A stretch of DNA of 64,000 bases, from contig NZ_CP046455.1 of assembly GCF_009734425.1 (NCBI RefSeq), positions 2,108,001 to 2,172,000 of the forward strand, in the 5' to 3' direction. Below are positions 1 through 64,000 of this stretch, one piece after another. Below the pieces are notes generated by a model. It saw only the letters and a program-made list of their open reading frames with translations, did no database searches and was not told the origin of the DNA. Source of the DNA: Corynebacterium occultum. GTDB taxonomy: Bacteria > Actinomycetota > Actinomycetes > Mycobacteriales > Mycobacteriaceae. The number at the start of each line of letters is the position of its first letter. Position 1 is the stretch's first letter. The position numbers and the translations under genes are program-made.

Positions 1-193
1 AGGTCTGGTGGGTCCCGGAGAACCAGGTGGTGATCAGGATGGCGTTGTCCCGGGCCTCATTGAGGGTGCCGAGGGTGGTGACCGCCAGTTCGCACTCCGG
101 GATGACGCCACCATTTTCCAGCTGGAGCTCACCGATGCTGATCAGCTCATAGGCGCCCTGGGTTTCCGGGGTGTAGAAATCATTGTGGTACAA
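1..193 (-). CDS. MetX-like alpha/beta hydrolase, N-terminal part only
   Basis: The gene runs off the left edge, so only about 64 N-terminal residues are visible. The reverse strand opens with TTG at 193, about 7 bases after an AAGGAG, and reads YHNDFYTPET, then ELQLENGGVIPE and TLGTLNEARDNAI. This is the N-terminal pattern of the homoserine O-acetyltransferase (MetX)-like alpha/beta hydrolases, in which an early beta hairpin carrying LxSGxxLPE is followed by YGTLNAxxDNA. The catalytic Ser, Asp and His lie outside the window. Whether it acylates homoserine or is one of the many paralogues of unknown substrate cannot be told from this piece. No ATG or GTG is available in frame near the ribosome binding site, so the TTG start is the likely one. 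Confidence 0.65.
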   Translation of the reverse strand, partial: MYHNDFYTPETQGAYELISIGELQLENGGVIPECELAVTTLGTLNEARDNAILITTWFSGTHQT

Positions 194-256
194 GTGACAA
201 CTCCTTCAGTGATGTGTGACAAAACACATCCTACTGAAAGAGTCATGAAAAAGAGG

Positions 257-686
257 GCGAATGAGCTGGCCTATAAGCCGGATTCTGTACCTTGTGGGGC
301 GGTGATCATCCATCTGGGCCGACCATCGCTGGCCGCCTCAAGCAGCTACCTACGGACTCGGGCGAGCAGCCCTTGGTCATCCGTTCCGCCGTACCTCAAG
401 GGGGTACGGCTTAATGCCTTGCTCCCGGTGGGGTTTACCTAGCCAGACCAGTCACCTGGCCTGCTGGTGCGCTCTTAACGCACCCTTTCACCCTTACCCT
501 CCCCCAGCTCAAGGCCTTAAGGAGGGCGGTCTACTTTCTGTTGCACTTGCCCGCGGGTCACCCCGGGTTGCCGTTAACAACCACCGTGCTCTGTGGAGTC
601 CGGACTTTCCTCGGCGCACCGCCTCCACCAGGTTTCACCCAGAGTGGGGTTCGGTGGCCGCAATCACCCGGCCAGCTCATTCGCGG
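257..686 (-). ncRNA. rnpB: RNase P RNA
   Basis: Catalytic RNA of RNase P, which trims the 5' leaders of tRNA precursors. On the reverse strand the molecule begins near 686 with CGAATGAGCTGGCC and contains the diagnostic core GAGGAAAGTCCGGACTCC (about 595-615). It ends with GGTACAGAATCCGGCTTATAGG near 270-290, the conserved P4 strand and 3' end of bacterial type A RNase P RNA. The terminal segments (GAATGAGCTGGCC near the 5' end, GGCCAGCTCATTC at the 3' end) can pair as P1. About 430 nt is in the range for actinobacteria. It lies about 50 bases downstream of the RNase HI fusion gene on the same strand. Exact ends are estimated from the P1 pairing. Confidence 0.95.
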
Positions 687-738
687 TTTTCACTCTACTC
701 CCGCGGCCGCCCAATTCACCAACCCCGCACCCGGGGCC

Positions 739-1854
739 CTAGCGACGCAGGTGGGAGGTGTCATTGACCAGACGCACACTGGAATTGTCCGCATCGTAGA
801 ACTCCACGATGGAGATGCTTGCCAGGTCGAGGAAGATGCGGCGGAAGAGCTGCGGTCCCCCATCCAGGCCCTGGCGCAGCAGGGACTTGATCACCGTCAG
901 GTGGGTGACCACCAGGATATTCTTGCCGGGATGCTCGGCCTGCAGGGACTCCCGCAGCTTCTTCACCCGACGGTGCAACTTCTGCAGGGACTCCCCGCCC
1001 GGGGTCGTCAGGGTGGGATTCTGCACCCACTTCTCATGCAGTTCGGGATGCAGGGCGCGGGCCTCATCGAAGGTCAGCCCATCCCACTCCCCGAAGTCCA
1101 TCTCGATGAGACGTTCCTCGGTCTCCACCTCCACCCCCAGGCGCTTTGCGACGGTCTCGGCGGTCTGCTGGGCACGTCGCAGCGGGGAAGCCAGCACCAG
1201 GTCGATACCGCCCCGCTCCGCGAGGGATGCCGCGGCGGCCTCCGCCTGCCAGAACCCCAATTCGCTGAGCTCCGGGTTGGAGCGCCCCGAGTACTGCCGG
1301 GCAGCCGACATCGGGGTCTGGCCGTGACGCAGCAGAATCAGGCGGGTCGGCTCGGTGGAGGCACCATTCCAGCGGGCCGGGTTATTGCTGTCCACCGCCT
1401 CCGGGGCGGGTTTCTTCGGCGTGGTGTCCAGGGGTCCGGGCTTCGCCCCCTTGGCCAGGGCATCCATGGCCTTGTTGGCCAGTTCATCAGCCGCGGAGTT
1501 CTTCACCCGCGGCACCCACTCATAGCTGACCCGGCTGAACTGGGAGGCGATGTCGCGGGCCTCGATGGCCAGCTTCTTCATGTCGGGGTGCTTGATCTTC
1601 CAGCGGCCTGACATCTGCTCCACCACCAGCTTGGAGTCCATGTAGACCAGGACCTCATCGGCACCGAGTTCCGCAGCCGCACGCAGCCCGTTGATCAGAC
1701 CCTGGTACTCGGCGACGTTGTTGGTGGCGGTACCCACCACATAGGAGATCTCGCGCAGGATCTCCCGGCGGTCGGCGGCGTAGACGACGGTGCCGCAGCC
1801 GGCGATACCGGGATTGCCCCGGGAACCACCATCAGCTTCGATGCAGACCTTCAC
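739..1854 (-). CDS. bifunctional RNase HI / histidine phosphatase
   Basis: Two-domain protein of about 371 residues. Residues 1-140 form an RNase HI domain that should cut the RNA strand of RNA:DNA hybrids. Its four acidic metal ligands are visible: D8 in EADGG, E49 in NVAEYQ, D73 in YMDSK and D123 in AADEL. After a Pro/Lys-rich linker, residues 170-371 are a histidine phosphatase (phosphoglycerate mutase superfamily) with the catalytic RHGQT (H177) and a late VVTHLT histidine. This fusion matches the mycobacterial RNase H/acid phosphatase (Rv2228c type, from memory). The chosen GTG overlaps the spacing after the upstream stop at 1857; the longer reading frame runs back into the upstream gene and is unlikely. 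It is probably translated with the zinc-ribbon and Nif3-like genes upstream. Confidence 0.93.
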   Translation of the reverse strand: MKVCIEADGGSRGNPGIAGCGTVVYAADRREILREISYVVGTATNNVAEYQGLINGLRAAAELGADEVLVYMDSKLVVEQMSGRWKIKHPDMKKLAIEARDIASQFSRVSYEWVPRVKNSAADELANKAMDALAKGAKPGPLDTTPKKPAPEAVDSNNPARWNGASTEPTRLILLRHGQTPMSAARQYSGRSNPELSELGFWQAEAAAASLAERGGIDLVLASPLRRAQQTAETVAKRLGVEVETEERLIEMDFGEWDGLTFDEARALHPELHEKWVQNPTLTTPGGESLQKLHRRVKKLRESLQAEHPGKNILVVTHLTVIKSLLRQGLDGGPQLFRRIFLDLASISIVEFYDADNSSVRLVNDTSHLRR

Positions 1855-1856
1855 CC

Positions 1857-2576
1857 TCAGACAGCCTTCCGGATGAGGTAGCTGCCGCAGTTGGAGCATT
1901 GCGGGACTTCATCGACAGGGGCCATGCGGATCAGGGACTGGTCGGCCGGGGGCAGCACGATGAAGCAGCCACCGCAGGCACGGCCGTTGAACAGGGCAGC
2001 GCCGACCTCATTTTCTTCCCGCTGCTGGTCATACTGAACCAGGACCTGCTCATCGAGTTGGGCGCGCAGTTCCTCGACCCGCTGCTCGGGGTCCGGAATG
2101 TGGGAGGCGGACTCGGCAGCGGCATCCCGGGCACGGGTAGCCACCTCCACCTTGTGGGCGAGCTCATCGACCTGGGCACCGTGGACATCGCGGTTGTTGC
2201 GCAGCGCGTGGATCTCATTATGCGCCTCCTGCAGCTCCGCCATCAGGTCCGCCAGGCGGGACTTGGTGGAGTAGCGGTCATGCTCCAGGTCCTTGCGCTT
2301 CTCCGGGTCCAGCTCCGCACCCAGCTGTTCCCGGGCGTCCTTGTCACGGCGACGCAGCTTGATCTCGTCCGCCTGGATCCGCAGAATCTCATTCTCCATG
2401 TCATCGACCGCCATCTGTGCGGCAGCCGCAGCATCATGCATGCGCACCTGCTTGGCCAGCAGAGCATCCAGCTCCCGCTGCTCCGGCAGCTCGGTGGCGG
2501 TGCTGGAGGTGTGGAGGTTGCGCTGCAGGTTGGCCAGTTCCAGCAGGGTGAGTTGGGAAGCCGGGGAGAGTTTCAT
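1857..2576 (-). CDS. coiled-coil zinc-ribbon protein (CT398/Rv2229c type)
   Basis: Protein of 239 residues. Residues 1-175 are a long charged helical region rich in Glu, Arg, Ala and Leu that should form an antiparallel coiled coil. The C-terminal 55 residues hold a C4 zinc ribbon with CGGC (in RACGGCF) and CSNC (in QCSNCGSY). This is the architecture of the zf-RING_7 family, often proposed to bind nucleic acid or scaffold other proteins, although its actual role is not settled. The start codon overlaps the last base of the upstream Nif3-like gene and the stop is 2 bases before the RNase HI fusion. The three are therefore probably one operon, as in mycobacteria. Confidence 0.88.
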   Translation of the reverse strand: MKLSPASQLTLLELANLQRNLHTSSTATELPEQRELDALLAKQVRMHDAAAAAQMAVDDMENEILRIQADEIKLRRRDKDAREQLGAELDPEKRKDLEHDRYSTKSRLADLMAELQEAHNEIHALRNNRDVHGAQVDELAHKVEVATRARDAAAESASHIPDPEQRVEELRAQLDEQVLVQYDQQREENEVGAALFNGRACGGCFIVLPPADQSLIRMAPVDEVPQCSNCGSYLIRKAV

Positions 2577-3718
2577 TATTTTCCTTGGTTGTTGTGGGTG
2601 GACATGGTCCAGGGGTCGGTACGCAGGTCGAGGATCTCAACCTCCACACCGGTGTGCGTGGCGACGATCTCGGCAGCCTGGGAGGTCCAGGGGAACTCAC
2701 TCGCCCAGTGCGCGGTGTCGATCACCGCAGGCCCGCCGGCCCGCAGATACTCATCCACCGGGTGGTGACGCAGATCGGAGGTGACGTAGACATCCACCCC
2801 GAGACCGGCGACCCGGTCGAGGAAGCTGTCTCCGGAGCCTGAGGATACCGCCACCTTCTGCACCAGCTGCTCCGGGTCCCCGGCGGCGCGGATCCCCCAC
2901 TCGGTGACCGGCAGGGCATCAGCGACCTGCTGTACGAAATCCTGCAACTTCATCGGCTCCGGCAACTCACCGATCCGACCCAGGCCGGTGGCGCTGGCCG
3001 GGTCGGTGTCATCCTCCATGGCCAGGATGTCGAAGGCAGGTTCCTCATAGGGGTGGGTGGCCCGGATCGCATCGAGCAGGGCCTGACGGGAACGTCGATA
3101 AGCGACGAACTCGACGCGGATCTCCGCTGCCCGGTACCGGGTGCCCACCTCACCATCGGTGGGGTCCGCACCCCGCTGAGGGGTGAACTGACCGGTGCCC
3201 TCAATATCGAAGGCGCATTCCGCATAATCGCCGATATTTCCGGCACCCGCGGCGAAAAGGGCCTCCTTGAGAGTCTCGGCATGCTCCGCCGGGACGTGGA
3301 CACCCCACTTGTCGCGGGCGGTGCCGGACTTGGGCAGGATCGGCGGACCCGGGGTGATGCCAACCAGCTCAGCGAGCTTGTCATTGACACCGGGGCGGGC
3401 CGAATCGGCATTGGTGTGCGCGGCAAAAAGCGCCACCCCATTCGTGATCAGGGTATGCAGCACCTTGCCCTTCGGGGTGTCAGCGGCGACTGAATGCACC
3501 CCGCGGAGCAGCAGGGGATGATGCACGATCAGCATCTGCGCCCCGATCTCAACTGCCCTCTCCGCCACCGCCTGGGTGCAGTCCAGGGCGAAGGCCACCT
3601 TGCTCACCTCCGCCTCCGGGTCACCGCAGGTCAAACCCACCTGATCCCAACTTTCCGCCAGGTGCGGCGGGTAGGCCTGCTCCATCACGGTTCGGATCTG
3701 CCCGACAGTGCTGCTCAT
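2576..3718 (-). CDS. Nif3-like dinuclear metal-centre protein
   Basis: A 380-residue member of the Nif3/YbgI (DUF34) family, a toroidal hexamer with a two-metal site whose substrate is still debated (GTP cyclohydrolase-like or a metal chaperone have been proposed). Metal-binding hallmarks are visible: LIVHHPLLL and the HTNAD segment in the N-terminal half, and the late DTAHWASE close to the end. A central insertion of about 130 residues (roughly 140-255, with GDYAECAF and ATHPYEEPAFD) is the CutA1/PII-like domain found in the long form of this family. I chose the ATG at 3718, preceded by GAGGAGGAAAG, over an ATG 48 bases further out. It overlaps the following zinc-ribbon gene by one base. Confidence 0.9.
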   Translation of the reverse strand: MSSTVGQIRTVMEQAYPPHLAESWDQVGLTCGDPEAEVSKVAFALDCTQAVAERAVEIGAQMLIVHHPLLLRGVHSVAADTPKGKVLHTLITNGVALFAAHTNADSARPGVNDKLAELVGITPGPPILPKSGTARDKWGVHVPAEHAETLKEALFAAGAGNIGDYAECAFDIEGTGQFTPQRGADPTDGEVGTRYRAAEIRVEFVAYRRSRQALLDAIRATHPYEEPAFDILAMEDDTDPASATGLGRIGELPEPMKLQDFVQQVADALPVTEWGIRAAGDPEQLVQKVAVSSGSGDSFLDRVAGLGVDVYVTSDLRHHPVDEYLRAGGPAVIDTAHWASEFPWTSQAAEIVATHTGVEVEILDLRTDPWTMSTHNNQGK

Positions 3719-3832
3719 CCTTGCTCTTTCCTCCTCGCGTACCCAGCAAGTGTAGCGTCCACCCACCTTTGCGCCGGAGTCCCCAAGCCCCTATCCTTTG
3801 GGCGTCCCACATTCACCTGGAAAGGACCGCCC

Positions 3833-4360
3833 ATGTCCGCAGCCTTCGGCGAGGACCAGCGTTACCACATCAGTTTCATCTGTACCGGAAATATCTGCCG
3901 CTCCCCCATGGCCGAGGTGATCATCGCGCAAGCGGTGGAGGATGCCGGATTGGAATCCCTCGTCAAGGTTGACTCCTGCGGCATCGGCGGCTGGCACGTC
4001 GGCCAGAAGGCCGATAAACGCGCCCTGTCCGAGTTGCGTTCCGCCGGCTACGACGGTGATCGCCACCGTGCCGCCCAATTCGGTGCTGAGCACCAGAACG
4101 CCGATCTGCTGATCGCCCTGGACAGCGGCCACCGCTCCGAGCTCATCGCCCGCGGGGCCGAGGAAAAGCGTATCCGGCTGCTCCGCAGCTTTGACCCGAC
4201 AGCCCCGGAGGGTGCCGGGGTCGATGACCCCTACTACGGCGGCCCTGAAGGCTTCCGCGAAACCCGCCACCTGATCGAGGCTGCGACACCGGGCCTGATC
4301 ACCTGGCTCCGCGAGCATGTCAACCAGCGGGAATTCATCATTGAGGCAGGCGAAAGGTAG
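3833..4360 (+). CDS. low-molecular-weight protein tyrosine phosphatase
   Basis: A 175-residue cytoplasmic phosphatase of the LMW-PTP family. The P-loop C(x)5R-S is present early (C17 to R23 in FICTGNICRSP) and the general-acid Asp is in DDPYYGG near residue 130. The length is typical of the family. It removes phosphate from phosphotyrosine or arginine-type substrates, with the partner unknown here; mycobacterial PtpA is the nearest familiar example. The ATG at 3833 is close behind GGAAAGGACC, which serves as ribosome binding site, whereas the long upstream extension of this frame is antisense to the Nif3-like gene. The SURF1 gene starts 11 bases after its stop, so the two are likely co-transcribed. 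Confidence 0.92.
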   Translation: MSAAFGEDQRYHISFICTGNICRSPMAEVIIAQAVEDAGLESLVKVDSCGIGGWHVGQKADKRALSELRSAGYDGDRHRAAQFGAEHQNADLLIALDSGHRSELIARGAEEKRIRLLRSFDPTAPEGAGVDDPYYGGPEGFRETRHLIEAATPGLITWLREHVNQREFIIEAGER

Positions 4361-4371
4361 TCTCGGTAGAT

Positions 4372-5352
4372 GTGAGCACCAAGGTTGAACGTCGACGCGC
4401 CAAGGACCACAAGCGGGAGAAATTCAGTTGGAAATTCTTCCTCCGTCCTGGGTGGATCCTGGCGATCCTGGCGATCGTCGCCTTCTCCTACGCATCCTTC
4501 TCCTTCCTCGCCCCCTGGCAACTGGGCAAGGACGAGGACATTGTCCAACGCAATAAACAGCTTGAGCAGGCCTTCGAGCAGGACCCGGTCCCCTATCAGG
4601 AAGTCTTCGACCCTGAAGGCCAGATCGAGGCCACCGAGGAATGGACCAGGGTGCTGTTGACCGGACAATTCCTCCCTGATTCCGAGGCGCTGCTCAGACT
4701 GCGTCCCGTGGAGAAAACCCCGGTGTTCCAGGCACTGACTCCCTTCGAAACCAATGACGGGGAAATCTTCCTGGTCAACCGTGGTTTCGTTGCCTTCCCC
4801 GGCCCGCAGATCCCTGAGATTGAGCCGGCCCCCACCAACGAAGTCACCATCACCGGCATGGCCCGGCTCAATGAGACCCGGCCCGACAATCCCCCCATGG
4901 TGGAACAGGACCGGCTGCAGGTCTACGGCATCAACACCGGGCAGGTCGGCGAGGCCGTGGACCTGGAGCTGGCGGAAAGCTACATCCAGCTCTCCGAAGG
5001 CTCCGCCGGTGAACTGAACGCCATGCCGGTACCCAAACTGGACCGCGGCTCCCACCTCAGCTACGGCTGGCAGTGGCTGGCCTTCGGAATCATGGCCCCA
5101 CTGGGCCTGGGCTACTTCATCTGGGCTGAGGTGCGGGAACGACGCCGCGTCCGCCGTGAGGAAGATGAGCTGGCCGCAACTGAGGCAGGCGTGACTCCGG
5201 ATGCCGGGGATGAGACGGGAACCGATGCCCGAAACGAACCCGACCCCGAGGTGGTCAAGCCCGAGGACCGGGAGGCGACACGCTCCCGGGATGTCCGTGC
5301 CCGCTACGGCGGACAACATCCGGATCATTGGAAGCGCCGCTCCCGCCACTAG
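4372..5352 (+). CDS. SURF1-family membrane protein
   Basis: A 326-residue protein with the SURF1 plan: a first membrane helix near residues 25-48 (PGWILAILAIVAF) and a last one near 225-248 (WQWLAFGIMAPLG), with an extracytoplasmic domain between them. Family motifs include WQLGKD just after the first helix, LLRLRPV and LVNRGFV. SURF1 proteins assist assembly or haem insertion of cytochrome c oxidase; in actinobacteria this role is assumed from the family. The C-terminal tail (about 255-326) is highly charged, disordered-looking and rich in Glu, Asp and Arg, a lineage-specific extension. It starts with GTG 11 bases after the phosphatase gene. A further gene follows after 76 bases. Confidence 0.9.
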   Translation: MSTKVERRRAKDHKREKFSWKFFLRPGWILAILAIVAFSYASFSFLAPWQLGKDEDIVQRNKQLEQAFEQDPVPYQEVFDPEGQIEATEEWTRVLLTGQFLPDSEALLRLRPVEKTPVFQALTPFETNDGEIFLVNRGFVAFPGPQIPEIEPAPTNEVTITGMARLNETRPDNPPMVEQDRLQVYGINTGQVGEAVDLELAESYIQLSEGSAGELNAMPVPKLDRGSHLSYGWQWLAFGIMAPLGLGYFIWAEVRERRRVRREEDELAATEAGVTPDAGDETGTDARNEPDPEVVKPEDREATRSRDVRARYGGQHPDHWKRRSRH

Positions 5353-5428
5353 TTTGGAGGGGTAGCCGAAACCCCGGGCAGGCATTACCCTTGCCAGATG
5401 TATCATCCTTTCGTTTAAGGGAGTGCTG

Positions 5429-6157
5429 ATGGGATTCTGGCGACGCTTGTTCACACGTGATCCAGACAGTGATAGCGCTATTGCCGAACAGCTGGGTTTC
5501 CGGGAGAATTCCGACACCCCAGCCGAAGGCCTGGTGGAGGATCCCCGTCACCGCGCCCGGGCCCTCCACCTGGCACTCGACCTGGCCCGGGAATTCGGCT
5601 TCGAGGCACGCCGCGAGATCACCGTCGATGAGGTCCCCTTCGACCGGTTGGGCGGCATCGAGGCCTTCAACGCCGAGCGCCTGAGCACTCTCCTCCAGCT
5701 CCGGGATCGGGATGGTTACCTCTTCCCCCGCAGCTTCTACTTCGAATATGACTTCGTGGACTCCAATGACGCCTATGCCCGAGTCCTCAGCGAGATGGCC
5801 GAGGCCACCGGAACCCGGGAACATTTCAGCGAAATCCACTGCGACCTCCACTTCGGGCCGAATTTCAAGCTCCAGCCCCGCGGTGACTTCCGCTACCTCC
5901 ACCAAGGCAACCCCAGGGTGCATGAGGTCTCCAGTGAGGGAGACTTCGCCGACCCCACGGTCGTGGCCGCCATGCTCCGGGATGTCACCCCGGCAGAACA
6001 CACCCTGATCACCAGCTCTGATGGGGCCTACAATTACTGGGTGCCGGGAGATCATGCCCAGAAGTTCCGCACCCTGTTGCGCGCCGAGGAAAAAGCCTCC
6101 GCGAAACGCCACCAGCGTTGGCATAGGGAGCGGGAAGCCCACAACAAGCGCGGCTAG
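5429..6157 (+). CDS. conserved hypothetical protein
   Basis: A 242-residue soluble protein that I do not recognise. It has no signal peptide or membrane helix. It begins with a short amphipathic stretch (MGFWRRLFTRD) and is rich in acidic and aromatic residues. Features that could mark a domain are EYDFVDSNDAY near the middle, HCDLHFGPNF, and a basic C-terminal tail (KASAKRHQRWHRE). The ATG at 5429 is preferred to a GTG six bases earlier because AAGGGAG sits at the right distance from the ATG and touches the GTG. It lies alone on the plus strand, followed by more than 800 bases without a convincing gene. Codon use and GC match the neighbours. Confidence 0.7.
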   Translation: MGFWRRLFTRDPDSDSAIAEQLGFRENSDTPAEGLVEDPRHRARALHLALDLAREFGFEARREITVDEVPFDRLGGIEAFNAERLSTLLQLRDRDGYLFPRSFYFEYDFVDSNDAYARVLSEMAEATGTREHFSEIHCDLHFGPNFKLQPRGDFRYLHQGNPRVHEVSSEGDFADPTVVAAMLRDVTPAEHTLITSSDGAYNYWVPGDHAQKFRTLLRAEEKASAKRHQRWHREREAHNKRG

Positions 6158-6998
6158 CCACGGTTCTGCCCAGGGCTGTTCCCGGGGGCGGGCTGCCCGA
6201 GCGGTGCCGGTGGCCCAGGTGATGGGCGGCTGATGGTGGTCTCCCAGGGGTCTCACGGTGTTCAGATAAAAATGCGGCATCCAGAATGCTGCCCCCGCCC
6301 TCAAGGAGAAATAGCTCCCACGTTGGGCACTGCTTGAATTGAGCACTGCTTGAATCAGGTGCAGCGGGAATGCTCCGGGCTGGGGACCTACTGGCCGGAC
6401 CCCGGATCTGAGCCCCCCCCGTGTGGAAAACAGGCCAAGGTAGTTAAAAACTACCTTGGCCTGTTTTTTATATCTGCAGGCCCCGGGGAGGAACCCCGGA
6501 ACGCCCTTCACCGCTCCCCCAGGATTCGAAAGCTCAGCGGAACCATCAGAGCCCCCGGGAGGCCTTCCCCACAGGCCACCGTGGCGCCACCCCGGGACCC
6601 ACCCAGCCGGGCAGGTTGTGACGCCCCCGCCCCCGCCTGCCGCTGGCTTGCAGGCGCTCTGGCACCCAATGGGGGATGGAATAAAGAGCAGCGTCGGGAC
6701 AGATCTTCCCCCCTATTCCACTGCCGGGATACCGGGGGAACCTCAAGCTCTGAGCACCAGAAATGGGGGATTGTGAGGGAATCTCGGCCGTGTTTTGCTG
6801 GGGAACGTCCCCAACCCCCGAGCCACCAACCAAGAGCCCCAAAATAGAGAACCGCCACTCTCCCCCACTGGGCATATCCGCAAGGTCATCGTGATGTGTT
6901 CTCAGGGGACCTAGCAACCGAAACCCAGATCGACTCTTCAGAGCGGGATTTTTCACAAACCCAGCACCCCGCACTCACCTAAACGAGGAGCCCCTCGG
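6158..6998. other. gene-poor stretch
   Basis: About 840 bases without a credible gene. The open frames that exist on both strands give low-complexity Pro/Gly/Arg-rich translations with no ribosome binding site. The only clear element is the perfect hairpin at 6427-6467. The DNA after 6470 is C-rich on the plus strand and may hold the promoter and leader for the secreted-protein gene at 6999. Confidence 0.6.
6427..6467. terminator. bidirectional intrinsic terminator
   Basis: A perfect 19-bp inverted repeat with a 3-base AAA loop (arms 6427-6445 and 6449-6467). The outer stem is A4/T4 and is followed by more T residues on the plus side, so either strand would form a hairpin with a U-tract. It lies 270 bases after the orphan gene ending at 6157. 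Confidence 0.85.
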
Positions 6999-7346
6999 AT
7001 GTTCAAACGCACCAAACTCGCCGCAACCGCGACCGCCCTGATATTGGTGACCAGCCCCGGCCTCGCCCGGGCTACGGTGATCGATTCCTACACCACCACG
7101 GAAAACAGTCGTGGCACCGTGTACAACATCTCTCCGAACAAGAAAGACGGGAACCTGAGCTCCTCGAGCAGCAGCCACGATCCCGGACCGGAGATGGAGA
7201 GCAAGGGCATTCCTGCCACGCCCTCCCTTGTGGGCCAGCTGACCTGCCACGTCATCTTCGCCCCCGGCAAACCGATCTGGAACCTAGAGGACTGGCGGCC
7301 TGAGGTGACTTTCCCGGGGATGGTCGCATCCGCCTGCAACCCCTGA
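6999..7346 (+). CDS. small secreted protein, possibly DUF2599-like
   Basis: A 115-residue protein with a clear Sec signal peptide: MFKRTKLAATATALILV followed by small residues, with probable cleavage near ARA-TV (about residue 25). The mature part is Ser-rich around residue 60 and ends with a WNLEDWRPEV block and CNP. It has two cysteines (one in LTCHV, one in ACNP) that could form a disulfide once exported. The Trp-rich tail reminds me of the DUF2599 family of secreted actinobacterial and Listeria proteins, but I cannot confirm this. The ATG follows CGAGGAG with good spacing. It stands alone between two terminator hairpins. Its function is unknown. Confidence 0.65.
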   Translation: MFKRTKLAATATALILVTSPGLARATVIDSYTTTENSRGTVYNISPNKKDGNLSSSSSSHDPGPEMESKGIPATPSLVGQLTCHVIFAPGKPIWNLEDWRPEVTFPGMVASACNP

Positions 7347-7547
7347 CCCAAGGCCGGGACATCTCCACCGCAATGATCTGCCCCCGGGGCCCCTGGGATA
7401 ATCAGGGTCCCGGCGGTGGCGGTGGTCAATTTTCTGGTTACTCCCCAGAGAGCAGGCCGCAGCCCTCCCCAGATCTGGTTGAGCCACAACGGAGAGATCC
7501 CCCAACAGGCCCCACCGTTGCCGCCATCATGTCCGGGGAAAAGAAAA

Positions 7548-7579
7548 CAGGCCAGACACTAAAAATAGTGTCTGGCCTG
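7548..7579 (-). terminator. terminator of tRNA-Val
   Basis: A 13-bp perfect stem (7548-7560 with 7567-7579) and 6-base loop. On the minus strand it is followed by TTTTCTTTTCC, so it ends transcription coming from the tRNA-Val gene. Confidence 0.85.
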
Positions 7580-7591
7580 CTGCTATATCTG

Positions 7592-7664
7592 TGCGCCCTG
7601 ACGGGCTCGAACCGCCGACCTGCTGGGTGTAAACCAGCTGCTCTTCCAGCTGAGCTAAAGGCGC
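7592..7664 (-). tRNA. tRNA-Val (anticodon TAC)
   Basis: A full cloverleaf reads on the minus strand. The acceptor stem is GCGCCTT, the D-arm GCTC...GAGC, the anticodon stem GCTGG/CCAGC with loop TTTACAC (anticodon TAC, reading GTA), and the T-arm has GGTTCGAGC. The discriminator base is A and no CCA is encoded. A terminator follows at 7548-7579. Confidence 0.95.
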
Positions 7665-7719
7665 ATGCACTTCACCCGCGTCACGGGGTGAACAAGCAAG
7701 AACATTAGCACGTTGCAGT

Positions 7720-7742
7720 GCCACCCTGAAAAACGGGGTGGC
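7720..7742 (-). terminator. hairpin downstream of the DUF3052 gene
   Basis: Inverted repeat GCCACCC/GGGTGGC with a loop containing five A residues on the plus strand, 14 bases beyond the stop of the minus-strand DUF3052 gene. There is no strong U-tract after it, so termination may be partial. Confidence 0.45.
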
Positions 7743-7755
7743 CACTCCGGAGTAC

Positions 7756-8187
7756 CTACTTCTTGGTGGTGCCCCGCTGAACGAGGCAGGAGCCCTGCCA
7801 ATCACCGAAACGGTCAGACTTGGTCTGAACCAGACCGGCCAGCTGTGCAGATTCCGCGATCAGACCGGTTTCCAGGGTGCCCGGCTTACCGGCTCCCGGA
7901 GTCAGCAGCCAGATGCGACCATTTTCGGCGAGCGGTCGGACCGCATCCACCAGGCCATCGACCAGGTCACCGTCATCTTCACGCCACCACAGGATCACGG
8001 CATCGCAGATTTCATCGGTATCTTCGTCCAGCAGCTCCTCGCCGAGCACCTCCTCGATGCCCTCGGAAATGGAGCTGTCACAGTCTTCATCCCAGCCGAC
8101 CTCTTGAACGGTCTGGCCCGAAAGAATCCCGAGACGTTGTGCGTAATCCTGGGCACTATTTTTCACCGTGCCCGGAGCGTCCACCAC
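7756..8187 (-). CDS. DUF3052 family protein
   Basis: A 143-residue acidic cytoplasmic protein of the actinobacterial DUF3052 family, whose function is not known. Recognisable parts are the start VVDAPGTVKNSAQDYAQRLG, the Asp/Glu-rich centre (LGEELLDEDTDE), ILWWREDDGDL and the end GSCLVQRG. In mycobacteria a homologue lies beside aceE (Rv2239c/Rv2241, from memory), the same arrangement as here, where it is divergent from aceE. I chose the GTG at 8187 because AAGGAGG lies 9 bases ahead. The longer reading from 8214 would put that ribosome binding site inside the gene. Confidence 0.88.
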   Translation of the reverse strand: MVDAPGTVKNSAQDYAQRLGILSGQTVQEVGWDEDCDSSISEGIEEVLGEELLDEDTDEICDAVILWWREDDGDLVDGLVDAVRPLAENGRIWLLTPGAGKPGTLETGLIAESAQLAGLVQTKSDRFGDWQGSCLVQRGTTKK

Positions 8188-8622
8188 TGTGTTGTTCCTC
8201 CTTGTTTCTGTCACACCCTATTTGGCTGTGATTTTTTTGTTTCTCCCAGCAGGATACAAGCTCTGCGCCGAAATGACCGGGTTTAGGTGGTTTTTCTTCC
8301 GCCTTCACCCCCTTTTCCCAGAGCTGCACGGGGGACTAACCATGGGCTACACCCGAAAGCAAAGATTCCATCTTTACCTTTATGGACGTTTTGGCTGGTC
8401 ATTTCGCCGCATCATGCGAATTCTGCGATAACAAAGCTTTGCAAAGCTCCCTCCCCAGCTTCGCCCTCGAGTGCCGTGGCAAACCAGAAAGACGTATCCT
8501 TGAACCTGAAATGCGCAATCGGCCCGGACCAAGGGAGACCGAGGCTTCACTCCGACGTGGAAACATCATGTCGGTTGCCGTTCGCGCATGACCTTTTGAT
8601 TAATTCCTATAGGAGGTTTGGA
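8188..8622. promoter_or_regulatory. divergent regulatory region of aceE and the DUF3052 gene
   Basis: 435 bases between divergent starts, the longest regulatory-type gap next to a metabolic gene in the window. It contains the RamB-like site at 8434-8446 and, next to aceE, the strong ribosome binding site TAGGAGG at 8610-8616. I cannot fix the promoter hexamers with confidence. Open frames across it have no plausible start and look non-coding. Confidence 0.6.
8434..8446 (+). promoter_or_regulatory. RamB-like operator upstream of aceE
   Basis: AAGCTTTGCAAAG differs at one position from the RamB consensus as I remember it (A/G-A-ACTTTGCAAA). RamB is a regulator of carbon metabolism in C. glutamicum and has been reported to act on aceE. 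The site lies about 180 bases before the aceE start and includes a 10-bp palindrome, CTTTGCAAAG. Confidence 0.5.
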
Positions 8623-11361
8623 ATGGCTGACCGGAAGATCGGTGGCAAGCCCACGGACGACTCCAACTTCGCGCTGATCCGCGATGGCGTTGCTTCGTAC
8701 TTGAATGACACCGACCCGGAGGAGACCCGGGAGTGGATGGATTCGCTCGACGGACTACTCGCCGAATCCACCCACGACCGCGCCCGCTACCTGATGCTGC
8801 GTCTGTTGGAGCGTGCCTCCGCCAAGCGCGTTGCACTCCCGCCGCTGCTGTCGACCGACTACGTCAACACCATCCCGACCTCCATGGAGCCGGAATTCCC
8901 CGGCGATGAGGAGATCGAGAAGCGTTACCGTCGTTGGATGCGCTGGAATGCCGCCATCATGGTGCACCGCGCCCAGCGCCCGGGCATTGAGGTCGGTGGC
9001 CACATCTCCACTTTCGCTGGTGCTGCCCCGCTCTATGAGGTGGGATTCAACCACTTCTTCCGCGGCAAGAACCACCCCGGCGGTGGTGACCAGATCTTCT
9101 TCCAGGGTCACGCATCCCCGGGCATGTACGCCCGCGCTTTCCTCGAGGGTCGTTTGACCGAGGATGACTTGGACGGTTTCCGTCAGGAAGTCTCCCGCCC
9201 TCAGGGTGGCATCCCCTCTTACCCGCACCCCCACGGCATGCCGGACTTCTGGGAATTCCCGACCGTGTCCATGGGCCTGGGCCCGATGGATGCCATCTAC
9301 CAGGCGCGCTTCAACCGCTACCTGCATAACCGTGGCATCAAGGACACCTCCCAGCAGCACGTCTGGGCATTCCTGGGTGACGGCGAGATGGATGAGCCGG
9401 AGTCCCGTGGCCTGCTGCAGAAGGCTGCCCTGGAGAACCTGGACAACCTGACCTTCGTGATCAACTGCAACCTGCAGCGTCTCGACGGCCCGGTCCGTGG
9501 TAACACCCAGATCATCCAGGAGCTGGAGGCGTTCTTCCGCGGCGCCGGCTGGTCCGTGATCAAGGTCATCTGGGGCCGCGAGTGGGATGATCTCTTCGAG
9601 CGGGATCAGGAGGGTGCTCTGGTCAACGTCATGAACACCACTCCGGATGGTGACTACCAGACCTTCAAGGCCAATGACGGTGCCTACGTGCGCGAGCACT
9701 TCTTCGGCCGGGATGAGCGCACCCGCAAGCTGGTCGAAGAGATGACCGACGATGAGATCTGGCGCCTGCCCCGCGGTGGTCACGACTACCGCAAGGTCTA
9801 CGCCGCCTACAAGCGCGCCACCGAGACCAAGGACAAGCCCACCGTCATCCTGGCCTTCACCATCAAGGGCTACGGCCTGGGCCACAACTTCGAGGGCCGC
9901 AACGCGACCCACCAGATGAAGAAGCTGACCCTGGATGACCTGAAGCAGTTCCGCGATAAGCAGGGCATCCCGATCTCCGACGCTGATCTGGAGAAGGATC
10001 CCTACCTGCCGCCCTACTATCACCCCGGTGCGGACTCCGAAGAGATCAAGTACATGCTGGAGCGCCGTAAGGAGCTCGGTGGATTCCTCCCGGAGCGTCG
10101 TAGCAACTACGAGCCGATCCAGGTGCCGCCGCTGGACAAGCTGCGTTCGGTCCGTAAGGGTTCCGGCAAGCAGCAGATTGCCACCACCATGGCGATGGTC
10201 CGTACCTTCAAGGAACTGATCCGTGACAAGGGTATCTCTGAATCCCTGGTGCCGATCATCCCGGATGAGGCCCGTACCTTCGGCATGGACTCCTGGTTCC
10301 CGACCCTGAAGATCTACAACCCGCACGGTCAGAACTACGTCCCGGTCGACCATGACCTGATGCTCTCCTACCGTGAGTCCACCGATGGCCAGATCCTGCA
10401 CGAGGGCATCAACGAGGCTGGTTCCGTGGCATCCTTCATTGCCGCCGGTTCCTCCTACGCCACCCACGGCAAGGCCATGATCCCCCTGTACGTGGTCTAC
10501 TCCATGTTCGGTTTCCAGCGCACCGCGGACTCCATCTGGGCAGCCGCTGACCAGATGTCGCGTGGCTTCATCATGGGTGCCACCGCCGGCCGCACCACCC
10601 TGACCGGTGAGGGCCTGCAGCACATGGACGGCCACTCCCTGCTACTGTCCGCCACCAACCCGGGTGTCGTCTCCTATGACCCGGCCTTCTCCTATGAGAT
10701 CGCTCACCTGGTGCATGAGGGCATCGACCGCATGTACGGCCCCGGCCGTGGCGAGAACGTCATCTACTACATGACGATCTACAACGAGCCGACCTCCCAG
10801 CCGGCGGAGCCGGAGAACCTGGACGTGGAGGGCCTGCACAAGGGCATCTACCTCTACTCCGAGGGCGAGGGTGACGGCCATGAGGCCTCCATCCTGGCTT
10901 CCGGTATCGGCATGCAGGCCGCGCTGCGTGCCCAGGAGATTTTGAAGAGCGATTATGGTGTGCGCGCCAATATCTTCTCCGTCACCTCCTGGACCGAGCT
11001 GGCCCGCGAGGGTGCCGCGCAGAAGCTGGAGCAGCTGCGCAACCCGGCGGGAGCGGTCGAAGAGGCCTTCGCCACCAAGCAGCTGAAGAAGGCCTCCGGT
11101 CCCTACGTGGCAGTCTCTGACTTCGCCACCGATCTGCCGGAGTCCATCCGCAAGCTGGTCCCGGGTGACTACACCACCCTGGGCACCGATGGTTTCGGTT
11201 TCTCCGACACCCGCCCGGCTGCCCGCCGCTTCTTCAACACCGACGCAGAGTCGGTTGTCGTGGCGGTGCTCTCCGGTCTGGCACGCGAGGGCCAGTTCGA
11301 CATCTCTGTTGCCGATGAGGCTGCGAAGAAGTTCAACCTGGATGATCCGACCAAGGCCTAA
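8623..11361 (+). CDS. aceE: pyruvate dehydrogenase E1 component
   Basis: A 912-residue homodimeric-type E1 enzyme that decarboxylates pyruvate with thiamine diphosphate and passes the acetyl group to the E2 lipoyl domain. Clear family blocks are [33 protein letters not shown], the ThDP motif [10 protein letters not shown] (starting near residue 250) with [14 protein letters not shown], and [16 protein letters not shown] in the second half. The length is close to the C. glutamicum enzyme (about 920). The ATG at 8623 follows AGGAGG by 6 bases; the frame stays open far upstream but carries no conserved sequence there. It is a single gene, ended by a strong terminator at 11373. In corynebacteria this E1 works in a mixed pyruvate/2-oxoglutarate dehydrogenase complex. 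Confidence 0.98.
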
Positions 11362-11372
11362 GGCCTGACTCG

Positions 11373-11416
11373 AAAGGCCCCACCCCACTGCTGTGATGCA
11401 GTGGGGTGGGGCCTTT
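11373..11416 (+). terminator. aceE terminator
   Basis: A very strong hairpin: an 18-bp near-perfect stem (AAAGGCCCCACCCCACTG and its complement) with an 8-base loop, followed by TTTTCATTT. It starts 12 bases after the aceE stop. Confidence 0.92.
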
Positions 11417-11438
11417 TCATTTCTGGCACACTTAAGAC

Positions 11439-12284
11439 ATGGCAAAAACTCCCACTGATCGTGACCGTGAATATCTTCAGGCTGAATTGACCCGGATGGT
11501 CGGCATCGGGAGGATCAACCTGGGGGTGTTCCAGCATGCGGTGGACACCATGTTGGCGGCCCAGGACATCGCCGTCCTGGCTGATATTCACGCCCGCTAT
11601 ATCGGGCCACCCCCGGCGGAGTGGGGCCCCCTCCCCCAGCATCCCACCGGAAATCCGGACCCCCAGCTGCCGCAGCAGATGCCGCACTCCACCCCCTCCC
11701 CCACACCACCGCAGCAGCAGGGCCTATCGCCGCAGCAATATCCACAGCAGCAGATGCCACAGCAGTATCCCCAGCAGATGCCGCCGCAGCAGTATCCGCC
11801 GCAGCAGTATCCGCCGCAGCCGGTGAACCCGATGTATCCGGGGCAGCCTGGTTATCCTGGGGTGCCCATGAGTAGCGGGCAGCACCCCGGCCTGGCACAG
11901 CCCGGCATGCAGCAACCCCAGCAGGAGTTCTCCTCCGTCATGGGCACCATCAAACGCACCGGTCAGTGGCTGGTGCCGGAGCGCTGCCTGTTCACGGTGA
12001 ATGCCGCCACCCTGCACCTGGATCTGCGGGAGGCCACCGCCGCCGCCCAGATGATCACCTTCGAGCTGCGTGCCAACGCCGCGGAGATCAAGATCATCGT
12101 TCCGCCGGGGGTGCATGTGTTCAACCATCTCAAGGAGACCTGGACCGACTCGAAGATCAATGTCACCGCCCCGGCTGCGGGCGCACCCCAGATCACCCTG
12201 ACCGGTTACACCCGGGGCTGCACACTCGTGGTGGAAACCCGCCAGGCCGGGCAGAAAACCCTCTGGCAGCAGTTCTGGGGTTAG
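11439..12284 (+). CDS. DUF1707/SHOCT-like protein with PQQ-rich linker and LiaF-like C-terminus
   Basis: A 281-residue protein in three parts. Residues 1-55 resemble the DUF1707 domain (DRDREYLQAELTRMVGIGRINLGVF..A..T), found at the start of many actinobacterial membrane or stress proteins. Residues 60-165 are a disordered Pro/Gln-rich stretch with repeated PQQYP and QQMP units. Residues 165-281 form a beta-rich domain (SSVMGTIKRTGQW, IKIIVPPGVHVF, ITLTGYTRGC) like the C-terminal half of LiaF/VraT-type cell-wall-stress proteins. No membrane helix is visible, so it is probably cytoplasmic. The stop codon overlaps the stop of the convergent hydrolase gene. Function unknown. Confidence 0.8.
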   Translation: MAKTPTDRDREYLQAELTRMVGIGRINLGVFQHAVDTMLAAQDIAVLADIHARYIGPPPAEWGPLPQHPTGNPDPQLPQQMPHSTPSPTPPQQQGLSPQQYPQQQMPQQYPQQMPPQQYPPQQYPPQPVNPMYPGQPGYPGVPMSSGQHPGLAQPGMQQPQQEFSSVMGTIKRTGQWLVPERCLFTVNAATLHLDLREATAAAQMITFELRANAAEIKIIVPPGVHVFNHLKETWTDSKINVTAPAAGAPQITLTGYTRGCTLVVETRQAGQKTLWQQFWG

Positions 12285-13258
12285 TTCTCCAGAAGTCTGC
12301 TGATCGCCTGATTGACGATGTCCGGGGCCTCCAGAATGAGCATGTGTCCCGCCCCTGCTGCGATCTGGAACCAGGCCTCCGGCCACACCTCCCAGAGTCG
12401 CTCGGCCTGGCTCAGGGGGGTCACCTCATCCTTCTCCCCGGTGATGATGAAACCCGGGATCCCCTGCAGCGCGGGCACGGCATCGAGTTCCCCATGCTCC
12501 TGGAGGTCATCGAAGAAACCCACGAATGAGGTCAGTGGGGTTTCATGAATCATGGCGGCATGGAACTCCACCAGCTCATAGTCGGTGGACCTTTTGAACA
12601 CCGCGGTGGCCAGGGTGGGTGCCAGGAACTTCGCCGCCGCCTCCCGCACCTGGCGGGCATCATCCGGGGAGGCCTCCACCGCCTCCATCACGCGATCCGC
12701 CAGGGGTGAGGCCAGAATCTGGGGGATGCCCTGGGCGGAGAGGGATTCGATGCTGGTGGACACCAGCGTCACCCCCGCCACCCGGGCGTGGCAGGCGGGG
12801 TCCTCGACGAGCATCTGGCGCAGCGCCGCTAGCACCGCCAGCCCGCCGAGGGAATGTCCCACCAGGATCAGGCGGCCCTCAGGGGCCTGTTGTGCGATGG
12901 TCTCACGCACGTCGTGGGCCAGCCCGTCGATGGTGCACTTGGGTGCCGCCACCGCCCCGGTCTGGCCGTGACCACGTAGATCCAGCAGCAGGCAGGCCAC
13001 CTCGGGGTGATGCTGGCGGAGGTGTTTGACCTGCAGGTAGTAGGACTCGGCGGCGAGGGTGAAACCGTGGACGAAGACCACCGTGGTTGTCGCATCCACC
13101 GGGCCACTGCGGTAGTAGTACACCCTGATGCCCTCGCTGTTCACGGTGCCCTGCTTATCGACATCCCGTAGGCCCGGCTCGCGGTTCTGGGAATGCAGCA
13201 CACCCCGCTCCAAGGCGATCCTGCGTCGCCCCGCCGGGGTCAGAGTCCTGAGGTTCAT
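12281..13258 (-). CDS. alpha/beta hydrolase
   Basis: A 325-residue alpha/beta-fold hydrolase. Visible parts are the oxyanion strand VVFVHGF, the nucleophile elbow GHSLGG (S136), DLRGHGQTG, and the C-terminal histidine in AGAGHMLILEAP; the acidic residue is probably in IITGEKDEVTP. About 45 residues precede the fold, with no signal peptide. The substrate cannot be told; lipid or ester hydrolases of this type are numerous in corynebacteria. Its TAA stop overlaps by 3 bases the stop of the convergent DUF1707-type gene, so neither has room for a terminator between them. The divergent acyl carrier protein gene starts 32 bases from its start. Confidence 0.88.
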   Translation of the reverse strand: MNLRTLTPAGRRRIALERGVLHSQNREPGLRDVDKQGTVNSEGIRVYYYRSGPVDATTTVVFVHGFTLAAESYYLQVKHLRQHHPEVACLLLDLRGHGQTGAVAAPKCTIDGLAHDVRETIAQQAPEGRLILVGHSLGGLAVLAALRQMLVEDPACHARVAGVTLVSTSIESLSAQGIPQILASPLADRVMEAVEASPDDARQVREAAAKFLAPTLATAVFKRSTDYELVEFHAAMIHETPLTSFVGFFDDLQEHGELDAVPALQGIPGFIITGEKDEVTPLSQAERLWEVWPEAWFQIAAGAGHMLILEAPDIVNQAISRLLEN

Positions 13259-13290
13259 GGCTGTAGAGGTTACCCGCTAATGTGGAGGGC

Positions 13291-13539
13291 ATGACCACCA
13301 CCGAACTCCAGGCCGAATTGGCGAAGATTTTTCAGGACTACGCCGGGGTGGAAGCCGCGGATGTAGTCCCCGAAGCACGCATCATCGAAGACCTCGCAGT
13401 CAACTCCCTGTCACTGGTGGAGATCACCATCCGCATCGAGGAGGCCTTCGGCGTGCAGCTGGAGGATAAGCATGTGATGAACTTCCAGACCATCGGGGAC
13501 CTGATCGGGCATCTGGAAGCTGAGCGCTCCCCCGCCTAA
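13291..13539 (+). CDS. acpM: acyl carrier protein
   Basis: An 82-residue acyl carrier protein. The 4'-phosphopantetheine site is S39 in DLAVNSLSLVEI; the usual Asp before this Ser is Asn here. The helix II-III region (IRIEEAFGVQLED) is typical of type II ACPs. Corynebacteria make fatty acids with type I synthases, so this carrier probably serves another acyl-transfer pathway. The kasA/kasB genes that follow acpM in mycobacteria are absent and a HAD phosphatase follows instead, 9 bases later. The ATG at 13291 is chosen over a GTG nine bases earlier because GTGGAGGGC precedes it. The symbol is by analogy with mycobacteria. Confidence 0.88.
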   Translation: MTTTELQAELAKIFQDYAGVEAADVVPEARIIEDLAVNSLSLVEITIRIEEAFGVQLEDKHVMNFQTIGDLIGHLEAERSPA

Positions 13540-13548
13540 GGGAGCACA

Positions 13549-14385
13549 ATGGCAGGCATGAACCACCACATTGCCTACCTGACCGACATGGACGGGGTGC
13601 TGATCCGTGAGGGTGAGATGATCCCCGGTGCGGAACACTTCCTGCAGGAACTCGAAGACAATGACATCCCGTACATGGTGCTGACGAATAACTCGATCCA
13701 CACCCCCAGGGATCTTGCCGCCAGGCTGCGTTCCACCGGACTGGATATCCCCGCGGAGCGGATCTGGACCTCGGCCACGGCCACCGCAGATTTTCTCGCC
13801 CGCCAGAAGAAGGCCGGCACCGCCTATGTGGTCGGTGAATCGGGGTTGACCACCGGGTTGCATGCCGCCGGTTGGATCCTCACTGATGATCGCCCGGAGT
13901 TTGTGGTGTTGGGGGAAACCCGCTCCTACTCTTTTGAGGCGATCACCACCGCCATCAACCTGATCAACGGTGGGGCGCGGTTCATCTGTACCAACCCGGA
14001 TGTCACCGGTCCCGCCCCGGTGGGCATTCTCCCCGCCACCGGCGCGGTGGCCGCTCTGATCACCGCGGCCACCGGCATGGAGCCCTACTATGTGGGCAAG
14101 CCGAACCCGGTGATGATGCGTTCCGCGTTGAACACCATCGGCGCCCATTCCGAGCACACCGTGATGATCGGCGACCGGATGGACACTGATGTCCGCTCCG
14201 GGTTGGAGGCCGGGTTGCGCACCATCCTGGTGCGTTCCGGGATCTCCGATGATGCCGAGATCAACCGCTACCCCTACCGACCGGACCGGGTGGTGGACTC
14301 CATCGCCGATATCGCCGTGAATGTCCTTGACCCCTTCGGTGACGGGCATTTCCTGCCTGGCGAGAGCGAGGAGCTGGAGGGCTGA
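13549..14385 (+). CDS. HAD-IIA family phosphatase (NagD-like)
   Basis: A 278-residue haloacid dehalogenase-type hydrolase. Motif I is TDMDGVL (D13 nucleophile, D15), motif II is VLTNNS, the Lys of motif III is in VGKPNP, and motif IV is IGDRMDTD. The C2B cap between motifs II and III places it in the IIA (NagD, 4-nitrophenylphosphatase, GMP phosphatase) group. It should release phosphate from a small metabolite. It follows the acyl carrier protein gene by 9 bases with its own AAGGGAG, so the pair is likely an operon, a pairing I recall from C. glutamicum. The acidic C-terminal tail (SEELEG) is not part of the fold. Confidence 0.9.
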   Translation: MAGMNHHIAYLTDMDGVLIREGEMIPGAEHFLQELEDNDIPYMVLTNNSIHTPRDLAARLRSTGLDIPAERIWTSATATADFLARQKKAGTAYVVGESGLTTGLHAAGWILTDDRPEFVVLGETRSYSFEAITTAINLINGGARFICTNPDVTGPAPVGILPATGAVAALITAATGMEPYYVGKPNPVMMRSALNTIGAHSEHTVMIGDRMDTDVRSGLEAGLRTILVRSGISDDAEINRYPYRPDRVVDSIADIAVNVLDPFGDGHFLPGESEELEG

Positions 14386-14474
14386 CTTTTGCGGCTCTGC
14401 GCCGGTGGCGGCCCCGGGGGCGCTTCTCGACGCCGCGTCATAAACCAGACTGCCCGGTGCTCAGCCCCGGGGTT

Positions 14475-14936
14475 TTAGTCGAGGGGGCGGACCTCCGCGT
14501 CGAAATCATGCTCCTGCGACAGGTTGGCCAGCACACCCCGCAGGTAGCCCAATTCCCGGGTGGTGCCGGTGATCACTTCCTGACACTCCACCCTCCGATG
14601 GTTTTCCAGGCAGCGACGCCAGGCGGTGAACCAACGCGCGGTGAGCAGGTCGACATCAGCCGCGCAGGGCTCAGCCGGGCTCTGAATGCACACCACCATG
14701 GCGGATTCCACGGTGGCGCGCAGGTGCCGGGGTAGCCGACGGATGCTGAGCAGTGCGGAGCGAAGCTCATCTTTATCGCTCTGGCTCGCCCAGCTCAGGG
14801 GGCGGGACATGGCGGTGGGCTGGATCTTGGTGGTCTTGGGGCTTTCGGGCATGCCGAAGCCTGCCCACTGCCGTTCGGCGGACATCAGGTCAGCCGGCAG
14901 ACCGGTGGGATTGCTCCCGGAAAGCATATTGATCAT
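14475..14936 (-). CDS. orphan protein of unknown function
   Basis: A 153-residue soluble protein that I do not recognise. No signal peptide or membrane helix is present. The C-terminal two thirds look helical and contain DLLTARWFTAWRRCLENHR and LGYLRGVLANLSQEHDFD, with three cysteines, one in each of the segments VVCIQ, EPCAAD and RRCLE. The ATG at 14936 was chosen because GAAGGA lies about 10 bases ahead; the frame is open 33 bases further to a GTG/ATG-poor region. Its leader carries an unusual set of interlocking inverted repeats (14961-15014). It stands alone on the minus strand, convergent with the HAD gene. Confidence 0.6.
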   Translation of the reverse strand: MINMLSGSNPTGLPADLMSAERQWAGFGMPESPKTTKIQPTAMSRPLSWASQSDKDELRSALLSIRRLPRHLRATVESAMVVCIQSPAEPCAADVDLLTARWFTAWRRCLENHRRVECQEVITGTTRELGYLRGVLANLSQEHDFDAEVRPLD

Positions 14937-14960
14937 CGTGTCGGTGTCCTTCGGCAAACA

Positions 14961-15014
14961 CTGAAACATCCACCGTGGTGTGCTCCCCCGATGTTTTCAG
15001 GGGGGGTACACCAC
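14961..15014 (-). promoter_or_regulatory. interlocking inverted repeats in the leader of the 14475-14936 gene
   Basis: On the minus-strand transcript four segments occur in the order a, b, a', b': a (15014-15001) pairs with a' (14989-14975), and b (15000-14990) pairs with b' (14970-14961). The a pair has a 7-bp and a 5-6-bp run around a small bulge; the b pair has 10 bp with one bulged A. The order allows a pseudoknot or two mutually exclusive hairpins just upstream of the ribosome binding site. Confidence 0.45.
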
Positions 15015-15182
15015 AGCTAATGCAAGACGAGGTTCGTCTTCCCCAACGGCCTCGTGCGTGAATCCTTGGATGATCACCAAATGATCTATCACCTGCGATC
15101 TTTCTCAATCCCGGGGCGCGCGGCAACTTCCCCACCCCACCCCAGCCCCCCATTCATTCAAGCTATGGTTGAGAGTCTCAGG

Positions 15183-15213
15183 CAGGCCCCGCCACCCCGC
15201 TGAGCGGGGCCTG
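15183..15213. terminator. GC-rich hairpin in the 14937-15415 gap
   Basis: A perfect 10-bp stem, CAGGCCCCGC/GCGGGGCCTG, with an 11-base loop. There is no T-run, so it may be a terminator remnant or a DNA/RNA structure. The rest of this roughly 480-base gap shows no gene apart from the leader structure and the terminator at 15311-15350. Confidence 0.45.
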
Positions 15214-15310
15214 AAATACAGATTGAATCAGGTCCCATCTCCAGCTCCATCCCGCCTAAGGCAGGGCCTAGAAAGTGCCAGAATCCTTCTCCATCCTCGT
15301 GGGGAAGGTG

Positions 15311-15350
15311 CGAAAAAAAGGCACCCCCAGCATCACTTCGCTGCGGGGGC
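15311..15350 (-). terminator. terminator of the serine hydrolase gene
   Basis: An imperfect GC-rich hairpin (GCACCCCCAGC against GCTGCGGGGGC) whose minus-strand copy runs into seven T residues (plus-strand A7 at 15313-15319). It lies about 65 bases after the stop at 15416. Confidence 0.6.
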
Positions 15351-15415
15351 GTCCCATGAAGTTGTGGAACCCAGGTTCCTCCCCAACCCAGGGAACTTCC
15401 TGAGAATTCAGGCTT

Positions 15416-16222
15416 TCATCCCAACTCAGCCCAGATCGCCTCATTGGTCTCCGCCCACAGGGGCTTTGCCCAGGCACCGAAAGGCTCATCGGTCAGTGCC
15501 ACCATCGCCCGTCCCGTCCCCGGCGCGACCCACAGGTAGGTGCCGGACTGCCCGAAGTGGCCGACCACATCGGCTGGCATGGAGGGCGCGGTCCAGTGGG
15601 GGTCCTTCTCACCACGGATTTCAAAACCCAGGCCCCAGGGATTGGGTTTCTTCATGCCGTAGCCCGGAACCACACCATCGAGTTCCGGGAACTGCACCTG
15701 AAAAGCCTCCGCCAGGGTCTGGGGGTGAAGCAGCTTCGGGGAAAGCAGCTCAGCGGCGAACTTCGCCAGATCGTCCACCGTGGACCGTGCCTCATGCCCG
15801 GCGGAACCCCAGAGCTCGGTGTCCTTCATCCCCAGTGGCTCAAAAAGACCCAGGCGCAGATACTCGGGGAAGCTGATCCCGCTTTCCTCCCCCACTGCCT
15901 CTGCCAGGATCTCAAAACCGGCAGAAGAATATATGCGGCGTTCCGCCACGCTCTTCTCCGGCTCGCGGCTGGAAAAACCCACCCCGGAGGCGTGTGCGAG
16001 CAGGTGACGCACCGTGGAACCTTCGGGGCCGAGGGGGTCATCGAGTTCAAAGACCCCCTCCTCCACCGCCAGCAGAATGCCATAGGCGGCAAGTAGCTTG
16101 GTCACGCTCGCCAATTCAAATATCTTGGTGGTATCCCCGGTGGTGGTGAGCTCCCCATCGTTGAGCAGGGCGGCGGCAGCCGAGTTGACGGGCCAGTCCT
16201 GAATTTTCTCCAGTGCATTCAT
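15416..16222 (-). CDS. serine hydrolase, beta-lactamase class C / DD-peptidase-like
   Basis: A 268-residue protein of the beta-lactamase/transpeptidase-like fold. The SxxK motif is S39-V-T-K42, the YxN-like motif is IYSSAGF, and the third motif appears as HFGQSG in place of KTG, as is common in class C-type esterases and peptidases. HLLAHASGV is the usual helix after SxxK. There is no signal peptide, so it is probably cytoplasmic, and it is shorter than true class C beta-lactamases; an esterase or peptidase role is more likely than antibiotic hydrolysis. In C. glutamicum a penicillin-binding-type gene occupies a similar place (from memory). A terminator follows. Confidence 0.87.
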   Translation of the reverse strand: MNALEKIQDWPVNSAAAALLNDGELTTTGDTTKIFELASVTKLLAAYGILLAVEEGVFELDDPLGPEGSTVRHLLAHASGVGFSSREPEKSVAERRIYSSAGFEILAEAVGEESGISFPEYLRLGLFEPLGMKDTELWGSAGHEARSTVDDLAKFAAELLSPKLLHPQTLAEAFQVQFPELDGVVPGYGMKKPNPWGLGFEIRGEKDPHWTAPSMPADVVGHFGQSGTYLWVAPGTGRAMVALTDEPFGAWAKPLWAETNEAIWAELG

Positions 16223-16339
16223 GCCACCATCCTAATGATCTGCGCAGAAGGCACGGAAGAAGTTCCCGCATGCCCTCTGGTTCGCGCGTTCCCCCTTGCC
16301 TTGGGACCTGGCACCCTGCCCAGGCCCCGAGGCACAGCT

Positions 16340-17101
16340 CTACTCCGGGTTCTTCTTCGCCTGCTCCCGGTTATGCTCTCGGCGTGCTTCATGACGTCCC
16401 TGACGGTGGCCCCGCTTCTCTGCCCGTTTCAAGGCGGCCGCCAGTTGGGCCGCAGTCATGTTCACCGGTGCCCAGTTGGTGGGAGCCGGCAGCACCCAAC
16501 CCTTCCAATAGCTGAGCACCGCCAATCCGATACCCACCAGCGGGGAAATCACCATGCCCACCGCCTCCAGGTCGGCCGCATGGAAAAGAACCATGGACAC
16601 TGAAGAGAGCACCGCGGGCACCGCGTAGAGAGGGCCTCCGCCGAAAATGCCCGGGACCTCCCCGGTGCAGATATCGCGGATCATGCCGCCACCGACCGCG
16701 GTGATCACGCCCATGAAGATCGCGGACAACCAGGGCAGCCCAGCGCTGAGTGCCTTCACACAACCGGTCACCGCCCACACCCCGAGGATCACTGCATCAC
16801 CGTGGACCTTGAATATCTCCCAGGTCTTCCCCTGGAAGTGGACGGCCAGGGCGATCACCGCGCCCCCGAAAGCCAGGGTCAGGTAGATCGGGTCCGCGAT
16901 TGCGGCAGGTGTACCCGCCTGGATGAGGGTGTCACGCAGCATGCCCCCACCCAGGGCGGAGAAGAGCGCGAGGAAAAGGAAACCGATGAAGTCAAAGTTG
17001 CGTTGGCGGGCGATGGTGCCGCCGATGATGCCGTTGAGCACCACACCAATGAGGTCAAAGACCTGGTACAGGGCGAGGATCTCAGGATCGACATGGGGCA
17101 T
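16340..17101 (-). CDS. TRIC-type cation channel family protein (UPF0126/YadS)
   Basis: A 253-residue membrane protein with two repeats of the UPF0126/TRIC fold, about seven transmembrane helices in total. The signature GGGMLRD in the first repeat (SALGGGMLRDTL) and GGGMIRD in the second (TAVGGGMIRDIC) mark the duplicated kinked pore helices. Prokaryotic TRIC proteins form trimeric potassium- or sodium-permeable channels. The C-terminal 45 residues are cytoplasmic and very basic (KRAEKRGHRQGRHEARR). The ATG at 17101 is preferred to a TTG two codons earlier. A small open frame ends 17 bases upstream of it. Confidence 0.88.
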   Translation of the reverse strand: MPHVDPEILALYQVFDLIGVVLNGIIGGTIARQRNFDFIGFLFLALFSALGGGMLRDTLIQAGTPAAIADPIYLTLAFGGAVIALAVHFQGKTWEIFKVHGDAVILGVWAVTGCVKALSAGLPWLSAIFMGVITAVGGGMIRDICTGEVPGIFGGGPLYAVPAVLSSVSMVLFHAADLEAVGMVISPLVGIGLAVLSYWKGWVLPAPTNWAPVNMTAAQLAAALKRAEKRGHRQGRHEARREHNREQAKKNPE

Positions 17102-17118
17102 GGTCAAAGTTTAGGCAG

Positions 17119-17244
17119 CTACCGGGCAGGCTGCCAGCGATCATCGGGTTTAGTGGCCCGGTTAACCGGCCGAGTTTTCCAGGCAGCGCAGATACCCTCC
17201 CTGAAGCCCAGCACCATGCCATAATCCCGGTCAAAAACTTTCAT
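17119..17244 (-). CDS. possible 41-residue small protein upstream of the TRIC gene
   Basis: An ATG-started frame with a protein-like translation: MKVFDRDYGMVLGFREG, then AAWKTRPVNRATKP and WQPAR before TAG. The frame stays open another 21 codons upstream (LEGKYLVGESQ) without a start, which suggests either a small gene or the remnant of a longer one. Its stop is 17 bases before the TRIC start, compatible with one transcript. No ribosome binding site is visible. I do not recognise the sequence. Confidence 0.3.
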   Translation of the reverse strand: MKVFDRDYGMVLGFREGICAAWKTRPVNRATKPDDRWQPAR

Positions 17245-17476
17245 GCCCGCAGCTTGAGACTCGCCGACCAGATATTTCCCTTCAAGCCTGCAACCCCAAT
17301 TACCGAATGGTCAACCGCTTTTTCTGCCCGAACATGAATAAACCCCGCGGGCCAAGCGGCCCACAGGGCAAAAGTTCATAGCCGCGGCACTATGCCCGCA
17401 ATTTCCTGAGCCTCAGCTCACCGGTCTGCGTGCCACCCCTGGCGCAGTTCGGTGGGGTCGCTGAGTGTGTAGCTCC

Positions 17477-17659
17477 TCATGCAGCTTCACTCTCTAACCA
17501 CCGGTCAATATCTTCACGACGGAAGCGAATGAGCTTGCCGCCATCCAACTTGATCTCCGCGGGGGCCGCTCCATCCATCCTCCAGGCGTTGACGGTGGAC
17601 CTGGAAACCCCCAGCAGTGCGGCCAGCTCGTTGATTGAGAGCAACTCTCCGTTATTCAA
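17477..17659 (-). CDS. excisionase-like helix-turn-helix protein
   Basis: A 60-residue DNA-binding protein of the excisionase/AlpA (MerR-like winged helix) family: LLSINELAALLGVSRSTVNAWRMDG is the helix-turn-helix and KLIRFRREDIDRWLES the wing and last helix. It would bind DNA as a small regulator or directionality factor. The TTG at 17659 is chosen because GGAGGG lies 5 bases ahead; the TTG four codons earlier overlaps that site. The gene sits beside 90 bases of very AT-rich DNA and 190 bases from a tRNA gene, typical surroundings of mobile DNA, but no integrase is present. It may be an old island remnant or a domesticated regulator. Confidence 0.8.
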   Translation of the reverse strand: MNNGELLSINELAALLGVSRSTVNAWRMDGAAPAEIKLDGGKLIRFRREDIDRWLESEAA

Positions 17660-17800
17660 TGTTCCCTCCAAAAAGTTATATGATTTATTACCTCATGCTG
17701 CTATTTTAACATATTTATTATTGTAAACTAATGATTGAACATAATTAACTATTTATGTGGACCATGGAAAATTCCACATTTTACCAGGTAGGGAAAAGAA
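17660..17800. other. AT-rich segment upstream of the excisionase-like gene
   Basis: The plus strand from about 17670 to 17760 is about 75-80 % A+T, in contrast to the GC-rich surroundings. It includes runs such as ATTTTAACATATTTATTATTG and should hold the promoter of the gene at 17659. No open reading frame of note occurs. Confidence 0.7.
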
Positions 17801-17802
17801 AA

Positions 17803-17832
17803 CCCCGTTCACCGGGAGTGTCGGGAACGGGG
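17803..17832 (-). terminator. terminator of the CAT-anticodon tRNA
   Basis: Stem CCCCGTTC/GAACGGGG with a 14-base loop; the minus-strand copy continues into TTTTCTTTTCCC. It lies 13 bases beyond the tRNA. Confidence 0.8.
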
Positions 17833-17845
17833 GAAGTGCAACTAG

Positions 17846-17919
17846 TGGGGCCAGCGGGGCTCGAACCCGCGACCTACGGATTATGAGTCCGCGGCTCTAA
17901 CCGACTGAGCTATAGCCCC
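17846..17919 (-). tRNA. tRNA with CAT anticodon (Met elongator or Ile2)
   Basis: Cloverleaf on the minus strand: acceptor GGGGCTA/TGGCCCC, D-arm GCTCAGTCGGTTAGAGC, anticodon stem GCGGA/TCCGT with loop CTCATAA, and T-loop GGTTCGAGC. The 5' half GGGGCTATAGCTC is like tRNA-Ile(GAT), so this could be the Ile2 tRNA whose C34 is changed to lysidine by TilS rather than elongator tRNA-Met. It is not an initiator, because the three G:C pairs of the initiator anticodon stem are missing. Confidence 0.9.
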
Positions 17920-18082
17920 TAGGTCATTCACGGCCGAGGCCGCAATAACTGGTTCAGTATATCCACCTTTCCTCAAGAGGAATCAATCGGCTCCCCTCCC
18001 CCTGTCACTAATTCTTAATAAGTCTTCATCCGACACCATTTCCGATAGCGCCGACAGGGAAAGTGGGGTTGACTTTGCACTC

Positions 18083-19750
18083 ATGCCGAACTCTGTCACT
18101 CGCCGCCAGCTTCTCATCGGTGGGGCGATGCTCACTCCCCTGGCCATCGCCCAGCCCGCCTTTGCCCAGAGCTCTCACGTATCTGCCCCCACCCCTGCCG
18201 AAGCTCCGGTAGGAACCCTGCCTTTCCTGCATGGGGTCGCCTCCGGGGATCCGTTACCTCATTCCGTGGTGCTGTGGACGCGAGTGACTCCCGGCGCTGA
18301 GGCCCAGCCCGGTTCCGGCTTGGGGCCGGACACCACCCTCGCCTGGGAGGTGGCCCGTGACGCGAAGTTCCAGGACGTGGTCAAGCGGGGTGAGTGTCTG
18401 GCTACGGCAGCCAGGGACCACACCGTCCACGTCGACCCCTGGGGGTTGGCAGCTGACAGCGTGTACTATTTCCGTTTCCTTGTGTTGGATGGGGAATTCT
18501 CCGGCCATGTCTCCCCCACCGGCCGCACCAGAACAGCTCCGGCATTTGAGGCCTCACCAGAGCAGTTGAATATCGCGGTGGCTTCCTGTGCCAACTGGGA
18601 ATCCGGTTTCTTCTCCGCCTACCGCGACATCGCCCACCGCGCCTTCGAAGGTGAGTTGGATCTGGTGGTTTTCCTAGGGGATTACATCTACGAACATGCC
18701 ACTGGGGAATACACCGGGAAACGCGGAGCCTTCCGGATCCACGAACCCACCTGGGAACTAACCACCCTTCAGGACTATCGACGCCGCTATGGTCGCTACC
18801 GCACCGACCCGGAACTGCAGGTCGCCCACGGCGCCCTGCCCTGGGTGGCCATCTGGGATGATCACGAAAGCGCCAATAACTCCTGGCGGGATGGCGCCCA
18901 GAACCACTCCCCAAGGGAAGGTGAATGGCACACCCGGAAAACCGCCGCCATGCAGGCCCACCTGGAGTGGCTGCCGATCCGTGCTGAAAACTCCTCCAGA
19001 CAGGTTTCCCTCTACCGGGGTTTTCGTTTCGGCAACCTGCTGGAACTGAACATGCTCGATTTACGCAGCTACCGTGATCAGCAGGCCACCTACCTCCCAC
19101 CGGATCAGGGATTGCGGACCTTCAATGATGGAAGTCGGAGCATCATGGGTTCTGAGCAGTTCGAATGGTTGCGCCGCCGTATCAGCACCTCCGACACCTC
19201 CTGGAATGTGATCGGCAGTTCAGTGATGTTCGCCCCCATGAACCTGCTCACCCTCCAGGACAATCCACGGACCAAGGTCATCGCCGATTTCCTGGGCACC
19301 AGGATCACCGGGGTGCCATTCAACCCCGACCAGTGGGACGGTTACGCCGCCGAACGCCACCGCTTGACGGCGCTCCTGGCCAAAAAGGACACCCCGCTGC
19401 TGGCGCTGTCCGGGGATGTCCACACCGAATGGGCCAATGCACTGAGCCATGAGGGCCGGGAAATCGGGGTGGAGATGGTCTGTGCCTCAGTATCGGCACC
19501 GAATGTGGATGAGAACCTGAAGCTGCCGGCCGATAATCCCCTCTCCCATCTGGCGGAGCAGCTCCTGCGGGAAACCAACCCCCATGTTCGGCATGTGGAC
19601 CTGGATTCCCATGGCTATTCCATCGCACGCATCCGCCGGGATGAAGTGGAACTGCGCTGGCTACGTGTCACGGATGTGGAGCGCCAGGGCGCGCCGGTTC
19701 ATGAGCATCTCCGGAAGACCTGGCGAAAGGGTGTTGGATTCATCTCCTGA
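18083..19750 (+). CDS. phoD: PhoD-family phosphodiesterase/alkaline phosphatase, Tat-exported
   Basis: A 555-residue secreted enzyme. The N-terminus MPNSVTRRQLLIGG with a following hydrophobic stretch and AQPAFAQ is a twin-arginine signal peptide with a cleavage site near residue 29. A fibronectin-like N-terminal domain (VASGDPLPHSVVLWTRV) is followed by the metallophosphoesterase domain, whose metal ligands appear in SCANWESG, VFLGDYIYEH, WDDHESANN and LSGDVHTEW. PhoD enzymes release phosphate from phosphodiesters and teichoic acids at the cell surface, and are part of the phosphate-starvation response in C. glutamicum. The ATG at 18083 lacks a strong ribosome binding site. It stands alone; two tRNA-Asn genes follow. 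Confidence 0.95.
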   Translation: MPNSVTRRQLLIGGAMLTPLAIAQPAFAQSSHVSAPTPAEAPVGTLPFLHGVASGDPLPHSVVLWTRVTPGAEAQPGSGLGPDTTLAWEVARDAKFQDVVKRGECLATAARDHTVHVDPWGLAADSVYYFRFLVLDGEFSGHVSPTGRTRTAPAFEASPEQLNIAVASCANWESGFFSAYRDIAHRAFEGELDLVVFLGDYIYEHATGEYTGKRGAFRIHEPTWELTTLQDYRRRYGRYRTDPELQVAHGALPWVAIWDDHESANNSWRDGAQNHSPREGEWHTRKTAAMQAHLEWLPIRAENSSRQVSLYRGFRFGNLLELNMLDLRSYRDQQATYLPPDQGLRTFNDGSRSIMGSEQFEWLRRRISTSDTSWNVIGSSVMFAPMNLLTLQDNPRTKVIADFLGTRITGVPFNPDQWDGYAAERHRLTALLAKKDTPLLALSGDVHTEWANALSHEGREIGVEMVCASVSAPNVDENLKLPADNPLSHLAEQLLRETNPHVRHVDLDSHGYSIARIRRDEVELRWLRVTDVERQGAPVHEHLRKTWRKGVGFIS

Positions 19751-19840
19751 TCAGGCGATTTGCTTAGTTTCAGGACCTGTCGATATAGTTACATCTCGTT
19801 GCAGGGAACAGCGCCTAGCGTAAATTCCGGATCAGCATAA

Positions 19841-19913
19841 TCCCCTATAGCTCAGTTGGCAGAGCATTCGACTGTTAATCGAAAGGTCACTGGTTCGAGC
19901 CCAGTTGGGGGAG
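19841..19913 (+). tRNA. tRNA-Asn (anticodon GTT), copy 1
   Basis: Acceptor stem TCCCCTA/TGGGGGA, D-arm GCTCAGTTGGCAGAGC, anticodon stem TCGAC... with loop CTGTTAA (anticodon GTT) and T-loop GGTTCGAGC; discriminator G. Identical to the copy at 20131. Confidence 0.96.
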
Positions 19914-19923
19914 CAAGACTTTC

Positions 19924-19953
19924 AAGGCCACCAGCATTTTTGCTGGTGGCCTT
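19924..19953 (+). terminator. terminator of tRNA-Asn copy 1
   Basis: Perfect 12-bp stem AAGGCCACCAGC/GCTGGTGGCCTT with loop ATTTTT, followed by TTTCATT. Confidence 0.92.
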
Positions 19954-20130
19954 TTTCATTGCCCAGCTTCAAGGCCCAGGTTCCACCACACCCTTCCCCG
20001 GGGTTCCGGGCCCCACTCCCCCTCCAGCATCACCCATGGGTGTCACCCGGTTTTGAACAAAGCAATAATGGCTATATAGTTAGTGCTCGTTGCAGGGAAC
20101 ACCTTTTAACGTGAGCCCAGATCAACATAA

Positions 20131-20203
20131 TCCCCTATAGCTCAGTTGGCAGAGCATTCGACTGTTAATCGAAAGGTCACTGGTTCGAGCCCAGTTGGGG
20201 GAG
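20131..20203 (+). tRNA. tRNA-Asn (anticodon GTT), copy 2
   Basis: Same 73 bases as copy 1, including the GTT anticodon and G discriminator, 290 bases downstream. Confidence 0.96.
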
Positions 20204-20213
20204 CAAGACTTTC

Positions 20214-20243
20214 AAGGCCACCGGCATTTTTGCTGGTGGTCTT
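20214..20243 (+). terminator. terminator of tRNA-Asn copy 2
   Basis: The same hairpin as after copy 1 with two base changes (CCGGC against GCTGG and GGTCTT), followed by six T residues. The changes leave G:T pairs, so the stem is kept. Confidence 0.9.
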
Positions 20244-20373
20244 TTTTCTGTCTCGCACCGCCGAGCCGAGGCTTCCAAAAATCCAACCCCCACCCAGCAC
20301 GTGCCCCCGGATTGAGGATTAGCGTGGATGCCACAAGCCCCCGTAAAATCCTCAACGGAAATGGTGAGCCCAC

Positions 20374-20799
20374 ATGGCCAAAGACATCCCCACACTGAGT
20401 GCCGAACACACCGCCCCCTGGACCTACACCGTGAACAATGGCCGCGGTGCCGAGATCAAGATCGGCATGGAAGGCGCGGCAGGCTGCTTCTCCCCCATCG
20501 AGCTTCTCCAGGCCGCACTCGCCGGCTGCGCCGCCCTTTCCGGGGAGGCCCAGCTGACCAACCGTCTGGGTGAGGATTTCACCATGACCTCCAGCGTCGA
20601 GGTGGTCTACAACGCCGAGGAGAACCGCATCGAGCAGCTAATCAACCACATCCTGGCGGACTTCTCGGAGCTGGAGCCGGAGCGGCAGGAGAAACTGATC
20701 GCCAGCACGGAGCGTTCCATTTCCACGCTGTGCACGATCAAACGCTCCCTTAATCACGGGATCGAATCCACCACTGAAGTCTCGGGTCAGAGCCACTAA
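20374..20799 (+). CDS. OsmC/Ohr family protein
   Basis: A 141-residue OsmC-like protein. The two redox cysteines of the family are present, in LAGCAALSGEA and in STLCTIKRSLNHG; in OsmC/Ohr enzymes this pair reduces organic hydroperoxides. The N-terminal half forms the beta sheet and the PIELLQAALAGC helix is typical. It acts in the cytoplasm as a dimer. No redox regulator gene (such as ohrR) is adjacent. The trehalase-like gene starts 25 bases after its stop, so they may share a transcript, although a functional link is not obvious. Confidence 0.87.
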   Translation: MAKDIPTLSAEHTAPWTYTVNNGRGAEIKIGMEGAAGCFSPIELLQAALAGCAALSGEAQLTNRLGEDFTMTSSVEVVYNAEENRIEQLINHILADFSELEPERQEKLIASTERSISTLCTIKRSLNHGIESTTEVSGQSH

Positions 20800-20824
20800 G
20801 CACCAATATCCATATGCTGGAGTC

Positions 20825-22699
20825 ATGAGTTCGCCTGCGCTGAACCCCACGCCCTCCACCGTCCCCCTGGAGAAATACGCCCTGCTCTCGGATATGCGCA
20901 CGGCGGCACTGGTTTCTGAAGGGGGGAGTATTGACTGGTTGTGTGTCCCCCGCTTCGATTCCCAGGCGATCTTCACCGCCCTGCTGGGCACCGAGGAACA
21001 CGGCCACTGGCTTATCGACGCCCCCGCCGGGCGTGTCTCCGCCCGCCGCTACCTCGACGACTCCTTCGTCCTGGAAACCACCTGGACCACCCCAACCGGT
21101 GTCGCCACCGTCACAGATTTCATGCCCATCGACGGGCACCTCGAGGGAGATGAAAAGCGACACTTCTCCTGCACTGACCTCATGCGGGTGGTCCGATGCA
21201 TCGAAGGTGAGGTGGATATCCGCAGCATCATGCGGTTGCGCTTCGACTATGGCCGCGCCTCCCCTTATTACCGCTACCGGGTGATCGATGCGGAAAACAA
21301 CATCGGGGAGATACTCAGTGTCGCCGGCCCCGATTCGGTCCACCTGCGTGGCCCCTACCTCACCCTGAATGAGGATACGAACTCCCACCGCGGTTTCTTC
21401 CACCTGCGCGAGAACGATCAGCTGGAATGGGTACTCACCTGGTTCCCCTCCCACCGCCAGATCCCGAATCCACCCGACTATTCCAAGGCCAAGGACATCA
21501 CCCGGCGTGCCTGGCACGATTGGGCGGATATCAGCAATTACGAGGGAGAGTATGCCACGGAGGTCGACCGTTCGTTGTTGGTGCTCCGCGCACTCACCGA
21601 TGCCCGCACCGGCGGTATCGTCGCCTCCCCCACCACCTCCCTGCCGGAGGAGTTCCGTGGGCAGCGCAACTGGGATTACCGCTATGTGTGGTTACGGGAT
21701 TCCGCCTGGACCATTGAGGTGCTCGTGGAAGCAGGCTACACCGAGCGAGCGTCGGCCTGGCGGGACTGGCTGCTGCGTGCAATCGCGGGCGATTCGAAAC
21801 AGCTGCGCATCATGTACGGGCTGCGCGGGGAACGCCACCTCCCCGAGTTCGAGCTGAACCATCTGCCCGGATATGCGGATTCCCGGCCGGTGCGCATCGG
21901 TAATGGTGCGGCCGAGCAGTATCAGGCTGATGTGGTCGGTGAGGTGATGATCGCCTTGGAGACACTCCGCGATGCCGGCATCGAGGAGGATCTCTTCTCC
22001 TGGGATCTGCAGAAGTCCATCCTTGATTTCCAGGCGGAAATGTTCGATGTCAAGGACCACGGTATCTGGGAAATGCGCAGCGAACCGGCCTATTTCACCC
22101 ACGGCCGCGCCATGATGTGGGCAGCCTTCGACCGCGGTATCAAGGCCGTGGAAAAGCACGGACTCTCCGGCCCCGTCGAAGAGTGGCGGGAACTGCGGGA
22201 CACCCTCCGCGAGGAAATCCTCACCCACGGTTGGAACGATGAACTCCAATCCTTCACCCAGACCTACGGCAGCACAGATGTCGATGCCTCACTGCTCCAA
22301 CTCGCCCAGATCGGTTTCCTCCCCTACGACGACCACCGCATGCTGGCGACCGTGGACCGCATCGAAAAAGAGCTTCTCGACGCCCACGGCTTCCTCCACC
22401 GCTACCCCACCGGCACCGGTGTCGACGGCATCGCCGGCAGTGAATACCCCTTCCTGCTGTGTTCCTTCTGGCTCATCGAGCAATACGCCCACTCCGGCCG
22501 CATCGATGAAGCTCGGGAGTCCATGGACCGCATTCTCGCAGTTTCCTCCGACCTTGGACTACTCGCTGAGGAGTACTCCCCCACGCACCAGCGTTTAGCC
22601 GGCAACTACCCGCAGGCCTTCTCCCACCTGGGTCTGATCCGAGCCGCCGCGGCCATCAGCCACCCGGGGACACCCGTTGATCCGGAGGCCTCACGCTAA
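20825..22699 (+). CDS. glycoside hydrolase family 15 protein, probable trehalase
   Basis: A 624-residue GH15 enzyme. Residues 1-220 are the beta-sandwich domain, starting with YALLSDMRTAALV and GGSIDWLCVPRFDS; the rest is the (alpha/alpha)6 barrel. The catalytic region is seen in NWDYRYVWLRDSAWTIEVL and in LLAEEYSP..GNYPQAFSHLGLI, which carry the family's acidic residues. Mycobacterial and corynebacterial members with this architecture hydrolyse trehalose to glucose, whereas others are glucoamylases. No signal peptide is present, so it acts inside the cell. With malQ and the maltokinase elsewhere in this window it suggests active turnover of trehalose, maltose and glycogen. Confidence 0.9.
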   Translation: MSSPALNPTPSTVPLEKYALLSDMRTAALVSEGGSIDWLCVPRFDSQAIFTALLGTEEHGHWLIDAPAGRVSARRYLDDSFVLETTWTTPTGVATVTDFMPIDGHLEGDEKRHFSCTDLMRVVRCIEGEVDIRSIMRLRFDYGRASPYYRYRVIDAENNIGEILSVAGPDSVHLRGPYLTLNEDTNSHRGFFHLRENDQLEWVLTWFPSHRQIPNPPDYSKAKDITRRAWHDWADISNYEGEYATEVDRSLLVLRALTDARTGGIVASPTTSLPEEFRGQRNWDYRYVWLRDSAWTIEVLVEAGYTERASAWRDWLLRAIAGDSKQLRIMYGLRGERHLPEFELNHLPGYADSRPVRIGNGAAEQYQADVVGEVMIALETLRDAGIEEDLFSWDLQKSILDFQAEMFDVKDHGIWEMRSEPAYFTHGRAMMWAAFDRGIKAVEKHGLSGPVEEWRELRDTLREEILTHGWNDELQSFTQTYGSTDVDASLLQLAQIGFLPYDDHRMLATVDRIEKELLDAHGFLHRYPTGTGVDGIAGSEYPFLLCSFWLIEQYAHSGRIDEARESMDRILAVSSDLGLLAEEYSPTHQRLAGNYPQAFSHLGLIRAAAAISHPGTPVDPEASR

Positions 22700-22750
22700 G
22701 CTGGATCAAGTACCTTTCCCGAGTAGTCCCCTTAAGGAGCAGTACCCCAC

Positions 22751-22993
22751 ATGATCCAGTTGGTCATCGGAGCCGCCGCAGGCTATGTCCTGGGCACCAA
22801 AGCCGGACGCCGCCGATTCGAGCAGATCAAGAAGGGCTACGAAACCGCGGTCAACTCCCCCGCAACCAAGTCCGCGATCAACGCCACTCGCAAAGCCATC
22901 GCCGACCGTCTGGACCCCCAGCCCCGGATGAAGGAAGTCAAGAACCTCCGGGGTGAAGATGGGTCTGAGGTGCTGGAGCCGGATGAAGATTAG
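22751..22993 (+). CDS. YtxH-like small protein
   Basis: An 80-residue protein starting with a hydrophobic glycine/alanine helix (IQLVIGAAAGYVLGTKAGRRR), which resembles the YtxH membrane-anchor family, followed by a charged helical tail ending in acidic residues (EVLEPDED). It may sit on the membrane by its N-terminus. AAGGAG precedes the ATG by about 13 bases. It follows the GH15 gene by 50 bases and is convergent with dnaG. Function unknown. Confidence 0.75.
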   Translation: MIQLVIGAAAGYVLGTKAGRRRFEQIKKGYETAVNSPATKSAINATRKAIADRLDPQPRMKEVKNLRGEDGSEVLEPDED

Positions 22994-23032
22994 AAGCCAC
23001 CGCGGAACCGTCAAAGCGGGCAACCTGAAAAG

Positions 23033-24937
23033 CTAACCCCGCAGTGCCCGATCATTAAGCTCGCGTCGAGCCTGCTCCAGCGCCACGAGGTCCGCGAAGA
23101 GGGAGTTATAGGCCGCTTCATCATCGCTGGGCCGCATGCGCTGCAGTTGCCCCTTCAGCTGGGCGATCTGGTTGCCCACCCGGGCTTCCTGCAGCCGGGA
23201 AAGCACACTGTCCACGTAGCCGTTGAGGTTTTCCGGCTCGATCTGGATGCTTTCCACCACCAGCTCGCTGACCAGGGAGCTTCCCACCAGGTCCGCCATC
23301 TGCCCGGACACTGCTGCAAGCCAGTCCACGCCCTCATGCGCGGTGGCACATCCCCCAGCGGCGGTGATGGCTTCGCGCACCATCCGGTAGGCCTCATTGC
23401 TGAAGGTATCTGGGGCTAATCCATCGAAGTAGCTTCCCGCCAGTTCGGGGTACTGTAGGGCGATCTTGAGGCTTTCGCGTTCCGGCCAGAGCCTTGGATC
23501 GCGACGGTTGGGCAGGATCAGAGCGGGCTTTTCTTCCCGCACCGGCTGGGCCTGATCGCTGTCAAAGCGACGTGCGCGGCGCAGTTGGGGTTCCGCACGC
23601 TTGGGGCGTCGGGTTTCATCACGGACCTGCTGCAGCACCTCACCCGGATCATTCCAACCGACCCAGCCGGAGAGCAGGCGCGCATATTCAGCCTGGAGGG
23701 CGCGGTCCCGGATGCCGGCGACAACAGGTACGGTGCGTCTCAAAGCCTGGAGACGACCCTCCACGGTGTCCAACCGGAAGTCCTTGAGCATGGCCTGGAT
23801 GACGAATTCGAACATGGGCTCGCGAGAGGCCACGAGGTCCCGAACCGCGGCGTCGCCACGCTCCAGGCGCAGGTCACAGGGGTCCATGCCTTCCGGGGCG
23901 ACGGCAACGAAGGATTGGCCGGTGAATTTCTGGTCGCCCTCAAAAGCTTTCATGGCGGCCTTCTGGCCGGCTTCATCACCGTCGAAGGTGTAGATGAGTT
24001 CGCCGCGGAAGTAATTGTCATCGAGCATGAGGCGACGCAGCATCTGGAGGTGTTCCTCGCCGAAGGCGGTGCCACAGGAGGCGACGGCGGTGGTCACCCC
24101 GGCGGCGTGCATGGCCATCACATCGGTGTACCCCTCCACCACCACGGCCTGATGGCTCTTGGCGATGTCCCGTTTGGCCTTATCCAGGCCGAAGAGCACC
24201 TTGGACTTGTTGTAGAGGAGGGTGTCACGGGTGTTCATGTACTTGCCCATGTTGTCATCATCGAAGAGTTTGCGGGCACCGAAGCCGATGACATCCCCGG
24301 AGAGGTTCTTGATGGGCCAAAGCAGGCGGCGGTGGAATTGGTCGATGGGGCCGCGCTTGCCCATCTTGGACAGCCCGGCTGCCTCAAGTTCCTTGAAGTC
24401 GAAACCCTGGCGCAGCAACACCTTGGTCATGGTGTCCCAGCCCTCGGGGGCGTAACCGCACTCAAATTCGTGGATGTGCTCGACGGAGAAACCGCGGGCC
24501 AGCAGGAACTCCCGCGCCTTGGCTGCCGGTGGGGTTTCCAGCTGTTCCCGGTAGAAGGCGTGGGCGGCCTTGTTGGCGGCGATCAGTCGCTGCCGGGTGC
24601 CGGGTTCCTCGCGTCGCCCTGGCCCACCCCCCTGGTAATTGATGTGAAAACCGATCTTCTCAGCGCAGGCCTCCACGGCCTCAGGAAAGGAGATGTGTTC
24701 CATCTTCATCAGGAAGCTGAAGACATCTCCGCCCTCACCGGTGGAGAAGCAGTGGAAGTAGCCACGGTTGGGGCGGACGTGAAAGGAGGGGGTCTTCTCA
24801 TCCTTGAAGGGCGAGAGTCCCTTCAGGGAATCCGCGCCCGCCGGCTTGAGCTGGACGTAGTCGCCCACGATCTCCTCAATCGGAGTGCGCTCCCGGATCG
24901 CCTGAATATCACTCTCGGGAATTCTCCCCTTGTTCAT
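23033..24937 (-). CDS. dnaG: DNA primase
   Basis: A 634-residue replicative primase that makes RNA primers with the DnaB helicase. The TOPRIM catalytic core is clear (VVVEGYTDVMAMH and YTFDGDEAGQ), and the N-terminal domain has the GRIPESDI start and TPSFHVRPN block. The zinc-binding domain is unusual: where most primases have CxxH...CxxC this one has S42, K45, C63 and T66, so three of four ligands are gone. The C-terminal helicase-interaction domain (about 480-634) is present. The ATG at 24937 matches the family start; another ATG is three codons upstream. I believe corynebacterial relatives share the ligand loss, but this is from memory. Confidence 0.96.
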   Translation of the reverse strand: MNKGRIPESDIQAIRERTPIEEIVGDYVQLKPAGADSLKGLSPFKDEKTPSFHVRPNRGYFHCFSTGEGGDVFSFLMKMEHISFPEAVEACAEKIGFHINYQGGGPGRREEPGTRQRLIAANKAAHAFYREQLETPPAAKAREFLLARGFSVEHIHEFECGYAPEGWDTMTKVLLRQGFDFKELEAAGLSKMGKRGPIDQFHRRLLWPIKNLSGDVIGFGARKLFDDDNMGKYMNTRDTLLYNKSKVLFGLDKAKRDIAKSHQAVVVEGYTDVMAMHAAGVTTAVASCGTAFGEEHLQMLRRLMLDDNYFRGELIYTFDGDEAGQKAAMKAFEGDQKFTGQSFVAVAPEGMDPCDLRLERGDAAVRDLVASREPMFEFVIQAMLKDFRLDTVEGRLQALRRTVPVVAGIRDRALQAEYARLLSGWVGWNDPGEVLQQVRDETRRPKRAEPQLRRARRFDSDQAQPVREEKPALILPNRRDPRLWPERESLKIALQYPELAGSYFDGLAPDTFSNEAYRMVREAITAAGGCATAHEGVDWLAAVSGQMADLVGSSLVSELVVESIQIEPENLNGYVDSVLSRLQEARVGNQIAQLKGQLQRMRPSDDEAAYNSLFADLVALEQARRELNDRALRG

Positions 24938-25161
24938 CGCACCCATGCCCTCAACTCTAGCGCTGCGGTCAAATACTCATCGCGGCCCACTCCCCCAGCC
25001 CCGAAACCCCATTACCCTTAAGTTAGCTCATGATTTTCTTTCTTTTTTCATATGTAAGAATTAATTTATTTTATGCTTTTTCAGCAGGTCAGAAAGGTTA
25101 AGCGAGGAAACATGATGTTCAGCTTTTTAGAAACGCCGCCTGCTCATGAGAAGATTTCCCC
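24938..25161. promoter_or_regulatory. AT-rich divergent region between dnaG and the ribonuclease gene
   Basis: From 25028 to 25080 the DNA is unusually AT-rich (TTTTCTTTCTTTTTTCATATG, then TTAATTTATTTTATGC). It probably holds the ribonuclease promoter, perhaps with a -10 near TATTTTATG. No gene is present. Confidence 0.5.
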
Positions 25162-25635
25162 ATGGCGAAGCAGAATTCCCGAAAAACTGGGTGGACGCTC
25201 GGCTCCGTGGTCGCCCTCATCATCGCGGTGGGGGCAGCCTGGTTCGGACTGGGTCCGGAGAATCAGAGCAATGAGAACACCTCAGCCGCAGCCCCCAGCT
25301 CAGCAGCCGAGAGCACTGCCACCCCGGACACCTCCCAAGGCAGCTGTGCCCTGGCGACCTTGCCCAGGGAAGCCGCTGAGGTGGTCGAGACCATCCAGGT
25401 CGGTGGTCCCTTCGACTACCCGGACAATGATGGCGTGCACTTCGGCAATTATGAGGGTTATCTCCCCCAGGAACACTCCAACTTCTACCGGGAGTACACC
25501 GTGGACACCCCAGGGTTGAACCATCGGGGGCCGCGCCGCATCGTCACCGGTGGTGGCACGGACATCGACCCTGAGACCTGGTACTACACCGCCGATCACT
25601 ATGAGTCCTTCTGCGAGATTCCCGATGCTGAATAA
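25162..25635 (+). CDS. secreted or anchored guanyl-specific ribonuclease (N1/T1, RNase Sa type)
   Basis: A 157-residue protein. Residues 13-32 form a membrane helix or uncleaved signal; a Ser/Thr/Ala-rich spacer (35-60) follows and the ribonuclease domain covers 61-157. The catalytic residues of the RNase Sa/barnase group are all in place: E111 in FYREYTV, R125/R126 in GPRRIVTG and H146 in YYTADHYESF. C62 and C151 could form the disulfide known in RNase Sa. The enzyme should cut RNA after guanosine outside the cell. The barstar-type gene overlaps its end by 11 bases. The promoter region is AT-rich. Confidence 0.93.
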   Translation: MAKQNSRKTGWTLGSVVALIIAVGAAWFGLGPENQSNENTSAAAPSSAAESTATPDTSQGSCALATLPREAAEVVETIQVGGPFDYPDNDGVHFGNYEGYLPQEHSNFYREYTVDTPGLNHRGPRRIVTGGGTDIDPETWYYTADHYESFCEIPDAE

Positions 25636-25867
25636 TCCGATCCTGATCACCCGAGCGCTCCACAGTCGCGCGGACCTCTATGCCGCCCTGGCTGCCAACA
25701 CCTACCGGGACAAGCGCCCCGCCCCAGCGAACCTGGATGCCATGGCTGATCTGCTGCGTGAGTTCCAGGTCTCCAAGATCATCTGTGCTCATTGGCAGCT
25801 GCGGGAAGATGATGAGCAGGCGGTACTGGAGGTGCTGGCAGACCTGGAGATCGAACTCCAGCGTTAA
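25625..25867 (+). CDS. barstar-like ribonuclease inhibitor
   Basis: An 80-residue cytoplasmic protein matching the barstar family: a first strand (ILITRALHS), a helix with DLYAALAAN, and the acidic second half (LREDDEQAVLEVLADLEIEL) that would cover the ribonuclease active site. Its ATG lies 11 bases inside the ribonuclease gene in another frame, so the two are translationally coupled and the inhibitor is made along with the enzyme. It would protect the cell from ribonuclease that has not been exported. In a strict sense it is an immunity gene for the neighbour. No other effector or secretion gene is nearby. Confidence 0.88.
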   Translation: MLNNPILITRALHSRADLYAALAANTYRDKRPAPANLDAMADLLREFQVSKIICAHWQLREDDEQAVLEVLADLEIELQR

Positions 25868-25891
25868 ACCAGCTCAGCACTAAAACCCATC

Positions 25892-27154
25892 TCAGGCCAG
25901 GAAGGTGCTCACATCCGCCGAATGGCGGGCCAGCCGCTCCAGGCGGGATTCGGTCATGGAGGCGATCTGATCGATGATCACCCGCTGGTGCTGCGCCGGG
26001 GTCTCCGCCTCCTCCCACCAGATGCGGTACAGCGGGTCCAGGGCTCCCGGGGAACCCAGGTTGAGATAGTCGAAGACCCGGAAGATACGGTCCCGCTGCC
26101 GGTTCTGCCGGGCGATATGGTTCGGTTCATCCATGACATAGAGCACCGCCACGGTTTTGAGCAGGGTCACCTCCGCCAGTGCTTCCTCCGGGATCTGCAG
26201 GTGGCCGTTCATCCGGCCCAGGTTTCCCGGGGTGGTGGCTCCGATGGTCGCGCCGACATAGCGGCCCACCAGTTCCGAGGTCATCTTCTTCAGCGCCGCA
26301 TAGGAGCGCAGTGTCCCGTTGAAACCGACGGCGGCATTGACCACCGGAAGCCCACGCAGGACTGCCGCGGCGTCGAGAAGCATCGCCGGGTCACCGCCGA
26401 AGGCCCGGGCCCCCTTCTCCGCCAGGGCCGCCAGCTCCACCAGGTCCCAGAGCACACCCAGGTCCACGCGCCCCGAGACGATGCCGTCTTCGACATCGTG
26501 GACGGAGTAGGCGATGTCATCACACCAGTCCATCACCTGGGCCTCCATGGCCGGGGTCTCATCCTCATGCCCCTCCCGGATCCAGGTCAGGATCTCGGCG
26601 TCCTCGTCATAGGCACCGTATTTATGGTTCTGGCTGCCATCCGCATTGGTTTTGGTGCGGGGATATTTGCAGGCCGCGTCCAGGGCAGCGCGGGAGAGGT
26701 TCAGGCCGAAGCTCTCCCCTTCTACTGAGACGATCTTGGGTTCCAGGCGGGTGAGGATGCGCAGCGTCTGGGCGTTTCCCTCGAAACCACCGCAGTCCTG
26801 GGCCACCTGGTTCAAGGCCTGCTCCCCGTTGTGGCCATAAGGCGGGTGTCCGATGTCATGGCACAGCCCCGCCAACTCCGAGAGGTCCGGGTCCAGGCCC
26901 AGACCGGCACCGAGACCGCGGGAGATCTGGGCCACCTCCAGGGAATGCGTCAACCGGGTGCGCGGGGTATCACCGTCCCGGGGTCCCACCACCTGGGTTT
27001 TATCCGCCAGTCGACGCAGTGCGGCGGAATGCAGCACCCTGGCCCGGTCGCGGGGAAACGCCCCGCGCACGTCATTGCGGGAAGTTTCGAACTCGCTGCC
27101 CTTGGGGGCTTCGGCGAAACGACGGGCCGTGTCGATGGGACGGTACTGGTACAT
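25892..27154 (-). CDS. dgt: dGTP triphosphohydrolase-like HD protein
   Basis: A 420-residue HD-domain enzyme that removes triphosphate from dGTP or other deoxynucleotides. Metal ligands are in TRLTHSLEV and GLCHDIGHPPYGHNGE, with the later MDWCDDIAYSVHDVED carrying the final Asp. The length and order match type 2 dGTPases of actinobacteria. In many corynebacteria and mycobacteria this gene lies next to dnaG, as here (two small genes lie between on the opposite strand). The start ATG at 27154 follows the end of the YdcF-like gene by 6 bases, so both are on one transcript. It may help control dNTP pools or phage DNA synthesis. Confidence 0.93.
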   Translation of the reverse strand: MYQYRPIDTARRFAEAPKGSEFETSRNDVRGAFPRDRARVLHSAALRRLADKTQVVGPRDGDTPRTRLTHSLEVAQISRGLGAGLGLDPDLSELAGLCHDIGHPPYGHNGEQALNQVAQDCGGFEGNAQTLRILTRLEPKIVSVEGESFGLNLSRAALDAACKYPRTKTNADGSQNHKYGAYDEDAEILTWIREGHEDETPAMEAQVMDWCDDIAYSVHDVEDGIVSGRVDLGVLWDLVELAALAEKGARAFGGDPAMLLDAAAVLRGLPVVNAAVGFNGTLRSYAALKKMTSELVGRYVGATIGATTPGNLGRMNGHLQIPEEALAEVTLLKTVAVLYVMDEPNHIARQNRQRDRIFRVFDYLNLGSPGALDPLYRIWWEEAETPAQHQRVIIDQIASMTESRLERLARHSADVSTFLA

Positions 27155-27160
27155 GCTTCC

Positions 27161-27784
27161 TCAGTTTTCCGATTGTCTGCGCAGTTGTTCATGGCGGGCA
27201 CGGCGCGAGGGACGGATCTTACCCTGCAGGCGACGAAGGGCATCCTCCAGCCTATCTGCCCGATCACGCCCGAACAGGTGGGACACCACCGCCACCAACA
27301 GTCCGCCAGCTTCATGGGTCAGAGCCAGCCACCAGGTGGGTCGGGGAAACTGTGTGGGCGAGGTGCGGGTGGGGTCCGCCCAGGCCCGGATTCCGAGTTG
27401 ACGCGCCAGCAGCACCACCCGGGGCCCGTGCAGGGGATCGCTGATCAGCACCCCTCTCCCCTCCCCCAGCCAGGGCAATTCAGCCAGTGCCGCGCACAGG
27501 GATCCCCGACTGTCAGAACCTTCCCCCACCGCATGGATCCTGGTCGGCTCCACCCCCTGTTCCTGCAGGTAGTTGAGGCCGGCTTCGGCTTCGGTGAAGC
27601 GGTCCACGGGCATTTTTCCGCCCACGGTGACCACCGGGATTCCCGACCAGCGTTCCGCGAGCTGCACCACATGATCGAGGCGGGCCCTGAAGTGGGGGGA
27701 GGGACGGCCATCATACTGGGCGGTACCCAACACCAGCAGCCAGGCGGGTGTGCCGCTGCTCCTTGCTTTTTCTGACGAGTTCAT
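27161..27784 (-). CDS. YdcF/SanA-type DUF218 protein
   Basis: A 207-residue DUF218 domain protein: AWLLVLGTAQYDGRPSPHF at the start, VVTVGGKMPVDRFTEAE, and the EGSDSRGSL and LISDPLHGPRVVLLARQLG blocks. The family binds small cofactors or acts in envelope maintenance, with no firm reaction known. A possible membrane helix near residues 155-175 (GGLLVAVVSHLFG) and a basic tail (RPSRRARHEQLRRQ) follow. It is directly upstream of dgt (6 bases) and divergent from the TPM protein gene. ATG start. Confidence 0.82.
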   Translation of the reverse strand: MNSSEKARSSGTPAWLLVLGTAQYDGRPSPHFRARLDHVVQLAERWSGIPVVTVGGKMPVDRFTEAEAGLNYLQEQGVEPTRIHAVGEGSDSRGSLCAALAELPWLGEGRGVLISDPLHGPRVVLLARQLGIRAWADPTRTSPTQFPRPTWWLALTHEAGGLLVAVVSHLFGRDRADRLEDALRRLQGKIRPSRRARHEQLRRQSEN

Positions 27785-27807
27785 CCCTGACAGTCTAATC
27801 TGGGGCC

Positions 27808-29805
27808 ATGGAACTTAATCTGGTGCGCTTGGGGACTTTTGCCGTTGCAGCTGGTGCGGTCACGTTATTCGGTGCAGCTTTCACCCCTCTGACCGCGGGC
27901 GCGGAGGCCACAGCGGTCGTGGCACAGGCCCCGGATTTCTACAGTGAAAGGGTCATCGATCGCTCCGGGGTGCTCAGCGCCTCGGAGAAACACCAGATCG
28001 AGGAAGCGATCAGTACCTTCCAGACGGAGAGCCAGAAGGCGATCTTCGTGGTCTTCCAACCCAGCTTCGATGGGATGGCGGCCCAGGACTTCGCCCGTGA
28101 GGCGGTGGCGATCAACGGTGGCAACAATGTCGCCGTCTACGCCGTGGCCACGCAGGACCGGGCGGTGGGTCTCTGGCTGGGAGAGGACTGGTCCCAGAGT
28201 GATTTCGACGCCATGTATGACGCCGCTTTTGCCGAGCTTTCCGTCGATAACTGGGGTGGCTCCGCCTTGGCACTCGTGGATGCCGCAGCCGGCGGCGGCT
28301 CCAGCGCCGGGGTGGCCTGGGTGGGCGGCGGCCTGGCCGCACTGGGGGTGGCCGGCGGTGGCTTCTACGCCTACTCCCGCAACAAGAAGAAGAAAACTGA
28401 TGCGGATATCCTCAGTGGGGCCCGCCAGATCGACCCGGCTGATGTCAACAAACTCAATCGTCTCCAGACCTCGGCTCTGGAGACCCTGGCCCAGGAGGAA
28501 CTGGTCTCCACCGATGAGTCCATTCGCCGGGCGCGGGAGGAACTGGACCTGGCGATCGCCGAGTTCGGCCCGGAGCGCACCCGGTCTTTTACCCGGGCGA
28601 TGAACCACTCCACCACCACCCTGCAGCAGGCCTTCGCCATCCAGCAGAAACTCGATGACTCCATCAAGGAAACTGAAGCCGAGAAACGCAGCCTGCTGGT
28701 GCAGATCATCTCCTCCTGCGGGCAGGCCGATGATGCCCTGGACACCGAGGCCGCAAGCTTCGCCGAGTTACGCAACCTCCTGGTCAATGCCCCGGCAAAG
28801 CTGGATGAGATCACCCAGCAAACCGTGGATCTCAGGGCCCGCCTGCCCCTGGCCGAAGAGATCCTGGGGCGCCTGCGCCGCGAGTATCCCGCAGAGTCGC
28901 TCAACAGCATCAACGACAATATTGAGGCTGCCTCCATCAGCCTGGATGAGGCCGAGAAGTCCCTGGATGCCGGCCGCCAGCTGGAGTCCCGGCCCCCGGG
29001 TGAGCAGGGTGGTCTGGTTGATGCCATCCGTAATGCCGAACATGCCGTGGAGGTGGCTAACCGCCAGTTGCGCAGCATCGAGCATGCCGATGACAATATC
29101 CGCAGCGCCCGGGCTGGTCTGGGTGCGCTGATCGCAGAGGTTGAGGGGGAGATCCGGGAGGCCGGGCAGCTCAAGCAGCGCAATATCAACGCTGACTGGG
29201 ACACCATCGACGATACGGTGGCCCGGGCTATCGCCAGGGTGGAAAACGCCCGGGAGAAGAGCGAGAGGGATCCCCTGAGCGCCTACACCTCACTGCAGGA
29301 GATTGACACCGAACTGGACATGCACCTGGATCAGCTGCGTGCCACCGCCGCCGATCAGGCCCGCCTCTTCCAGCTCTTCGAGCAGCAGAGTAACTCCGCC
29401 TCGGCGACCATCCAGTCCGCGGAGGATCTCATCGCCTCCCGCGGCCGGATCATCGGATCTTCGGCCCGTACCCACCTGGCGGAGGCCAAGCGACTGCAGG
29501 CCATGGCTATCCAGCACCGTGACTCCAATACCCGTGAAGCCATCGAGTACGCCCGCCAGGCCAGCATCAAGGGTTCCAAGGCACTCGCCCAGGCGCAGCA
29601 CAATGTCGATGATTACCGTAACCGTCACAATGGTGGCGGGGGTGGCAACAGCGGAACCGGTGCCTTCATCGCCGGCATGGTGATCAACAGCATGCTCTCC
29701 GGTGGTGGCCGGGGTGGTGGCGGTTTCGGCGGTGGCTTTGGCGGTGGTGGCGGGGGCTTCGGAGGTGGTGGTGGCGGTGGTTTCGGTGGCGGCGGCCGCT
29801 TCTGA
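27808..29805 (+). CDS. secreted/membrane TPM-domain protein with long helical region and Gly-rich tail
   Basis: A 665-residue protein. Residues 1-33 are a signal peptide (LGTFAVAAGAVTLFG, small residues after), 44-160 a TPM domain (VIDRSGVLS, IFVVFQPSF, YAVATQDRAVGLWLGEDW), 168-190 a membrane helix and then KKKK. Residues 200-600 are almost all heptad-like helices rich in Glu, Ala, Arg and Leu that should form coiled coils inside the cell. The last 55 residues are nearly pure Gly with Phe/Arg (GGGFGGG repeats). TPM proteins have been linked to photosystem repair and to membrane phosphatases; the function in actinobacteria is not known. A bidirectional terminator follows. Confidence 0.87.
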   Translation: MELNLVRLGTFAVAAGAVTLFGAAFTPLTAGAEATAVVAQAPDFYSERVIDRSGVLSASEKHQIEEAISTFQTESQKAIFVVFQPSFDGMAAQDFAREAVAINGGNNVAVYAVATQDRAVGLWLGEDWSQSDFDAMYDAAFAELSVDNWGGSALALVDAAAGGGSSAGVAWVGGGLAALGVAGGGFYAYSRNKKKKTDADILSGARQIDPADVNKLNRLQTSALETLAQEELVSTDESIRRAREELDLAIAEFGPERTRSFTRAMNHSTTTLQQAFAIQQKLDDSIKETEAEKRSLLVQIISSCGQADDALDTEAASFAELRNLLVNAPAKLDEITQQTVDLRARLPLAEEILGRLRREYPAESLNSINDNIEAASISLDEAEKSLDAGRQLESRPPGEQGGLVDAIRNAEHAVEVANRQLRSIEHADDNIRSARAGLGALIAEVEGEIREAGQLKQRNINADWDTIDDTVARAIARVENAREKSERDPLSAYTSLQEIDTELDMHLDQLRATAADQARLFQLFEQQSNSASATIQSAEDLIASRGRIIGSSARTHLAEAKRLQAMAIQHRDSNTREAIEYARQASIKGSKALAQAQHNVDDYRNRHNGGGGGNSGTGAFIAGMVINSMLSGGGRGGGGFGGGFGGGGGGFGGGGGGGFGGGGRF

Positions 29806-29826
29806 ACACCCCCACCCCGGAAATTG

Positions 29827-29854
29827 AGAAAACCCGGCCTGAGCGGGGTTTTCT
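29827..29854. terminator. bidirectional terminator between the TPM gene and the convergent 29881 gene
   Basis: Stem AGAAAACCC/GGGTTTTCT with a 10-base loop; T-rich DNA follows on both strands (TTTTCTGCTTCT on plus, TTTTCTCAATTT on minus). Confidence 0.8.
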
Positions 29855-29880
29855 GCTTCTCCAGAACTTAAAGGTGAGCG

Positions 29881-30360
29881 CTAAGCCAGCCGGGGACGGC
29901 GCACCGGGGAGTCCACCAGGACGCACACCCAGGTCAGGAAGATCGCGTCAAGGGTGGGAAGGGTGTTCCCGGCCTTGCCGGAGATGACCTCCACCCGCCC
30001 GGAGACCAGGGGCCGCACCCGGATGGCTTCCTGTCCTTCAGCGGTGAGGATGCGTCTTTCCTTACGCCAGAGGGACACCCTTTCCAGGGTGTACTTCCGC
30101 CCGGCGCATTCCGCCTTGAGGCGGTGCACGGTGCGGCTCTCCTGGGAGAGGGTGAAAACATCACCGTTAGCGTTGGTGGCCCTGGCCCGGAAGCGGAAAG
30201 GCCCCGGGCTGGACTCCACCAGCATGCGTTCCGCGCCGTGGTAGATCAGGTCCGTGCGGACCTCAGCGATCACTTCACCGCGGGAGTCAATGAGCTCATT
30301 GCCTTCCCACATCCACATTTCTTCGGTGGGTTCGCTGAAGATTCCCGCACGTTCCTGCAT
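29881..30360 (-). CDS. uncharacterised protein downstream of glyS (second of pair)
   Basis: A 159-residue protein that I do not recognise. It is beta-rich, with no signal peptide. Segments such as RFRARATNANGDVF and YTLERVSLWRKERRIL give it the look of the tubby-like/LURP-one fold, and it ends with a hydrophobic stretch (AIFLTWVCVLV) and RRPRLA. It starts with ATG directly after the TAA of the upstream gene (TAAATG), so the two are translationally linked. Both proteins contain GIFSE and a short C-terminal hydrophobic helix, so they are probably distant paralogues. The terminator at 29827 ends the operon. Confidence 0.7.
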   Translation of the reverse strand: MQERAGIFSEPTEEMWMWEGNELIDSRGEVIAEVRTDLIYHGAERMLVESSPGPFRFRARATNANGDVFTLSQESRTVHRLKAECAGRKYTLERVSLWRKERRILTAEGQEAIRVRPLVSGRVEVISGKAGNTLPTLDAIFLTWVCVLVDSPVRRPRLA

Positions 30361-30885
30361 TTACTTCACCACGAAGGCAATGAGTCCGACGATGGTGAAA
30401 CCGAGCAGGGTTCCGATCAGGGTGCGGGAGGTGGTGCCCAGGCGGCCCTCCAGGATCAGGCGGACGAACCAGCTGAGGCCGGCGCGCTCTTCATCGCTGA
30501 GGGGGGCGGCCGCCTCATCCTCGAATTCGAGGATGGAACGACGGACCCCGTTGCCGGCCCCGGAGAACTGGCCGATCTTCTTCCCGGCTTCATCCTCGAT
30601 GATCCAGTTGCTGCTGGATTCGTTGATGAAGTGGAAAGGCTTGGCATCGAGGGTGACCTTGATGCGCTTCTGCTTGCTCAGGTCGCCTGCGGCGCGGAAG
30701 ACGCGGCCGTCGCCAAGCGTGGCGGTGGCACCTTCCTCATCGTGGCTCAGCTGCCAGACCTGGCCGCCCACGGCGGCGTTCTGCTCGCTGAAGATGCCGA
30801 GTTCCTCGGGACCGTCCTCGATCAGCAGGGGGATGCGCTGCTCGCCTTCGCCCTTTTCCCTTTTACCCCAGGAGGTGTAGTGCAT
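30361..30885 (-). CDS. uncharacterised protein downstream of glyS (first of pair)
   Basis: A 174-residue protein, unrecognised. The main part alternates short beta strands (QVWQLSHDEEGATATLG, KPFHFINESSSNWIIEDEAG, KKIGQFSG), and the last 20 residues are a membrane helix (IGTLLGFTIVGLIAFVV). The plan fits a tail-anchored protein with a scramblase/LURP-one-like barrel, but this is only an impression. Its ATG overlaps the TAA of glyS (TAATG), which strongly suggests coupling. The likely ATG is at 30885; a frame start six bases further out lies inside glyS. Its neighbour at 29881 appears to be a relative. Confidence 0.72.
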   Translation of the reverse strand: MHYTSWGKREKGEGEQRIPLLIEDGPEELGIFSEQNAAVGGQVWQLSHDEEGATATLGDGRVFRAAGDLSKQKRIKVTLDAKPFHFINESSSNWIIEDEAGKKIGQFSGAGNGVRRSILEFEDEAAAPLSDEERAGLSWFVRLILEGRLGTTSRTLIGTLLGFTIVGLIAFVVK

Positions 30886-32270
30886 TAGCAACCGATCAGC
30901 CGCTGGGCCAGGTAGCCCTGCAGTTCGTTCATCGGAACGCGGACCTGCTCCATGGTGTCACGCTCCCGCACGGTGACGGCGTTGTCCTCGAGGGAATCGA
31001 AATCGTAGGTGACACAGAAGGGAGTGCCGATCTCGTCCTGGCGACGGTAACGACGGCCGATGGCACCGGAGGTGTCGTAGTCGACATTCCAGAACTCGCG
31101 CAGACCGGCGGCCAGCTTCTGGGCCGGGACGGAGAGCTCCTCCTTCTTGGACAGGGGCAGCACGGCCACCTTGACCGGTGCCAGGCGGCGGTCCAGCTTC
31201 AGCACGACGCGCTTGTCCACACCGCCCTTGGAGTTCGGTGCCTCATCCTCGTGGTAGGCGTCCACCAGGAAGACCATCATGGCGCGGCCCAGGCCGGCGG
31301 CCGGCTCGATGACGTAGGGGATCCAACGCTCGTTGCTCTCCTGGTCGAAGAAGCTGAGGTCCTCGCCTGAACCCTCGGAGTGGACGCGCAGGTCATAGTC
31401 GGTGCGGTTGGCCACGCCCTCCAGCTCGCCCCACTTGGTGTTGGCGAAGTTGAAGGCGTACTCGATGTCGACGGTGCGCTTGGAGTAGTGGGAGAGCTTC
31501 TCCTTGGGGTGCTCGTAGAGACGCAGGTTCTCCTCCTTGACACCCAGGTTGACGTACCACTGGTAGCGGGTGTCGATCCAGTACTGGTGCCACTCCTCAT
31601 CCTCACCCGGCTTGACGAAGAACTCCATCTCCATCTGCTCGAACTCGCGGGTACGGAAGATGAAGTTGCCCGGGGTGATCTCGTTACGGAAGGACTTGCC
31701 GATGTTGGCGATACCGAACGGGGGCTTCATGCGGGCGGAGGTCATCACGTTCTTGAAATTGACGAAGATGCCCTGGGCGGTCTCGGGGCGCAGGTAGTGC
31801 AGGCCCTCTTCATCATCAACCGGGCCGAGGTAGGTCTTCAGCAGGCCGGAGAAGGCCTTGGGCTCGGTCCAGTTGCCGGGCTGGCCGGTGTCCGGGTCAT
31901 TGATGTCCGCGAGGCCATTTTCCGGGGCGTGGCCGTGCTTCTCCTCATAGGCCTCGAGCAGGTGGTCCGCCCGGTAGCGCTTGTGGGTGTGCAGGGACTC
32001 CACCAGCGGGTCAGAGAAGACCTCCACATGGCCGGAGGTCACCCAGACCTGGCGCGGCAGGATGATGGAGGTGTCCACACCGACGACGTCATCGCGGGAC
32101 TGGACCATGGAACGCCACCACTGCTTCTTGATGTTCTCCTTCAGTTCCACACCCAGCGGGCCATAGTCCCAGGATGAGCGCGTACCTCCGTAAATCTCAC
32201 CGCCGGGGTAAACCAAGCCACGACGCTTGCAGAGGTTGACAACGGTGTCGATGACGGAATTCTTCGCCAT
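30885..32270 (-). CDS. glyS: glycine--tRNA ligase (dimeric class II)
   Basis: A 461-residue aminoacyl-tRNA synthetase that charges tRNA-Gly. Class II motifs are visible: [14 protein letters not shown] and WDYGPLG at the start, motif 2 in [26 protein letters not shown], and motif 3 near [14 protein letters not shown]; the anticodon-binding domain ([13 protein letters not shown] onward) closes the protein. This is the alpha2 type found in actinobacteria, so the symbol is used in that sense. The ATG at 32270 fits the family start ([18 protein letters not shown]). Upstream codons in the same frame have no conservation. Two uncharacterised genes follow with overlapping codons. Confidence 0.96.
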
Positions 32271-32424
32271 GGGGATCTGGTACTCCTCGGGAATTGGAAC
32301 TGAAATGACGCTGCACCATAGTGCTCTGACGCAGACTTCACGCCAGTTTAGCCTTTCCTCCTCAGTTGCGAGCCACCACCCGAGGCAATGTGGCACCTCC
32401 GGATGAGTTTTGGCCACACCCCCT

Positions 32425-32460
32425 TTTTTCACATTTTCATTTAGTCCAATATTATGACTG
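32425..32460 (+). promoter_or_regulatory. probable promoter of the ArsR-zur unit
   Basis: TATTAT at 32450-32455 makes a good -10, with a possible -35 in the TTTTTTCACATT segment around 32425-32433. The transcript would start near 32462, about 50 bases before the ArsR reading frame. An ATG inside this -10 opens only a 38-codon frame in a different phase. Confidence 0.45.
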
Positions 32461-32509
32461 TAGAAGTAATTTCATCAGGTTCTCTTAGGTCGCGAAAGGG
32501 GCTAGGGAC

Positions 32510-32836
32510 ATCATCAGTACTCCCATTTCCCTCAATACCACTCCTGCCCAGCAGCTGTTCAATGCCCTGAACTCCCCGCTCCGACTTCAACTGATTTCCC
32601 TTCTCAGTTCTGGGGAACACACTGTCAGCGAACTCTCAGCTAAGGCCAGCAAGAGTCAGCCGCTGGTCAGCCAGCATCTCAAGGTGCTCAAAGCCGCCGG
32701 GGTCGTCGAATTCAACAAGCGGGGGCGCAGCAGCTACTACCACCTTGCGGACACCGGGATTATGGAGCTCATCCAGGACGCAAACCGCCTGGCACTGAAG
32801 ACTGCGCCCCTAGAAGCAGGGGTGCCGGTCAGTTAA
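32510..32836 (+). CDS. ArsR/SmtB-family regulator with a non-standard start codon
   Basis: A 108-residue winged-helix regulator upstream of zur. The frame reads QQLFNALNSPLRLQLISLL, the recognition helix region KSQPLVSQHLKVLKAAG and the wing VEFNKRGRSSYYHL, a textbook ArsR domain. No ATG, GTG or TTG exists in frame between the TAG at 32486 and the recognition helix. The best start is ATC at 32510 (or 32513), 9-10 bases after AAAGGGG. No metal-binding cysteine or ELCVCDL-type site is visible; histidines are few. The gene is 50 bases before zur. It may respond to zinc in concert with zur, but this is inferred from position only. Confidence 0.8.
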   Translation: MISTPISLNTTPAQQLFNALNSPLRLQLISLLSSGEHTVSELSAKASKSQPLVSQHLKVLKAAGVVEFNKRGRSSYYHLADTGIMELIQDANRLALKTAPLEAGVPVS

Positions 32837-32886
32837 ATAACGGCGTAACCTCATGTGCACCTTCTCAGGTTTTAGAAAGGAACACG

Positions 32887-33342
32887 ATGGCGACCATTAA
32901 TTCCGGGATACCTAAACTCGGAGTGAGAAACACCCGGCAGCGAACCGCAGTAGTCAATGTGCTGCGGGAGTTGGACAACTTCTCCTCGGCGAAGACGATT
33001 CATGCAGCTCTTGAGGCTAGGGAGCTGAGAGTGGGACTGACCACGGTCTACCGGACCCTGCAGTCCCTGGCCGAGATTGAGGCCGTCGATGTCCTCAACA
33101 TGAGTAATGGTGAAACCCTCTACCGGCACTGCACCACCGAAAAGCACCACCACCATCTGGTGTGTGTGGACTGCGGGCGGACCGAGGAGATTCCCGGAGG
33201 CCCCGTGGAAACCTGGGCCCGCCAGGTGGCGGAGGAATATGATTTCGACATCACCGGGCATGACGCCGAGATCTTCGGCCGCTGCCCCAAGTGTCTTGCC
33301 ATCCGCAGGGAGGCGAAGGAAGAGCACTCCAACGCCGGTTAA
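32887..33342 (+). CDS. zur: Fur-family zinc uptake regulator
   Basis: A 151-residue Fur-family repressor. The DNA-binding part contains VRNTRQRTAVVNVLREL and VGLTTVYRTLQSLAEI. The regulatory and structural zinc sites are visible as HHHHLVCVDCG and GRCPKCLA, giving two CxxC pairs. With zinc bound it should repress zinc uptake genes, as described for C. glutamicum Zur. The ATG at 32887 follows AGAAAGGAAC. It lies 50 bases after an ArsR-type regulator gene, and the two probably form an operon, as in other corynebacteria. No Zur target gene is in this window. Confidence 0.92.
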   Translation: MATINSGIPKLGVRNTRQRTAVVNVLRELDNFSSAKTIHAALEARELRVGLTTVYRTLQSLAEIEAVDVLNMSNGETLYRHCTTEKHHHHLVCVDCGRTEEIPGGPVETWARQVAEEYDFDITGHDAEIFGRCPKCLAIRREAKEEHSNAG

Positions 33343-33469
33343 GAAATTCAGCATCCCTCCCGGAGTTGAGAGCTCAGGGGTTCCCAGAGCTCAATCCCCC
33401 AGGGGTGGGGGATATTAACCCTGTGGTGGGGGCCCCAGGTGAAATGCTCAGCTTGACCCCCCCGGGGAG

Positions 33470-34576
33470 TTAGAGGATCAGCCCGAAGAGGGCACCCAGG
33501 CCGAAGGTGATGGCGGCCGCACCAAGACCGATCACCAGCTGACGCAGGGCACGGTACAACGGGGGCTTTCCGGAGATCAACCCGGTGACTCCCCCCGTCA
33601 GCAGGAGTGCCAGCGACACCAGCAGCAGTGCGATGACACCCCCGACCAGGTTTCCCGCCCCGAAGATGAAGGGGATCAGGGGGAGGAAAGCACCTGAGGC
33701 GAAGAACACGAAACTAGAGATGGCTGCGGACCAGGGGCTGCCACCGAGATCCGGCTCCGCCACCTCCGGTACCGCCTCCACCGTCTCCTGGGTGTGGAAC
33801 ACCGCCGCAGCCTGCTTCTCCGCCTCCTCGGCGGACATGCCGCGGGCCCGGTAGACCAGGGCCAGTTCATTGGCGTCCACATCCAGCTGCGGCACCACCT
33901 CATGGGCATCCCCATTGGGTCGGGCCGCCTCCAGCAGCTCCTGCTGGGATCGCACCGAGATATACTCCCCCGCCGCCATGGACAGGGCACCCGCCAGCAG
34001 GCCGGAGATGCCGGTCAGCAGCACCACATTCGGCGCCACCCCGGAACCCATCACCCCGAGCACCAGTGCCAGGTTGGACACCAGGCCATCATTGGCCCCG
34101 AAGACGGCCGCCCGGAAGGAACCGGAGAGTTTTTCCCGGCCCCGGGCCGCCAGTCCCCGGACCACCTCGGCGTGGATCTGTTCATCCGCGGCGATCTGCT
34201 CGGGGGCATCGGCATCGCTCAGGTAAGGGGTGCGGTTCTCCGCGGTCTGCATCAGCGCCAGGGTGAACACCGAACCGAAGCGGCGTGCCATCAGCCCATA
34301 GAAGCGGGTGGCCAGGTTGGGCTGCTGGGGCATTCCGATGTCATGGCCGAGTTTGTCCCGCCAGTAGTTCTCATGCCGACTCTCCGCATCTGCCAGGGCG
34401 AGCAGAATTTCGCGTTCCTCCCCGTTGCGGCGTTGGGCGAGTTCGCGGTAGACGGCGGCTTCGGCCCGTTCATTGGCCAGGTAGCGTCGCCAACGTTTGA
34501 TCTGTCGACGGCTTGCCGGCCTTTGGGGGTCCGTGCTCAGGGGGCTCAAGGCTGGTCCTTCTTTGCTGGGATTCAT
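33470..34576 (-). CDS. ferritin-like/VIT1-type metal transporter fusion
   Basis: A 368-residue membrane protein of the VIT/CCC1 group with an N-terminal ferritin-like domain. Residues 25-150 are helical with the ExxH pattern in ADAESRHENYW and acidic positions that suit a di-iron site (ERAEAAVYRELA at the start). The VIT1 part follows: SGSFRAAVFGANDGLVSNLALVLG is the first membrane helix signature, MAAGEYISVRSQQEL the cytoplasmic metal-gathering region, and three more helices end the chain. It should move iron or manganese out of the cytoplasm. The ATG at 34576 begins the aligned part. It lies 22 bases after uppS on the same strand. Confidence 0.88.
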   Translation of the reverse strand: MNPSKEGPALSPLSTDPQRPASRRQIKRWRRYLANERAEAAVYRELAQRRNGEEREILLALADAESRHENYWRDKLGHDIGMPQQPNLATRFYGLMARRFGSVFTLALMQTAENRTPYLSDADAPEQIAADEQIHAEVVRGLAARGREKLSGSFRAAVFGANDGLVSNLALVLGVMGSGVAPNVVLLTGISGLLAGALSMAAGEYISVRSQQELLEAARPNGDAHEVVPQLDVDANELALVYRARGMSAEEAEKQAAAVFHTQETVEAVPEVAEPDLGGSPWSAAISSFVFFASGAFLPLIPFIFGAGNLVGGVIALLLVSLALLLTGGVTGLISGKPPLYRALRQLVIGLGAAAITFGLGALFGLIL

Positions 34577-34598
34577 GGCCCTACTAGGGGCGGGGATT

Positions 34599-35339
34599 TT
34601 ACTTGGTGCCGCCGAAGCGGCGGTCCCGGTGGGCGTACTCCTCCACCGCGTTGAACATGTCCTGCGGGGTGAAGTCCGGGAAGAGCTTGTCCTGGTAGAC
34701 CAGCTCCGCATAGGTGGAGTGCCAGGGCAGGAAATTCGAGGTGCGCTTCTCCCCGGAGGGGCGCAGGAAGAGATCCACATCGGGCATGTCCGGCTCATCC
34801 AGGAAACGCCCGAAGTTCTTCTCGGTGATCTGCTCGGGGAGCAGTTCCCCGGCGGCGGCCTGCCGGGCGATCTCCCGGGCGGCATCCACGATCTCGGCGC
34901 GGCCCCCGTAGTTGACGCACATGTAGAGCGTCATCCGGGTGTTGTCCCGGGTCATCTCCTCCGCGGTCTCCAACTCGCGGATCACCGAACGCCACAGCCG
35001 GGGACGACGCCCCACCCAGCGCACCCGCACCCCCTTCTCATTGAGCACATCCCGCTGGCGGCGGAGCACATCCCGGTTGAAGCCCATCAGGAAACGCACC
35101 TCGCCGGCGGTCCGGCGCCAGTTCTCGGTGGAGAAGGCGTAGGCGGAGAGGTGGGTCACCCCCATGGCGAGGCAGGCGTCGACGGCGTCCATGAGGACGG
35201 CTTCGCCACGCTTATGGCCTTCGGTCCGCGGCAGGCCACGGTCCTGGGCCCAACGGCCATTACCATCCATCACCAGCGCAATATGCCGGGGAATGAACTT
35301 TTCGGGGATCTGTGGAGGATTGAGAGTCACGTCCTCCAT
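34599..35339 (-). CDS. uppS: polyprenyl diphosphate synthase (cis-prenyltransferase)
   Basis: A 246-residue cis-prenyl transferase that builds the polyprenyl phosphate carrier for peptidoglycan and arabinogalactan, using farnesyl diphosphate and isopentenyl diphosphate. Signature blocks are [13 protein letters not shown] (catalytic Asp in DGNGRW), [15 protein letters not shown] and the C-terminal [24 protein letters not shown]. In actinobacteria this may make decaprenyl diphosphate rather than the C55 product; chain length cannot be read from sequence by eye. It is 6 bases after recO and in the same operon; idi lies elsewhere in the window. Confidence 0.94.
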
Positions 35340-35345
35340 TGTGCC

Positions 35346-36086
35346 CTATCCCTGATCCAGGATCCGCAGCGACGGCAGCTTCTGCTCCAGGTGCCACTGC
35401 AGGTGGGCGGTGGTCAGGCGGTGTGCGGCACTGAGAATCTCCGGCTGTTCCAGGTAGGGTTCGGCGGCCTCCCAGAAGCCCCCGCTGAGCAGCCACATCA
35501 GGTGCAGGGTCTGCTCCGGGATTTCCGCCGAACCACTGGGGCGGCAGTTCAGGCACACCGCTCCCCCGGCCGCGGGGTGGAAGGCGTGATGTGGGCCGGG
35601 GGCGGAGCACTGCGCACAGTCGAAGAGACTGGGTGCCCAGCCGGCGTGTTTCATCGCCTGCAGCAGGAAGGAGTCCAACACCAGCTCGGGGTGGGGATCC
35701 TGCCGGATCCGGGCGAGGGTGGCCACCACCGCGTCATAGAGCCAGGGATCTTCGCCCTGTTCCACCACCGCCAATTTCCCGGCGCTTTCCAGCACCACGC
35801 AGGCCGCGGTGTAGCGCTGGTAGTCCTCGATGATGCCGGAGGCGAAGTAGTTGAGGGTGTCGGCCCCGGCGATGGTGGCCAGGTTGCGGCCCGGATAGAG
35901 GGAGACATCCAGTTCGACGAAGAGCTGCAGCCGGGAACCGAAGCGGGACTTCGCCCGCCTCACCCCCTTCGCCACCCCCCGGACCAGGCCGTGACCCCGG
36001 GTCAGCAGCACGATGATGCGGTCCGCCTCGCCGAAGTCATGGGTGCGGATCACCACCGCTTTATCGCGGTAACTCTCCCGCCGCAC
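35346..36086 (-). CDS. recO: DNA repair protein RecO
   Basis: A 246-residue RecO, which with RecR loads RecA on gapped DNA. The N-terminal OB fold (YRDKAVVIRTHDFGEADRIIVLLT) and the C4 zinc motif in the C-terminal domain (CAQCSAPG and VCLNC) are visible. The zinc cysteines, absent in E. coli RecO, are usual in Gram-positives. It starts with GTG. The gene ends 6 bases before uppS and begins 10 bases after era, typical of this actinobacterial cluster. Confidence 0.94.
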   Translation of the reverse strand: MRRESYRDKAVVIRTHDFGEADRIIVLLTRGHGLVRGVAKGVRRAKSRFGSRLQLFVELDVSLYPGRNLATIAGADTLNYFASGIIEDYQRYTAACVVLESAGKLAVVEQGEDPWLYDAVVATLARIRQDPHPELVLDSFLLQAMKHAGWAPSLFDCAQCSAPGPHHAFHPAAGGAVCLNCRPSGSAEIPEQTLHLMWLLSGGFWEAAEPYLEQPEILSAAHRLTTAHLQWHLEQKLPSLRILDQG

Positions 36087-36096
36087 CGTGAATCCC

Positions 36097-37014
36097 CTAG
36101 AATCCCAGTCGGCCCAGGGACTTCGGGTCGGACTGCCAATTCTTCAGCACCTTGAGCCGGATGTCGAGGTAGACATTGGTTCCCAGCAGCTTGATGATGT
36201 CCTGCCGGGCGGTATGGGTGATGCGCGACATGCGACGACCATCCTTGCCCATGAGAATGTTCTTCTGGCCGGGACGCTCCACGTAGATGACGGCGTGGAC
36301 ATTGAGCACCCCGCCGCGTTCCTCACTGGGGAGGATCTCGTCGACCTCGACGGCCACGGAGTGCGGCAGTTCATCCTTGAGGCCGGAGAGTGCAGCCTCC
36401 CGGATCATCTCGGAGATGCGGGTCTCCTGGTCCTCATCGGTGACGTGGTCATCGGGGTAGAGCTTGGGGCCCTCCGGCAGGAGCGTGGTGATCACATCAA
36501 GCAGCACCTCGGTCTGGATGCCTTCCTGGGCGGAGACCGGAACGACCTCGGACTTGCCTTCCAGCAGCTCATGCAGGGCCAGCAGCTGGGTGCCCACCTG
36601 GTCCTTGGTGGCCTTGTCCAGCTTGGTGATGATACCGATGATCGGGGTTTTGGGGCTGACATTGCGCACCGCCTCCAGGATCCAGCGGTCACCGGGGCCG
36701 ATCTTCTCATCGGCCGGGATGGTCAGACCGATCACATCGACATCGGCGTAGGTGTCCTTGACCTGCTCATTCAGCCGCTCACCCAGGAGGGTGCGGGGGC
36801 GGTGCAGACCTGGGGTGTCCACCACGATGATCTGGGCATCGGGGCGGTGCACGATGCCACGGATCGGGTGGCGGGTGGTTTCGGGCTGATCCGCGGTGAT
36901 CGCGATCTTCTCCCCCACCAGTGCGTTGGTGAGCGTGGACTTACCCGTGTTCGGGCGTCCGACGAAGCTGACGAATCCGGAGCGAAAGCCCTCCGGGGTG
37001 CTGGTGAAGCTCAA
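36097..37014 (-). CDS. era: GTPase Era
   Basis: A 305-residue GTPase that binds 16S rRNA and aids small-subunit maturation. G1 is GRPNTGKST, G3 is DTPG in VVDTPGLHRPR, G4 is TKLD, and the C-terminal KH domain contains ILMGKDGRRMSRITHTARQD. The likely start is TTG at 37014, preceded by AAGGA at a good distance; no in-frame ATG or GTG is available ahead of the conserved SGFVSFVGRP. It lies 38 bases downstream of the CorC-like gene and upstream of recO; ybeY and rsmE in the same run are also ribosome-related. Confidence 0.95.
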   Translation of the reverse strand: MSFTSTPEGFRSGFVSFVGRPNTGKSTLTNALVGEKIAITADQPETTRHPIRGIVHRPDAQIIVVDTPGLHRPRTLLGERLNEQVKDTYADVDVIGLTIPADEKIGPGDRWILEAVRNVSPKTPIIGIITKLDKATKDQVGTQLLALHELLEGKSEVVPVSAQEGIQTEVLLDVITTLLPEGPKLYPDDHVTDEDQETRISEMIREAALSGLKDELPHSVAVEVDEILPSEERGGVLNVHAVIYVERPGQKNILMGKDGRRMSRITHTARQDIIKLLGTNVYLDIRLKVLKNWQSDPKSLGRLGF

Positions 37015-37052
37015 CAGGCCATCCTTAGCTAGAGAAAGATTATTTCTCCACT

Positions 37053-38393
37053 CTACCGCGCGGAGGGCTCCAAATCAGCAGCGGATTCCCCACCGGCCTC
37101 CGGAGTGACCTCCACAAGCACCGAACGCACCCGCACCCGACCCCGGCGGTCACGCCCACCCAGACCGGTGAGTTTGAGTCCGTGGGTCTCCACCTGGACA
37201 CCGGGCAGCGGGACCCTGCCGATCTCGAAGGTGATCAGACCGGAGACGGTGTCCACCTGATCCCGGACCTCCTCCGCAATCTCGATCTCGAGATCATGCT
37301 CTTCCTCGATGCGTCGCAGCAGGTCCTCCAGGGGGGCCCAGGCCACCGCCCGGTAGGTGTTCTCCGCGATCTGCTCGATCGGGGCGACCTCCTGCTCGTC
37401 GTACTCATCGGCGATCTCACCGACGATCTCCTCGAGAATGTCCTCCATGGTCACCAGGCCGGCAATGCCGCCGTACTCATCGACCAGCATCACCAGGTGG
37501 GTGTGGTCGATCTGCATCTGGTGCAGCAACTCATCCAGGGGTTTGGAATCCGGCACGAAACTGGGTTCCCGCATCACCTCGGTCACCGCCACGGAATGGC
37601 CGCCATCGGTGGCGGTGTAGGTCTGCTCCACCAGGTCCTTGAGGTAGACCACGCCGATGATGTCATCGACGTTCTCCCCGATCACCGGGATCCGGGAGTT
37701 ACCGGAGAGCACACACAGCGACACCGCCTGGCCGGCGGTTTTATCGGACTCGATCCAGATCATCTCCGGCCGGGGCACCATCACCTGGCGGGCATTGGTC
37801 AGGGCGAGGTCGAAGACGCTCTGGATCATGCGCCGCTCCTCCACCTCCACGATGCCGTGTTCCTGGGCGATGTCGACCATCTCCCGCAATTCGATCTCGG
37901 TGGCGTAGGGCCCGTCCCGGAAACCGGAACCCGGTGAGATGAAGTTGCCGATCCAGATCAGCAGCCGGATCACCGGTCCCAGCACTGTGGCCAGCGCGGA
38001 GAGCACCATCGCCGAACGCAGCGAGATGGTGTAAGGGTTCTTCCTGCCCATGGTGCGGGCGAAGAAGCCGATCACCGCGAAGGAGACCAGGGACACCGAG
38101 AGCACGGCCAGGGTGAAGGCCAGCAGATCATTGTCGATCAGCGCCATCGCCAGGCTGGCGGCGAAGACAGCTGCGGCGACACTGAGCACGGTCTGCAGCA
38201 GAACCAGCAGGTTGATGTGTTTGGCCCGGTCGTTGAGGATATTCAGCAGGGCCGGGGCACCGGCCACCTCATCCTTGACCAGCTGCTCCACCCGGGCCCG
38301 GGAGATGCTGGACACCGCTGCCTCCACGGTGCCGATCAGGCCTGCCAGCAGCAGAGTCAGGACGGTGACCAGCGCGAAAGTTAGCGCTCCCAT
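37053..38393 (-). CDS. CorC/HlyC-type CNNM-family membrane protein
   Basis: A 446-residue protein. The N-terminal DUF21 domain has four hydrophobic segments (residues about 1-160), followed by a CBS domain pair (VPRPEMIWIESDKT, GVVYLKDLVEQ and SKPLDELLHQMQIDHTHLVMLVDEYGG) and a C-terminal CorC/HlyC domain with GRVPLPG. CNNM proteins transport or control magnesium or cobalt, though the direction is disputed. It is coupled to ybeY, which ends directly before its ATG. This order (phoH, ybeY, corC-like, era) is widely conserved in bacteria. Confidence 0.93.
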   Translation of the reverse strand: MGALTFALVTVLTLLLAGLIGTVEAAVSSISRARVEQLVKDEVAGAPALLNILNDRAKHINLLVLLQTVLSVAAAVFAASLAMALIDNDLLAFTLAVLSVSLVSFAVIGFFARTMGRKNPYTISLRSAMVLSALATVLGPVIRLLIWIGNFISPGSGFRDGPYATEIELREMVDIAQEHGIVEVEERRMIQSVFDLALTNARQVMVPRPEMIWIESDKTAGQAVSLCVLSGNSRIPVIGENVDDIIGVVYLKDLVEQTYTATDGGHSVAVTEVMREPSFVPDSKPLDELLHQMQIDHTHLVMLVDEYGGIAGLVTMEDILEEIVGEIADEYDEQEVAPIEQIAENTYRAVAWAPLEDLLRRIEEEHDLEIEIAEEVRDQVDTVSGLITFEIGRVPLPGVQVETHGLKLTGLGGRDRRGRVRVRSVLVEVTPEAGGESAADLEPSAR

Positions 38394-38966
38394 CTAGGAG
38401 TCCGACCCACCCAACTTCTCATCCAGGGCCTCACGGTCCGCCGCCGAGGGGAAGGCGGCGGGGCCGGTGGGACGGGGGTGGTACTCCAGGCTGCGCTGCT
38501 TGAGGTCGTCATACCAGTCAGCGAGCAGTTCATTCTGGAGGGCGAACATCTCGCGTTCCTCCTCCGCGGTGGAGTGATCGTAACCGAGCAGGTGGAGGCA
38601 GCCGTGGATGGTCAGCAGGGCCAGCTCATGGTCCAGGCCGTGGCCCGCGGCGGTGGCCTGCTTCTCGGCGAACTCGGGGCAGAGCACGATATCACCCAGC
38701 ATCGAGGGGCCGGGGGCATCGGCGTCGGGGCGGGCCCCTGCCCCGGGGGTGAGCTCATCCATGGGGAAGCTCATCACATCGGTGGGGCCCTCCAGATCCA
38801 GCCAGCGCACATGCAGATCTGCGATGGTGGCCAGGTCCACGATGTGGATGGAGGCCTCCGCGTCGGGGTGGACGTCCATTTCGCCGAGGGCGAAGGAGAG
38901 GGCGTCGATAAGCATCTCCTCATTGATGCTGGCGATGCCGGACTCGTTGAAAACCTCGATGCTCAT
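38394..38966 (-). CDS. ybeY: endoribonuclease YbeY
   Basis: A 190-residue metal-dependent endoribonuclease that acts in 16S rRNA 3'-end maturation and ribosome quality control. The zinc-binding [11 protein letters not shown] (H-x3-H-x5-H) is intact, and DVMSFPMDE and LGDIVLCPE are family features. It is about 30 residues longer than E. coli YbeY at the C-terminus ([19 protein letters not shown]). The ATG overlaps the TGA of phoH by 4 bases, and its stop touches the next start. Confidence 0.95.
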
Positions 38967-39991
38967 CGATTTTCCTCTCTTTCCTCGTAGTGCTCATAGG
39001 CGTCGACGATGCGGCCCACCAGCTGGTGCCGGACCACATCCCCACTGGTCAGTTCGGAGAAGTGGCAGTCCTCCACACCCCGGAGGATGTGGCGGACCAG
39101 GCGCAGGCCGGACTTCTGTCCACCGGGCAGGTCCACCTGGGTGATGTCCCCGGTGACCACCATCTTTGAACCGAATCCCAGCCGGGTGAGGAACATCTTC
39201 ATCTGGGCCGGGGTGGTGTTCTGTGCCTCATCGAGGATGACGAAGGCGTCATTGAGGGTGCGGCCACGCATATAGGCCAGGGGGGCGACCTCGATGACCC
39301 CGGCCTCCATCAGCTTCGGAATCATCTCCGGGTCCAGCATGTCCCGCAGGGAGTCATAGAGAGGGCGGAGGTAGGGGTCGATCTTCTCGTTGAGGGTGCC
39401 GGGCAAAAAGCCCAGCTTCTCCCCCGCCTCCACCGCGGGGCGGGTGAGGATGATGCGCTGCACCTGCTTGGACTGCAGTGCCTGCACCGCCTTCGCCACC
39501 GCCAGGTAGGTCTTGCCGGAACCGGCGGGGCCCAGCCCGAAGACGATGGTGTTCGTGTCGATGGCGTCGACATATTCCTTCTGCCCCAGGGTCTTGGGGC
39601 GGATCACCTTGCCCCGGCGGGCGATGATGTCCGAGCCGAGCACCTCGCGCACGGACTGCGGCGCCTCGACGGTGACGATGCCGACGGCATGCTTGACCCC
39701 GTCCGGGGTGATCACCTGACCACGGCGGGCGATGGCCTGCAGTTCCTCGAGCACCTTCAGTGCCCGGGACACCTCATGGGCGGGGCCGCTGACCCGGACG
39801 GCGGTGCCCCGGGCGAAGAGATGGGCGCCGAGCTGGTTGTTGAGCACCCTGAGGTTCTCATCGTTGATCCCCAGCACCGTCTGCACATGTTCCTGATCCA
39901 GGTCCACACTGCGGGTGATCGCCTCGGCCCTGCGCCGGGTCTCCTTGGGGGGTTTAGAGGCTGCCACGTTGTGTTCAGCGCCTGCTTTCAT
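38963..39991 (-). CDS. phoH: PhoH-family ATPase
   Basis: A protein of about 342 residues. An N-terminal R3H/KH-like portion (to about residue 100) precedes the ATPase with Walker [12 protein letters not shown] and the Walker B-like [10 protein letters not shown]. PhoH-like proteins are ATP-dependent helicase-type enzymes linked to RNA metabolism; the phosphate-starvation name is historic. The operon with ybeY fits a role in RNA or ribosome handling. I chose the ATG at 39991, 24 bases after rsmE; a GTG at 40021 inside the end of rsmE is an alternative that would add ten residues. Confidence 0.92.
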
Positions 39992-40014
39992 CTCGGGGGA
40001 AATTATTGGATACC

Positions 40015-40758
40015 TTACCACCGTGGGGTGAGCGCCCCGAGGGCGGAAAGGGCGACCATGGCGGCACTGGCGGTACGCAGCACCGCGGGGCCGAGTTTGA
40101 CTGCCCGGGCACCGGCTTCCCGCAGCTTCGCCAGCTCCTCATCACCGATGCCGCCTTCCGGGCCGACGATCAGGTAGATCTTGGCCACACCCTCAAGTTC
40201 CAGCTCCTTCAGCGGGGTGGCGGCCTCCTCATGGAGCACCAGCACCAGCGCATCCGGGGTGGCCTTGAGCAGCTGCACCAGCTCCGGGGTGCCCAGCGGT
40301 TCCGGATGGATCTGGGGCACCCTGGAACGACGGGACTGCTTCGCGGCGGCCAGTGCCGCCGCCTCCCATTTGGCCACTCCCTTGGCGGCCTTGGGCCCGG
40401 TCCATCTGGCCACGCAGCGCTGCGCCTGCCAGGCGATGATCTCATCGGCACCGCCCTGGGTGGCCAGGTCCACCGCCAACTCGGAACGTTCCGACTTCGG
40501 GATCGCCTGGACGATGGTGACCTGCGGGGTGGGTGCCTCTTCCTGCCCCACCGCCAGTACCTTCAGCCCCAGGGCGGACTTGGTGGCGTTGAGCACCTCC
40601 GCCTCCGCCCAACCACCGTGGCCGTCGATGAGCTTCAGCAGCTCACCGGGACCTAAGCGTTTGACGGTGGCGGCATGCCGACCTTCAGGGCCGTCGAGGG
40701 TGACCTGATCGCCGATGCCGGGGAGTTCGGCCGCGAAGTGGAAGACCGGGAGTGACAT
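40015..40758 (-). CDS. rsmE: 16S rRNA m3U1498 methyltransferase
   Basis: A 247-residue SPOUT-class methyltransferase that modifies U1498 of 16S rRNA. The N-terminal PUA-like part starts with VFHFAAELPG and includes GPEGRHAATVKRL. The knotted AdoMet-binding C-terminal half has VQAIPKSERSELAVDLATQGG and IVGPEGGIGDEELAKL, with LGPAVLRT as the last knot segment. ATG start overlaps the dnaJ TGA (TGATG). It sits between dnaJ and phoH, the order seen in mycobacteria. Confidence 0.95.
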   Translation of the reverse strand: MSLPVFHFAAELPGIGDQVTLDGPEGRHAATVKRLGPGELLKLIDGHGGWAEAEVLNATKSALGLKVLAVGQEEAPTPQVTIVQAIPKSERSELAVDLATQGGADEIIAWQAQRCVARWTGPKAAKGVAKWEAAALAAAKQSRRSRVPQIHPEPLGTPELVQLLKATPDALVLVLHEEAATPLKELELEGVAKIYLIVGPEGGIGDEELAKLREAGARAVKLGPAVLRTASAAMVALSALGALTPRW

Positions 40759-41891
40759 CAGCGGCGGAACTTATTGCGCAGCCGGCTGAAGAGGGATTCC
40801 TCGCCATCGTCATCGCTGCGGACCGAGGAGGCCTCGGCGCGGTGCTCCCGGAGCTGGGTGAGCAGCTCCCGGGAGGTCTCATCGAGTTCAGTGGGGATGA
40901 CCACATCCACATGGGCGATCAGGGTGCCGCGGCCCTCGCCGCGCAGGTGCGGCATGCCCTCACCCTCCAGGTGGACCTGCTGGCCCGGCTGGGTGCCCGG
41001 CTCGATGGTCACGCTGACCTTCTCACCGGCCAGGTCGGTGACCTCGAAGTCGGTGCCCAGGGCGGCGTCGAACATCGGCACCTTCACGGTCAGATGCAGA
41101 TCATCACCCTCCCGGCTGAAGATCTTGTGGCGGCGGGTGGCCACCTCAACGTAGAGATCACCGGCCGGGCCACCACCGTGGCCGACCTCACCCTGACCAG
41201 CCATGCGGATGCGCATGCCGTCATTGATGCCGGCGGGGATGTTGACGCTGAGATCACGGCGGGCCTTGACCCGGCCGGCACCACTACAACGGGTGCAGGG
41301 GTCCGGGATGATCTCGCCATAACCACCACAGGTGCCACAGGGGCGGGTGGTCATCACATTGCCCAGAATGGAACGCTGAACTTCGCGCACCTCACCGGAA
41401 CCATGGCAGGTGCCACAGGTGTGGGGCTTGGCCTTGGACTCCGAACCGGAACCCTGACAGTGGTCACAGAGGATGGCGGTGTCCACGGTGACTTCCTTGC
41501 GGATGCCGGAGTATGCCTCCTCCAGGGTGATCGCGGTGCGCAACAGGGCATCATTGCCGGGCTGGACGCGGGACTGGGGGCCGCGGGAACCGCCGCCGCC
41601 CCCACCGAAGAAGGCCTCGAAGATATCCCCGAAACCACCTCCACCGAAGCCACCACCGGGTTGGCCGCCGCCCTGTTCCATCGGGTCACCGCCCATGTCG
41701 ACGATGCGGCGCTTCTCCGGGTCGGTCAGCACCTCATGTGCCACGGAGGCCTCACGGAACTTCTCCGCCGCCTCCTCCGTGTCGTTGATGTCCGGATGAT
41801 ACTTACGCGCGAGCTTGCGATAAGCCTTCTTGATCTCCTGATCGGAGGCGGAGCGGTCCACGCCGAGAATGCCGTAATAGTCACGAGCCAC
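40758..41891 (-). CDS. dnaJ: chaperone DnaJ
   Basis: A 377-residue type I J-protein. The J domain ([23 protein letters not shown]) contains the HPD motif in RKYHPDIND, a Gly/Phe-rich stretch follows, and the zinc domain has all four CxxCxGxG repeats ([32 protein letters not shown]). It delivers substrates to DnaK and stimulates ATP hydrolysis. It starts with GTG. It is the copy paired with hrcA (dnaJ2 of corynebacteria) and should be controlled by heat stress; I saw no CIRCE element in the upstream 113 bases. Confidence 0.96.
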
Positions 41892-42004
41892 GGTTAGTTC
41901 GTACTTCCTTTACTCACAATGAATTCTTGCCATGCCTACCCGGAGCATTCTAACGCCCCGGGTGCCTGGTTGATAAAGATTGACTCAACTTTAGTCGCTC
42001 AACT

Positions 42005-43033
42005 TTAGTCGCCGGCCAGGACCCGGCTGACATAGCGTGCAACGGCCGAGACCTTGGAAATAGTTCCCGGATAGTCCATGAAGGTGGGACCCACCACACC
42101 CAGGCCACCCAGGGCGGCACCATCCGAACCATAGGCGGTGGTGATCACCGAGGTGGAATGCAGCTGCTCCACCTCATTCTCCTCACCGATGGAGACGGTG
42201 ACATCCCCCAGGTCACGAACATTGGCCAGCAGCTTGAGCACCACCACCTGCTCCTCCAGGGCCTCCAGCACCCCCGGCAGGCCGGAGGGGTGATGTCTCA
42301 CCCCGCGGGTCAGGTTGGAGGCACCCGCCAGGATCAGACGGTCAGTGGGCTGTTCCACCAGGGTTTCCACCAGTACCCTGGCGGCCCGGACCACCGCATC
42401 CCGGATATCAGCGGGGGCATCATGGGCCAGGTCCGCCAGGGAGGTGCGGGCATCACCCAGGGTCTTGCCCACCAGGGCGGCGTTGAGCAGGTCGCGCAGG
42501 CGGGGCAGATCATCAGGGTTGAAACCATCCCCGAGCTCCACATTGCGCTGGTCCACCCGGCCGGTGTCCGTGATCAGCACCAGCAGCAGACGGTGCGGGG
42601 AGAGCAGCACCACCTCACAGTGCTTGACCCGGGAGAGATTGAGCATGGGCAGCTGCACGATCGCGGCCTGGCGGGTGAGCTGGCTGAGCAGCTGCACCGA
42701 ACGGCGCAGCACATCCTCCAGATCCACCCCCTCCTCCAAAAAGCCGGTGATCGCACGACGTTCCGGGGCACTGAGTGGTTTGATCTCGTGGATGGAGTCC
42801 ACGAATTGGCGGTAACCCTTCTCGGTGGGGATCCGTCCGGAGGAGGCGTGCTCCTGCACGATCAACCCCTCCGATTCCAGCACCGCCATGTCATTGCGGA
42901 TGGTGGCGGAGGAGACATTCATCTTGTGGCGATCCAGCAGCGCCTTGGAACCCACCGGCTCCTGGGAGACGATGTAGTCGGCGATGATGGCGCGCAGCAC
43001 CTCCTGGCGGCGTCTTTCTGTTGCGCTGACCAT
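42005..43033 (-). CDS. hrcA: heat-inducible transcription repressor HrcA
   Basis: A 342-residue repressor that binds CIRCE sequences and represses groEL-type genes until GroEL is titrated by unfolded protein. The N-terminal winged helix has [35 protein letters not shown], and [10 protein letters not shown], followed by a GAF-like domain. The ATG at 43033 follows GGAGGTTTGGAGAAC on the minus strand, giving a good ribosome binding site; the ATG-preceding codons are not conserved. dnaJ follows 113 bases later, the usual pair. Confidence 0.95.
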
Positions 43034-43216
43034 ATGTTCTCCAAACCTCCGAATGAAAGAATGCGGCCCTGGGGGAACCCCCTGGCCATCCCTGCGGGAA
43101 TCATCTCCCCGGCGGGAATGCCGTGGTCCCAGAGGTCCAGTTCCTGGGGAATGCCTGCTCTCCTTCAGGTGTCCGCTGTCCGCGGATCCCACCGGAGCGC
43201 CGACTTCTCCATTGCC

Positions 43217-44371
43217 TCAGCTTTCCTCTGCCACCAGAATATCCGTGATCATGCCGTCCGCAAGCAGCCTTCCCTTTTCGGTCAACGCCAGATGATCACC
43301 CAGCAGCTGCAGCAGGCCACGGTCAATGAAATCAGTGATCACCGAATCCGCACCGGGGCGGAACCAGCTGCGCGGCACACCTTCCCGCAGGCGCATACCC
43401 AGCATGATCTGCTCGGTGTGGTGATCCTCCGCGTTAAGCGCCTCGGTGCCCTTGATCGGCAGCTGCCCACCGGCGATCTGCTCGGCATAGCTGGCGGGGT
43501 GCTTGACGTTGTGGAAACGGGAGTCACCGATGTGGGAGTGCGCGCCGGGGCCGGCCCCCCACCAGTCACCGTCAACCCAGTAGATGCGGTTGTGCTGGCA
43601 TTCCCCACCAGGCTTGGCCCAGTTGGAGACCTCATACCATTCGAAACCATCAGCCCGGAGACGATCATCGATGAGCTGGTAACGATCCGCCAGCACATCC
43701 TCATCCGGTGCGGGGAGTTCCCCACGGCGCACCTTCCGGGCCATGGCGGTGCCGTCCTCCACGATCAGGGAGTAGGCGGAGACATGGTCGACATCGGCCT
43801 CGATCACGGCGTCGAGGGTGGCGCGGACATCATCATCGGTTTCCGTCGGGGTCCCGTAGATCATGTCGAGGTTGACGTGTGCGAAACCGGCGCGGCGGGC
43901 TTCCTTGGCGGCAGCGACGGGGCGGCCCGGGGTGTGGCGGCGCTCGAGCACCTGCAGCACATGTGGGGCGCTGGACTGCATGCCCAGGGAAATGCGGGTG
44001 AAGCCACCTTCCAGCAGGCCGGCGAAGAATTCCGGGGAGGTGGATTCGGGGTTGGATTCGGTGGTGACCTCGGCCCCGGCGCTCAGGCCGAAGGAGTTGC
44101 GCACCGCAGCCAGGGCCCGGTTCAGCCCCTGCGCCCCCAGGAGAGAGGGGGTGCCGCCGCCGATGAAGACGGTGTCGGCACTGCGTGGGGGGTGTCCGTC
44201 GGCGGCCATTTTGGCGGCCGCCATCTCGAGTTCACGCTCGAGGGCGTCCAGGTAGGACTCGGGGCTGGCACTGCTGCCGAGTTCCCCGGCGGTGTAGGTG
44301 TTGAAGTCGCAGTATCCGCAGCGGGTGGTGCAGAACGGGACGTGGAGATAGACGCCGAAGGGGGTAGCCAT
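43217..44371 (-). CDS. hemW: radical SAM haem chaperone HemW
   Basis: A 384-residue radical SAM enzyme related to HemN. The iron-sulfur motif CxxxCxxC appears as CTTRCGYCDF after VYLHVPF, with GGGTPSLL and STNPES-like ESNPEST further on. Lacking the N-terminal part of true oxygen-independent coproporphyrinogen oxidases, it fits HemW, which hands haem to respiratory proteins. The stop is at 43217, 183 bases before hrcA, and its ATG overlaps nothing but follows the upstream gene by 2 bases. Its closeness to dnaJ and hrcA is a conserved order. Confidence 0.93.
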   Translation of the reverse strand: MATPFGVYLHVPFCTTRCGYCDFNTYTAGELGSSASPESYLDALERELEMAAAKMAADGHPPRSADTVFIGGGTPSLLGAQGLNRALAAVRNSFGLSAGAEVTTESNPESTSPEFFAGLLEGGFTRISLGMQSSAPHVLQVLERRHTPGRPVAAAKEARRAGFAHVNLDMIYGTPTETDDDVRATLDAVIEADVDHVSAYSLIVEDGTAMARKVRRGELPAPDEDVLADRYQLIDDRLRADGFEWYEVSNWAKPGGECQHNRIYWVDGDWWGAGPGAHSHIGDSRFHNVKHPASYAEQIAGGQLPIKGTEALNAEDHHTEQIMLGMRLREGVPRSWFRPGADSVITDFIDRGLLQLLGDHLALTEKGRLLADGMITDILVAEES

Positions 44372-44373
44372 AC

Positions 44374-45075
44374 TCAGGAAGCGTAGCCGCCTCCGGAGAT
44401 CGCGCGGCGGGCGGCCGCACGTTTCTCCGCGACCTTGGCGACGATCCCGTCGACCCGGGCCCGCTCCGTGAGGAAGCTCGGGGGGTTCGTGCCCCGCATC
44501 GCCAGGGTATAACCGGGATGTTCCTCCGCGACTGACTCCACCCAGGCTCCCACCGCGCTATCCACCCTGGTGCGCACCTGCTGGTAGACCAGTGGGAGGG
44601 AGGGGGCATTGAGGTCATTGGCCACCAGTGCGGTCTGGTGCAGGGTCCACTGCACCAGGTCCTCAAGATGTTCAATGACCTGCTCGGTGCGCCCATTGAG
44701 TGCCCTGGTCAGTTCGCGGACGATCACCGGGCGGGCGGTGATCGGATAGTCCCGGCGCAGGGTGCCCGTATCCAGCTCCGCTGGCTTTGCCACGCCCACC
44801 GCACCCAGGTCGGGCTGGAAGTTCACGGTCCCGGCGCGTAGCCCGGAGGTCAGGGCCTGTCGCAGGCCGGTCAGTTCGGCGGTGATGCGTCGGGAGTCCA
44901 GGCGGGCGTCTTCGAGGATTTCGGTGAATTCGAGGAGGCTGTCTTCGATGAGTTCCCGGTCCCAGTCCGCCAGGGCCTCGATGATGTGCTCCAGGTAGTC
45001 GGCGACTTCATCGCCGATATTGTAGATCTCCTGCGTGAGCTCATGATGACGCAGCTCGGCGGCCGTCTTGTTCAT
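44374..45075 (-). CDS. conserved hypothetical protein upstream of hemW
   Basis: A 233-residue, mostly helical, acidic soluble protein that I do not recognise. Its first 80 residues (MNKTAAELRHHELTQEIYN, DEVADYLEHIIEALADWD) look like paired helices, and the middle (PELDTGTLRRDYPITARPVIVRELTRAL) is followed by a helical C-terminus. There is no signal peptide or membrane helix. GAAGGAG precedes the ATG at 45075 by 7 bases; the longer frame was not used. It ends 2 bases before hemW, so it is in the same operon. Function unknown. Confidence 0.72.
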   Translation of the reverse strand: MNKTAAELRHHELTQEIYNIGDEVADYLEHIIEALADWDRELIEDSLLEFTEILEDARLDSRRITAELTGLRQALTSGLRAGTVNFQPDLGAVGVAKPAELDTGTLRRDYPITARPVIVRELTRALNGRTEQVIEHLEDLVQWTLHQTALVANDLNAPSLPLVYQQVRTRVDSAVGAWVESVAEEHPGYTLAMRGTNPPSFLTERARVDGIVAKVAEKRAAARRAISGGGYAS

Positions 45076-45366
45076 CCAGGCTGCTCCTTCCGCATTAGGG
45101 ATCACCCTCAAGTTCTACTTGAGACTTTTCGCTTCTGCTAGGTGACTTTAAGGAAATTTTGCGGCGCTTTTGGTTTGCCCCGCCGATTGCTTCCCAAAGT
45201 TCCCCACGACACCCCCCTCCCAAGGGTGCCCCGCCACAGCGGGGCACCGGGGAGGCACTCCCCCAGGTGGCAGGTGCGGGGTTCCCTAAAGTCCCGTTGT
45301 GGAGATCCACTCCCCCCTTGCCGGTGACTGCCCTGCGAGTCTGCCGATGACTGGCCTGTGGGGTGG
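45076..45366. other. intergenic region with a GC-rich hairpin
   Basis: 291 bases between the hemW operon and the acyl-CoA ligase gene, both on the minus strand. A perfect 9-bp stem GTGCCCCGC/GCGGGGCAC with loop CACA lies at 45226-45247. It carries no T-run, so it is only a weak terminator for the ligase gene or a structured RNA element. No gene was seen. Confidence 0.5.
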
Positions 45367-47211
45367 TTAGACCGTCTGGCGTTTTTTGTAGATGTGCTCG
45401 ATGCCCTCGGTATAGCGCTCCACCACCACATTGCGCTTGACCTTCAGAGTGGGGGTCAGCTCCCCCTCTTCCTCGCTCAGGTCACGTTCGAGGATGTAGA
45501 AACGCTTGATGGCTTCCGCCTGGGAGACATTCCGGTTGGCGGCGTTGACCGCATCCTGGATCTCCGCCCGCAGGGAGGGGTGGGTGGCCAGTTCCTTCAC
45601 GGAGGTGGACTCCGAGATATTGTGGTCCAGCTTCCAGTGCTTGAGGGCATCCTCGTCGAGGGTGAGCAGCAGGCCGATGAAGGGTTTGCCGTCACCGACC
45701 AGGACCGCCTGGCTGATCAGGGGGTGGGAACGAAGGGTGTCCTCCATCGGGCCGGGGGCGACGTTCTTGCCGCCGGCGGTGACGATGAGGTCCTTCATGC
45801 GGCCGGTGATCTGGAGGTGGCCGGACTCGTGGATCATGCCCAGGTCACCGGTGCTGTACCAGCCTTCGGCGTCCTTGGAGGCGGCCGTTGCCTCCGGATT
45901 GTTCCAATAGCCCTGGAACACGATGGGACCCTTGATCTGGATCTCCCCCTCATCATTCACCCGGATGGTGGTGCCGGGCAGGGGTTCGCCCACGGTGCCG
46001 ATCTTCTGGCCGGTGAAGTCCACTGCCGCCGCAGCAGCCGTCTCGGTCAGACCATAACCCTCGTAGATGGGCAGGCCGATGCCGCGGAAGAAGTGGGAGA
46101 GTTCCGGGCTCATCGCCGAACCACCGGTGATGCAGTACCAGACCGCCCCGCCGATGGCGCTGCGGATCTTGCCGTAGACCAGCTTGTCGTAGAGCTTGCG
46201 CTTGGCCGCCAGCACCTTCGAGGGGCCTTCCTCGGTGTCCATGGCATGGGAGTACTCGATGGCGGTCTTCTCCGCCTGGGCGAAGATGCCGGCCTTGATC
46301 GGACCCCCCTCCTTCGCGCTGTTGGCGGCGGCGTTGCGTACCTTCTCGAAGACACGCGGCACACCCAGCAGCAGGTTCGGATGGGATCGCTGCAGCTCCA
46401 CGGTCAGGGTGGAGGTGTCCGACCAGTGGGACTGGGTGGAACCACCGATGGCCACGGCCAGGGAGACCGCACGGGCCAGAACGTGTGCCATCGGCAGGTA
46501 GGTGACCACCCGGGTGCCGGGCACCGCGATCCCACCGATGGGGTGGGTCAGCAGGCCTCGGATCTGGTGGAGCCAGTTGCTGTGCGTCAGTTCGCAGCCC
46601 TTGGGCCGGCCGGTGGTGCCGGAGGTGTAGACGATGGAGGCCAGGTCCGCCAGCTTGGTTCCCGCGATGCGGGCATCCACCTCGGCATCGGCAATTTCCC
46701 GGCCCTCGAACTTCAGGGTCTCGATCGCCGAGGAGTTCAATTCCAGGATGCGCTTGAGCTGCGTGGGGGAACCACTGAGTCGGGGCTCCCCTGACTCATT
46801 GAGCAGCAGCAGTTCCATGGTTTCGGTGTGCTCCCGGGTTTCGGTGATGCCCAGCACCGCCCCGGAATCCTCGATGATCCACTGCACCTGTCCCAGGGAG
46901 GATGAGGGGTAGATCGGGACGCTGGCCGCGCCCACCGCCCAGATGGCGAAGTCCAGCAGGGACCATTCATAGCGGGTGGCCGACAGCAGGGCGATGCGGT
47001 CACCGTGCTGCACCCCATTCGCGATCAGGCCCTTGGCCACCTCGTAGATCTCCCGGCGGAAATCCTCCGCGGTGACATTGACCCACTCATAGTTCCTGGG
47101 CCGGGTGAAGAGCACACCGTAGGGGCGTGCCTTGGCACTGTCCAGCAGTGCGGTCAGACAGCTTTCCCCCTCCTTGACCTCGAAGTTCGCCGGGCTGTGG
47201 GTCTCCTGCAC
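45367..47211 (-). CDS. long-chain acyl-CoA ligase
   Basis: A protein of about 614 residues of the AMP-dependent synthetase family. Motif I is YTSGTTGRPKGCELTH, the second region has YGLTETAAA and the third STGDLGMIHESGHLQITGRMKDL, with the catalytic Lys in the C-terminal domain (VKRNVV). It activates fatty acids to acyl-AMP and then acyl-CoA; relatives in mycobacteria are FadD15-type. The first 50 codons of the long frame are not conserved, and I chose GTG at 47211, which starts just before ETHSPANFE; a GTG at 47238 is an alternative. It stands alone, divergent from malQ. Confidence 0.9.
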   Translation of the reverse strand: MQETHSPANFEVKEGESCLTALLDSAKARPYGVLFTRPRNYEWVNVTAEDFRREIYEVAKGLIANGVQHGDRIALLSATRYEWSLLDFAIWAVGAASVPIYPSSSLGQVQWIIEDSGAVLGITETREHTETMELLLLNESGEPRLSGSPTQLKRILELNSSAIETLKFEGREIADAEVDARIAGTKLADLASIVYTSGTTGRPKGCELTHSNWLHQIRGLLTHPIGGIAVPGTRVVTYLPMAHVLARAVSLAVAIGGSTQSHWSDTSTLTVELQRSHPNLLLGVPRVFEKVRNAAANSAKEGGPIKAGIFAQAEKTAIEYSHAMDTEEGPSKVLAAKRKLYDKLVYGKIRSAIGGAVWYCITGGSAMSPELSHFFRGIGLPIYEGYGLTETAAAAAVDFTGQKIGTVGEPLPGTTIRVNDEGEIQIKGPIVFQGYWNNPEATAASKDAEGWYSTGDLGMIHESGHLQITGRMKDLIVTAGGKNVAPGPMEDTLRSHPLISQAVLVGDGKPFIGLLLTLDEDALKHWKLDHNISESTSVKELATHPSLRAEIQDAVNAANRNVSQAEAIKRFYILERDLSEEEGELTPTLKVKRNVVVERYTEGIEHIYKKRQTV

Positions 47212-47472
47212 GGTTTTCTCGCTTTCTTGGGGGATCACTGAAGAGCTGGTCTGGTCTGGGACGGGTGTTCTTGGAAGTTTAGGGAGTGCGCCACCGCGTC
47301 CCTCTCCCCGACCTGAGGTTTCCCGGGAAGACACCTGATCTCGAGCACACCTGGGGTCGGTCCCAGGGGGGAAGGAATGTGACGCTCACCCCAGAATCTA
47401 CCGGCCTTTCCCGCCCTGGTCCGGAGTAACCACCCCCTCATATTCAATTAGGGGAGCAGGAGCGGGTGGTTA

Positions 47473-49644
47473 ATGGCAGAATCACCCCTTGTGACTTACC
47501 ACGATGCGTTGAGGGAACTGGCCACCGTACACGGTGTGGCCACCGAGTACTGGGCCAGCAGCGGCGAGCAGGTCATCGTGTCCGAGGACACCCTGCTCAA
47601 GATTCTGCGGGCCCTCGGTGTCGAGCTCGGCGAGGCGGACACCCCGGTCGATGAGGCCATGCTGCGTGCGGCTTTGAAACACCGTGAGGAGCTGGCCGCC
47701 ACCCGCCCACTGCCCGCCTGTGTGGTGGCGGTGGCCGGTGAGCAGAAGAGCTTCAGTGTCCACGTCCATGATGGTGCCCCCGCCGAGGTCCGCATCATCC
47801 TGGAGGACGGGGAGATCCTGAGCCCCACCCAGGTGGAGAACTGGACCCCGCCCCGCGAGGTGGATGGGGTGGTCTGGGGTGAGGCGAGTTTCCAGCTGCC
47901 GGCGGAACTGCCCCTGGGTTGGCACCGCATCCAGTTGGAGTCCGAGGGTGTGGACACCGAATGTGGGCTGATCATCACCCCGGCACGCCTGTCCACCACC
48001 GACCGTTACCTGGCGTCCCCGGCCACCGGTGTGATGGCGCAGATCTACTCGGTGCGTTCCCGGGATTCCTGGGGCATGGGCGATTTCCATGATCTGGGGT
48101 CCCTGGCTGAGATCGTGGCGGAAAAGGCCGAGGCTGACTTCCTCCTCATCAATCCGATGCATGCCGCCGAGCCCTTCCCCCCGGCGGAGGACTCCCCCTA
48201 TCTGCCGACCACCCGCCGCTTCATCAACCCCATCTACCTGCGCATCGAGGATGTGCCGGAGCTGGTGATGCTGGACAAGGCCTTGCGCGCCGAGGTGGAG
48301 GAGCTGGCCCGGGGGTTCCGGGAACTCAACTCCAGCGCGGAGATCATCGAACGCAATCCGGTCTATGAGGCGAAGCTGCAGGTCCTGCGCGAGCTTTATG
48401 CCCTGCCGCGGACCAGGGAACGCGCCGAGGCCTACCTGGCCTTCAAGAAGCGTGAGGGTCAGGGCCTGGTGGACTTCGCCCGTTGGTGCGCCCAGCAGGA
48501 GATCAACGTCCAGGAGTTCAGTGCCCACCAGATCACACCTGAGGTGGATGAACTCGCCGATTTCTACATGTGGCTGCAGTTCCTCTGCGATGAGCAGCTC
48601 GCCGCAGCGCAGCGGCGCGCCATTGAAGCCGGGATGAGCATCGGTGTGATGGCTGACCTGGCGGTCGGTGTCCACCCCGGTGGTGCCGACGCCAACAACC
48701 TTGTTGAGGTCCTCGCCCCCGATGCTTCGGTGGGTGCCCCACCGGATCCCTATAACCAGCAGGGCCAGGACTGGTCCCAGCCGCCCTGGCATCCGGAGAA
48801 GCTGGCCGAGGCAGGCTACCTTCCCTGGCGTAACCTGCTGCGCACCGTGTTGCGACACTCCGGTGGTATCCGCGTGGACCATATCCTGGGGCTCTTCCGC
48901 CTCTTCTGGATGCCGCGGATGCAGCCCCCCTCGACCGGCACCTATGTCACCTACGATCATGAGGCCCTGGTCGGGATCCTCGCGCTTGAGGCGGAGCGGG
49001 CTGGTGCCGTGGTCGTCGGGGAGGACATGGGAACCTTCGAACCCTGGGTGCAGGATGTGCTCGCCGAGCGCGGCATCATGGGCACCTCCATCCTCTGGTT
49101 CGAGCACTCCCCCAGCATCGGCGGCCCCCGCCAGCAGGGGGAATATCGCCCCCTGGCACTGTCTTCCGTGAACACCCACGACCTGCCGCCCTCCGCCGGT
49201 TACCTCGAGGGTGAGCACATCGAGCTGCGTGAGCGTCTCGGTGTGCTGACCACGGATGCTGCGGACGAAGATGCCGAGGACCTCACCTGGCAGAACGAGA
49301 TCCTGGATCGCATCGCCGACAACGGTGGCTTCAGGGGCACTGAGCTGGAAGGCCGCAGCTTCAAGGGCGCACAGCGTGATGAGCGCGGGAAGACCAGGGA
49401 TCTGCTGGTTGGTCTGCACCGCCACATCGCCGGCACCCCCTCCGCACTGACCTGCACCTCCCTGGTGGACCTGGTGGGCGACCGCCGCACCCAGAACCAG
49501 CCGGGTACCACCAAGGATCTCTACCCCAACTGGTGTGTCCCCCTCTGCGATGGTGAGGGCACGGCCGTGCTGCTGGAGGATCTGGCCGAAGCCGAGCTCT
49601 TCGCCCCGGTCGCCGAGGCTTCGAAACGCCCCCGGAAGAACTAA
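47473..49644 (+). CDS. malQ: 4-alpha-glucanotransferase
   Basis: A 723-residue GH77 enzyme (amylomaltase) that moves maltosyl or longer units between alpha-1,4-glucans and releases glucose. The N-terminal 140 residues are the extra beta-rich domain seen in actinobacterial MalQ. The catalytic residues of family GH77 fall in SGGIRVDHILGLF (nucleophile Asp), VVGEDMGTFEPWVQ (acid/base Glu) and VNTHDLPPSAGYL (stabilising Asp). The ATG at 47473 is preceded by GGAGCGGGTGG. A hairpin follows at 49653. It acts in maltose and glycogen metabolism; the maltokinase gene is 4 kb away. Confidence 0.96.
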   Translation: MAESPLVTYHDALRELATVHGVATEYWASSGEQVIVSEDTLLKILRALGVELGEADTPVDEAMLRAALKHREELAATRPLPACVVAVAGEQKSFSVHVHDGAPAEVRIILEDGEILSPTQVENWTPPREVDGVVWGEASFQLPAELPLGWHRIQLESEGVDTECGLIITPARLSTTDRYLASPATGVMAQIYSVRSRDSWGMGDFHDLGSLAEIVAEKAEADFLLINPMHAAEPFPPAEDSPYLPTTRRFINPIYLRIEDVPELVMLDKALRAEVEELARGFRELNSSAEIIERNPVYEAKLQVLRELYALPRTRERAEAYLAFKKREGQGLVDFARWCAQQEINVQEFSAHQITPEVDELADFYMWLQFLCDEQLAAAQRRAIEAGMSIGVMADLAVGVHPGGADANNLVEVLAPDASVGAPPDPYNQQGQDWSQPPWHPEKLAEAGYLPWRNLLRTVLRHSGGIRVDHILGLFRLFWMPRMQPPSTGTYVTYDHEALVGILALEAERAGAVVVGEDMGTFEPWVQDVLAERGIMGTSILWFEHSPSIGGPRQQGEYRPLALSSVNTHDLPPSAGYLEGEHIELRERLGVLTTDAADEDAEDLTWQNEILDRIADNGGFRGTELEGRSFKGAQRDERGKTRDLLVGLHRHIAGTPSALTCTSLVDLVGDRRTQNQPGTTKDLYPNWCVPLCDGEGTAVLLEDLAEAELFAPVAEASKRPRKN

Positions 49645-49652
49645 AAAGGGTT

Positions 49653-49674
49653 GGGCCGCCCAGGTTTGCGGCCC
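49653..49674 (+). terminator. hairpin after malQ
   Basis: Stem GGGCCGC/GCGGCCC, loop of 8, nine bases after the malQ stop. It lacks a clear U-tract. Confidence 0.5.
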
Positions 49675-49851
49675 CACCCCTAAGTAGAGCGCCCCCCTAT
49701 TACCCCTGTTGGAAACAGTCCTAATTTTCCCGCAGCCGCAAAGGGGGGCGCTTCTGCTTTCTCCCAGGAGATCCCCCTGGAAGCGGTGCCCCTCATCAGC
49801 CCCTCCTGCCATATCCCGCCACCGGGAAAACCCGGGAAACACGAAAAAGCA

Positions 49852-49908
49852 ACGGACCGCGACACTCCCCCCTCCCACCTACCAGGAGAGGGGGGTGCCG
49901 CGGTCCGT
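49852..49908 (-). terminator. terminator of the M3 peptidase/small membrane protein unit
   Basis: A long imperfect hairpin with outer arms ACGGACCGC/GCGGTCCGT and inner CACTCCCCCC/GGGGGGTG. On the minus strand it continues into TTGCTTTTTCG, placing it after the 46-residue gene. Confidence 0.75.
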
Positions 49909-49944
49909 GACCTTGTTCAGCTGCTTGCCCAGGGGGGACGACCC

Positions 49945-50085
49945 CTAGAAAAGGGTGACCAGCCAGGCCACCAGCACGAGCACCAGCAGCAACCCCAAGG
50001 CCTGGGTGACCCGGGACTGCGGGTATTTGCGCTTCTGTCTGGGCAGCTGTTGGTCCTGCTTGCGGAGTTCCTCGGGATTAGCCAT
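49945..50085 (-). CDS. 46-residue single-pass membrane protein
   Basis: A short gene missed by length filters. The N-terminus is polar (MANPEELRKQDQQLPRQKRK) and the C-terminal third is one hydrophobic helix (ALGLLLVLVLVAWLVTLF) right up to the stop, so the protein is tail-anchored with a basic cytoplasmic face. GGAATTGGAAG precedes the ATG at a suitable distance. It lies 35 bases downstream of another small membrane protein gene and before a strong terminator, so it is the last gene of that operon. Function unknown; similar small genes sit after the peptidase in related genomes, as far as I recall. Confidence 0.65.
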   Translation of the reverse strand: MANPEELRKQDQQLPRQKRKYPQSRVTQALGLLLVLVLVAWLVTLF

Positions 50086-50120
50086 AACTTCCAATTCCTT
50101 TGCGGTTGATAGCCCTTATT

Positions 50121-50321
50121 CTATGACGCGGAAGCCACTTCACCGATTCCGCGCTTGCCGGAACGGGAGAATACTCGCTTGACCTGCCCCACCAGCACAT
50201 CCAGCACCCGGATCAGCACCAGCGCCAGCAGCGAACACAACGGCAGCACCACCGCGAAAACCACCAGGGCCTGCACCCAGAGCGGGGACAGCGTCAGGGT
50301 CTGGGTGATCCAGTCAATCAT
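50121..50321 (-). CDS. 66-residue membrane protein
   Basis: Residues 12-43 form one long or two short membrane helices (WVQALVVFAVVLPLCSLLALVLIRVL), followed by a basic tail (VKRVFSRSGKRGIG). Its ATG overlaps the TGA of the M3 peptidase gene (ATGA), a strong sign of real translation. No domain is recognised. Together with the 46-residue protein it might form a small membrane module of unknown role. Confidence 0.72.
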   Translation of the reverse strand: MIDWITQTLTLSPLWVQALVVFAVVLPLCSLLALVLIRVLDVLVGQVKRVFSRSGKRGIGEVASAS

Positions 50322-52372
50322 GCCGCCCCGGCCAGACCACGACGACGCAGCAGGGGGCCCACATCCTTGGCCCGGCCGCGCAGCTCCTCGAAAGCACCAC
50401 TGAAGTCACGGGCAGCCCCCTGGGAAAGCACCAGCTCCCGGAAAAGCTGCCCGGTGCGACGCACCGTTTCCTCAGCGGCCTGCTCCCCGGCAGCACCGGA
50501 GCCCCGGAACCAGTCGAAACCATCGGCATCCAGCGCCTCAGCCCAGAGGTAGGAGTAGTAGCCGGCGGAGTAGCCACCGGCGAAGATGTGGTTGAAGTAG
50601 GTGGAGCGGTAACGCGGGGCAAGATCCTCCACCACCAGGCCGGCCTCCTTCAGGGCCCGCTCCTCAAAAGCTGCCACCGCGGCCAGGTCATCCCCGACCT
50701 CAGCCACCTCTTCGGGGCTCAGGGAATGCCAGGCCAGATCGATGATGGCGGCGGCCAGGTACTCCGAGGTGGCGAAACCCTGCCCGAACTGGCGGGCGGC
50801 TTCCACGGCGTCGAGAAGCTCACCGGGGATGATCTCACCGCTGTCCACATGGCGAGCATAGTTGCGCACCACCGCCGGGTCGAAAGCCCAGTTCTCATTG
50901 ATCTGGGAGGGGAACTCCACATAGTCACGGGGAACGGAGGTCCCGGAGAAGCTGGGGTAACGCACATCAGAGAGCAGACCGTGCAGGGCATGGCCGAATT
51001 CGTGGAAGAGGGTGGTCACTTCATCGATGCTCAGCAGCGGCTGGGAACCATCACTCGGCCTGGTGATGCCCATGACGTTGACCACCACCGGTTTGGTGCC
51101 CAACAGCTGGGACTGGCGGACAAAGGAACTCATCCAGGCGCCACCCCGCTTGCTGGGGCGGCCGAAGTAGTCGGTGAGCAATAAACCGATGCCCTCACCA
51201 TCGGCCTCGCTGACCTCCCAGACCTGCACTCCCTCGGCATAGCCCTGCAGATCCTCCCGCAGGGTGACCTGGATGCCGTAGAGACGCTGCGCAGCGTAGA
51301 AGACCCCATCCCGCAGCACCTGATCCAACGGGAAGTACTGGCGCAGCTGATCAGTGTCGAGGTTGAAGTCCCGTTCCCGGACCTTGTTCTCCCAATAGGA
51401 CCAGTCCGCGGCAGCGACCTCCTCATCCTTTTCCGCGGCCGCCTCGGTGAGCAGTTTATGCTCACCGGCGGCATTGGCGGCAGCCGCCGGGGAAAGGTCG
51501 AAGAGCAGTTCCCGGGCGGCGGCAGCGCTACCGGCGGTCTCCTCCTCAATCACATAGTCGGCATGGGTCCCATAACCCAGCAGGCGGGCCCGCTCAGCGC
51601 GCAGGCGCACCGTCTCCAGGAGCACCGCCAGGTTCTTCTCCTCACCGCGTCGCTGGGAAGCCTCATAAAGCTTCGCCCGGGAAGCCGGCTCATCCAGGTC
51701 GGACTGGGCGGACTGCACGGTAGGCAGCTCCAGGGGCAGCACCCACCCCGCCACCCCGGTCTCCTCGGCGTAGGCGGCGGCCGCAGCAATCCGGCCCTCA
51801 CCCAGACCGGCCAGTTCCGCAGCGGAATCGAAACGGACCGCAAGTTCCCGGGTATCTGCCAGCAGGTTGCGGCCGAAGTTCTCCGACAACACCGACAACC
51901 GCTGGTTCACCTCACTGAGCCGGGCCTTGCCGGCCTCGTCGAGATCCGCACCCCGGCGTCGGAAAGCACGCAGCAGGTGTTCATGCAGCCGGGTGGACTC
52001 CTCATCTGCTGGGGGTGTGAGCGCCTTCAGGCGGGCGTAGAGCTCCGGGTTCTGGTAGATCCGGTCCGAATGGGCGGACAGCTGCGGAACCACCTCCCCG
52101 GCGATCTCATCGAACTCCGGACTGGAATCGGTGCCCTGCAGGTTGAAGAACACAGCCGACACCCGGCTCAGGGCCTGGCCGGCCTTCTCCAGGGCCTCCA
52201 CGGTGTTCTCCCAGTCCGGCGTGGCCTGCTCAAGGATCGCGGCGATCTCGCGGTCATGCTCGGCCAGGGCAGCCTCAAAGGCGGGCAGGAAATGCTCCAC
52301 CCTGATCGCGGCGAAGTCCGGCAGCAGATAAGGCAGGACGGAAGGACTGAGAAGCGGATTCTGATCACTCAT
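50318..52372 (-). CDS. M3-family oligopeptidase
   Basis: A 684-residue zinc metallopeptidase of family M3 (thimet/dipeptidyl carboxypeptidase group). The metal site HExxH is FHEFGHALHGLL, with the second Glu further on in the M3 helix block (the ESxxG-type region). It would degrade short peptides in the cytoplasm. The length fits Dcp/OpdA. The ATG at 52372 follows the conserved start better than longer options, which run into the divergent esterase gene. Two small membrane protein genes follow, with an ATGA overlap. Confidence 0.94.
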   Translation of the reverse strand: MSDQNPLLSPSVLPYLLPDFAAIRVEHFLPAFEAALAEHDREIAAILEQATPDWENTVEALEKAGQALSRVSAVFFNLQGTDSSPEFDEIAGEVVPQLSAHSDRIYQNPELYARLKALTPPADEESTRLHEHLLRAFRRRGADLDEAGKARLSEVNQRLSVLSENFGRNLLADTRELAVRFDSAAELAGLGEGRIAAAAAYAEETGVAGWVLPLELPTVQSAQSDLDEPASRAKLYEASQRRGEEKNLAVLLETVRLRAERARLLGYGTHADYVIEEETAGSAAAARELLFDLSPAAAANAAGEHKLLTEAAAEKDEEVAAADWSYWENKVRERDFNLDTDQLRQYFPLDQVLRDGVFYAAQRLYGIQVTLREDLQGYAEGVQVWEVSEADGEGIGLLLTDYFGRPSKRGGAWMSSFVRQSQLLGTKPVVVNVMGITRPSDGSQPLLSIDEVTTLFHEFGHALHGLLSDVRYPSFSGTSVPRDYVEFPSQINENWAFDPAVVRNYARHVDSGEIIPGELLDAVEAARQFGQGFATSEYLAAAIIDLAWHSLSPEEVAEVGDDLAAVAAFEERALKEAGLVVEDLAPRYRSTYFNHIFAGGYSAGYYSYLWAEALDADGFDWFRGSGAAGEQAAEETVRRTGQLFRELVLSQGAARDFSGAFEELRGRAKDVGPLLRRRGLAGAA

Positions 52373-52415
52373 ATCAAGCCATGGTAGCCGTGGCCACCTT
52401 GCTAGAGTCTGCACC

Positions 52416-53726
52416 ATGGGAGAAGTCGTGAAACTCAACTGCGAGGCCGGAAGCATCCTCGGGGTGGCGGAGCAGGAAGTCACCCACTTCCGCTCCATCC
52501 GTCACCTCCAATACCGCATTTTCGGGGACTCGGAACTCAGCCCCGCCGCGCGTATCGACGCCCTCGACGCCGACCCCGGGGCCGTCGCACTCTCCGTCAC
52601 CGTCCCCACCGGCACCCCACCCGGCGCGGACCTGCCCGTCCTGGTCTACATCCACGGTGGCCGCTATGAAACCGGCTCCCATGAGGACCCCCGCACCCAG
52701 GGTGACGCCTTCGCACGTGCCGGGGTGGTCACCGTGACCCTGGGTTACCGTCTGGGGCTGCCGGGATTCATCCGCTTCCATGATGATGTGGTCGACCACT
52801 ACCGCGGGGTCGATGATGTCCTCCACGGCCTGAAATGGGTGCAGCGCAATATCGAGGAATTCGGTGGTGACCCCACCAACGTCACTCTCGCCGGGCAATC
52901 CGCCGGGGCCGGCATCGCCCTCTGGTTGACGCGCCGTGATCACTTCCGGGGGGAATTCCGCCGCGTCATGGCCATGTCCCCGGCGTTCCCCCGCCAGACC
53001 TTCGAGCAGCGTAAAGGTTCGCTGCGGGCCGCCCTGGGCAAGCCCATCATCCGCAGCACCCTCAGCGAAACCTCCCCGGCGGTGCTCTCCCGGGGTTACC
53101 GACGTTTCCGCAACCGCCACATCACCGACATGGCGTTGGGACCCGCTCTCTTCGAAGGCGCTGAGCTCAGCGATATCCCCATCCTGTTGAGCACCACCCG
53201 GGAAGAATTCCACCACCATCAGGTGGGCCGGCGCGTCGACGCAGCCGGACCTTTAGCTGCCATCACCGGGGTGCGCACCATGGGCAAAATGATGGGGTTG
53301 GCAAGCCCCGGTGATTATCTGAAACAGGCGAAGGAACAGATCCCGGCGGAGGTCCTGGCCCGCCAATTCCTCAGCGATTCCCTGATCCGCCGCTGGGTGG
53401 CCAGGGCCGCCGAAGACGCGCCGGGGCCGGTGTGGTTGCGGGAGTATGCCGGCACGGCGCAGGATCCGGCGCTGCACAGCCGGGATGTGCCACTGCTCTT
53501 CCACAATCTGGGTGAGGGTCCGCGTGCTGCGGATCCCAGAGTCCGGGAGGTGGCGCAACTGCTGCACCTGGATGCCCTGCGTTTCATCCGGGGTGAGTTG
53601 CCGGGGTGGAGTGCCTACTCCCCGGCGCAGGGCCGGGTGGCTCAGCGCCTGAACATCAGTGAGCCGGGTGCCGGTTTTGAACTGGTCTCCGATCCCCTGG
53701 AGATGGTGCGCTCCACTTTCCGCTGA
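52416..53726 (+). CDS. carboxylesterase (type B family)
   Basis: A 436-residue esterase of the carboxylesterase/lipase type B family. The oxyanion segment is VLVYIHGGRYETGS and the nucleophile elbow is LAGQSAGAG (GxSxG), with the acidic residue likely in TREEFHHHQ. No signal peptide, so it is cytoplasmic. It is shorter than most type B enzymes (about 500), the shortening falling in the C-terminal half. It lies between the M3 peptidase gene and the maltokinase gene. Substrate unknown. Confidence 0.88.
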   Translation: MGEVVKLNCEAGSILGVAEQEVTHFRSIRHLQYRIFGDSELSPAARIDALDADPGAVALSVTVPTGTPPGADLPVLVYIHGGRYETGSHEDPRTQGDAFARAGVVTVTLGYRLGLPGFIRFHDDVVDHYRGVDDVLHGLKWVQRNIEEFGGDPTNVTLAGQSAGAGIALWLTRRDHFRGEFRRVMAMSPAFPRQTFEQRKGSLRAALGKPIIRSTLSETSPAVLSRGYRRFRNRHITDMALGPALFEGAELSDIPILLSTTREEFHHHQVGRRVDAAGPLAAITGVRTMGKMMGLASPGDYLKQAKEQIPAEVLARQFLSDSLIRRWVARAAEDAPGPVWLREYAGTAQDPALHSRDVPLLFHNLGEGPRAADPRVREVAQLLHLDALRFIRGELPGWSAYSPAQGRVAQRLNISEPGAGFELVSDPLEMVRSTFR

Positions 53727-53811
53727 ATGTCCGGGCCGGATTTTTTGGGGCTGATCTTCGGGCCGCACTGTTCTAGGGTGGAGAAAACAGCTGCGAAGAC
53801 GGGAGCGGATC

Positions 53812-54963
53812 ATGGACACCCTGAAGGACATGCTCGAAAAGGCACGTTTCTACGGCTCAAAATCTGAAGAGATCACCGGGGTGGAGATCCGGCATGAAGC
53901 CCCGGCCCTGGGCCACCGCCACGTTGTGGCCCAGGTGCATCACGGTGATCGCAGCTCCCTCTACCAGCTGCTTATCGACGCCGCGGACCGCGATGTCCTG
54001 GCCGACTCGGCCACCGAACTGGGTCAGGCCCTGGCCAGCGGCACCCCAGCCGGGTTGGGTGAACTCCACGGCAGTGCCGAGCAGCTGGCAGGTCTGCGGG
54101 GCCGGGAACATTCCGGCGAGCAGTCCAACACCTCCCTGGTCTTCGGGGATGACACCGGCGACGAGGTGATCATCAAGTACTTCCGCAAACTCGAGCCCGG
54201 CACCAACCCTGATGTGGAACTGCTCCGCGCCATCCCCGACTGCCCCAATATCGCCCCCCTCAGCGGTTGGATCACTGCTGAGTTGGAAGGTGAGGACTAT
54301 GTGCTGGCGATGATCCAGGAATATGTCCCCGATGCTGTCGACGGCTGGCATTACGCCCTGGGGTTCACCCACATCAACGCCTCCTTCGCCCCGGAATCCG
54401 CCCTGATCGGTGAAGCCACCAGGAAGGTGCACCATGCCCTGGCCGAAGCTTTCCCGGTGCAGCAGAGGGAAGTTTCAGAACTGGCCCGGGAATTGGAGGA
54501 ACGGTTGGACAGCCTGGTGGGCAGAGCCCCGGTGCTGAAGGAATTTGAGGCCGCGGCACGGGAGTTCTACCGTGACCTGGAACCTGGTACCACCCCGATC
54601 CAACGTATCCACGGTGACCTGCACCTGGGTCAGATCCTGCGGGCGGAGGAGGAGTATCTGCTCATCGACTTCGAGGGGGAACCCGACCGGCCCCTGGCGC
54701 AGCGCCGCCTCCCTGGTTCCCCACTCCGCGATATTGCCGGGCTGCTGCGCTCTCTGGACTATGCGGCAGCCCACGGCAAGGCCCCACACACCTGGGTGGA
54801 GCAGTCCGCCGAAGCTCTGCTGGAAGGCTATGGGATCTCCGCCTCCCCGCTGCTGTCCGCCTATGTGCTGGACAAGGCGCTTTATGAGGTCGCCTATGAA
54901 ATAGACCACCGCCCCGAGTGGGTGGATATCCCCCTCAGGGCGGTGCGCAACTTACTGGGCTGA
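53812..54963 (+). CDS. mak: maltokinase-like phosphotransferase
   Basis: A 383-residue kinase of the aminoglycoside-phosphotransferase fold resembling maltokinase (Pep2), which makes maltose 1-phosphate from maltose and ATP for the GlgE pathway. The nucleotide-binding N-terminal half has EVIIKYFRKLEPGTNPDVEL, and the catalytic loop is HGDLHLGQIL with a later DFEGEPDRPL. In C. glutamicum treS (trehalose synthase) precedes this gene; here an esterase does, and no treS occurs in the window. GGGAG precedes the ATG. Its stop is 8 bases from the stop of the convergent idi gene. Assignment to maltokinase rather than a related sugar kinase rests on the length and neighbourhood. Confidence 0.85.
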   Translation: MDTLKDMLEKARFYGSKSEEITGVEIRHEAPALGHRHVVAQVHHGDRSSLYQLLIDAADRDVLADSATELGQALASGTPAGLGELHGSAEQLAGLRGREHSGEQSNTSLVFGDDTGDEVIIKYFRKLEPGTNPDVELLRAIPDCPNIAPLSGWITAELEGEDYVLAMIQEYVPDAVDGWHYALGFTHINASFAPESALIGEATRKVHHALAEAFPVQQREVSELARELEERLDSLVGRAPVLKEFEAAAREFYRDLEPGTTPIQRIHGDLHLGQILRAEEEYLLIDFEGEPDRPLAQRRLPGSPLRDIAGLLRSLDYAAAHGKAPHTWVEQSAEALLEGYGISASPLLSAYVLDKALYEVAYEIDHRPEWVDIPLRAVRNLLG

Positions 54964-54970
54964 GCTTGTG

Positions 54971-55558
54971 CTAGCTGAGTTCCTCAGTGGCCAGGTTGGC
55001 GGAAGCCTCAGTCAGTGCCAGCCGCAGGTTCTGGTCACTGAGCTGCTCCACCAGCCAGGAGCTGAAGGCGAAGGGAGCGGCATCCACCGCAGCGAAAAGC
55101 TCGGCCGGTTCGATCCAGTCGAAGGAGTCGATCTCCTCCGGGTTCGGCTCCGGACGGTGACCGGGTGCCAGACGGCTGATGTGAACCGGGCAGATCTCCC
55201 ACTCCACGATGCCGGTGGAATCCACCGCCCGGTACTGAAACTCGGGGAGGATCGCGGTGATCTCCAGGATCGACTCCGCCGGCAGACCCACCTCGGTGAC
55301 GGCCCGACGACGCACCGCATCCTCATTGGATTCACCCGGGCCGGGGTGGCCACAGAAACTGTTGGTCCAGACTCCCGGCCAGGTGATCTTGCTCAACGCG
55401 CGACGGGTCATCAACACCCTGCCACGATCATCGAGCAGATAGTTGGAGAAGGCGAAGTGCAGCGGTGTGTCAGCGGTGTGGATGGTGGCCTTGAGGGCAG
55501 TGCCAGCCGGGTTGCCATTTTCATCGGCTAAAACGACCAGTTCAACGTCCTGATTCAT
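54971..55558 (-). CDS. idi: isopentenyl-diphosphate delta-isomerase (type 1)
   Basis: A 195-residue Nudix-fold isomerase that interconverts isopentenyl and dimethylallyl diphosphate. The metal and catalytic motifs are visible: HFAFSNYLLDD, WPGVWTNSFCGHPGPGE (catalytic Cys), and the Nudix-like RRRAVTEVGL; the second catalytic Glu lies in the IVEWEICPVHI block. It provides dimethylallyl diphosphate for the prenyl chain made by UppS and others. It starts 15 bases after the stop of the PPE/EspB-like gene, so idi is probably the last gene of that unit. Confidence 0.94.
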   Translation of the reverse strand: MNQDVELVVLADENGNPAGTALKATIHTADTPLHFAFSNYLLDDRGRVLMTRRALSKITWPGVWTNSFCGHPGPGESNEDAVRRRAVTEVGLPAESILEITAILPEFQYRAVDSTGIVEWEICPVHISRLAPGHRPEPNPEEIDSFDWIEPAELFAAVDAAPFAFSSWLVEQLSDQNLRLALTEASANLATEELS

Positions 55559-55573
55559 GCATTCAAGGCTACT

Positions 55574-57694
55574 CTAATTTCGCACCCAGGCCCCAATCAC
55601 TCCAGGCACCACCGGGCTGCGTTCCCCCAGCAGATCCGCTATATTTCCCTCTTCCTCCACGGCGCTGGTCACGGTCCGCACCTTGCTGGGCTTTCCCTGG
55701 TTGCCTTGGGCCCCACCCATCTGGGAACCCATCATCGGCATCATCCCCCGCCCAGTGGCTGACCCCGCACCCCGCGCGCCCTGCTGGGTTCCGCCTGCAT
55801 GGGCACCGGCATTACTGCCGGGGCTGACGTTGCCGTTGGCGTGGGCGGAACCCATGCCACTGCCGGCGCCGGTCCCCGAGAGGCCACGGGCCTGGTGGGG
55901 ATCACCGGAAACAGCTCCGCTACCGGGTAGCGCAGGGCGGGCACCAGCACCGGCCCCACCGGGGCCTGCGACCGAGCCCGGGGCAGCACTGTGGCTGAGG
56001 CGGGGAGCTCCCCCCGTGCCACCTGGGCCATTGAGACCACCGGAGGTGAGGCGGGAATTGCCGCTGACACCGCCCACACCAGGACGGGTAAGGGGGTTGT
56101 TCTGGGCACCGTTCTGCCCTGGCGCACCCATCCCACCCATCATCGGTGCACCCATGCCACCTGTCGGGGTCCCGGAAACCCCTGAGATTCCAGGGGCACC
56201 ACCGGAGAGCGTATTAAAGGAAGGGCCAGACCCACCACCGGGAAGAGCTGTGGTCGGCAAACCGGTGGCCGGCAGGACACCCGGAATCCGGCCGGAACCC
56301 GGGTTTCCGCCCGGCAACGTCGGGGAGGTGAAATTCGGGGCGGGCAGCGGAGAAAAGTTTCCCCGCAGTGCCGCAGATGGGTTGATCCCACCGGGGTTGG
56401 ATGCCCCACCGCGGAGCCCGCCGACCGAGCCGGTACCGGGAGTGCTGACTGCTGCGCCGAACTTCGGGGAACCCAGCGGAGACATCCCCAGGGCGGCATT
56501 GATCCCGGGGAACGCACCCTGGCTGCCTGCGCCGGGGGCCGCACCCGGAATGCCACCCAGGTTGCTCATCGGGGAAGCCAACGGTGAACCCAGACCAGCA
56601 CTGAAGGTTCCCAGTTCATCAGCGGCCCCGAAACTATTGAGTTCGGAGGCATTATGCCCCACCCGGGACAACTGGCTGAGTCCACTCTCCACAGTGCTGA
56701 ACTGACTGCCACCACCCACCGATTCGAAAGCCGCCGAGGTGCTGGCAGCTGCACCCGCGGGATTCAGGCCCGTGCTCTGGACAGGACCATCACCGGCCAC
56801 ACTGTCCATTCCCAAGGCGATCTCCCCGCCACCACCAGTCCCACCATCCATCGACATCAGATTCCGGATCGGCGGCACCCCGGTGACCACCGATGGGGAG
56901 AAACTCGCCGGGAAAGCAACCAGGAAAGCCCGCTCCGCAGCCATCTTCTCCACCGGTTCCACAATGGCCGCCAGGGCGGAACGTGCCATGTTCACCTGCA
57001 CCGCACCCTGGCTCTTGATCGCGGCCAACTGCTGGACCGAAGTGGTCATCACCGCCGAATTCGCCGCAAAGGTGTCCCCCGCTGCGGCCACCGCAGAGAT
57101 TTTCTCGGCGGCCGCGGTGATCACATCCCCGGAGTTCTCGGCGGCCAACCTCCCCGCCACCCCATGCAGTCCCGCCGCGACCTGCGCCACTGAGGTGGAA
57201 AGCTGTTTCCAGGTTGCCGCCGCTGTGATGGCGGCACCGATATTGGTGGCCGAGAACTCCGCCGCCAACTGGTCGATGGACATCGCCGGTGTCACCACCG
57301 GTGGGGTGAAACTGAAGTTCTCGAAGCGGGGCATCGGACGCTGCGGGAAGCTGACACCATCCGCACCCACTGCACCGCCCTCATCAGCGATGTCCATTCC
57401 CCGGCCGACATAGGTGTTCTGCCCGGTCAACGCCGTGTAGCTGGCCTTGAGCGCCTCACCCAGCCACTGGATCTGCTCCGCATAGGAGTTGAGCACATCA
57501 ACCGCGGATCCCGGCCCACCGGTGATGACGGCACCATGCCCGCTACCCAGCTGATCCAGGCCGGAAACCCCGGAGAAACTGCCGTTCAAGGTTGATTGGT
57601 GGGCGGTTGAGGCAGCGTTCATTGCCACATCACCCAGCTGTTCAAGTTCCGCAATCGAACTTTCAATCGATCCGGTGTCAATTGTGATTTCCAT
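55574..57694 (-). CDS. PPE/EspB-like protein with a 400-residue Gly/Pro-rich region
   Basis: A 706-residue protein. Residues 1-100 are helical, with W77 in the QIQWLGEAL helix as in WXG-type ESX substrates; 135-260 form a second helical domain with W162 (AATWKQLSTSV) and long Ala-rich helices that resemble the PPE/EspB fold. Residues about 270-650 are Gly/Pro/Ser/Asn-rich low complexity (GGMGAPMMGGMG, GTGSVGG). The tail about 670-706 (VEEEGNIADLLGERSPVVPGVIG) looks like a conserved C-terminal segment. No signal peptide. It may leave by an ESX/type VII system, which is not in this window. Its ATG overlaps the stop of the DUF3558-like lipoprotein gene. Confidence 0.75.
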   Translation of the reverse strand: MEITIDTGSIESSIAELEQLGDVAMNAASTAHQSTLNGSFSGVSGLDQLGSGHGAVITGGPGSAVDVLNSYAEQIQWLGEALKASYTALTGQNTYVGRGMDIADEGGAVGADGVSFPQRPMPRFENFSFTPPVVTPAMSIDQLAAEFSATNIGAAITAAATWKQLSTSVAQVAAGLHGVAGRLAAENSGDVITAAAEKISAVAAAGDTFAANSAVMTTSVQQLAAIKSQGAVQVNMARSALAAIVEPVEKMAAERAFLVAFPASFSPSVVTGVPPIRNLMSMDGGTGGGGEIALGMDSVAGDGPVQSTGLNPAGAAASTSAAFESVGGGSQFSTVESGLSQLSRVGHNASELNSFGAADELGTFSAGLGSPLASPMSNLGGIPGAAPGAGSQGAFPGINAALGMSPLGSPKFGAAVSTPGTGSVGGLRGGASNPGGINPSAALRGNFSPLPAPNFTSPTLPGGNPGSGRIPGVLPATGLPTTALPGGGSGPSFNTLSGGAPGISGVSGTPTGGMGAPMMGGMGAPGQNGAQNNPLTRPGVGGVSGNSRLTSGGLNGPGGTGGAPRLSHSAAPGSVAGPGGAGAGARPALPGSGAVSGDPHQARGLSGTGAGSGMGSAHANGNVSPGSNAGAHAGGTQQGARGAGSATGRGMMPMMGSQMGGAQGNQGKPSKVRTVTSAVEEEGNIADLLGERSPVVPGVIGAWVRN

Positions 57695-58353
57695 TAGACT
57701 CCCCCAGCCTGCTCATGGATGTCTTCCAAGTACTTATTTGCTTTCGCGCAGAGCGCGTCCAACTGTCCTTCCAGATCACGGTCGAAATAATTGACCGTGA
57801 TCCTCCCCCGGGTGGTGTGCATTGCGGCAGCACAGTGCCTATTTTCCTCCCACCCCAACCAATGGTGGTAGACCCCGGGGAGTCGAGACTCTGCGGTGGT
57901 GTCGATCAGGGATCCGGTTTCCACGATCCGGTCATAAGGAACTTTGTCCCCCGTAATCCTCACCATCGCAAAGCGTCCCTGCTCAGCGGGCGATTTAAGA
58001 GAGCAGGATGAAGAGAGCCCTAGATCATAAAAAGGCTCCCCCACTCTCTCCACAAACCCCACCTTCTGGTACACCTCCCAGGGGATTTCCGTGCAGGGGT
58101 CGAAGAGGTCGAAAGTGTCGCTCTCTCCCTCAAATTCCCCCAGCACGATCAGCGGTGCCGTGGTTTCCGGTTCCGTTTCCGCCGCCATCTCAGTTTCGCT
58201 GCCCGCTGCTGGGTGGGTGTCTGTTTCTCCGTCGGCGACCGGGATGGTGCCGCAGGAGACGCAGAGCAGTGCGCTCAGCAACAGGGCGGTGATGAGTGAG
58301 ATGGATGAGATGGAATACGACTGTCGGGTGCGGCTGAGATCAGCGAGGTGCAT
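57694..58353 (-). CDS. DUF3558-like lipoprotein
   Basis: A 219-residue lipoprotein. The signal segment (SISLITALLLSALL) ends in a lipobox-like CVSCG, with the modified cysteine at about residue 34. The mature part starts with an acidic low-complexity stretch and then has the DUF3558 pattern: FDPCTEIPWEV, VGFVERVGEPF, a second cysteine in SSSCSLKS, and AALCAKA-type CAKANKYL near the end. DUF3558 proteins are anchored outside the membrane in mycobacteria and corynebacteria, with unknown function. The stop TAA overlaps the ATG of the PPE/EspB-like gene (TAATG). The start at 58353 follows GGGGG-rich DNA. Confidence 0.78.
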   Translation of the reverse strand: MHLADLSRTRQSYSISSISLITALLLSALLCVSCGTIPVADGETDTHPAAGSETEMAAETEPETTAPLIVLGEFEGESDTFDLFDPCTEIPWEVYQKVGFVERVGEPFYDLGLSSSCSLKSPAEQGRFAMVRITGDKVPYDRIVETGSLIDTTAESRLPGVYHHWLGWEENRHCAAAMHTTRGRITVNYFDRDLEGQLDALCAKANKYLEDIHEQAGGV

Positions 58354-58620
58354 TCAAGTAACCCCCATTACCTGCATGTCGGAACGCCCCGTTGGGTGGC
58401 TTCATCGTGTGTGGTGTCGCCCAGTCCCGGAGGCGGTTGCCGCATGATGTGGATATGTGTGTGTGTGGTCCGCCTGCCAGCTCGCTTTCCCAGGGGGTTG
58501 TCCCCCCACGGTCACGCTCCCGGCAGTCGTACTCACCACATTCCGACTGTGCTGATCTGGTTGTGGTTCCCCCTTGGGGTGTTTCCCCCACCCCCGGGGT
58601 GGCCCCGCCCCTCGGGTTTC
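58354..58620. other. intergenic region before the DUF3558-like gene
   Basis: 267 bases between two minus-strand lipoprotein genes, presumably holding the promoter of the DUF3558-like/PPE-like unit. C-rich, with no clear hexamers, gene or hairpin. Confidence 0.4.
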
Positions 58621-59148
58621 CTAGAAGAAGAGGTCGCCTTCGAAGGTGACGTTGCCGATCTGGAATTCAGCGTCCCAGATCATGCCGGTGGTGGTGTCGA
58701 AGACGTACTGCAGGTTGGTGGTCGCACCGACACCCAGGGGCAGGTCCAGGCCGGTGGACATTTCGGTGGTGTCATCGCTGACCCGGTCGATCTCGGTGCG
58801 GGTGCCATTGTTGTTGACGTACAGGGTGGGGCCTTCGATGACGTCCGGGGGCACCGGGACATCATTGAGGTTCTTCATCCGGACGTGGATGACCACATCT
58901 CCGGTCATGGGTGCCACGCTGGCCCCGTACATGGTCCATTCCACGTTCAGTCCGGGGTCGACGAGGGTTTCGCTGAGGTCATCGGTGGAGATGGGGTCAG
59001 CCGGGGTGGGTTCAAAGGTTTGTTGGGCTGCCGCGGTGGAGCTTGCGTCAAGACCTTCTGCTCCGGTGGGGTCCTCCTCCGATGAGCAGCCGATGAGGAA
59101 GAGCAGCGAGGACGCGGTGGCAGTGGCGAGCAGTCGGTTCAACTTCAC
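58621..59148 (-). CDS. lipoprotein of unknown function
   Basis: A 175-residue lipoprotein. The signal part (KLNRLLATATASSLLFL) is followed by a lipobox IGCSS with the Cys near residue 22. The mature domain is beta-rich (VVIHVRMKNLNDVPVPPD, LYVNNNGTRTEIDR, GATTNLQYVFDT), suggesting an immunoglobulin-like fold of the DUF4352 type. The GTG at 59148 is supported by AAAGGAC and the signal peptide; the upstream part of the long frame is non-coding. It would sit on the outer face of the membrane. Divergent from an ABC exporter gene. Confidence 0.82.
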   Translation of the reverse strand: MKLNRLLATATASSLLFLIGCSSEEDPTGAEGLDASSTAAAQQTFEPTPADPISTDDLSETLVDPGLNVEWTMYGASVAPMTGDVVIHVRMKNLNDVPVPPDVIEGPTLYVNNNGTRTEIDRVSDDTTEMSTGLDLPLGVGATTNLQYVFDTTTGMIWDAEFQIGNVTFEGDLFF

Positions 59149-59374
59149 TGGAGTTGAGTCCTTTCTGTTTCGGAGCGTGCGGGGGACTCGGACGCTGGAA
59201 GGAAAAGAGTACCGAGGGTCTCGGTCTGCGCTCCCCAGGGTTTCGCCCGCGGGGTCGCCAGCTTCTACCGGCGTTATCTTAGCGGAGGTGTCGGGCTTAT
59301 GAGCCCATGGCATAATCACATTTTCATGAGGGAGCACCAGCCCGTGCTCCGAAAACTTCAGGAAGGTTGATTCC

Positions 59375-61264
59375 TTGAGCTCTCTGGCACGGATTCTGCG
59401 TAGTGCCTCTGCTTTATGGCCCTTCTATGTGGGGGTGATCTTAAGCTCCATTCTGGTGGCTGCCCTGGGACTGGTCTCTCCCTTCATCCTCCGGGAAGCC
59501 ACTGACACCATTGTTTCCGCGGTCAGCGGGGAGACCACCGCTGCGGCGGTGACCCGCACCATTGTTGTTCTGGCGGCGGGCCTGTTGGTGGCTGATCTGG
59601 CGAATACGCTGATGAGCAATATCGGCGGTTATATCGGTGATGTGATGGCCTCCCGGATGCGGCAGATCCTCTCCACCCGCTATTACGCCAAATTGCTGGC
59701 ATTGCCGCAGCGTTACTATGACAACGCTTCCACCGGCACGATCATTGCCCGGCTGGATCGTTCGATCACCTCGATCACCCAGTTTCTGCAGTCCGTGTCG
59801 AATAACTTCTTCCCGATGGTGATCACGGTGGGTGCGGTGATGGTGATCACCGCCTTCTACTATTGGCCGCTGACGATCCTGCTGGCCCTGATCTTCCCGC
59901 TCTACATGTGGTTGACCGCCAAGACGAGTGTGAAGTGGCAGGCCCTGGAGGCGGAGAAGAATGAGCAGGTGGATCTGGCGGGCGGCCGTTTCGCCGAGGT
60001 CGTCGGCCAGGTCAAGGTGGTTAAGTCCTTTGTCGCGGAGGTCCGGGAGCTGGCCAGCTTCGGCAGGCGTTATGGCGCCACGGTGGAAACCACCCGGCGG
60101 CAGTCCCGCTATTGGCACTGGATGGATTTCCTGCGTGGCGGGGCGATGAACATCGTCTTCTTCGGTATTTATCTGGTGCTCTTCTACCGCACCCTGCACG
60201 GCTATTTCAGCCTGGGTGACATGGTGTTGTTGCTGACCCTGGTGAACATGGCCAAGCAGCCGGTGTTCATGCTCAGTTTCCTGGTGGATGCCGCGCAGCG
60301 GGCGGTGGCCGGTTCCAAGGACTATTTCAAGGTGATGGAGGAGGAGTTTGAGCCCACCGCCAACGCCCAGCTGGTGGCCACCACCCAGGTTTCGGGAACC
60401 CCGAATCTTGCGGATCAGACCCCTGCCCCGTTGCCGCCGGGGGATCCGGTGATCAGCTTCGAGGATGTCTCCTTCGAGTACAACCGGGGTGAGCCCGTGA
60501 TCCGGGAGGTGTCCTTCCAGGCCAACCGGGGACAGCGGATCGCCCTGGTCGGTGAGTCCGGTGGTGGCAAGTCCACCCTGGTGAATCTGCTGTTGGGCCT
60601 GTATCGCCCCAGCGCCGGGGTGTTGCAGATCTGTGGCCGCGATATTGCTGAGCTTTCCGCGGCGGAGCTGCGCGCCAGTGTGGGTGTGGTCTTCCAGGAT
60701 GCGAGCCTGTTTTCCGGGTCGATCCGGGAAAATATCGCCTACGGCCGTCCCGATGCCAGCGAGGCCGAGGTCATCGACGTCGCAAAGCGGGCCAATGCCC
60801 ACGGTTTCATCATGGCCTTCCCGGAGGGCTATGACACCATCATCGGTGAGCGTGGTCTGCGCCTGTCCGGCGGACAGAAGCAGCGCGTGGCAGTGGCCCG
60901 CGCCATGCTCAAGGATGCCCCGGTGCTGGTGCTTGATGAGGCGACCTCCGCCCTGGACACTCGTTCTGAACGGGCGGTGCAGGCCGGCCTGGAGGAGCTG
61001 ATGGAAGACCGCACCACCTTGATCATCGCGCACCGCTTATCGACGATCGCGGATGTCGATCTCATTGTCACCCTGCAGGACGGCAGGGTGGGTGAGGTCG
61101 GCTCCCCCGCTGAGCTGGCGACCTCCGGTGGTATTTATGCCCAGCTCCTCGCCCTGACGGCCTCCACCGATGCCGCGGACCGCAGGCGCCTGAAGCAGTT
61201 CGGTTTCATGGCGGATGGGATCGATCACCACGAAGAGGAAGAAGAGGAACTGCACCAGCAGTGA
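59375..61264 (+). CDS. ABC exporter, fused membrane and ATPase domains
   Basis: A 629-residue half-transporter that should work as a homodimer or heterodimer. Residues 1-320 form the membrane domain with about six helices. The ATPase domain has Walker A GESGGGKST, the signature LSGGQKQRVAVARAML, Walker B VLVLDEATSALD and the switch His in IIAHRLSTIADV. The cytoplasmic tail is acidic (HHEEEEEELHQQ). The start is TTG at 59375 with AGGAAGG ahead. No partner gene is next to it; a C-S lyase gene follows after 43 bases. Substrate unknown: lipids, peptides and drugs are all possible. Confidence 0.93.
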   Translation: MSSLARILRSASALWPFYVGVILSSILVAALGLVSPFILREATDTIVSAVSGETTAAAVTRTIVVLAAGLLVADLANTLMSNIGGYIGDVMASRMRQILSTRYYAKLLALPQRYYDNASTGTIIARLDRSITSITQFLQSVSNNFFPMVITVGAVMVITAFYYWPLTILLALIFPLYMWLTAKTSVKWQALEAEKNEQVDLAGGRFAEVVGQVKVVKSFVAEVRELASFGRRYGATVETTRRQSRYWHWMDFLRGGAMNIVFFGIYLVLFYRTLHGYFSLGDMVLLLTLVNMAKQPVFMLSFLVDAAQRAVAGSKDYFKVMEEEFEPTANAQLVATTQVSGTPNLADQTPAPLPPGDPVISFEDVSFEYNRGEPVIREVSFQANRGQRIALVGESGGGKSTLVNLLLGLYRPSAGVLQICGRDIAELSAAELRASVGVVFQDASLFSGSIRENIAYGRPDASEAEVIDVAKRANAHGFIMAFPEGYDTIIGERGLRLSGGQKQRVAVARAMLKDAPVLVLDEATSALDTRSERAVQAGLEELMEDRTTLIIAHRLSTIADVDLIVTLQDGRVGEVGSPAELATSGGIYAQLLALTASTDAADRRRLKQFGFMADGIDHHEEEEEELHQQ

Positions 61265-61307
61265 ATCAAATCCGTCATGCCGCGGGTTGATTACTAGACT
61301 GGTGGTC

Positions 61308-62441
61308 ATGCAGATCCCCTCTCTTGAAGTACTGAAGAACCGGCAGACCCGTAAGTGGACGGTCTATGAGGATGACGTGCTCCCCATGTTCATCGCCGAA
61401 TCCGATTTCACCACCTGCGAAGCGGTGATGGATGAGATCCGGGCGGCGGTGGAACGGGAGTCCTTCGGTTACACCCCCGCCAATGACGATATGCAGCACG
61501 CCCTCTCCGATTTCTACGCCGATGAGTTCGGTTGGCGGCCGGACCCGGCGCGCATCTTCGCGGTCCCGGATGTGGTGCGTGGGCTGCTGCTGGGCATCAA
61601 GTATCTGACCCGCCCCGGGTCGAAGGTGATCATTCCGACCCCGGCGTACATGCCTTTCCTGGATCTGCCGGAGGCCGCCGACCGGGAGATGGTCTTCATT
61701 GACGCTTTCGATGGGTTGGATCTGGCGGAGGTGGAACGGGAGTTCGCTGATGGTGCCGGTTCCCTGGTGTTGTGCTCCCCGCATAATCCGCTGGGATACA
61801 CCTACACCGAGGAGTTCCTGCATGAGCTGGTGGCCCTGGCGGATCGTTATGATGCCCGTCTGATGGTGGATGAGATCCATGCCCCGCTGCAGTATGAAGG
61901 TCCGCATCTGCCGGCCGCCAGCATCTCGGAGCTGGCTGCCAAGGTGTGCATCACCGTCACCGCCACCTCCAAGGCGTGGAATATCGCGGGCCTGAAATGT
62001 GCCCAGATGATCTTCTCCAATGATGAGGATGTGAAGGCCTGGCGGGCGTTGAATGGCGTGATTAAGGACGGTACCGGAACTCTGGGCGTTTTCGCTGCCA
62101 CCGCCTGTTACAACCAGGGTCGGGAGTTCCTGCATGAGCAGCTGGATTATCTGCGTGCCAACCGGGACTGGCTGGTGGAGAACCTGCCGAAGCGGATCCC
62201 GGGGATTAAAACCACCAACCCCAAGGCCACCTACCTGATGTTCCTGGATTTCTCGGAGACCGCCATCCCGGACCGGGAGATGCCGGCCGCCTGGTTGCGT
62301 CGCAATGCCAAGGTTGCCTTCAATGAGGGTGTGACCTTCGGCCCCGGTGGTGAGGGTTGGGCACGGTTGAACTTCGCCACCTCCAGGGAGAACCTGGAGG
62401 TGGCGGTGGATCGGATCGCCGCGGCCCTGGACCAGGCCTGA
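61308..62441 (+). CDS. aecD: MalY/PatB-type C-S lyase, AecD-like
   Basis: A 377-residue PLP enzyme of aminotransferase class I/II, MalY/PatB subgroup. Features are RKWTVYEDDVLPMFIAESDF at the start, PTPAYMPF, SPHNPLGYTY, DEIHAPL, and the PLP lysine in TATSKAWNIAG. Members split cystathionine and similar thioethers (cystathionine beta-lyase); in C. glutamicum AecD does this and gives resistance to S-aminoethylcysteine. The ATG at 61308 follows a weak GGTGG. The brnQ gene that follows aecD in C. glutamicum is absent here. The symbol rests on family and position. Confidence 0.88.
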   Translation: MQIPSLEVLKNRQTRKWTVYEDDVLPMFIAESDFTTCEAVMDEIRAAVERESFGYTPANDDMQHALSDFYADEFGWRPDPARIFAVPDVVRGLLLGIKYLTRPGSKVIIPTPAYMPFLDLPEAADREMVFIDAFDGLDLAEVEREFADGAGSLVLCSPHNPLGYTYTEEFLHELVALADRYDARLMVDEIHAPLQYEGPHLPAASISELAAKVCITVTATSKAWNIAGLKCAQMIFSNDEDVKAWRALNGVIKDGTGTLGVFAATACYNQGREFLHEQLDYLRANRDWLVENLPKRIPGIKTTNPKATYLMFLDFSETAIPDREMPAAWLRRNAKVAFNEGVTFGPGGEGWARLNFATSRENLEVAVDRIAAALDQA

Positions 62442-62456
62442 TTCAGCGGGGCGGTG

Positions 62457-63392
62457 TCACCCGCGTCCCGGGTCTTGGAGCCGGGAACTCCAGGGCACCC
62501 TGGTGGTGGAGACCCCCACGCTGAACACCGCGAAAGCACCGGGTGGGAGTTTTGCGGCGGTGTCCGGGTTGTCCTTGATCTCCGAGTTCACCGACACCCG
62601 CAGTCCCGCCCTGGCCAGCAGCAGCCAGCAGCGCAGCAGATCCCGGCCACATTCAATCAGGGCAGCCGGGTCGGTGGTGTCCCCCGCGCAGAGCACCACC
62701 CGACTGGGTGGCCGCAGGCTCCGGCTGTAATACAACCGCGCCAGCAGGGGCTGCCAGACCCCGGCGGTGCGCCGCAGCCCCGGGGAATTCAACAGCCTCC
62801 GCCCCAGCCGTGCCAGGCCGGGGGATATCCGCAGACAGTCAGCGTTGAGACCATCCCGGTGGTAGGCAGGATCGGTGGGGTCCAGCCGGAGCCAGGACAC
62901 TGTCTCCGCCAGGATTTCCGGGGTACGTGCGATATCCAGTGCGGTCCGGTTATGCAGTTTCCGCCAGGTCCGCTCCCCCATCATCTGCGCCACCGCGGTG
63001 GTGGCCAAGAGTCCGAAATTCTCCAGGGCATGATGCAGCGACACCTCATCCTTGACCAACCTGCCCCGGTCAACCTGTCGGGCGGCCACCTCCCGGGGAG
63101 TGAAATCCCGGTAGGGTTCCGGCCCCACCTGGATCTCCACCACCAGCGCTGCACCCCGGCCGGACACCTGCAGGCAAAGTTCGCGTTGCAGGGCGATGGC
63201 GAAGGCCTCCACCCAGGCACCCAGACCCAGCACGGTGTCCTGGTGGGTGGGGTCCGCCAGGGGCAGGGTACGTGCCGGATCCACCCTGAGCCGCACCTTC
63301 TCCCCCTCCTGTTCCACCGCCCAGGGCTGGGTGTTGTGCGCGGAGGGGGCGCGCCCCGCCAGGGTGATCGCGGCGTCGATAAGCTGCTCCAT
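62457..63392 (-). CDS. nitroreductase-family (Acg-like) protein
   Basis: A 311-residue protein resembling the Acg/nitroreductase group of actinobacteria, with AGRAPSAHNTQPWAVEQEG at the start (the flavin-binding SxHNxQPW motif) and a second half-domain. Acg in mycobacteria binds FMN but has little nitroreductase activity. The Cys/Arg pattern of the C-terminal half (IECGRDLLRCWLLLARAGL) is typical. Its ATG overlaps the TGA of the GNAT gene upstream (ATGA). Convergent with aecD. Confidence 0.82.
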   Translation of the reverse strand: MEQLIDAAITLAGRAPSAHNTQPWAVEQEGEKVRLRVDPARTLPLADPTHQDTVLGLGAWVEAFAIALQRELCLQVSGRGAALVVEIQVGPEPYRDFTPREVAARQVDRGRLVKDEVSLHHALENFGLLATTAVAQMMGERTWRKLHNRTALDIARTPEILAETVSWLRLDPTDPAYHRDGLNADCLRISPGLARLGRRLLNSPGLRRTAGVWQPLLARLYYSRSLRPPSRVVLCAGDTTDPAALIECGRDLLRCWLLLARAGLRVSVNSEIKDNPDTAAKLPPGAFAVFSVGVSTTRVPWSSRLQDPGRG

Positions 63393-64000
63393 CAGCTCAG
63401 CTCCCTCCGGTAGAAACTGATGGCGTGCAGCCGATGCCCACCGGCCTTCTCAAAGACCCTGGCCGAGGCGGGGTTGTCCCGGCCGATGAAAGTCACCCGC
63501 AGTTGCCGATAACCACCGGCCCGCAGATTGGCGTAGAGCTGCCGGGTCAGCAGGGACAGCAACCCCTGACCCTGGTACTCCGGCAGGGTGCCCTGGATGA
63601 TCAGGACCGCATCCTTCGGACGATGTCTGAGCAGACGCAGCAGCTCCGGCAGGCCCAGGCGGCCACCACGACGCCGCAGAATCCCCACCGGATCGGGGAT
63701 CACCAGCGCAAAACAGGCCAGCTCCCCCTCGATTTCCACCAGGGGGATCAGCTTCGGATCCATCAGCAACTCCAGCCCGGAGGTCTGGGACTTCATCTGT
63801 GCCGCAGTGATCGGGGTGAAGTAGGGCAACTGCTCAAAAGAGGCGTTCAACGCGGGCAGCAACCTTTTCGCCAGGCCGAAACGGCCCGGGTAGCGCAACC
63901 TCGCCCGCCCCCACTCCGCCGCCGTCGGGGCCGACACCTCCGGGATCTGCGGCACCTCCCAGGTATCCGCCTCACCCCAACGCTGATAACCCGCCGCCTC
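63392..64000 (-). CDS. GNAT-family acetyltransferase (5' end beyond the window)
   Basis: At least 202 residues are visible and the frame remains open to the right edge, so the start is not in view. The acetyl-CoA binding segment is in LPEYQGQGLLSLLTRQLY (the Q/RxxGxG/A-type motif) and the C-terminal GRDNPASARVFEKAGG is typical of GNAT. The N-terminal visible part contains LEIEGELACFALVIPD-like strands and a region rich in Leu/Arg. It ends overlapping the nitroreductase-like gene. The substrate cannot be told; the length suggests the large, double-domain type. Confidence 0.8.
   Translation of the reverse strand, partial: EAAGYQRWGEADTWEVPQIPEVSAPTAAEWGRARLRYPGRFGLAKRLLPALNASFEQLPYFTPITAAQMKSQTSGLELLMDPKLIPLVEIEGELACFALVIPDPVGILRRRGGRLGLPELLRLLRHRPKDAVLIIQGTLPEYQGQGLLSLLTRQLYANLRAGGYRQLRVTFIGRDNPASARVFEKAGGHRLHAISFYRRELS

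Follow-up and report, generated by a model that had tools for sequence, protein, structure and literature searches.

A DUF3558 lipoprotein gene coupled to an EspB-like gene in Corynebacterium occultum, and a hypervariable cassette across the gene junction in related genomes

The window analysed here is a 64,000-nucleotide stretch of the Corynebacterium occultum genome (C1:2108001-2172000). On its minus strand, a DUF3558 lipoprotein gene overlaps the gene for a large EspB-like protein, and the pair lies between a second lipoprotein-like gene and idi. The features, in window positions, are as follows.

58621 to 59337, minus strand: second lipoprotein-like gene (sub-threshold LppU match, E 0.22)
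57694 to 58353, minus strand: DUF3558 lipoprotein, 219 aa (ORF call, PF12079 match)
57694 to 58104, minus strand: DUF3558 core of the lipoprotein, about residues 84-219 (equivalent part hypervariable in related genomes)
55574 to 57694, minus strand: EspB-like fused PE-PPE protein, 706 aa (homologues, alignment, predicted structure)
57587 to 57694, minus strand: residues 1-36, helix 1 of the PE-like half (hypervariable in related genomes)
56870 to 57277, minus strand: residues 140-275, PPE-like helical half (Trp162 invariant, 38-row alignment)
55730 to 56794, minus strand: residues 301-655, low-complexity Gly/Ala/Ser/Pro region (composition)
55577 to 55696, minus strand: conserved C-terminal 40 residues, ending in LLGERSPVVPGVIGAWVRN (alignments)
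54971 to 55558, minus strand: idi, isopentenyl-diphosphate isomerase (profile match)

The 219-residue lipoprotein matched PF12079 (DUF3558) with an E value of 1.5e-9 and 38.5 bits against a curated cut-off of 34.1, and a lipobox-like LCVSC was read by eye at residues 30-34. In a 30-row alignment the lipobox Cys34 and core cysteines 87, 117 and 174 are invariant and Cys202 is nearly so. An earlier, sequence-only reading of this DNA had described the overlap of a DUF3558-like lipoprotein gene with the gene of a 706-residue protein, and idi 15 bases further on. The coordinates bear out both claims: the two genes have one base common to stop and start (TAATG), and 15 bases separate the 706-residue stop from the idi start. 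The LppU-like gene probably has an internal true start and is possibly a third member of the module. In the window's clade the order LppU-like gene, DUF3558 lipoprotein, EspB-like gene, idi is preserved in L061-L063, where the LppU-like gene adjoins the pair and the same ABC transporter lies alongside, and is partly retained in L064 and L065. L064, L065 and L143 also have relatives of the LppU-like gene close to the EspB-like gene. As for idi, it is close to the pair in L061-L064 and to the EspB-like gene in L143. A maltokinase-like protein is encoded at 53812-54963 on the plus strand (putative maltokinase profile, E 1.4e-53, below its cut-off), and such a gene is also near the locus in L061-L064.

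The 706-residue protein matched no Pfam family at E values up to 1, PF00823 (PPE) included, and gave a single, sub-threshold match in NCBIfam. A protein search returned 37 homologues besides itself; those with a named source are all labelled Corynebacterium, and three bear UniRef names such as 'PPE family domain-containing protein'. The possibility that the frame is a chance ORF is excluded by these 37 homologues together with the conserved N- and C-terminal parts. In an 18-row alignment conservation extends to about residue 300, followed by a variable Gly/Ala/Ser/Pro region and then a conserved end, the tail LLGERSPVVPGVIG; the first ~40 residues are poorly conserved among these more distant relatives. 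Residues 301-655 consist of 26% G, 14% A, 12% S and 11% P with 5.4% charged residues, as expected from the low-complexity middle that had been proposed. Of 30 loci that are more distant, 29 gave closed reading frames, and most of these end in a recognisable form of the tail, so that the proposed conserved C-terminus also stands. We found that the predicted model of the N-terminus is a single-chain PE-PPE helical fold (pLDDT 88.9, pTM 0.82) that structurally matches EspB (PDB 4wj1, 4xxx, 8ako) at 7-14% sequence identity. The WXG/PPE-like helices of the sequence-only reading thus hold as an EspB-like fold, and a structural match to EspB exists.

We compared the protein with EspB of ESX-1 from Mycobacterium tuberculosis. 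They share a single-chain PE-PPE fold, predicted for the Corynebacterium protein, and a low-complexity C-terminal region. In contrast to EspB, the Corynebacterium protein is without WxG and almost without YxxxD/E. WxG was found in none of the 38 EspB-like homologues, although Trp162 is invariant, and W.G occurred within residues 131-190 at only one of 30 genus loci; YxxxD/E within residues 56-115 was found in one of the 38 homologues (P0006) and at two of the 30 genus loci. The Corynebacterium gene further differs in adjoining a lipoprotein gene, far from the EccB gene and outside the ESX locus, and its product has a conserved VVPGVIG tail and a helix 1 that is hypervariable in related genomes. 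In the EspB/ESX-1 context EspK is described as a chaperone (PMC9811218).

Type VII genes had been said to be absent nearby. This was checked through two families only, EccB and WXG100, and was upheld for both: a single EccB gene of this genome lies at C1:536657-537868 and its two WXG100 genes at C1:549036-549630, which in contig coordinates is about 1.6 Mb away from the window. EccB was present in all 61 Corynebacterium genomes, at loci that we take to be of ESX-4 type. The C. glutamicum type VII system is described as secreting a WXG100 protein in an eccD-dependent manner; a secreted WXG100 protein and a membrane receptor are said to be the means by which the system serves iron uptake (PMC12607788). 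This small protein was the sole described Corynebacterium type VII substrate found in our literature search, and the word 'lipoprotein' is absent from the main text of that paper.

The EspB-like protein is widespread in the genus. Residues 1-275 had matches in 55 of 61 sampled Corynebacterium genomes, and residues 81-275 in 214 of 242 genomes, most of them with one match each and some with 5 to 13. The lipoprotein sequence is more diverged, with matches in 39 of the 61. We found a lipoprotein gene directly upstream of the EspB-like gene at all 30 loci read, with spacing from a 23-base overlap to a 216-base gap. The upstream gene was recognised as a lipoprotein gene by a lipobox script at 26 loci and by a DUF3558 or lipoprotein match at the other four (L021, L023, L028, L031); two of the 30 (L041, L047) encode, by eye, lipoproteins of another kind. 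The proposed coupling is therefore retained, and the genes were not found apart in most relatives.

DUF3558 matches were also present in 65 of 121 genomes of the order. In family f14, a PPE-like gene with a similar tail follows the lipoprotein gene at 10 of the 14 DUF3558 loci read, although the end of one of the ten followers (L191) was not seen. These followers (L147, L148 and others) come directly or within 78 bases after the DUF3558 gene and, as in the Corynebacterium pair, are rich in Gly in the middle and end in a tail of the PPVIG kind. At L147 the lipoprotein matched PF12079 at E 1.7e-25 and the follower PF00823 at E 9.3e-10. This follower is thus a Pfam PPE protein, preceded by a separate 132-residue gene, whereas a single Corynebacterium chain contains both helical halves. 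With their DUF3558 lipoprotein and PPE-like follower of similar tail, the f14 loci suggest that a lipoprotein-PPE arrangement is the older one and that the Corynebacterium pair derives from it by fusion. L147 and L148 each have the 132-residue gene, the DUF3558 lipoprotein gene and the PPE gene in a row, with the PPE tail APPVLGA or APPVIGA; the 132-residue gene of L147 matched no Pfam family above the cut-off.

The lipoproteins of three close genomes are alike over the first ~140 residues and not over the remainder, and we therefore compared the DNA of the three loci. Outside a tract of ~650 bases, most 100-base windows were 92-100% identical and a few 81-89%. Inside it, identity fell to 29-59% in two of the pairs and to 33-71% in the remaining one. 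The tract opens where the DUF3558 core starts and closes near codon 80 of the EspB-like gene. A search with one lipoprotein returned 55 proteins, of which 50 were examined and 48 could be split at an FDPC motif. The 39 sequences, query included, whose N-halves were at least 80% identical to the query fell into eight core clusters at 60% identity, one of which resembles a frame-shifted form.

Co-inheritance of the two variable pieces was analysed in 27 of the 30 best loci from 242 genomes, with 12 genomes of the C. tuberculostearicum complex as the main set. In these 12, mean lipoprotein identity was 79% in the signal plus linker and 41% in the core. Mean identity of the EspB-like protein was 35% in residues 1-36, 82% in 37-61, 64% in 62-78, 95% in 79-300, 76% in the middle and 96% in the last 40. 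Correlations of the lipoprotein core with EspB-like residues were r 0.94 for 1-36 (permutation p at its floor of 0.0002), 0.69 for 37-61 and 0.86 for 62-78, compared with r 0.06 for its own linker, 0.11 for EspB-like residues 79-300 and 0.05 for the middle. Nine dereplicated genomes gave r 0.91, 0.64 and 0.79 for the same three segments and -0.09, -0.24 and -0.30 for the linker, residues 79-300 and the middle. When four groups were pooled, the core correlated with residues 1-36 at r 0.91. Where the cores were less than 60% identical (77 pairs), similarity resumes at codon 36 or later, at varying places (15-residue window). There were exceptions: in three pairs with core identity just under 60% helix 1 is at least 70% alike, and in five pairs with core identity of at least 70% helix 1 is below 70%. 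These are graded, not shuffled, combinations. Thus the core and helix-1 pieces, adjacent across the junction, change together and independently of the rest of either gene.

Allele and genome background could be told apart in several cases. The conserved part of G223 is 99% identical to that of G004, yet its core and start are closest to those of G006 and G188, which are only 80% identical to G223 in the conserved part. Likewise, G073 and G149 have a common allele class (core 48%, start 71%), and the conserved part of G073 is identical to that of G012, yet the cores of G073 and G012 are 29% and their starts 47% identical. In these comparisons cassette alleles cross species borders. The junction-spanning, co-inherited hypervariable cassette of these relatives is a new finding.

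The window's own clade is more diverged and its core-to-start signal is weaker. The window protein is 51-65% identical to its nearest relatives in residues 1-36 and 84-85% in 80-290, and its lipoprotein is 60-62% identical in the core and 48-51% in the N-part, so that the core is the better conserved. Here the start is only moderately in excess and the lipoprotein differs from the cassette pattern. The hypervariable cassette is established for relatives, and the pattern is not seen at the window's own allele. The clade does contain one clear swap: in the conserved part G132 goes with G018 (95%) and G140 with G086 (94%), whereas in core and start G140 goes with G018 (78 and 77%) and G132 with G086 (73 and 75%). 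Elsewhere G096 and G105 are 97% identical in the conserved part, 52% in the core and 30% in the start, and G208 and G184 are 89, 50 and 34% identical. For loci on the window's side of the genus, core and start have a partial correlation, controlling for the conserved part, of only 0.18 over 24 loci; it is 0.42 over 22 when two loci are dropped at which the frame taken as the lipoprotein was not the neighbouring gene. Much of the association between core and start on this side follows general divergence.

Paralogous copies were read in two genomes. G026 has five lipoprotein/EspB-like pairs, two of them alike, and between some copies the unaligned gap takes in the DUF3558 core and ~37 EspB-like codons. 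G101 has 12 or 13 matches to the EspB-like protein, and at six of the 12 loci read (L132, L134-L138) a single EspB-like gene has two or three non-identical lipoprotein genes in tandem ahead of it; such tandem copies were not seen in the window.

The co-inherited cassette favours partner recognition over a structural polymer. Adjacent variable ends that are exchanged as a unit, in a tract including helix 1, are compatible with two parts that have to match, and most simply the DUF3558 core would bind helix 1 of the PE-like half. We hold with moderate confidence that the pair is a cognate module of an exported EspB-like protein and a surface lipoprotein that binds its helix 1, with rare types favoured; confidence is moderate because physical linkage alone could mimic matched inheritance. 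The EspB-like protein, its PE and PPE halves fused in one chain, would be exported, most likely by the machinery around the genome's only EccB gene found. The lipoprotein would be anchored at the cell surface, where its DUF3558 domain would bind helix 1 of its own partner's PE-like half and so dock or recognise the exported protein. Strains would swap one DNA tract, made up of the DUF3558 core plus the opening 36 to ~90 codons of the EspB-like gene, through conserved sequence on both flanks, and selection would favour rare specificities, as in strain or kin recognition. Against this, a single recombination tract could carry both adjacent variable pieces with no contact between the proteins, and the canonical export motifs WxG and YxxxD/E are nearly absent. 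The weaker core-to-start signal in the window's own clade, and its nearest relatives' departure from the cassette pattern, also count against it.

It is also conceivable, if unlikely, that the two proteins are an effector and its immunity protein in type VII-based competition, the EspB-like protein acting on neighbours and the lipoprotein protecting the producer, so that the variable pieces would be a toxic contact and its neutraliser. Polymorphism and gene adjacency fit this, and the tandem lipoproteins of G101 resemble strings of non-identical immunity genes described elsewhere (PMC9484751). In S. aureus the lipoprotein TilA, the immunity protein of the type VII lipase TslA, is reported to bind the toxin, its gene likewise comes first in the substrate cluster, and its family varies in sequence and copy number (PMC10730906). 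TilA, however, belongs to DUF576 and the window lipoprotein to DUF3558, and the TslA lipase domain has no counterpart seen here. Searches of Pfam, NCBIfam and PADLOC gave no toxin domain, and where the folded domain varies sharply, it does so in a single helix of a predicted secretion fold. The single match in most of the 214 genomes argues against a large immunity repertoire.

Variation of the lipoprotein only, as an antigen or phage receptor with the adjoining EspB-like start merely carried along, we consider improbable. Several common core types on a surface lipoprotein do resemble phage or antibody escape, and linkage by itself yields co-inheritance; but, by the 15-residue window, similarity did not return before codon 36 in the 77 divergent pairs, and the poor conservation of the first ~40 EspB-like residues extends to more distant relatives. 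The words 'lipoprotein', 'PPE' and 'type VII' are absent from the main text of a C. glutamicum phage-resistance screen (PMC9671496), which says little about other phages. An envelope module for nutrient uptake or lipid binding, with surface EspB-like oligomers, a lipoprotein receptor and secondary diversification, has precedents in C. glutamicum type VII iron uptake, in the mycobacterial PE-PPE complexes said to import iron-bearing molecules (both PMC12607788) and in EspB binding of phosphatidic acid and phosphatidylserine (PMC10140165), but it gives by itself no account of a junction-spanning cassette with many alternative alleles and is very improbable.

Returning to the cognate recognition pair, we suggest only tentatively that it forms a genus-wide self/non-self (or effector-immunity) locus using type VII secretion, with frequency-dependent polymorphism and interspecies cassette exchange. 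If the recognition reading is true, EspB-like proteins gain a role outside ESX-1, and common skin bacteria would have a polymorphic recognition system. A widespread EspB-like candidate with a polymorphic partner makes it a testable question what Corynebacterium type VII systems export, and the pair also asks whether type VII secretion serves recognition of close relatives in the skin microbiota.

Two minor observations were made in passing. The EspB-like frames of G170 and G121 are shortened or interrupted, each in a single genome, and the window's own genome has a further, sub-threshold DUF3558 match at G000:C1:2945243-2945674 (L196).
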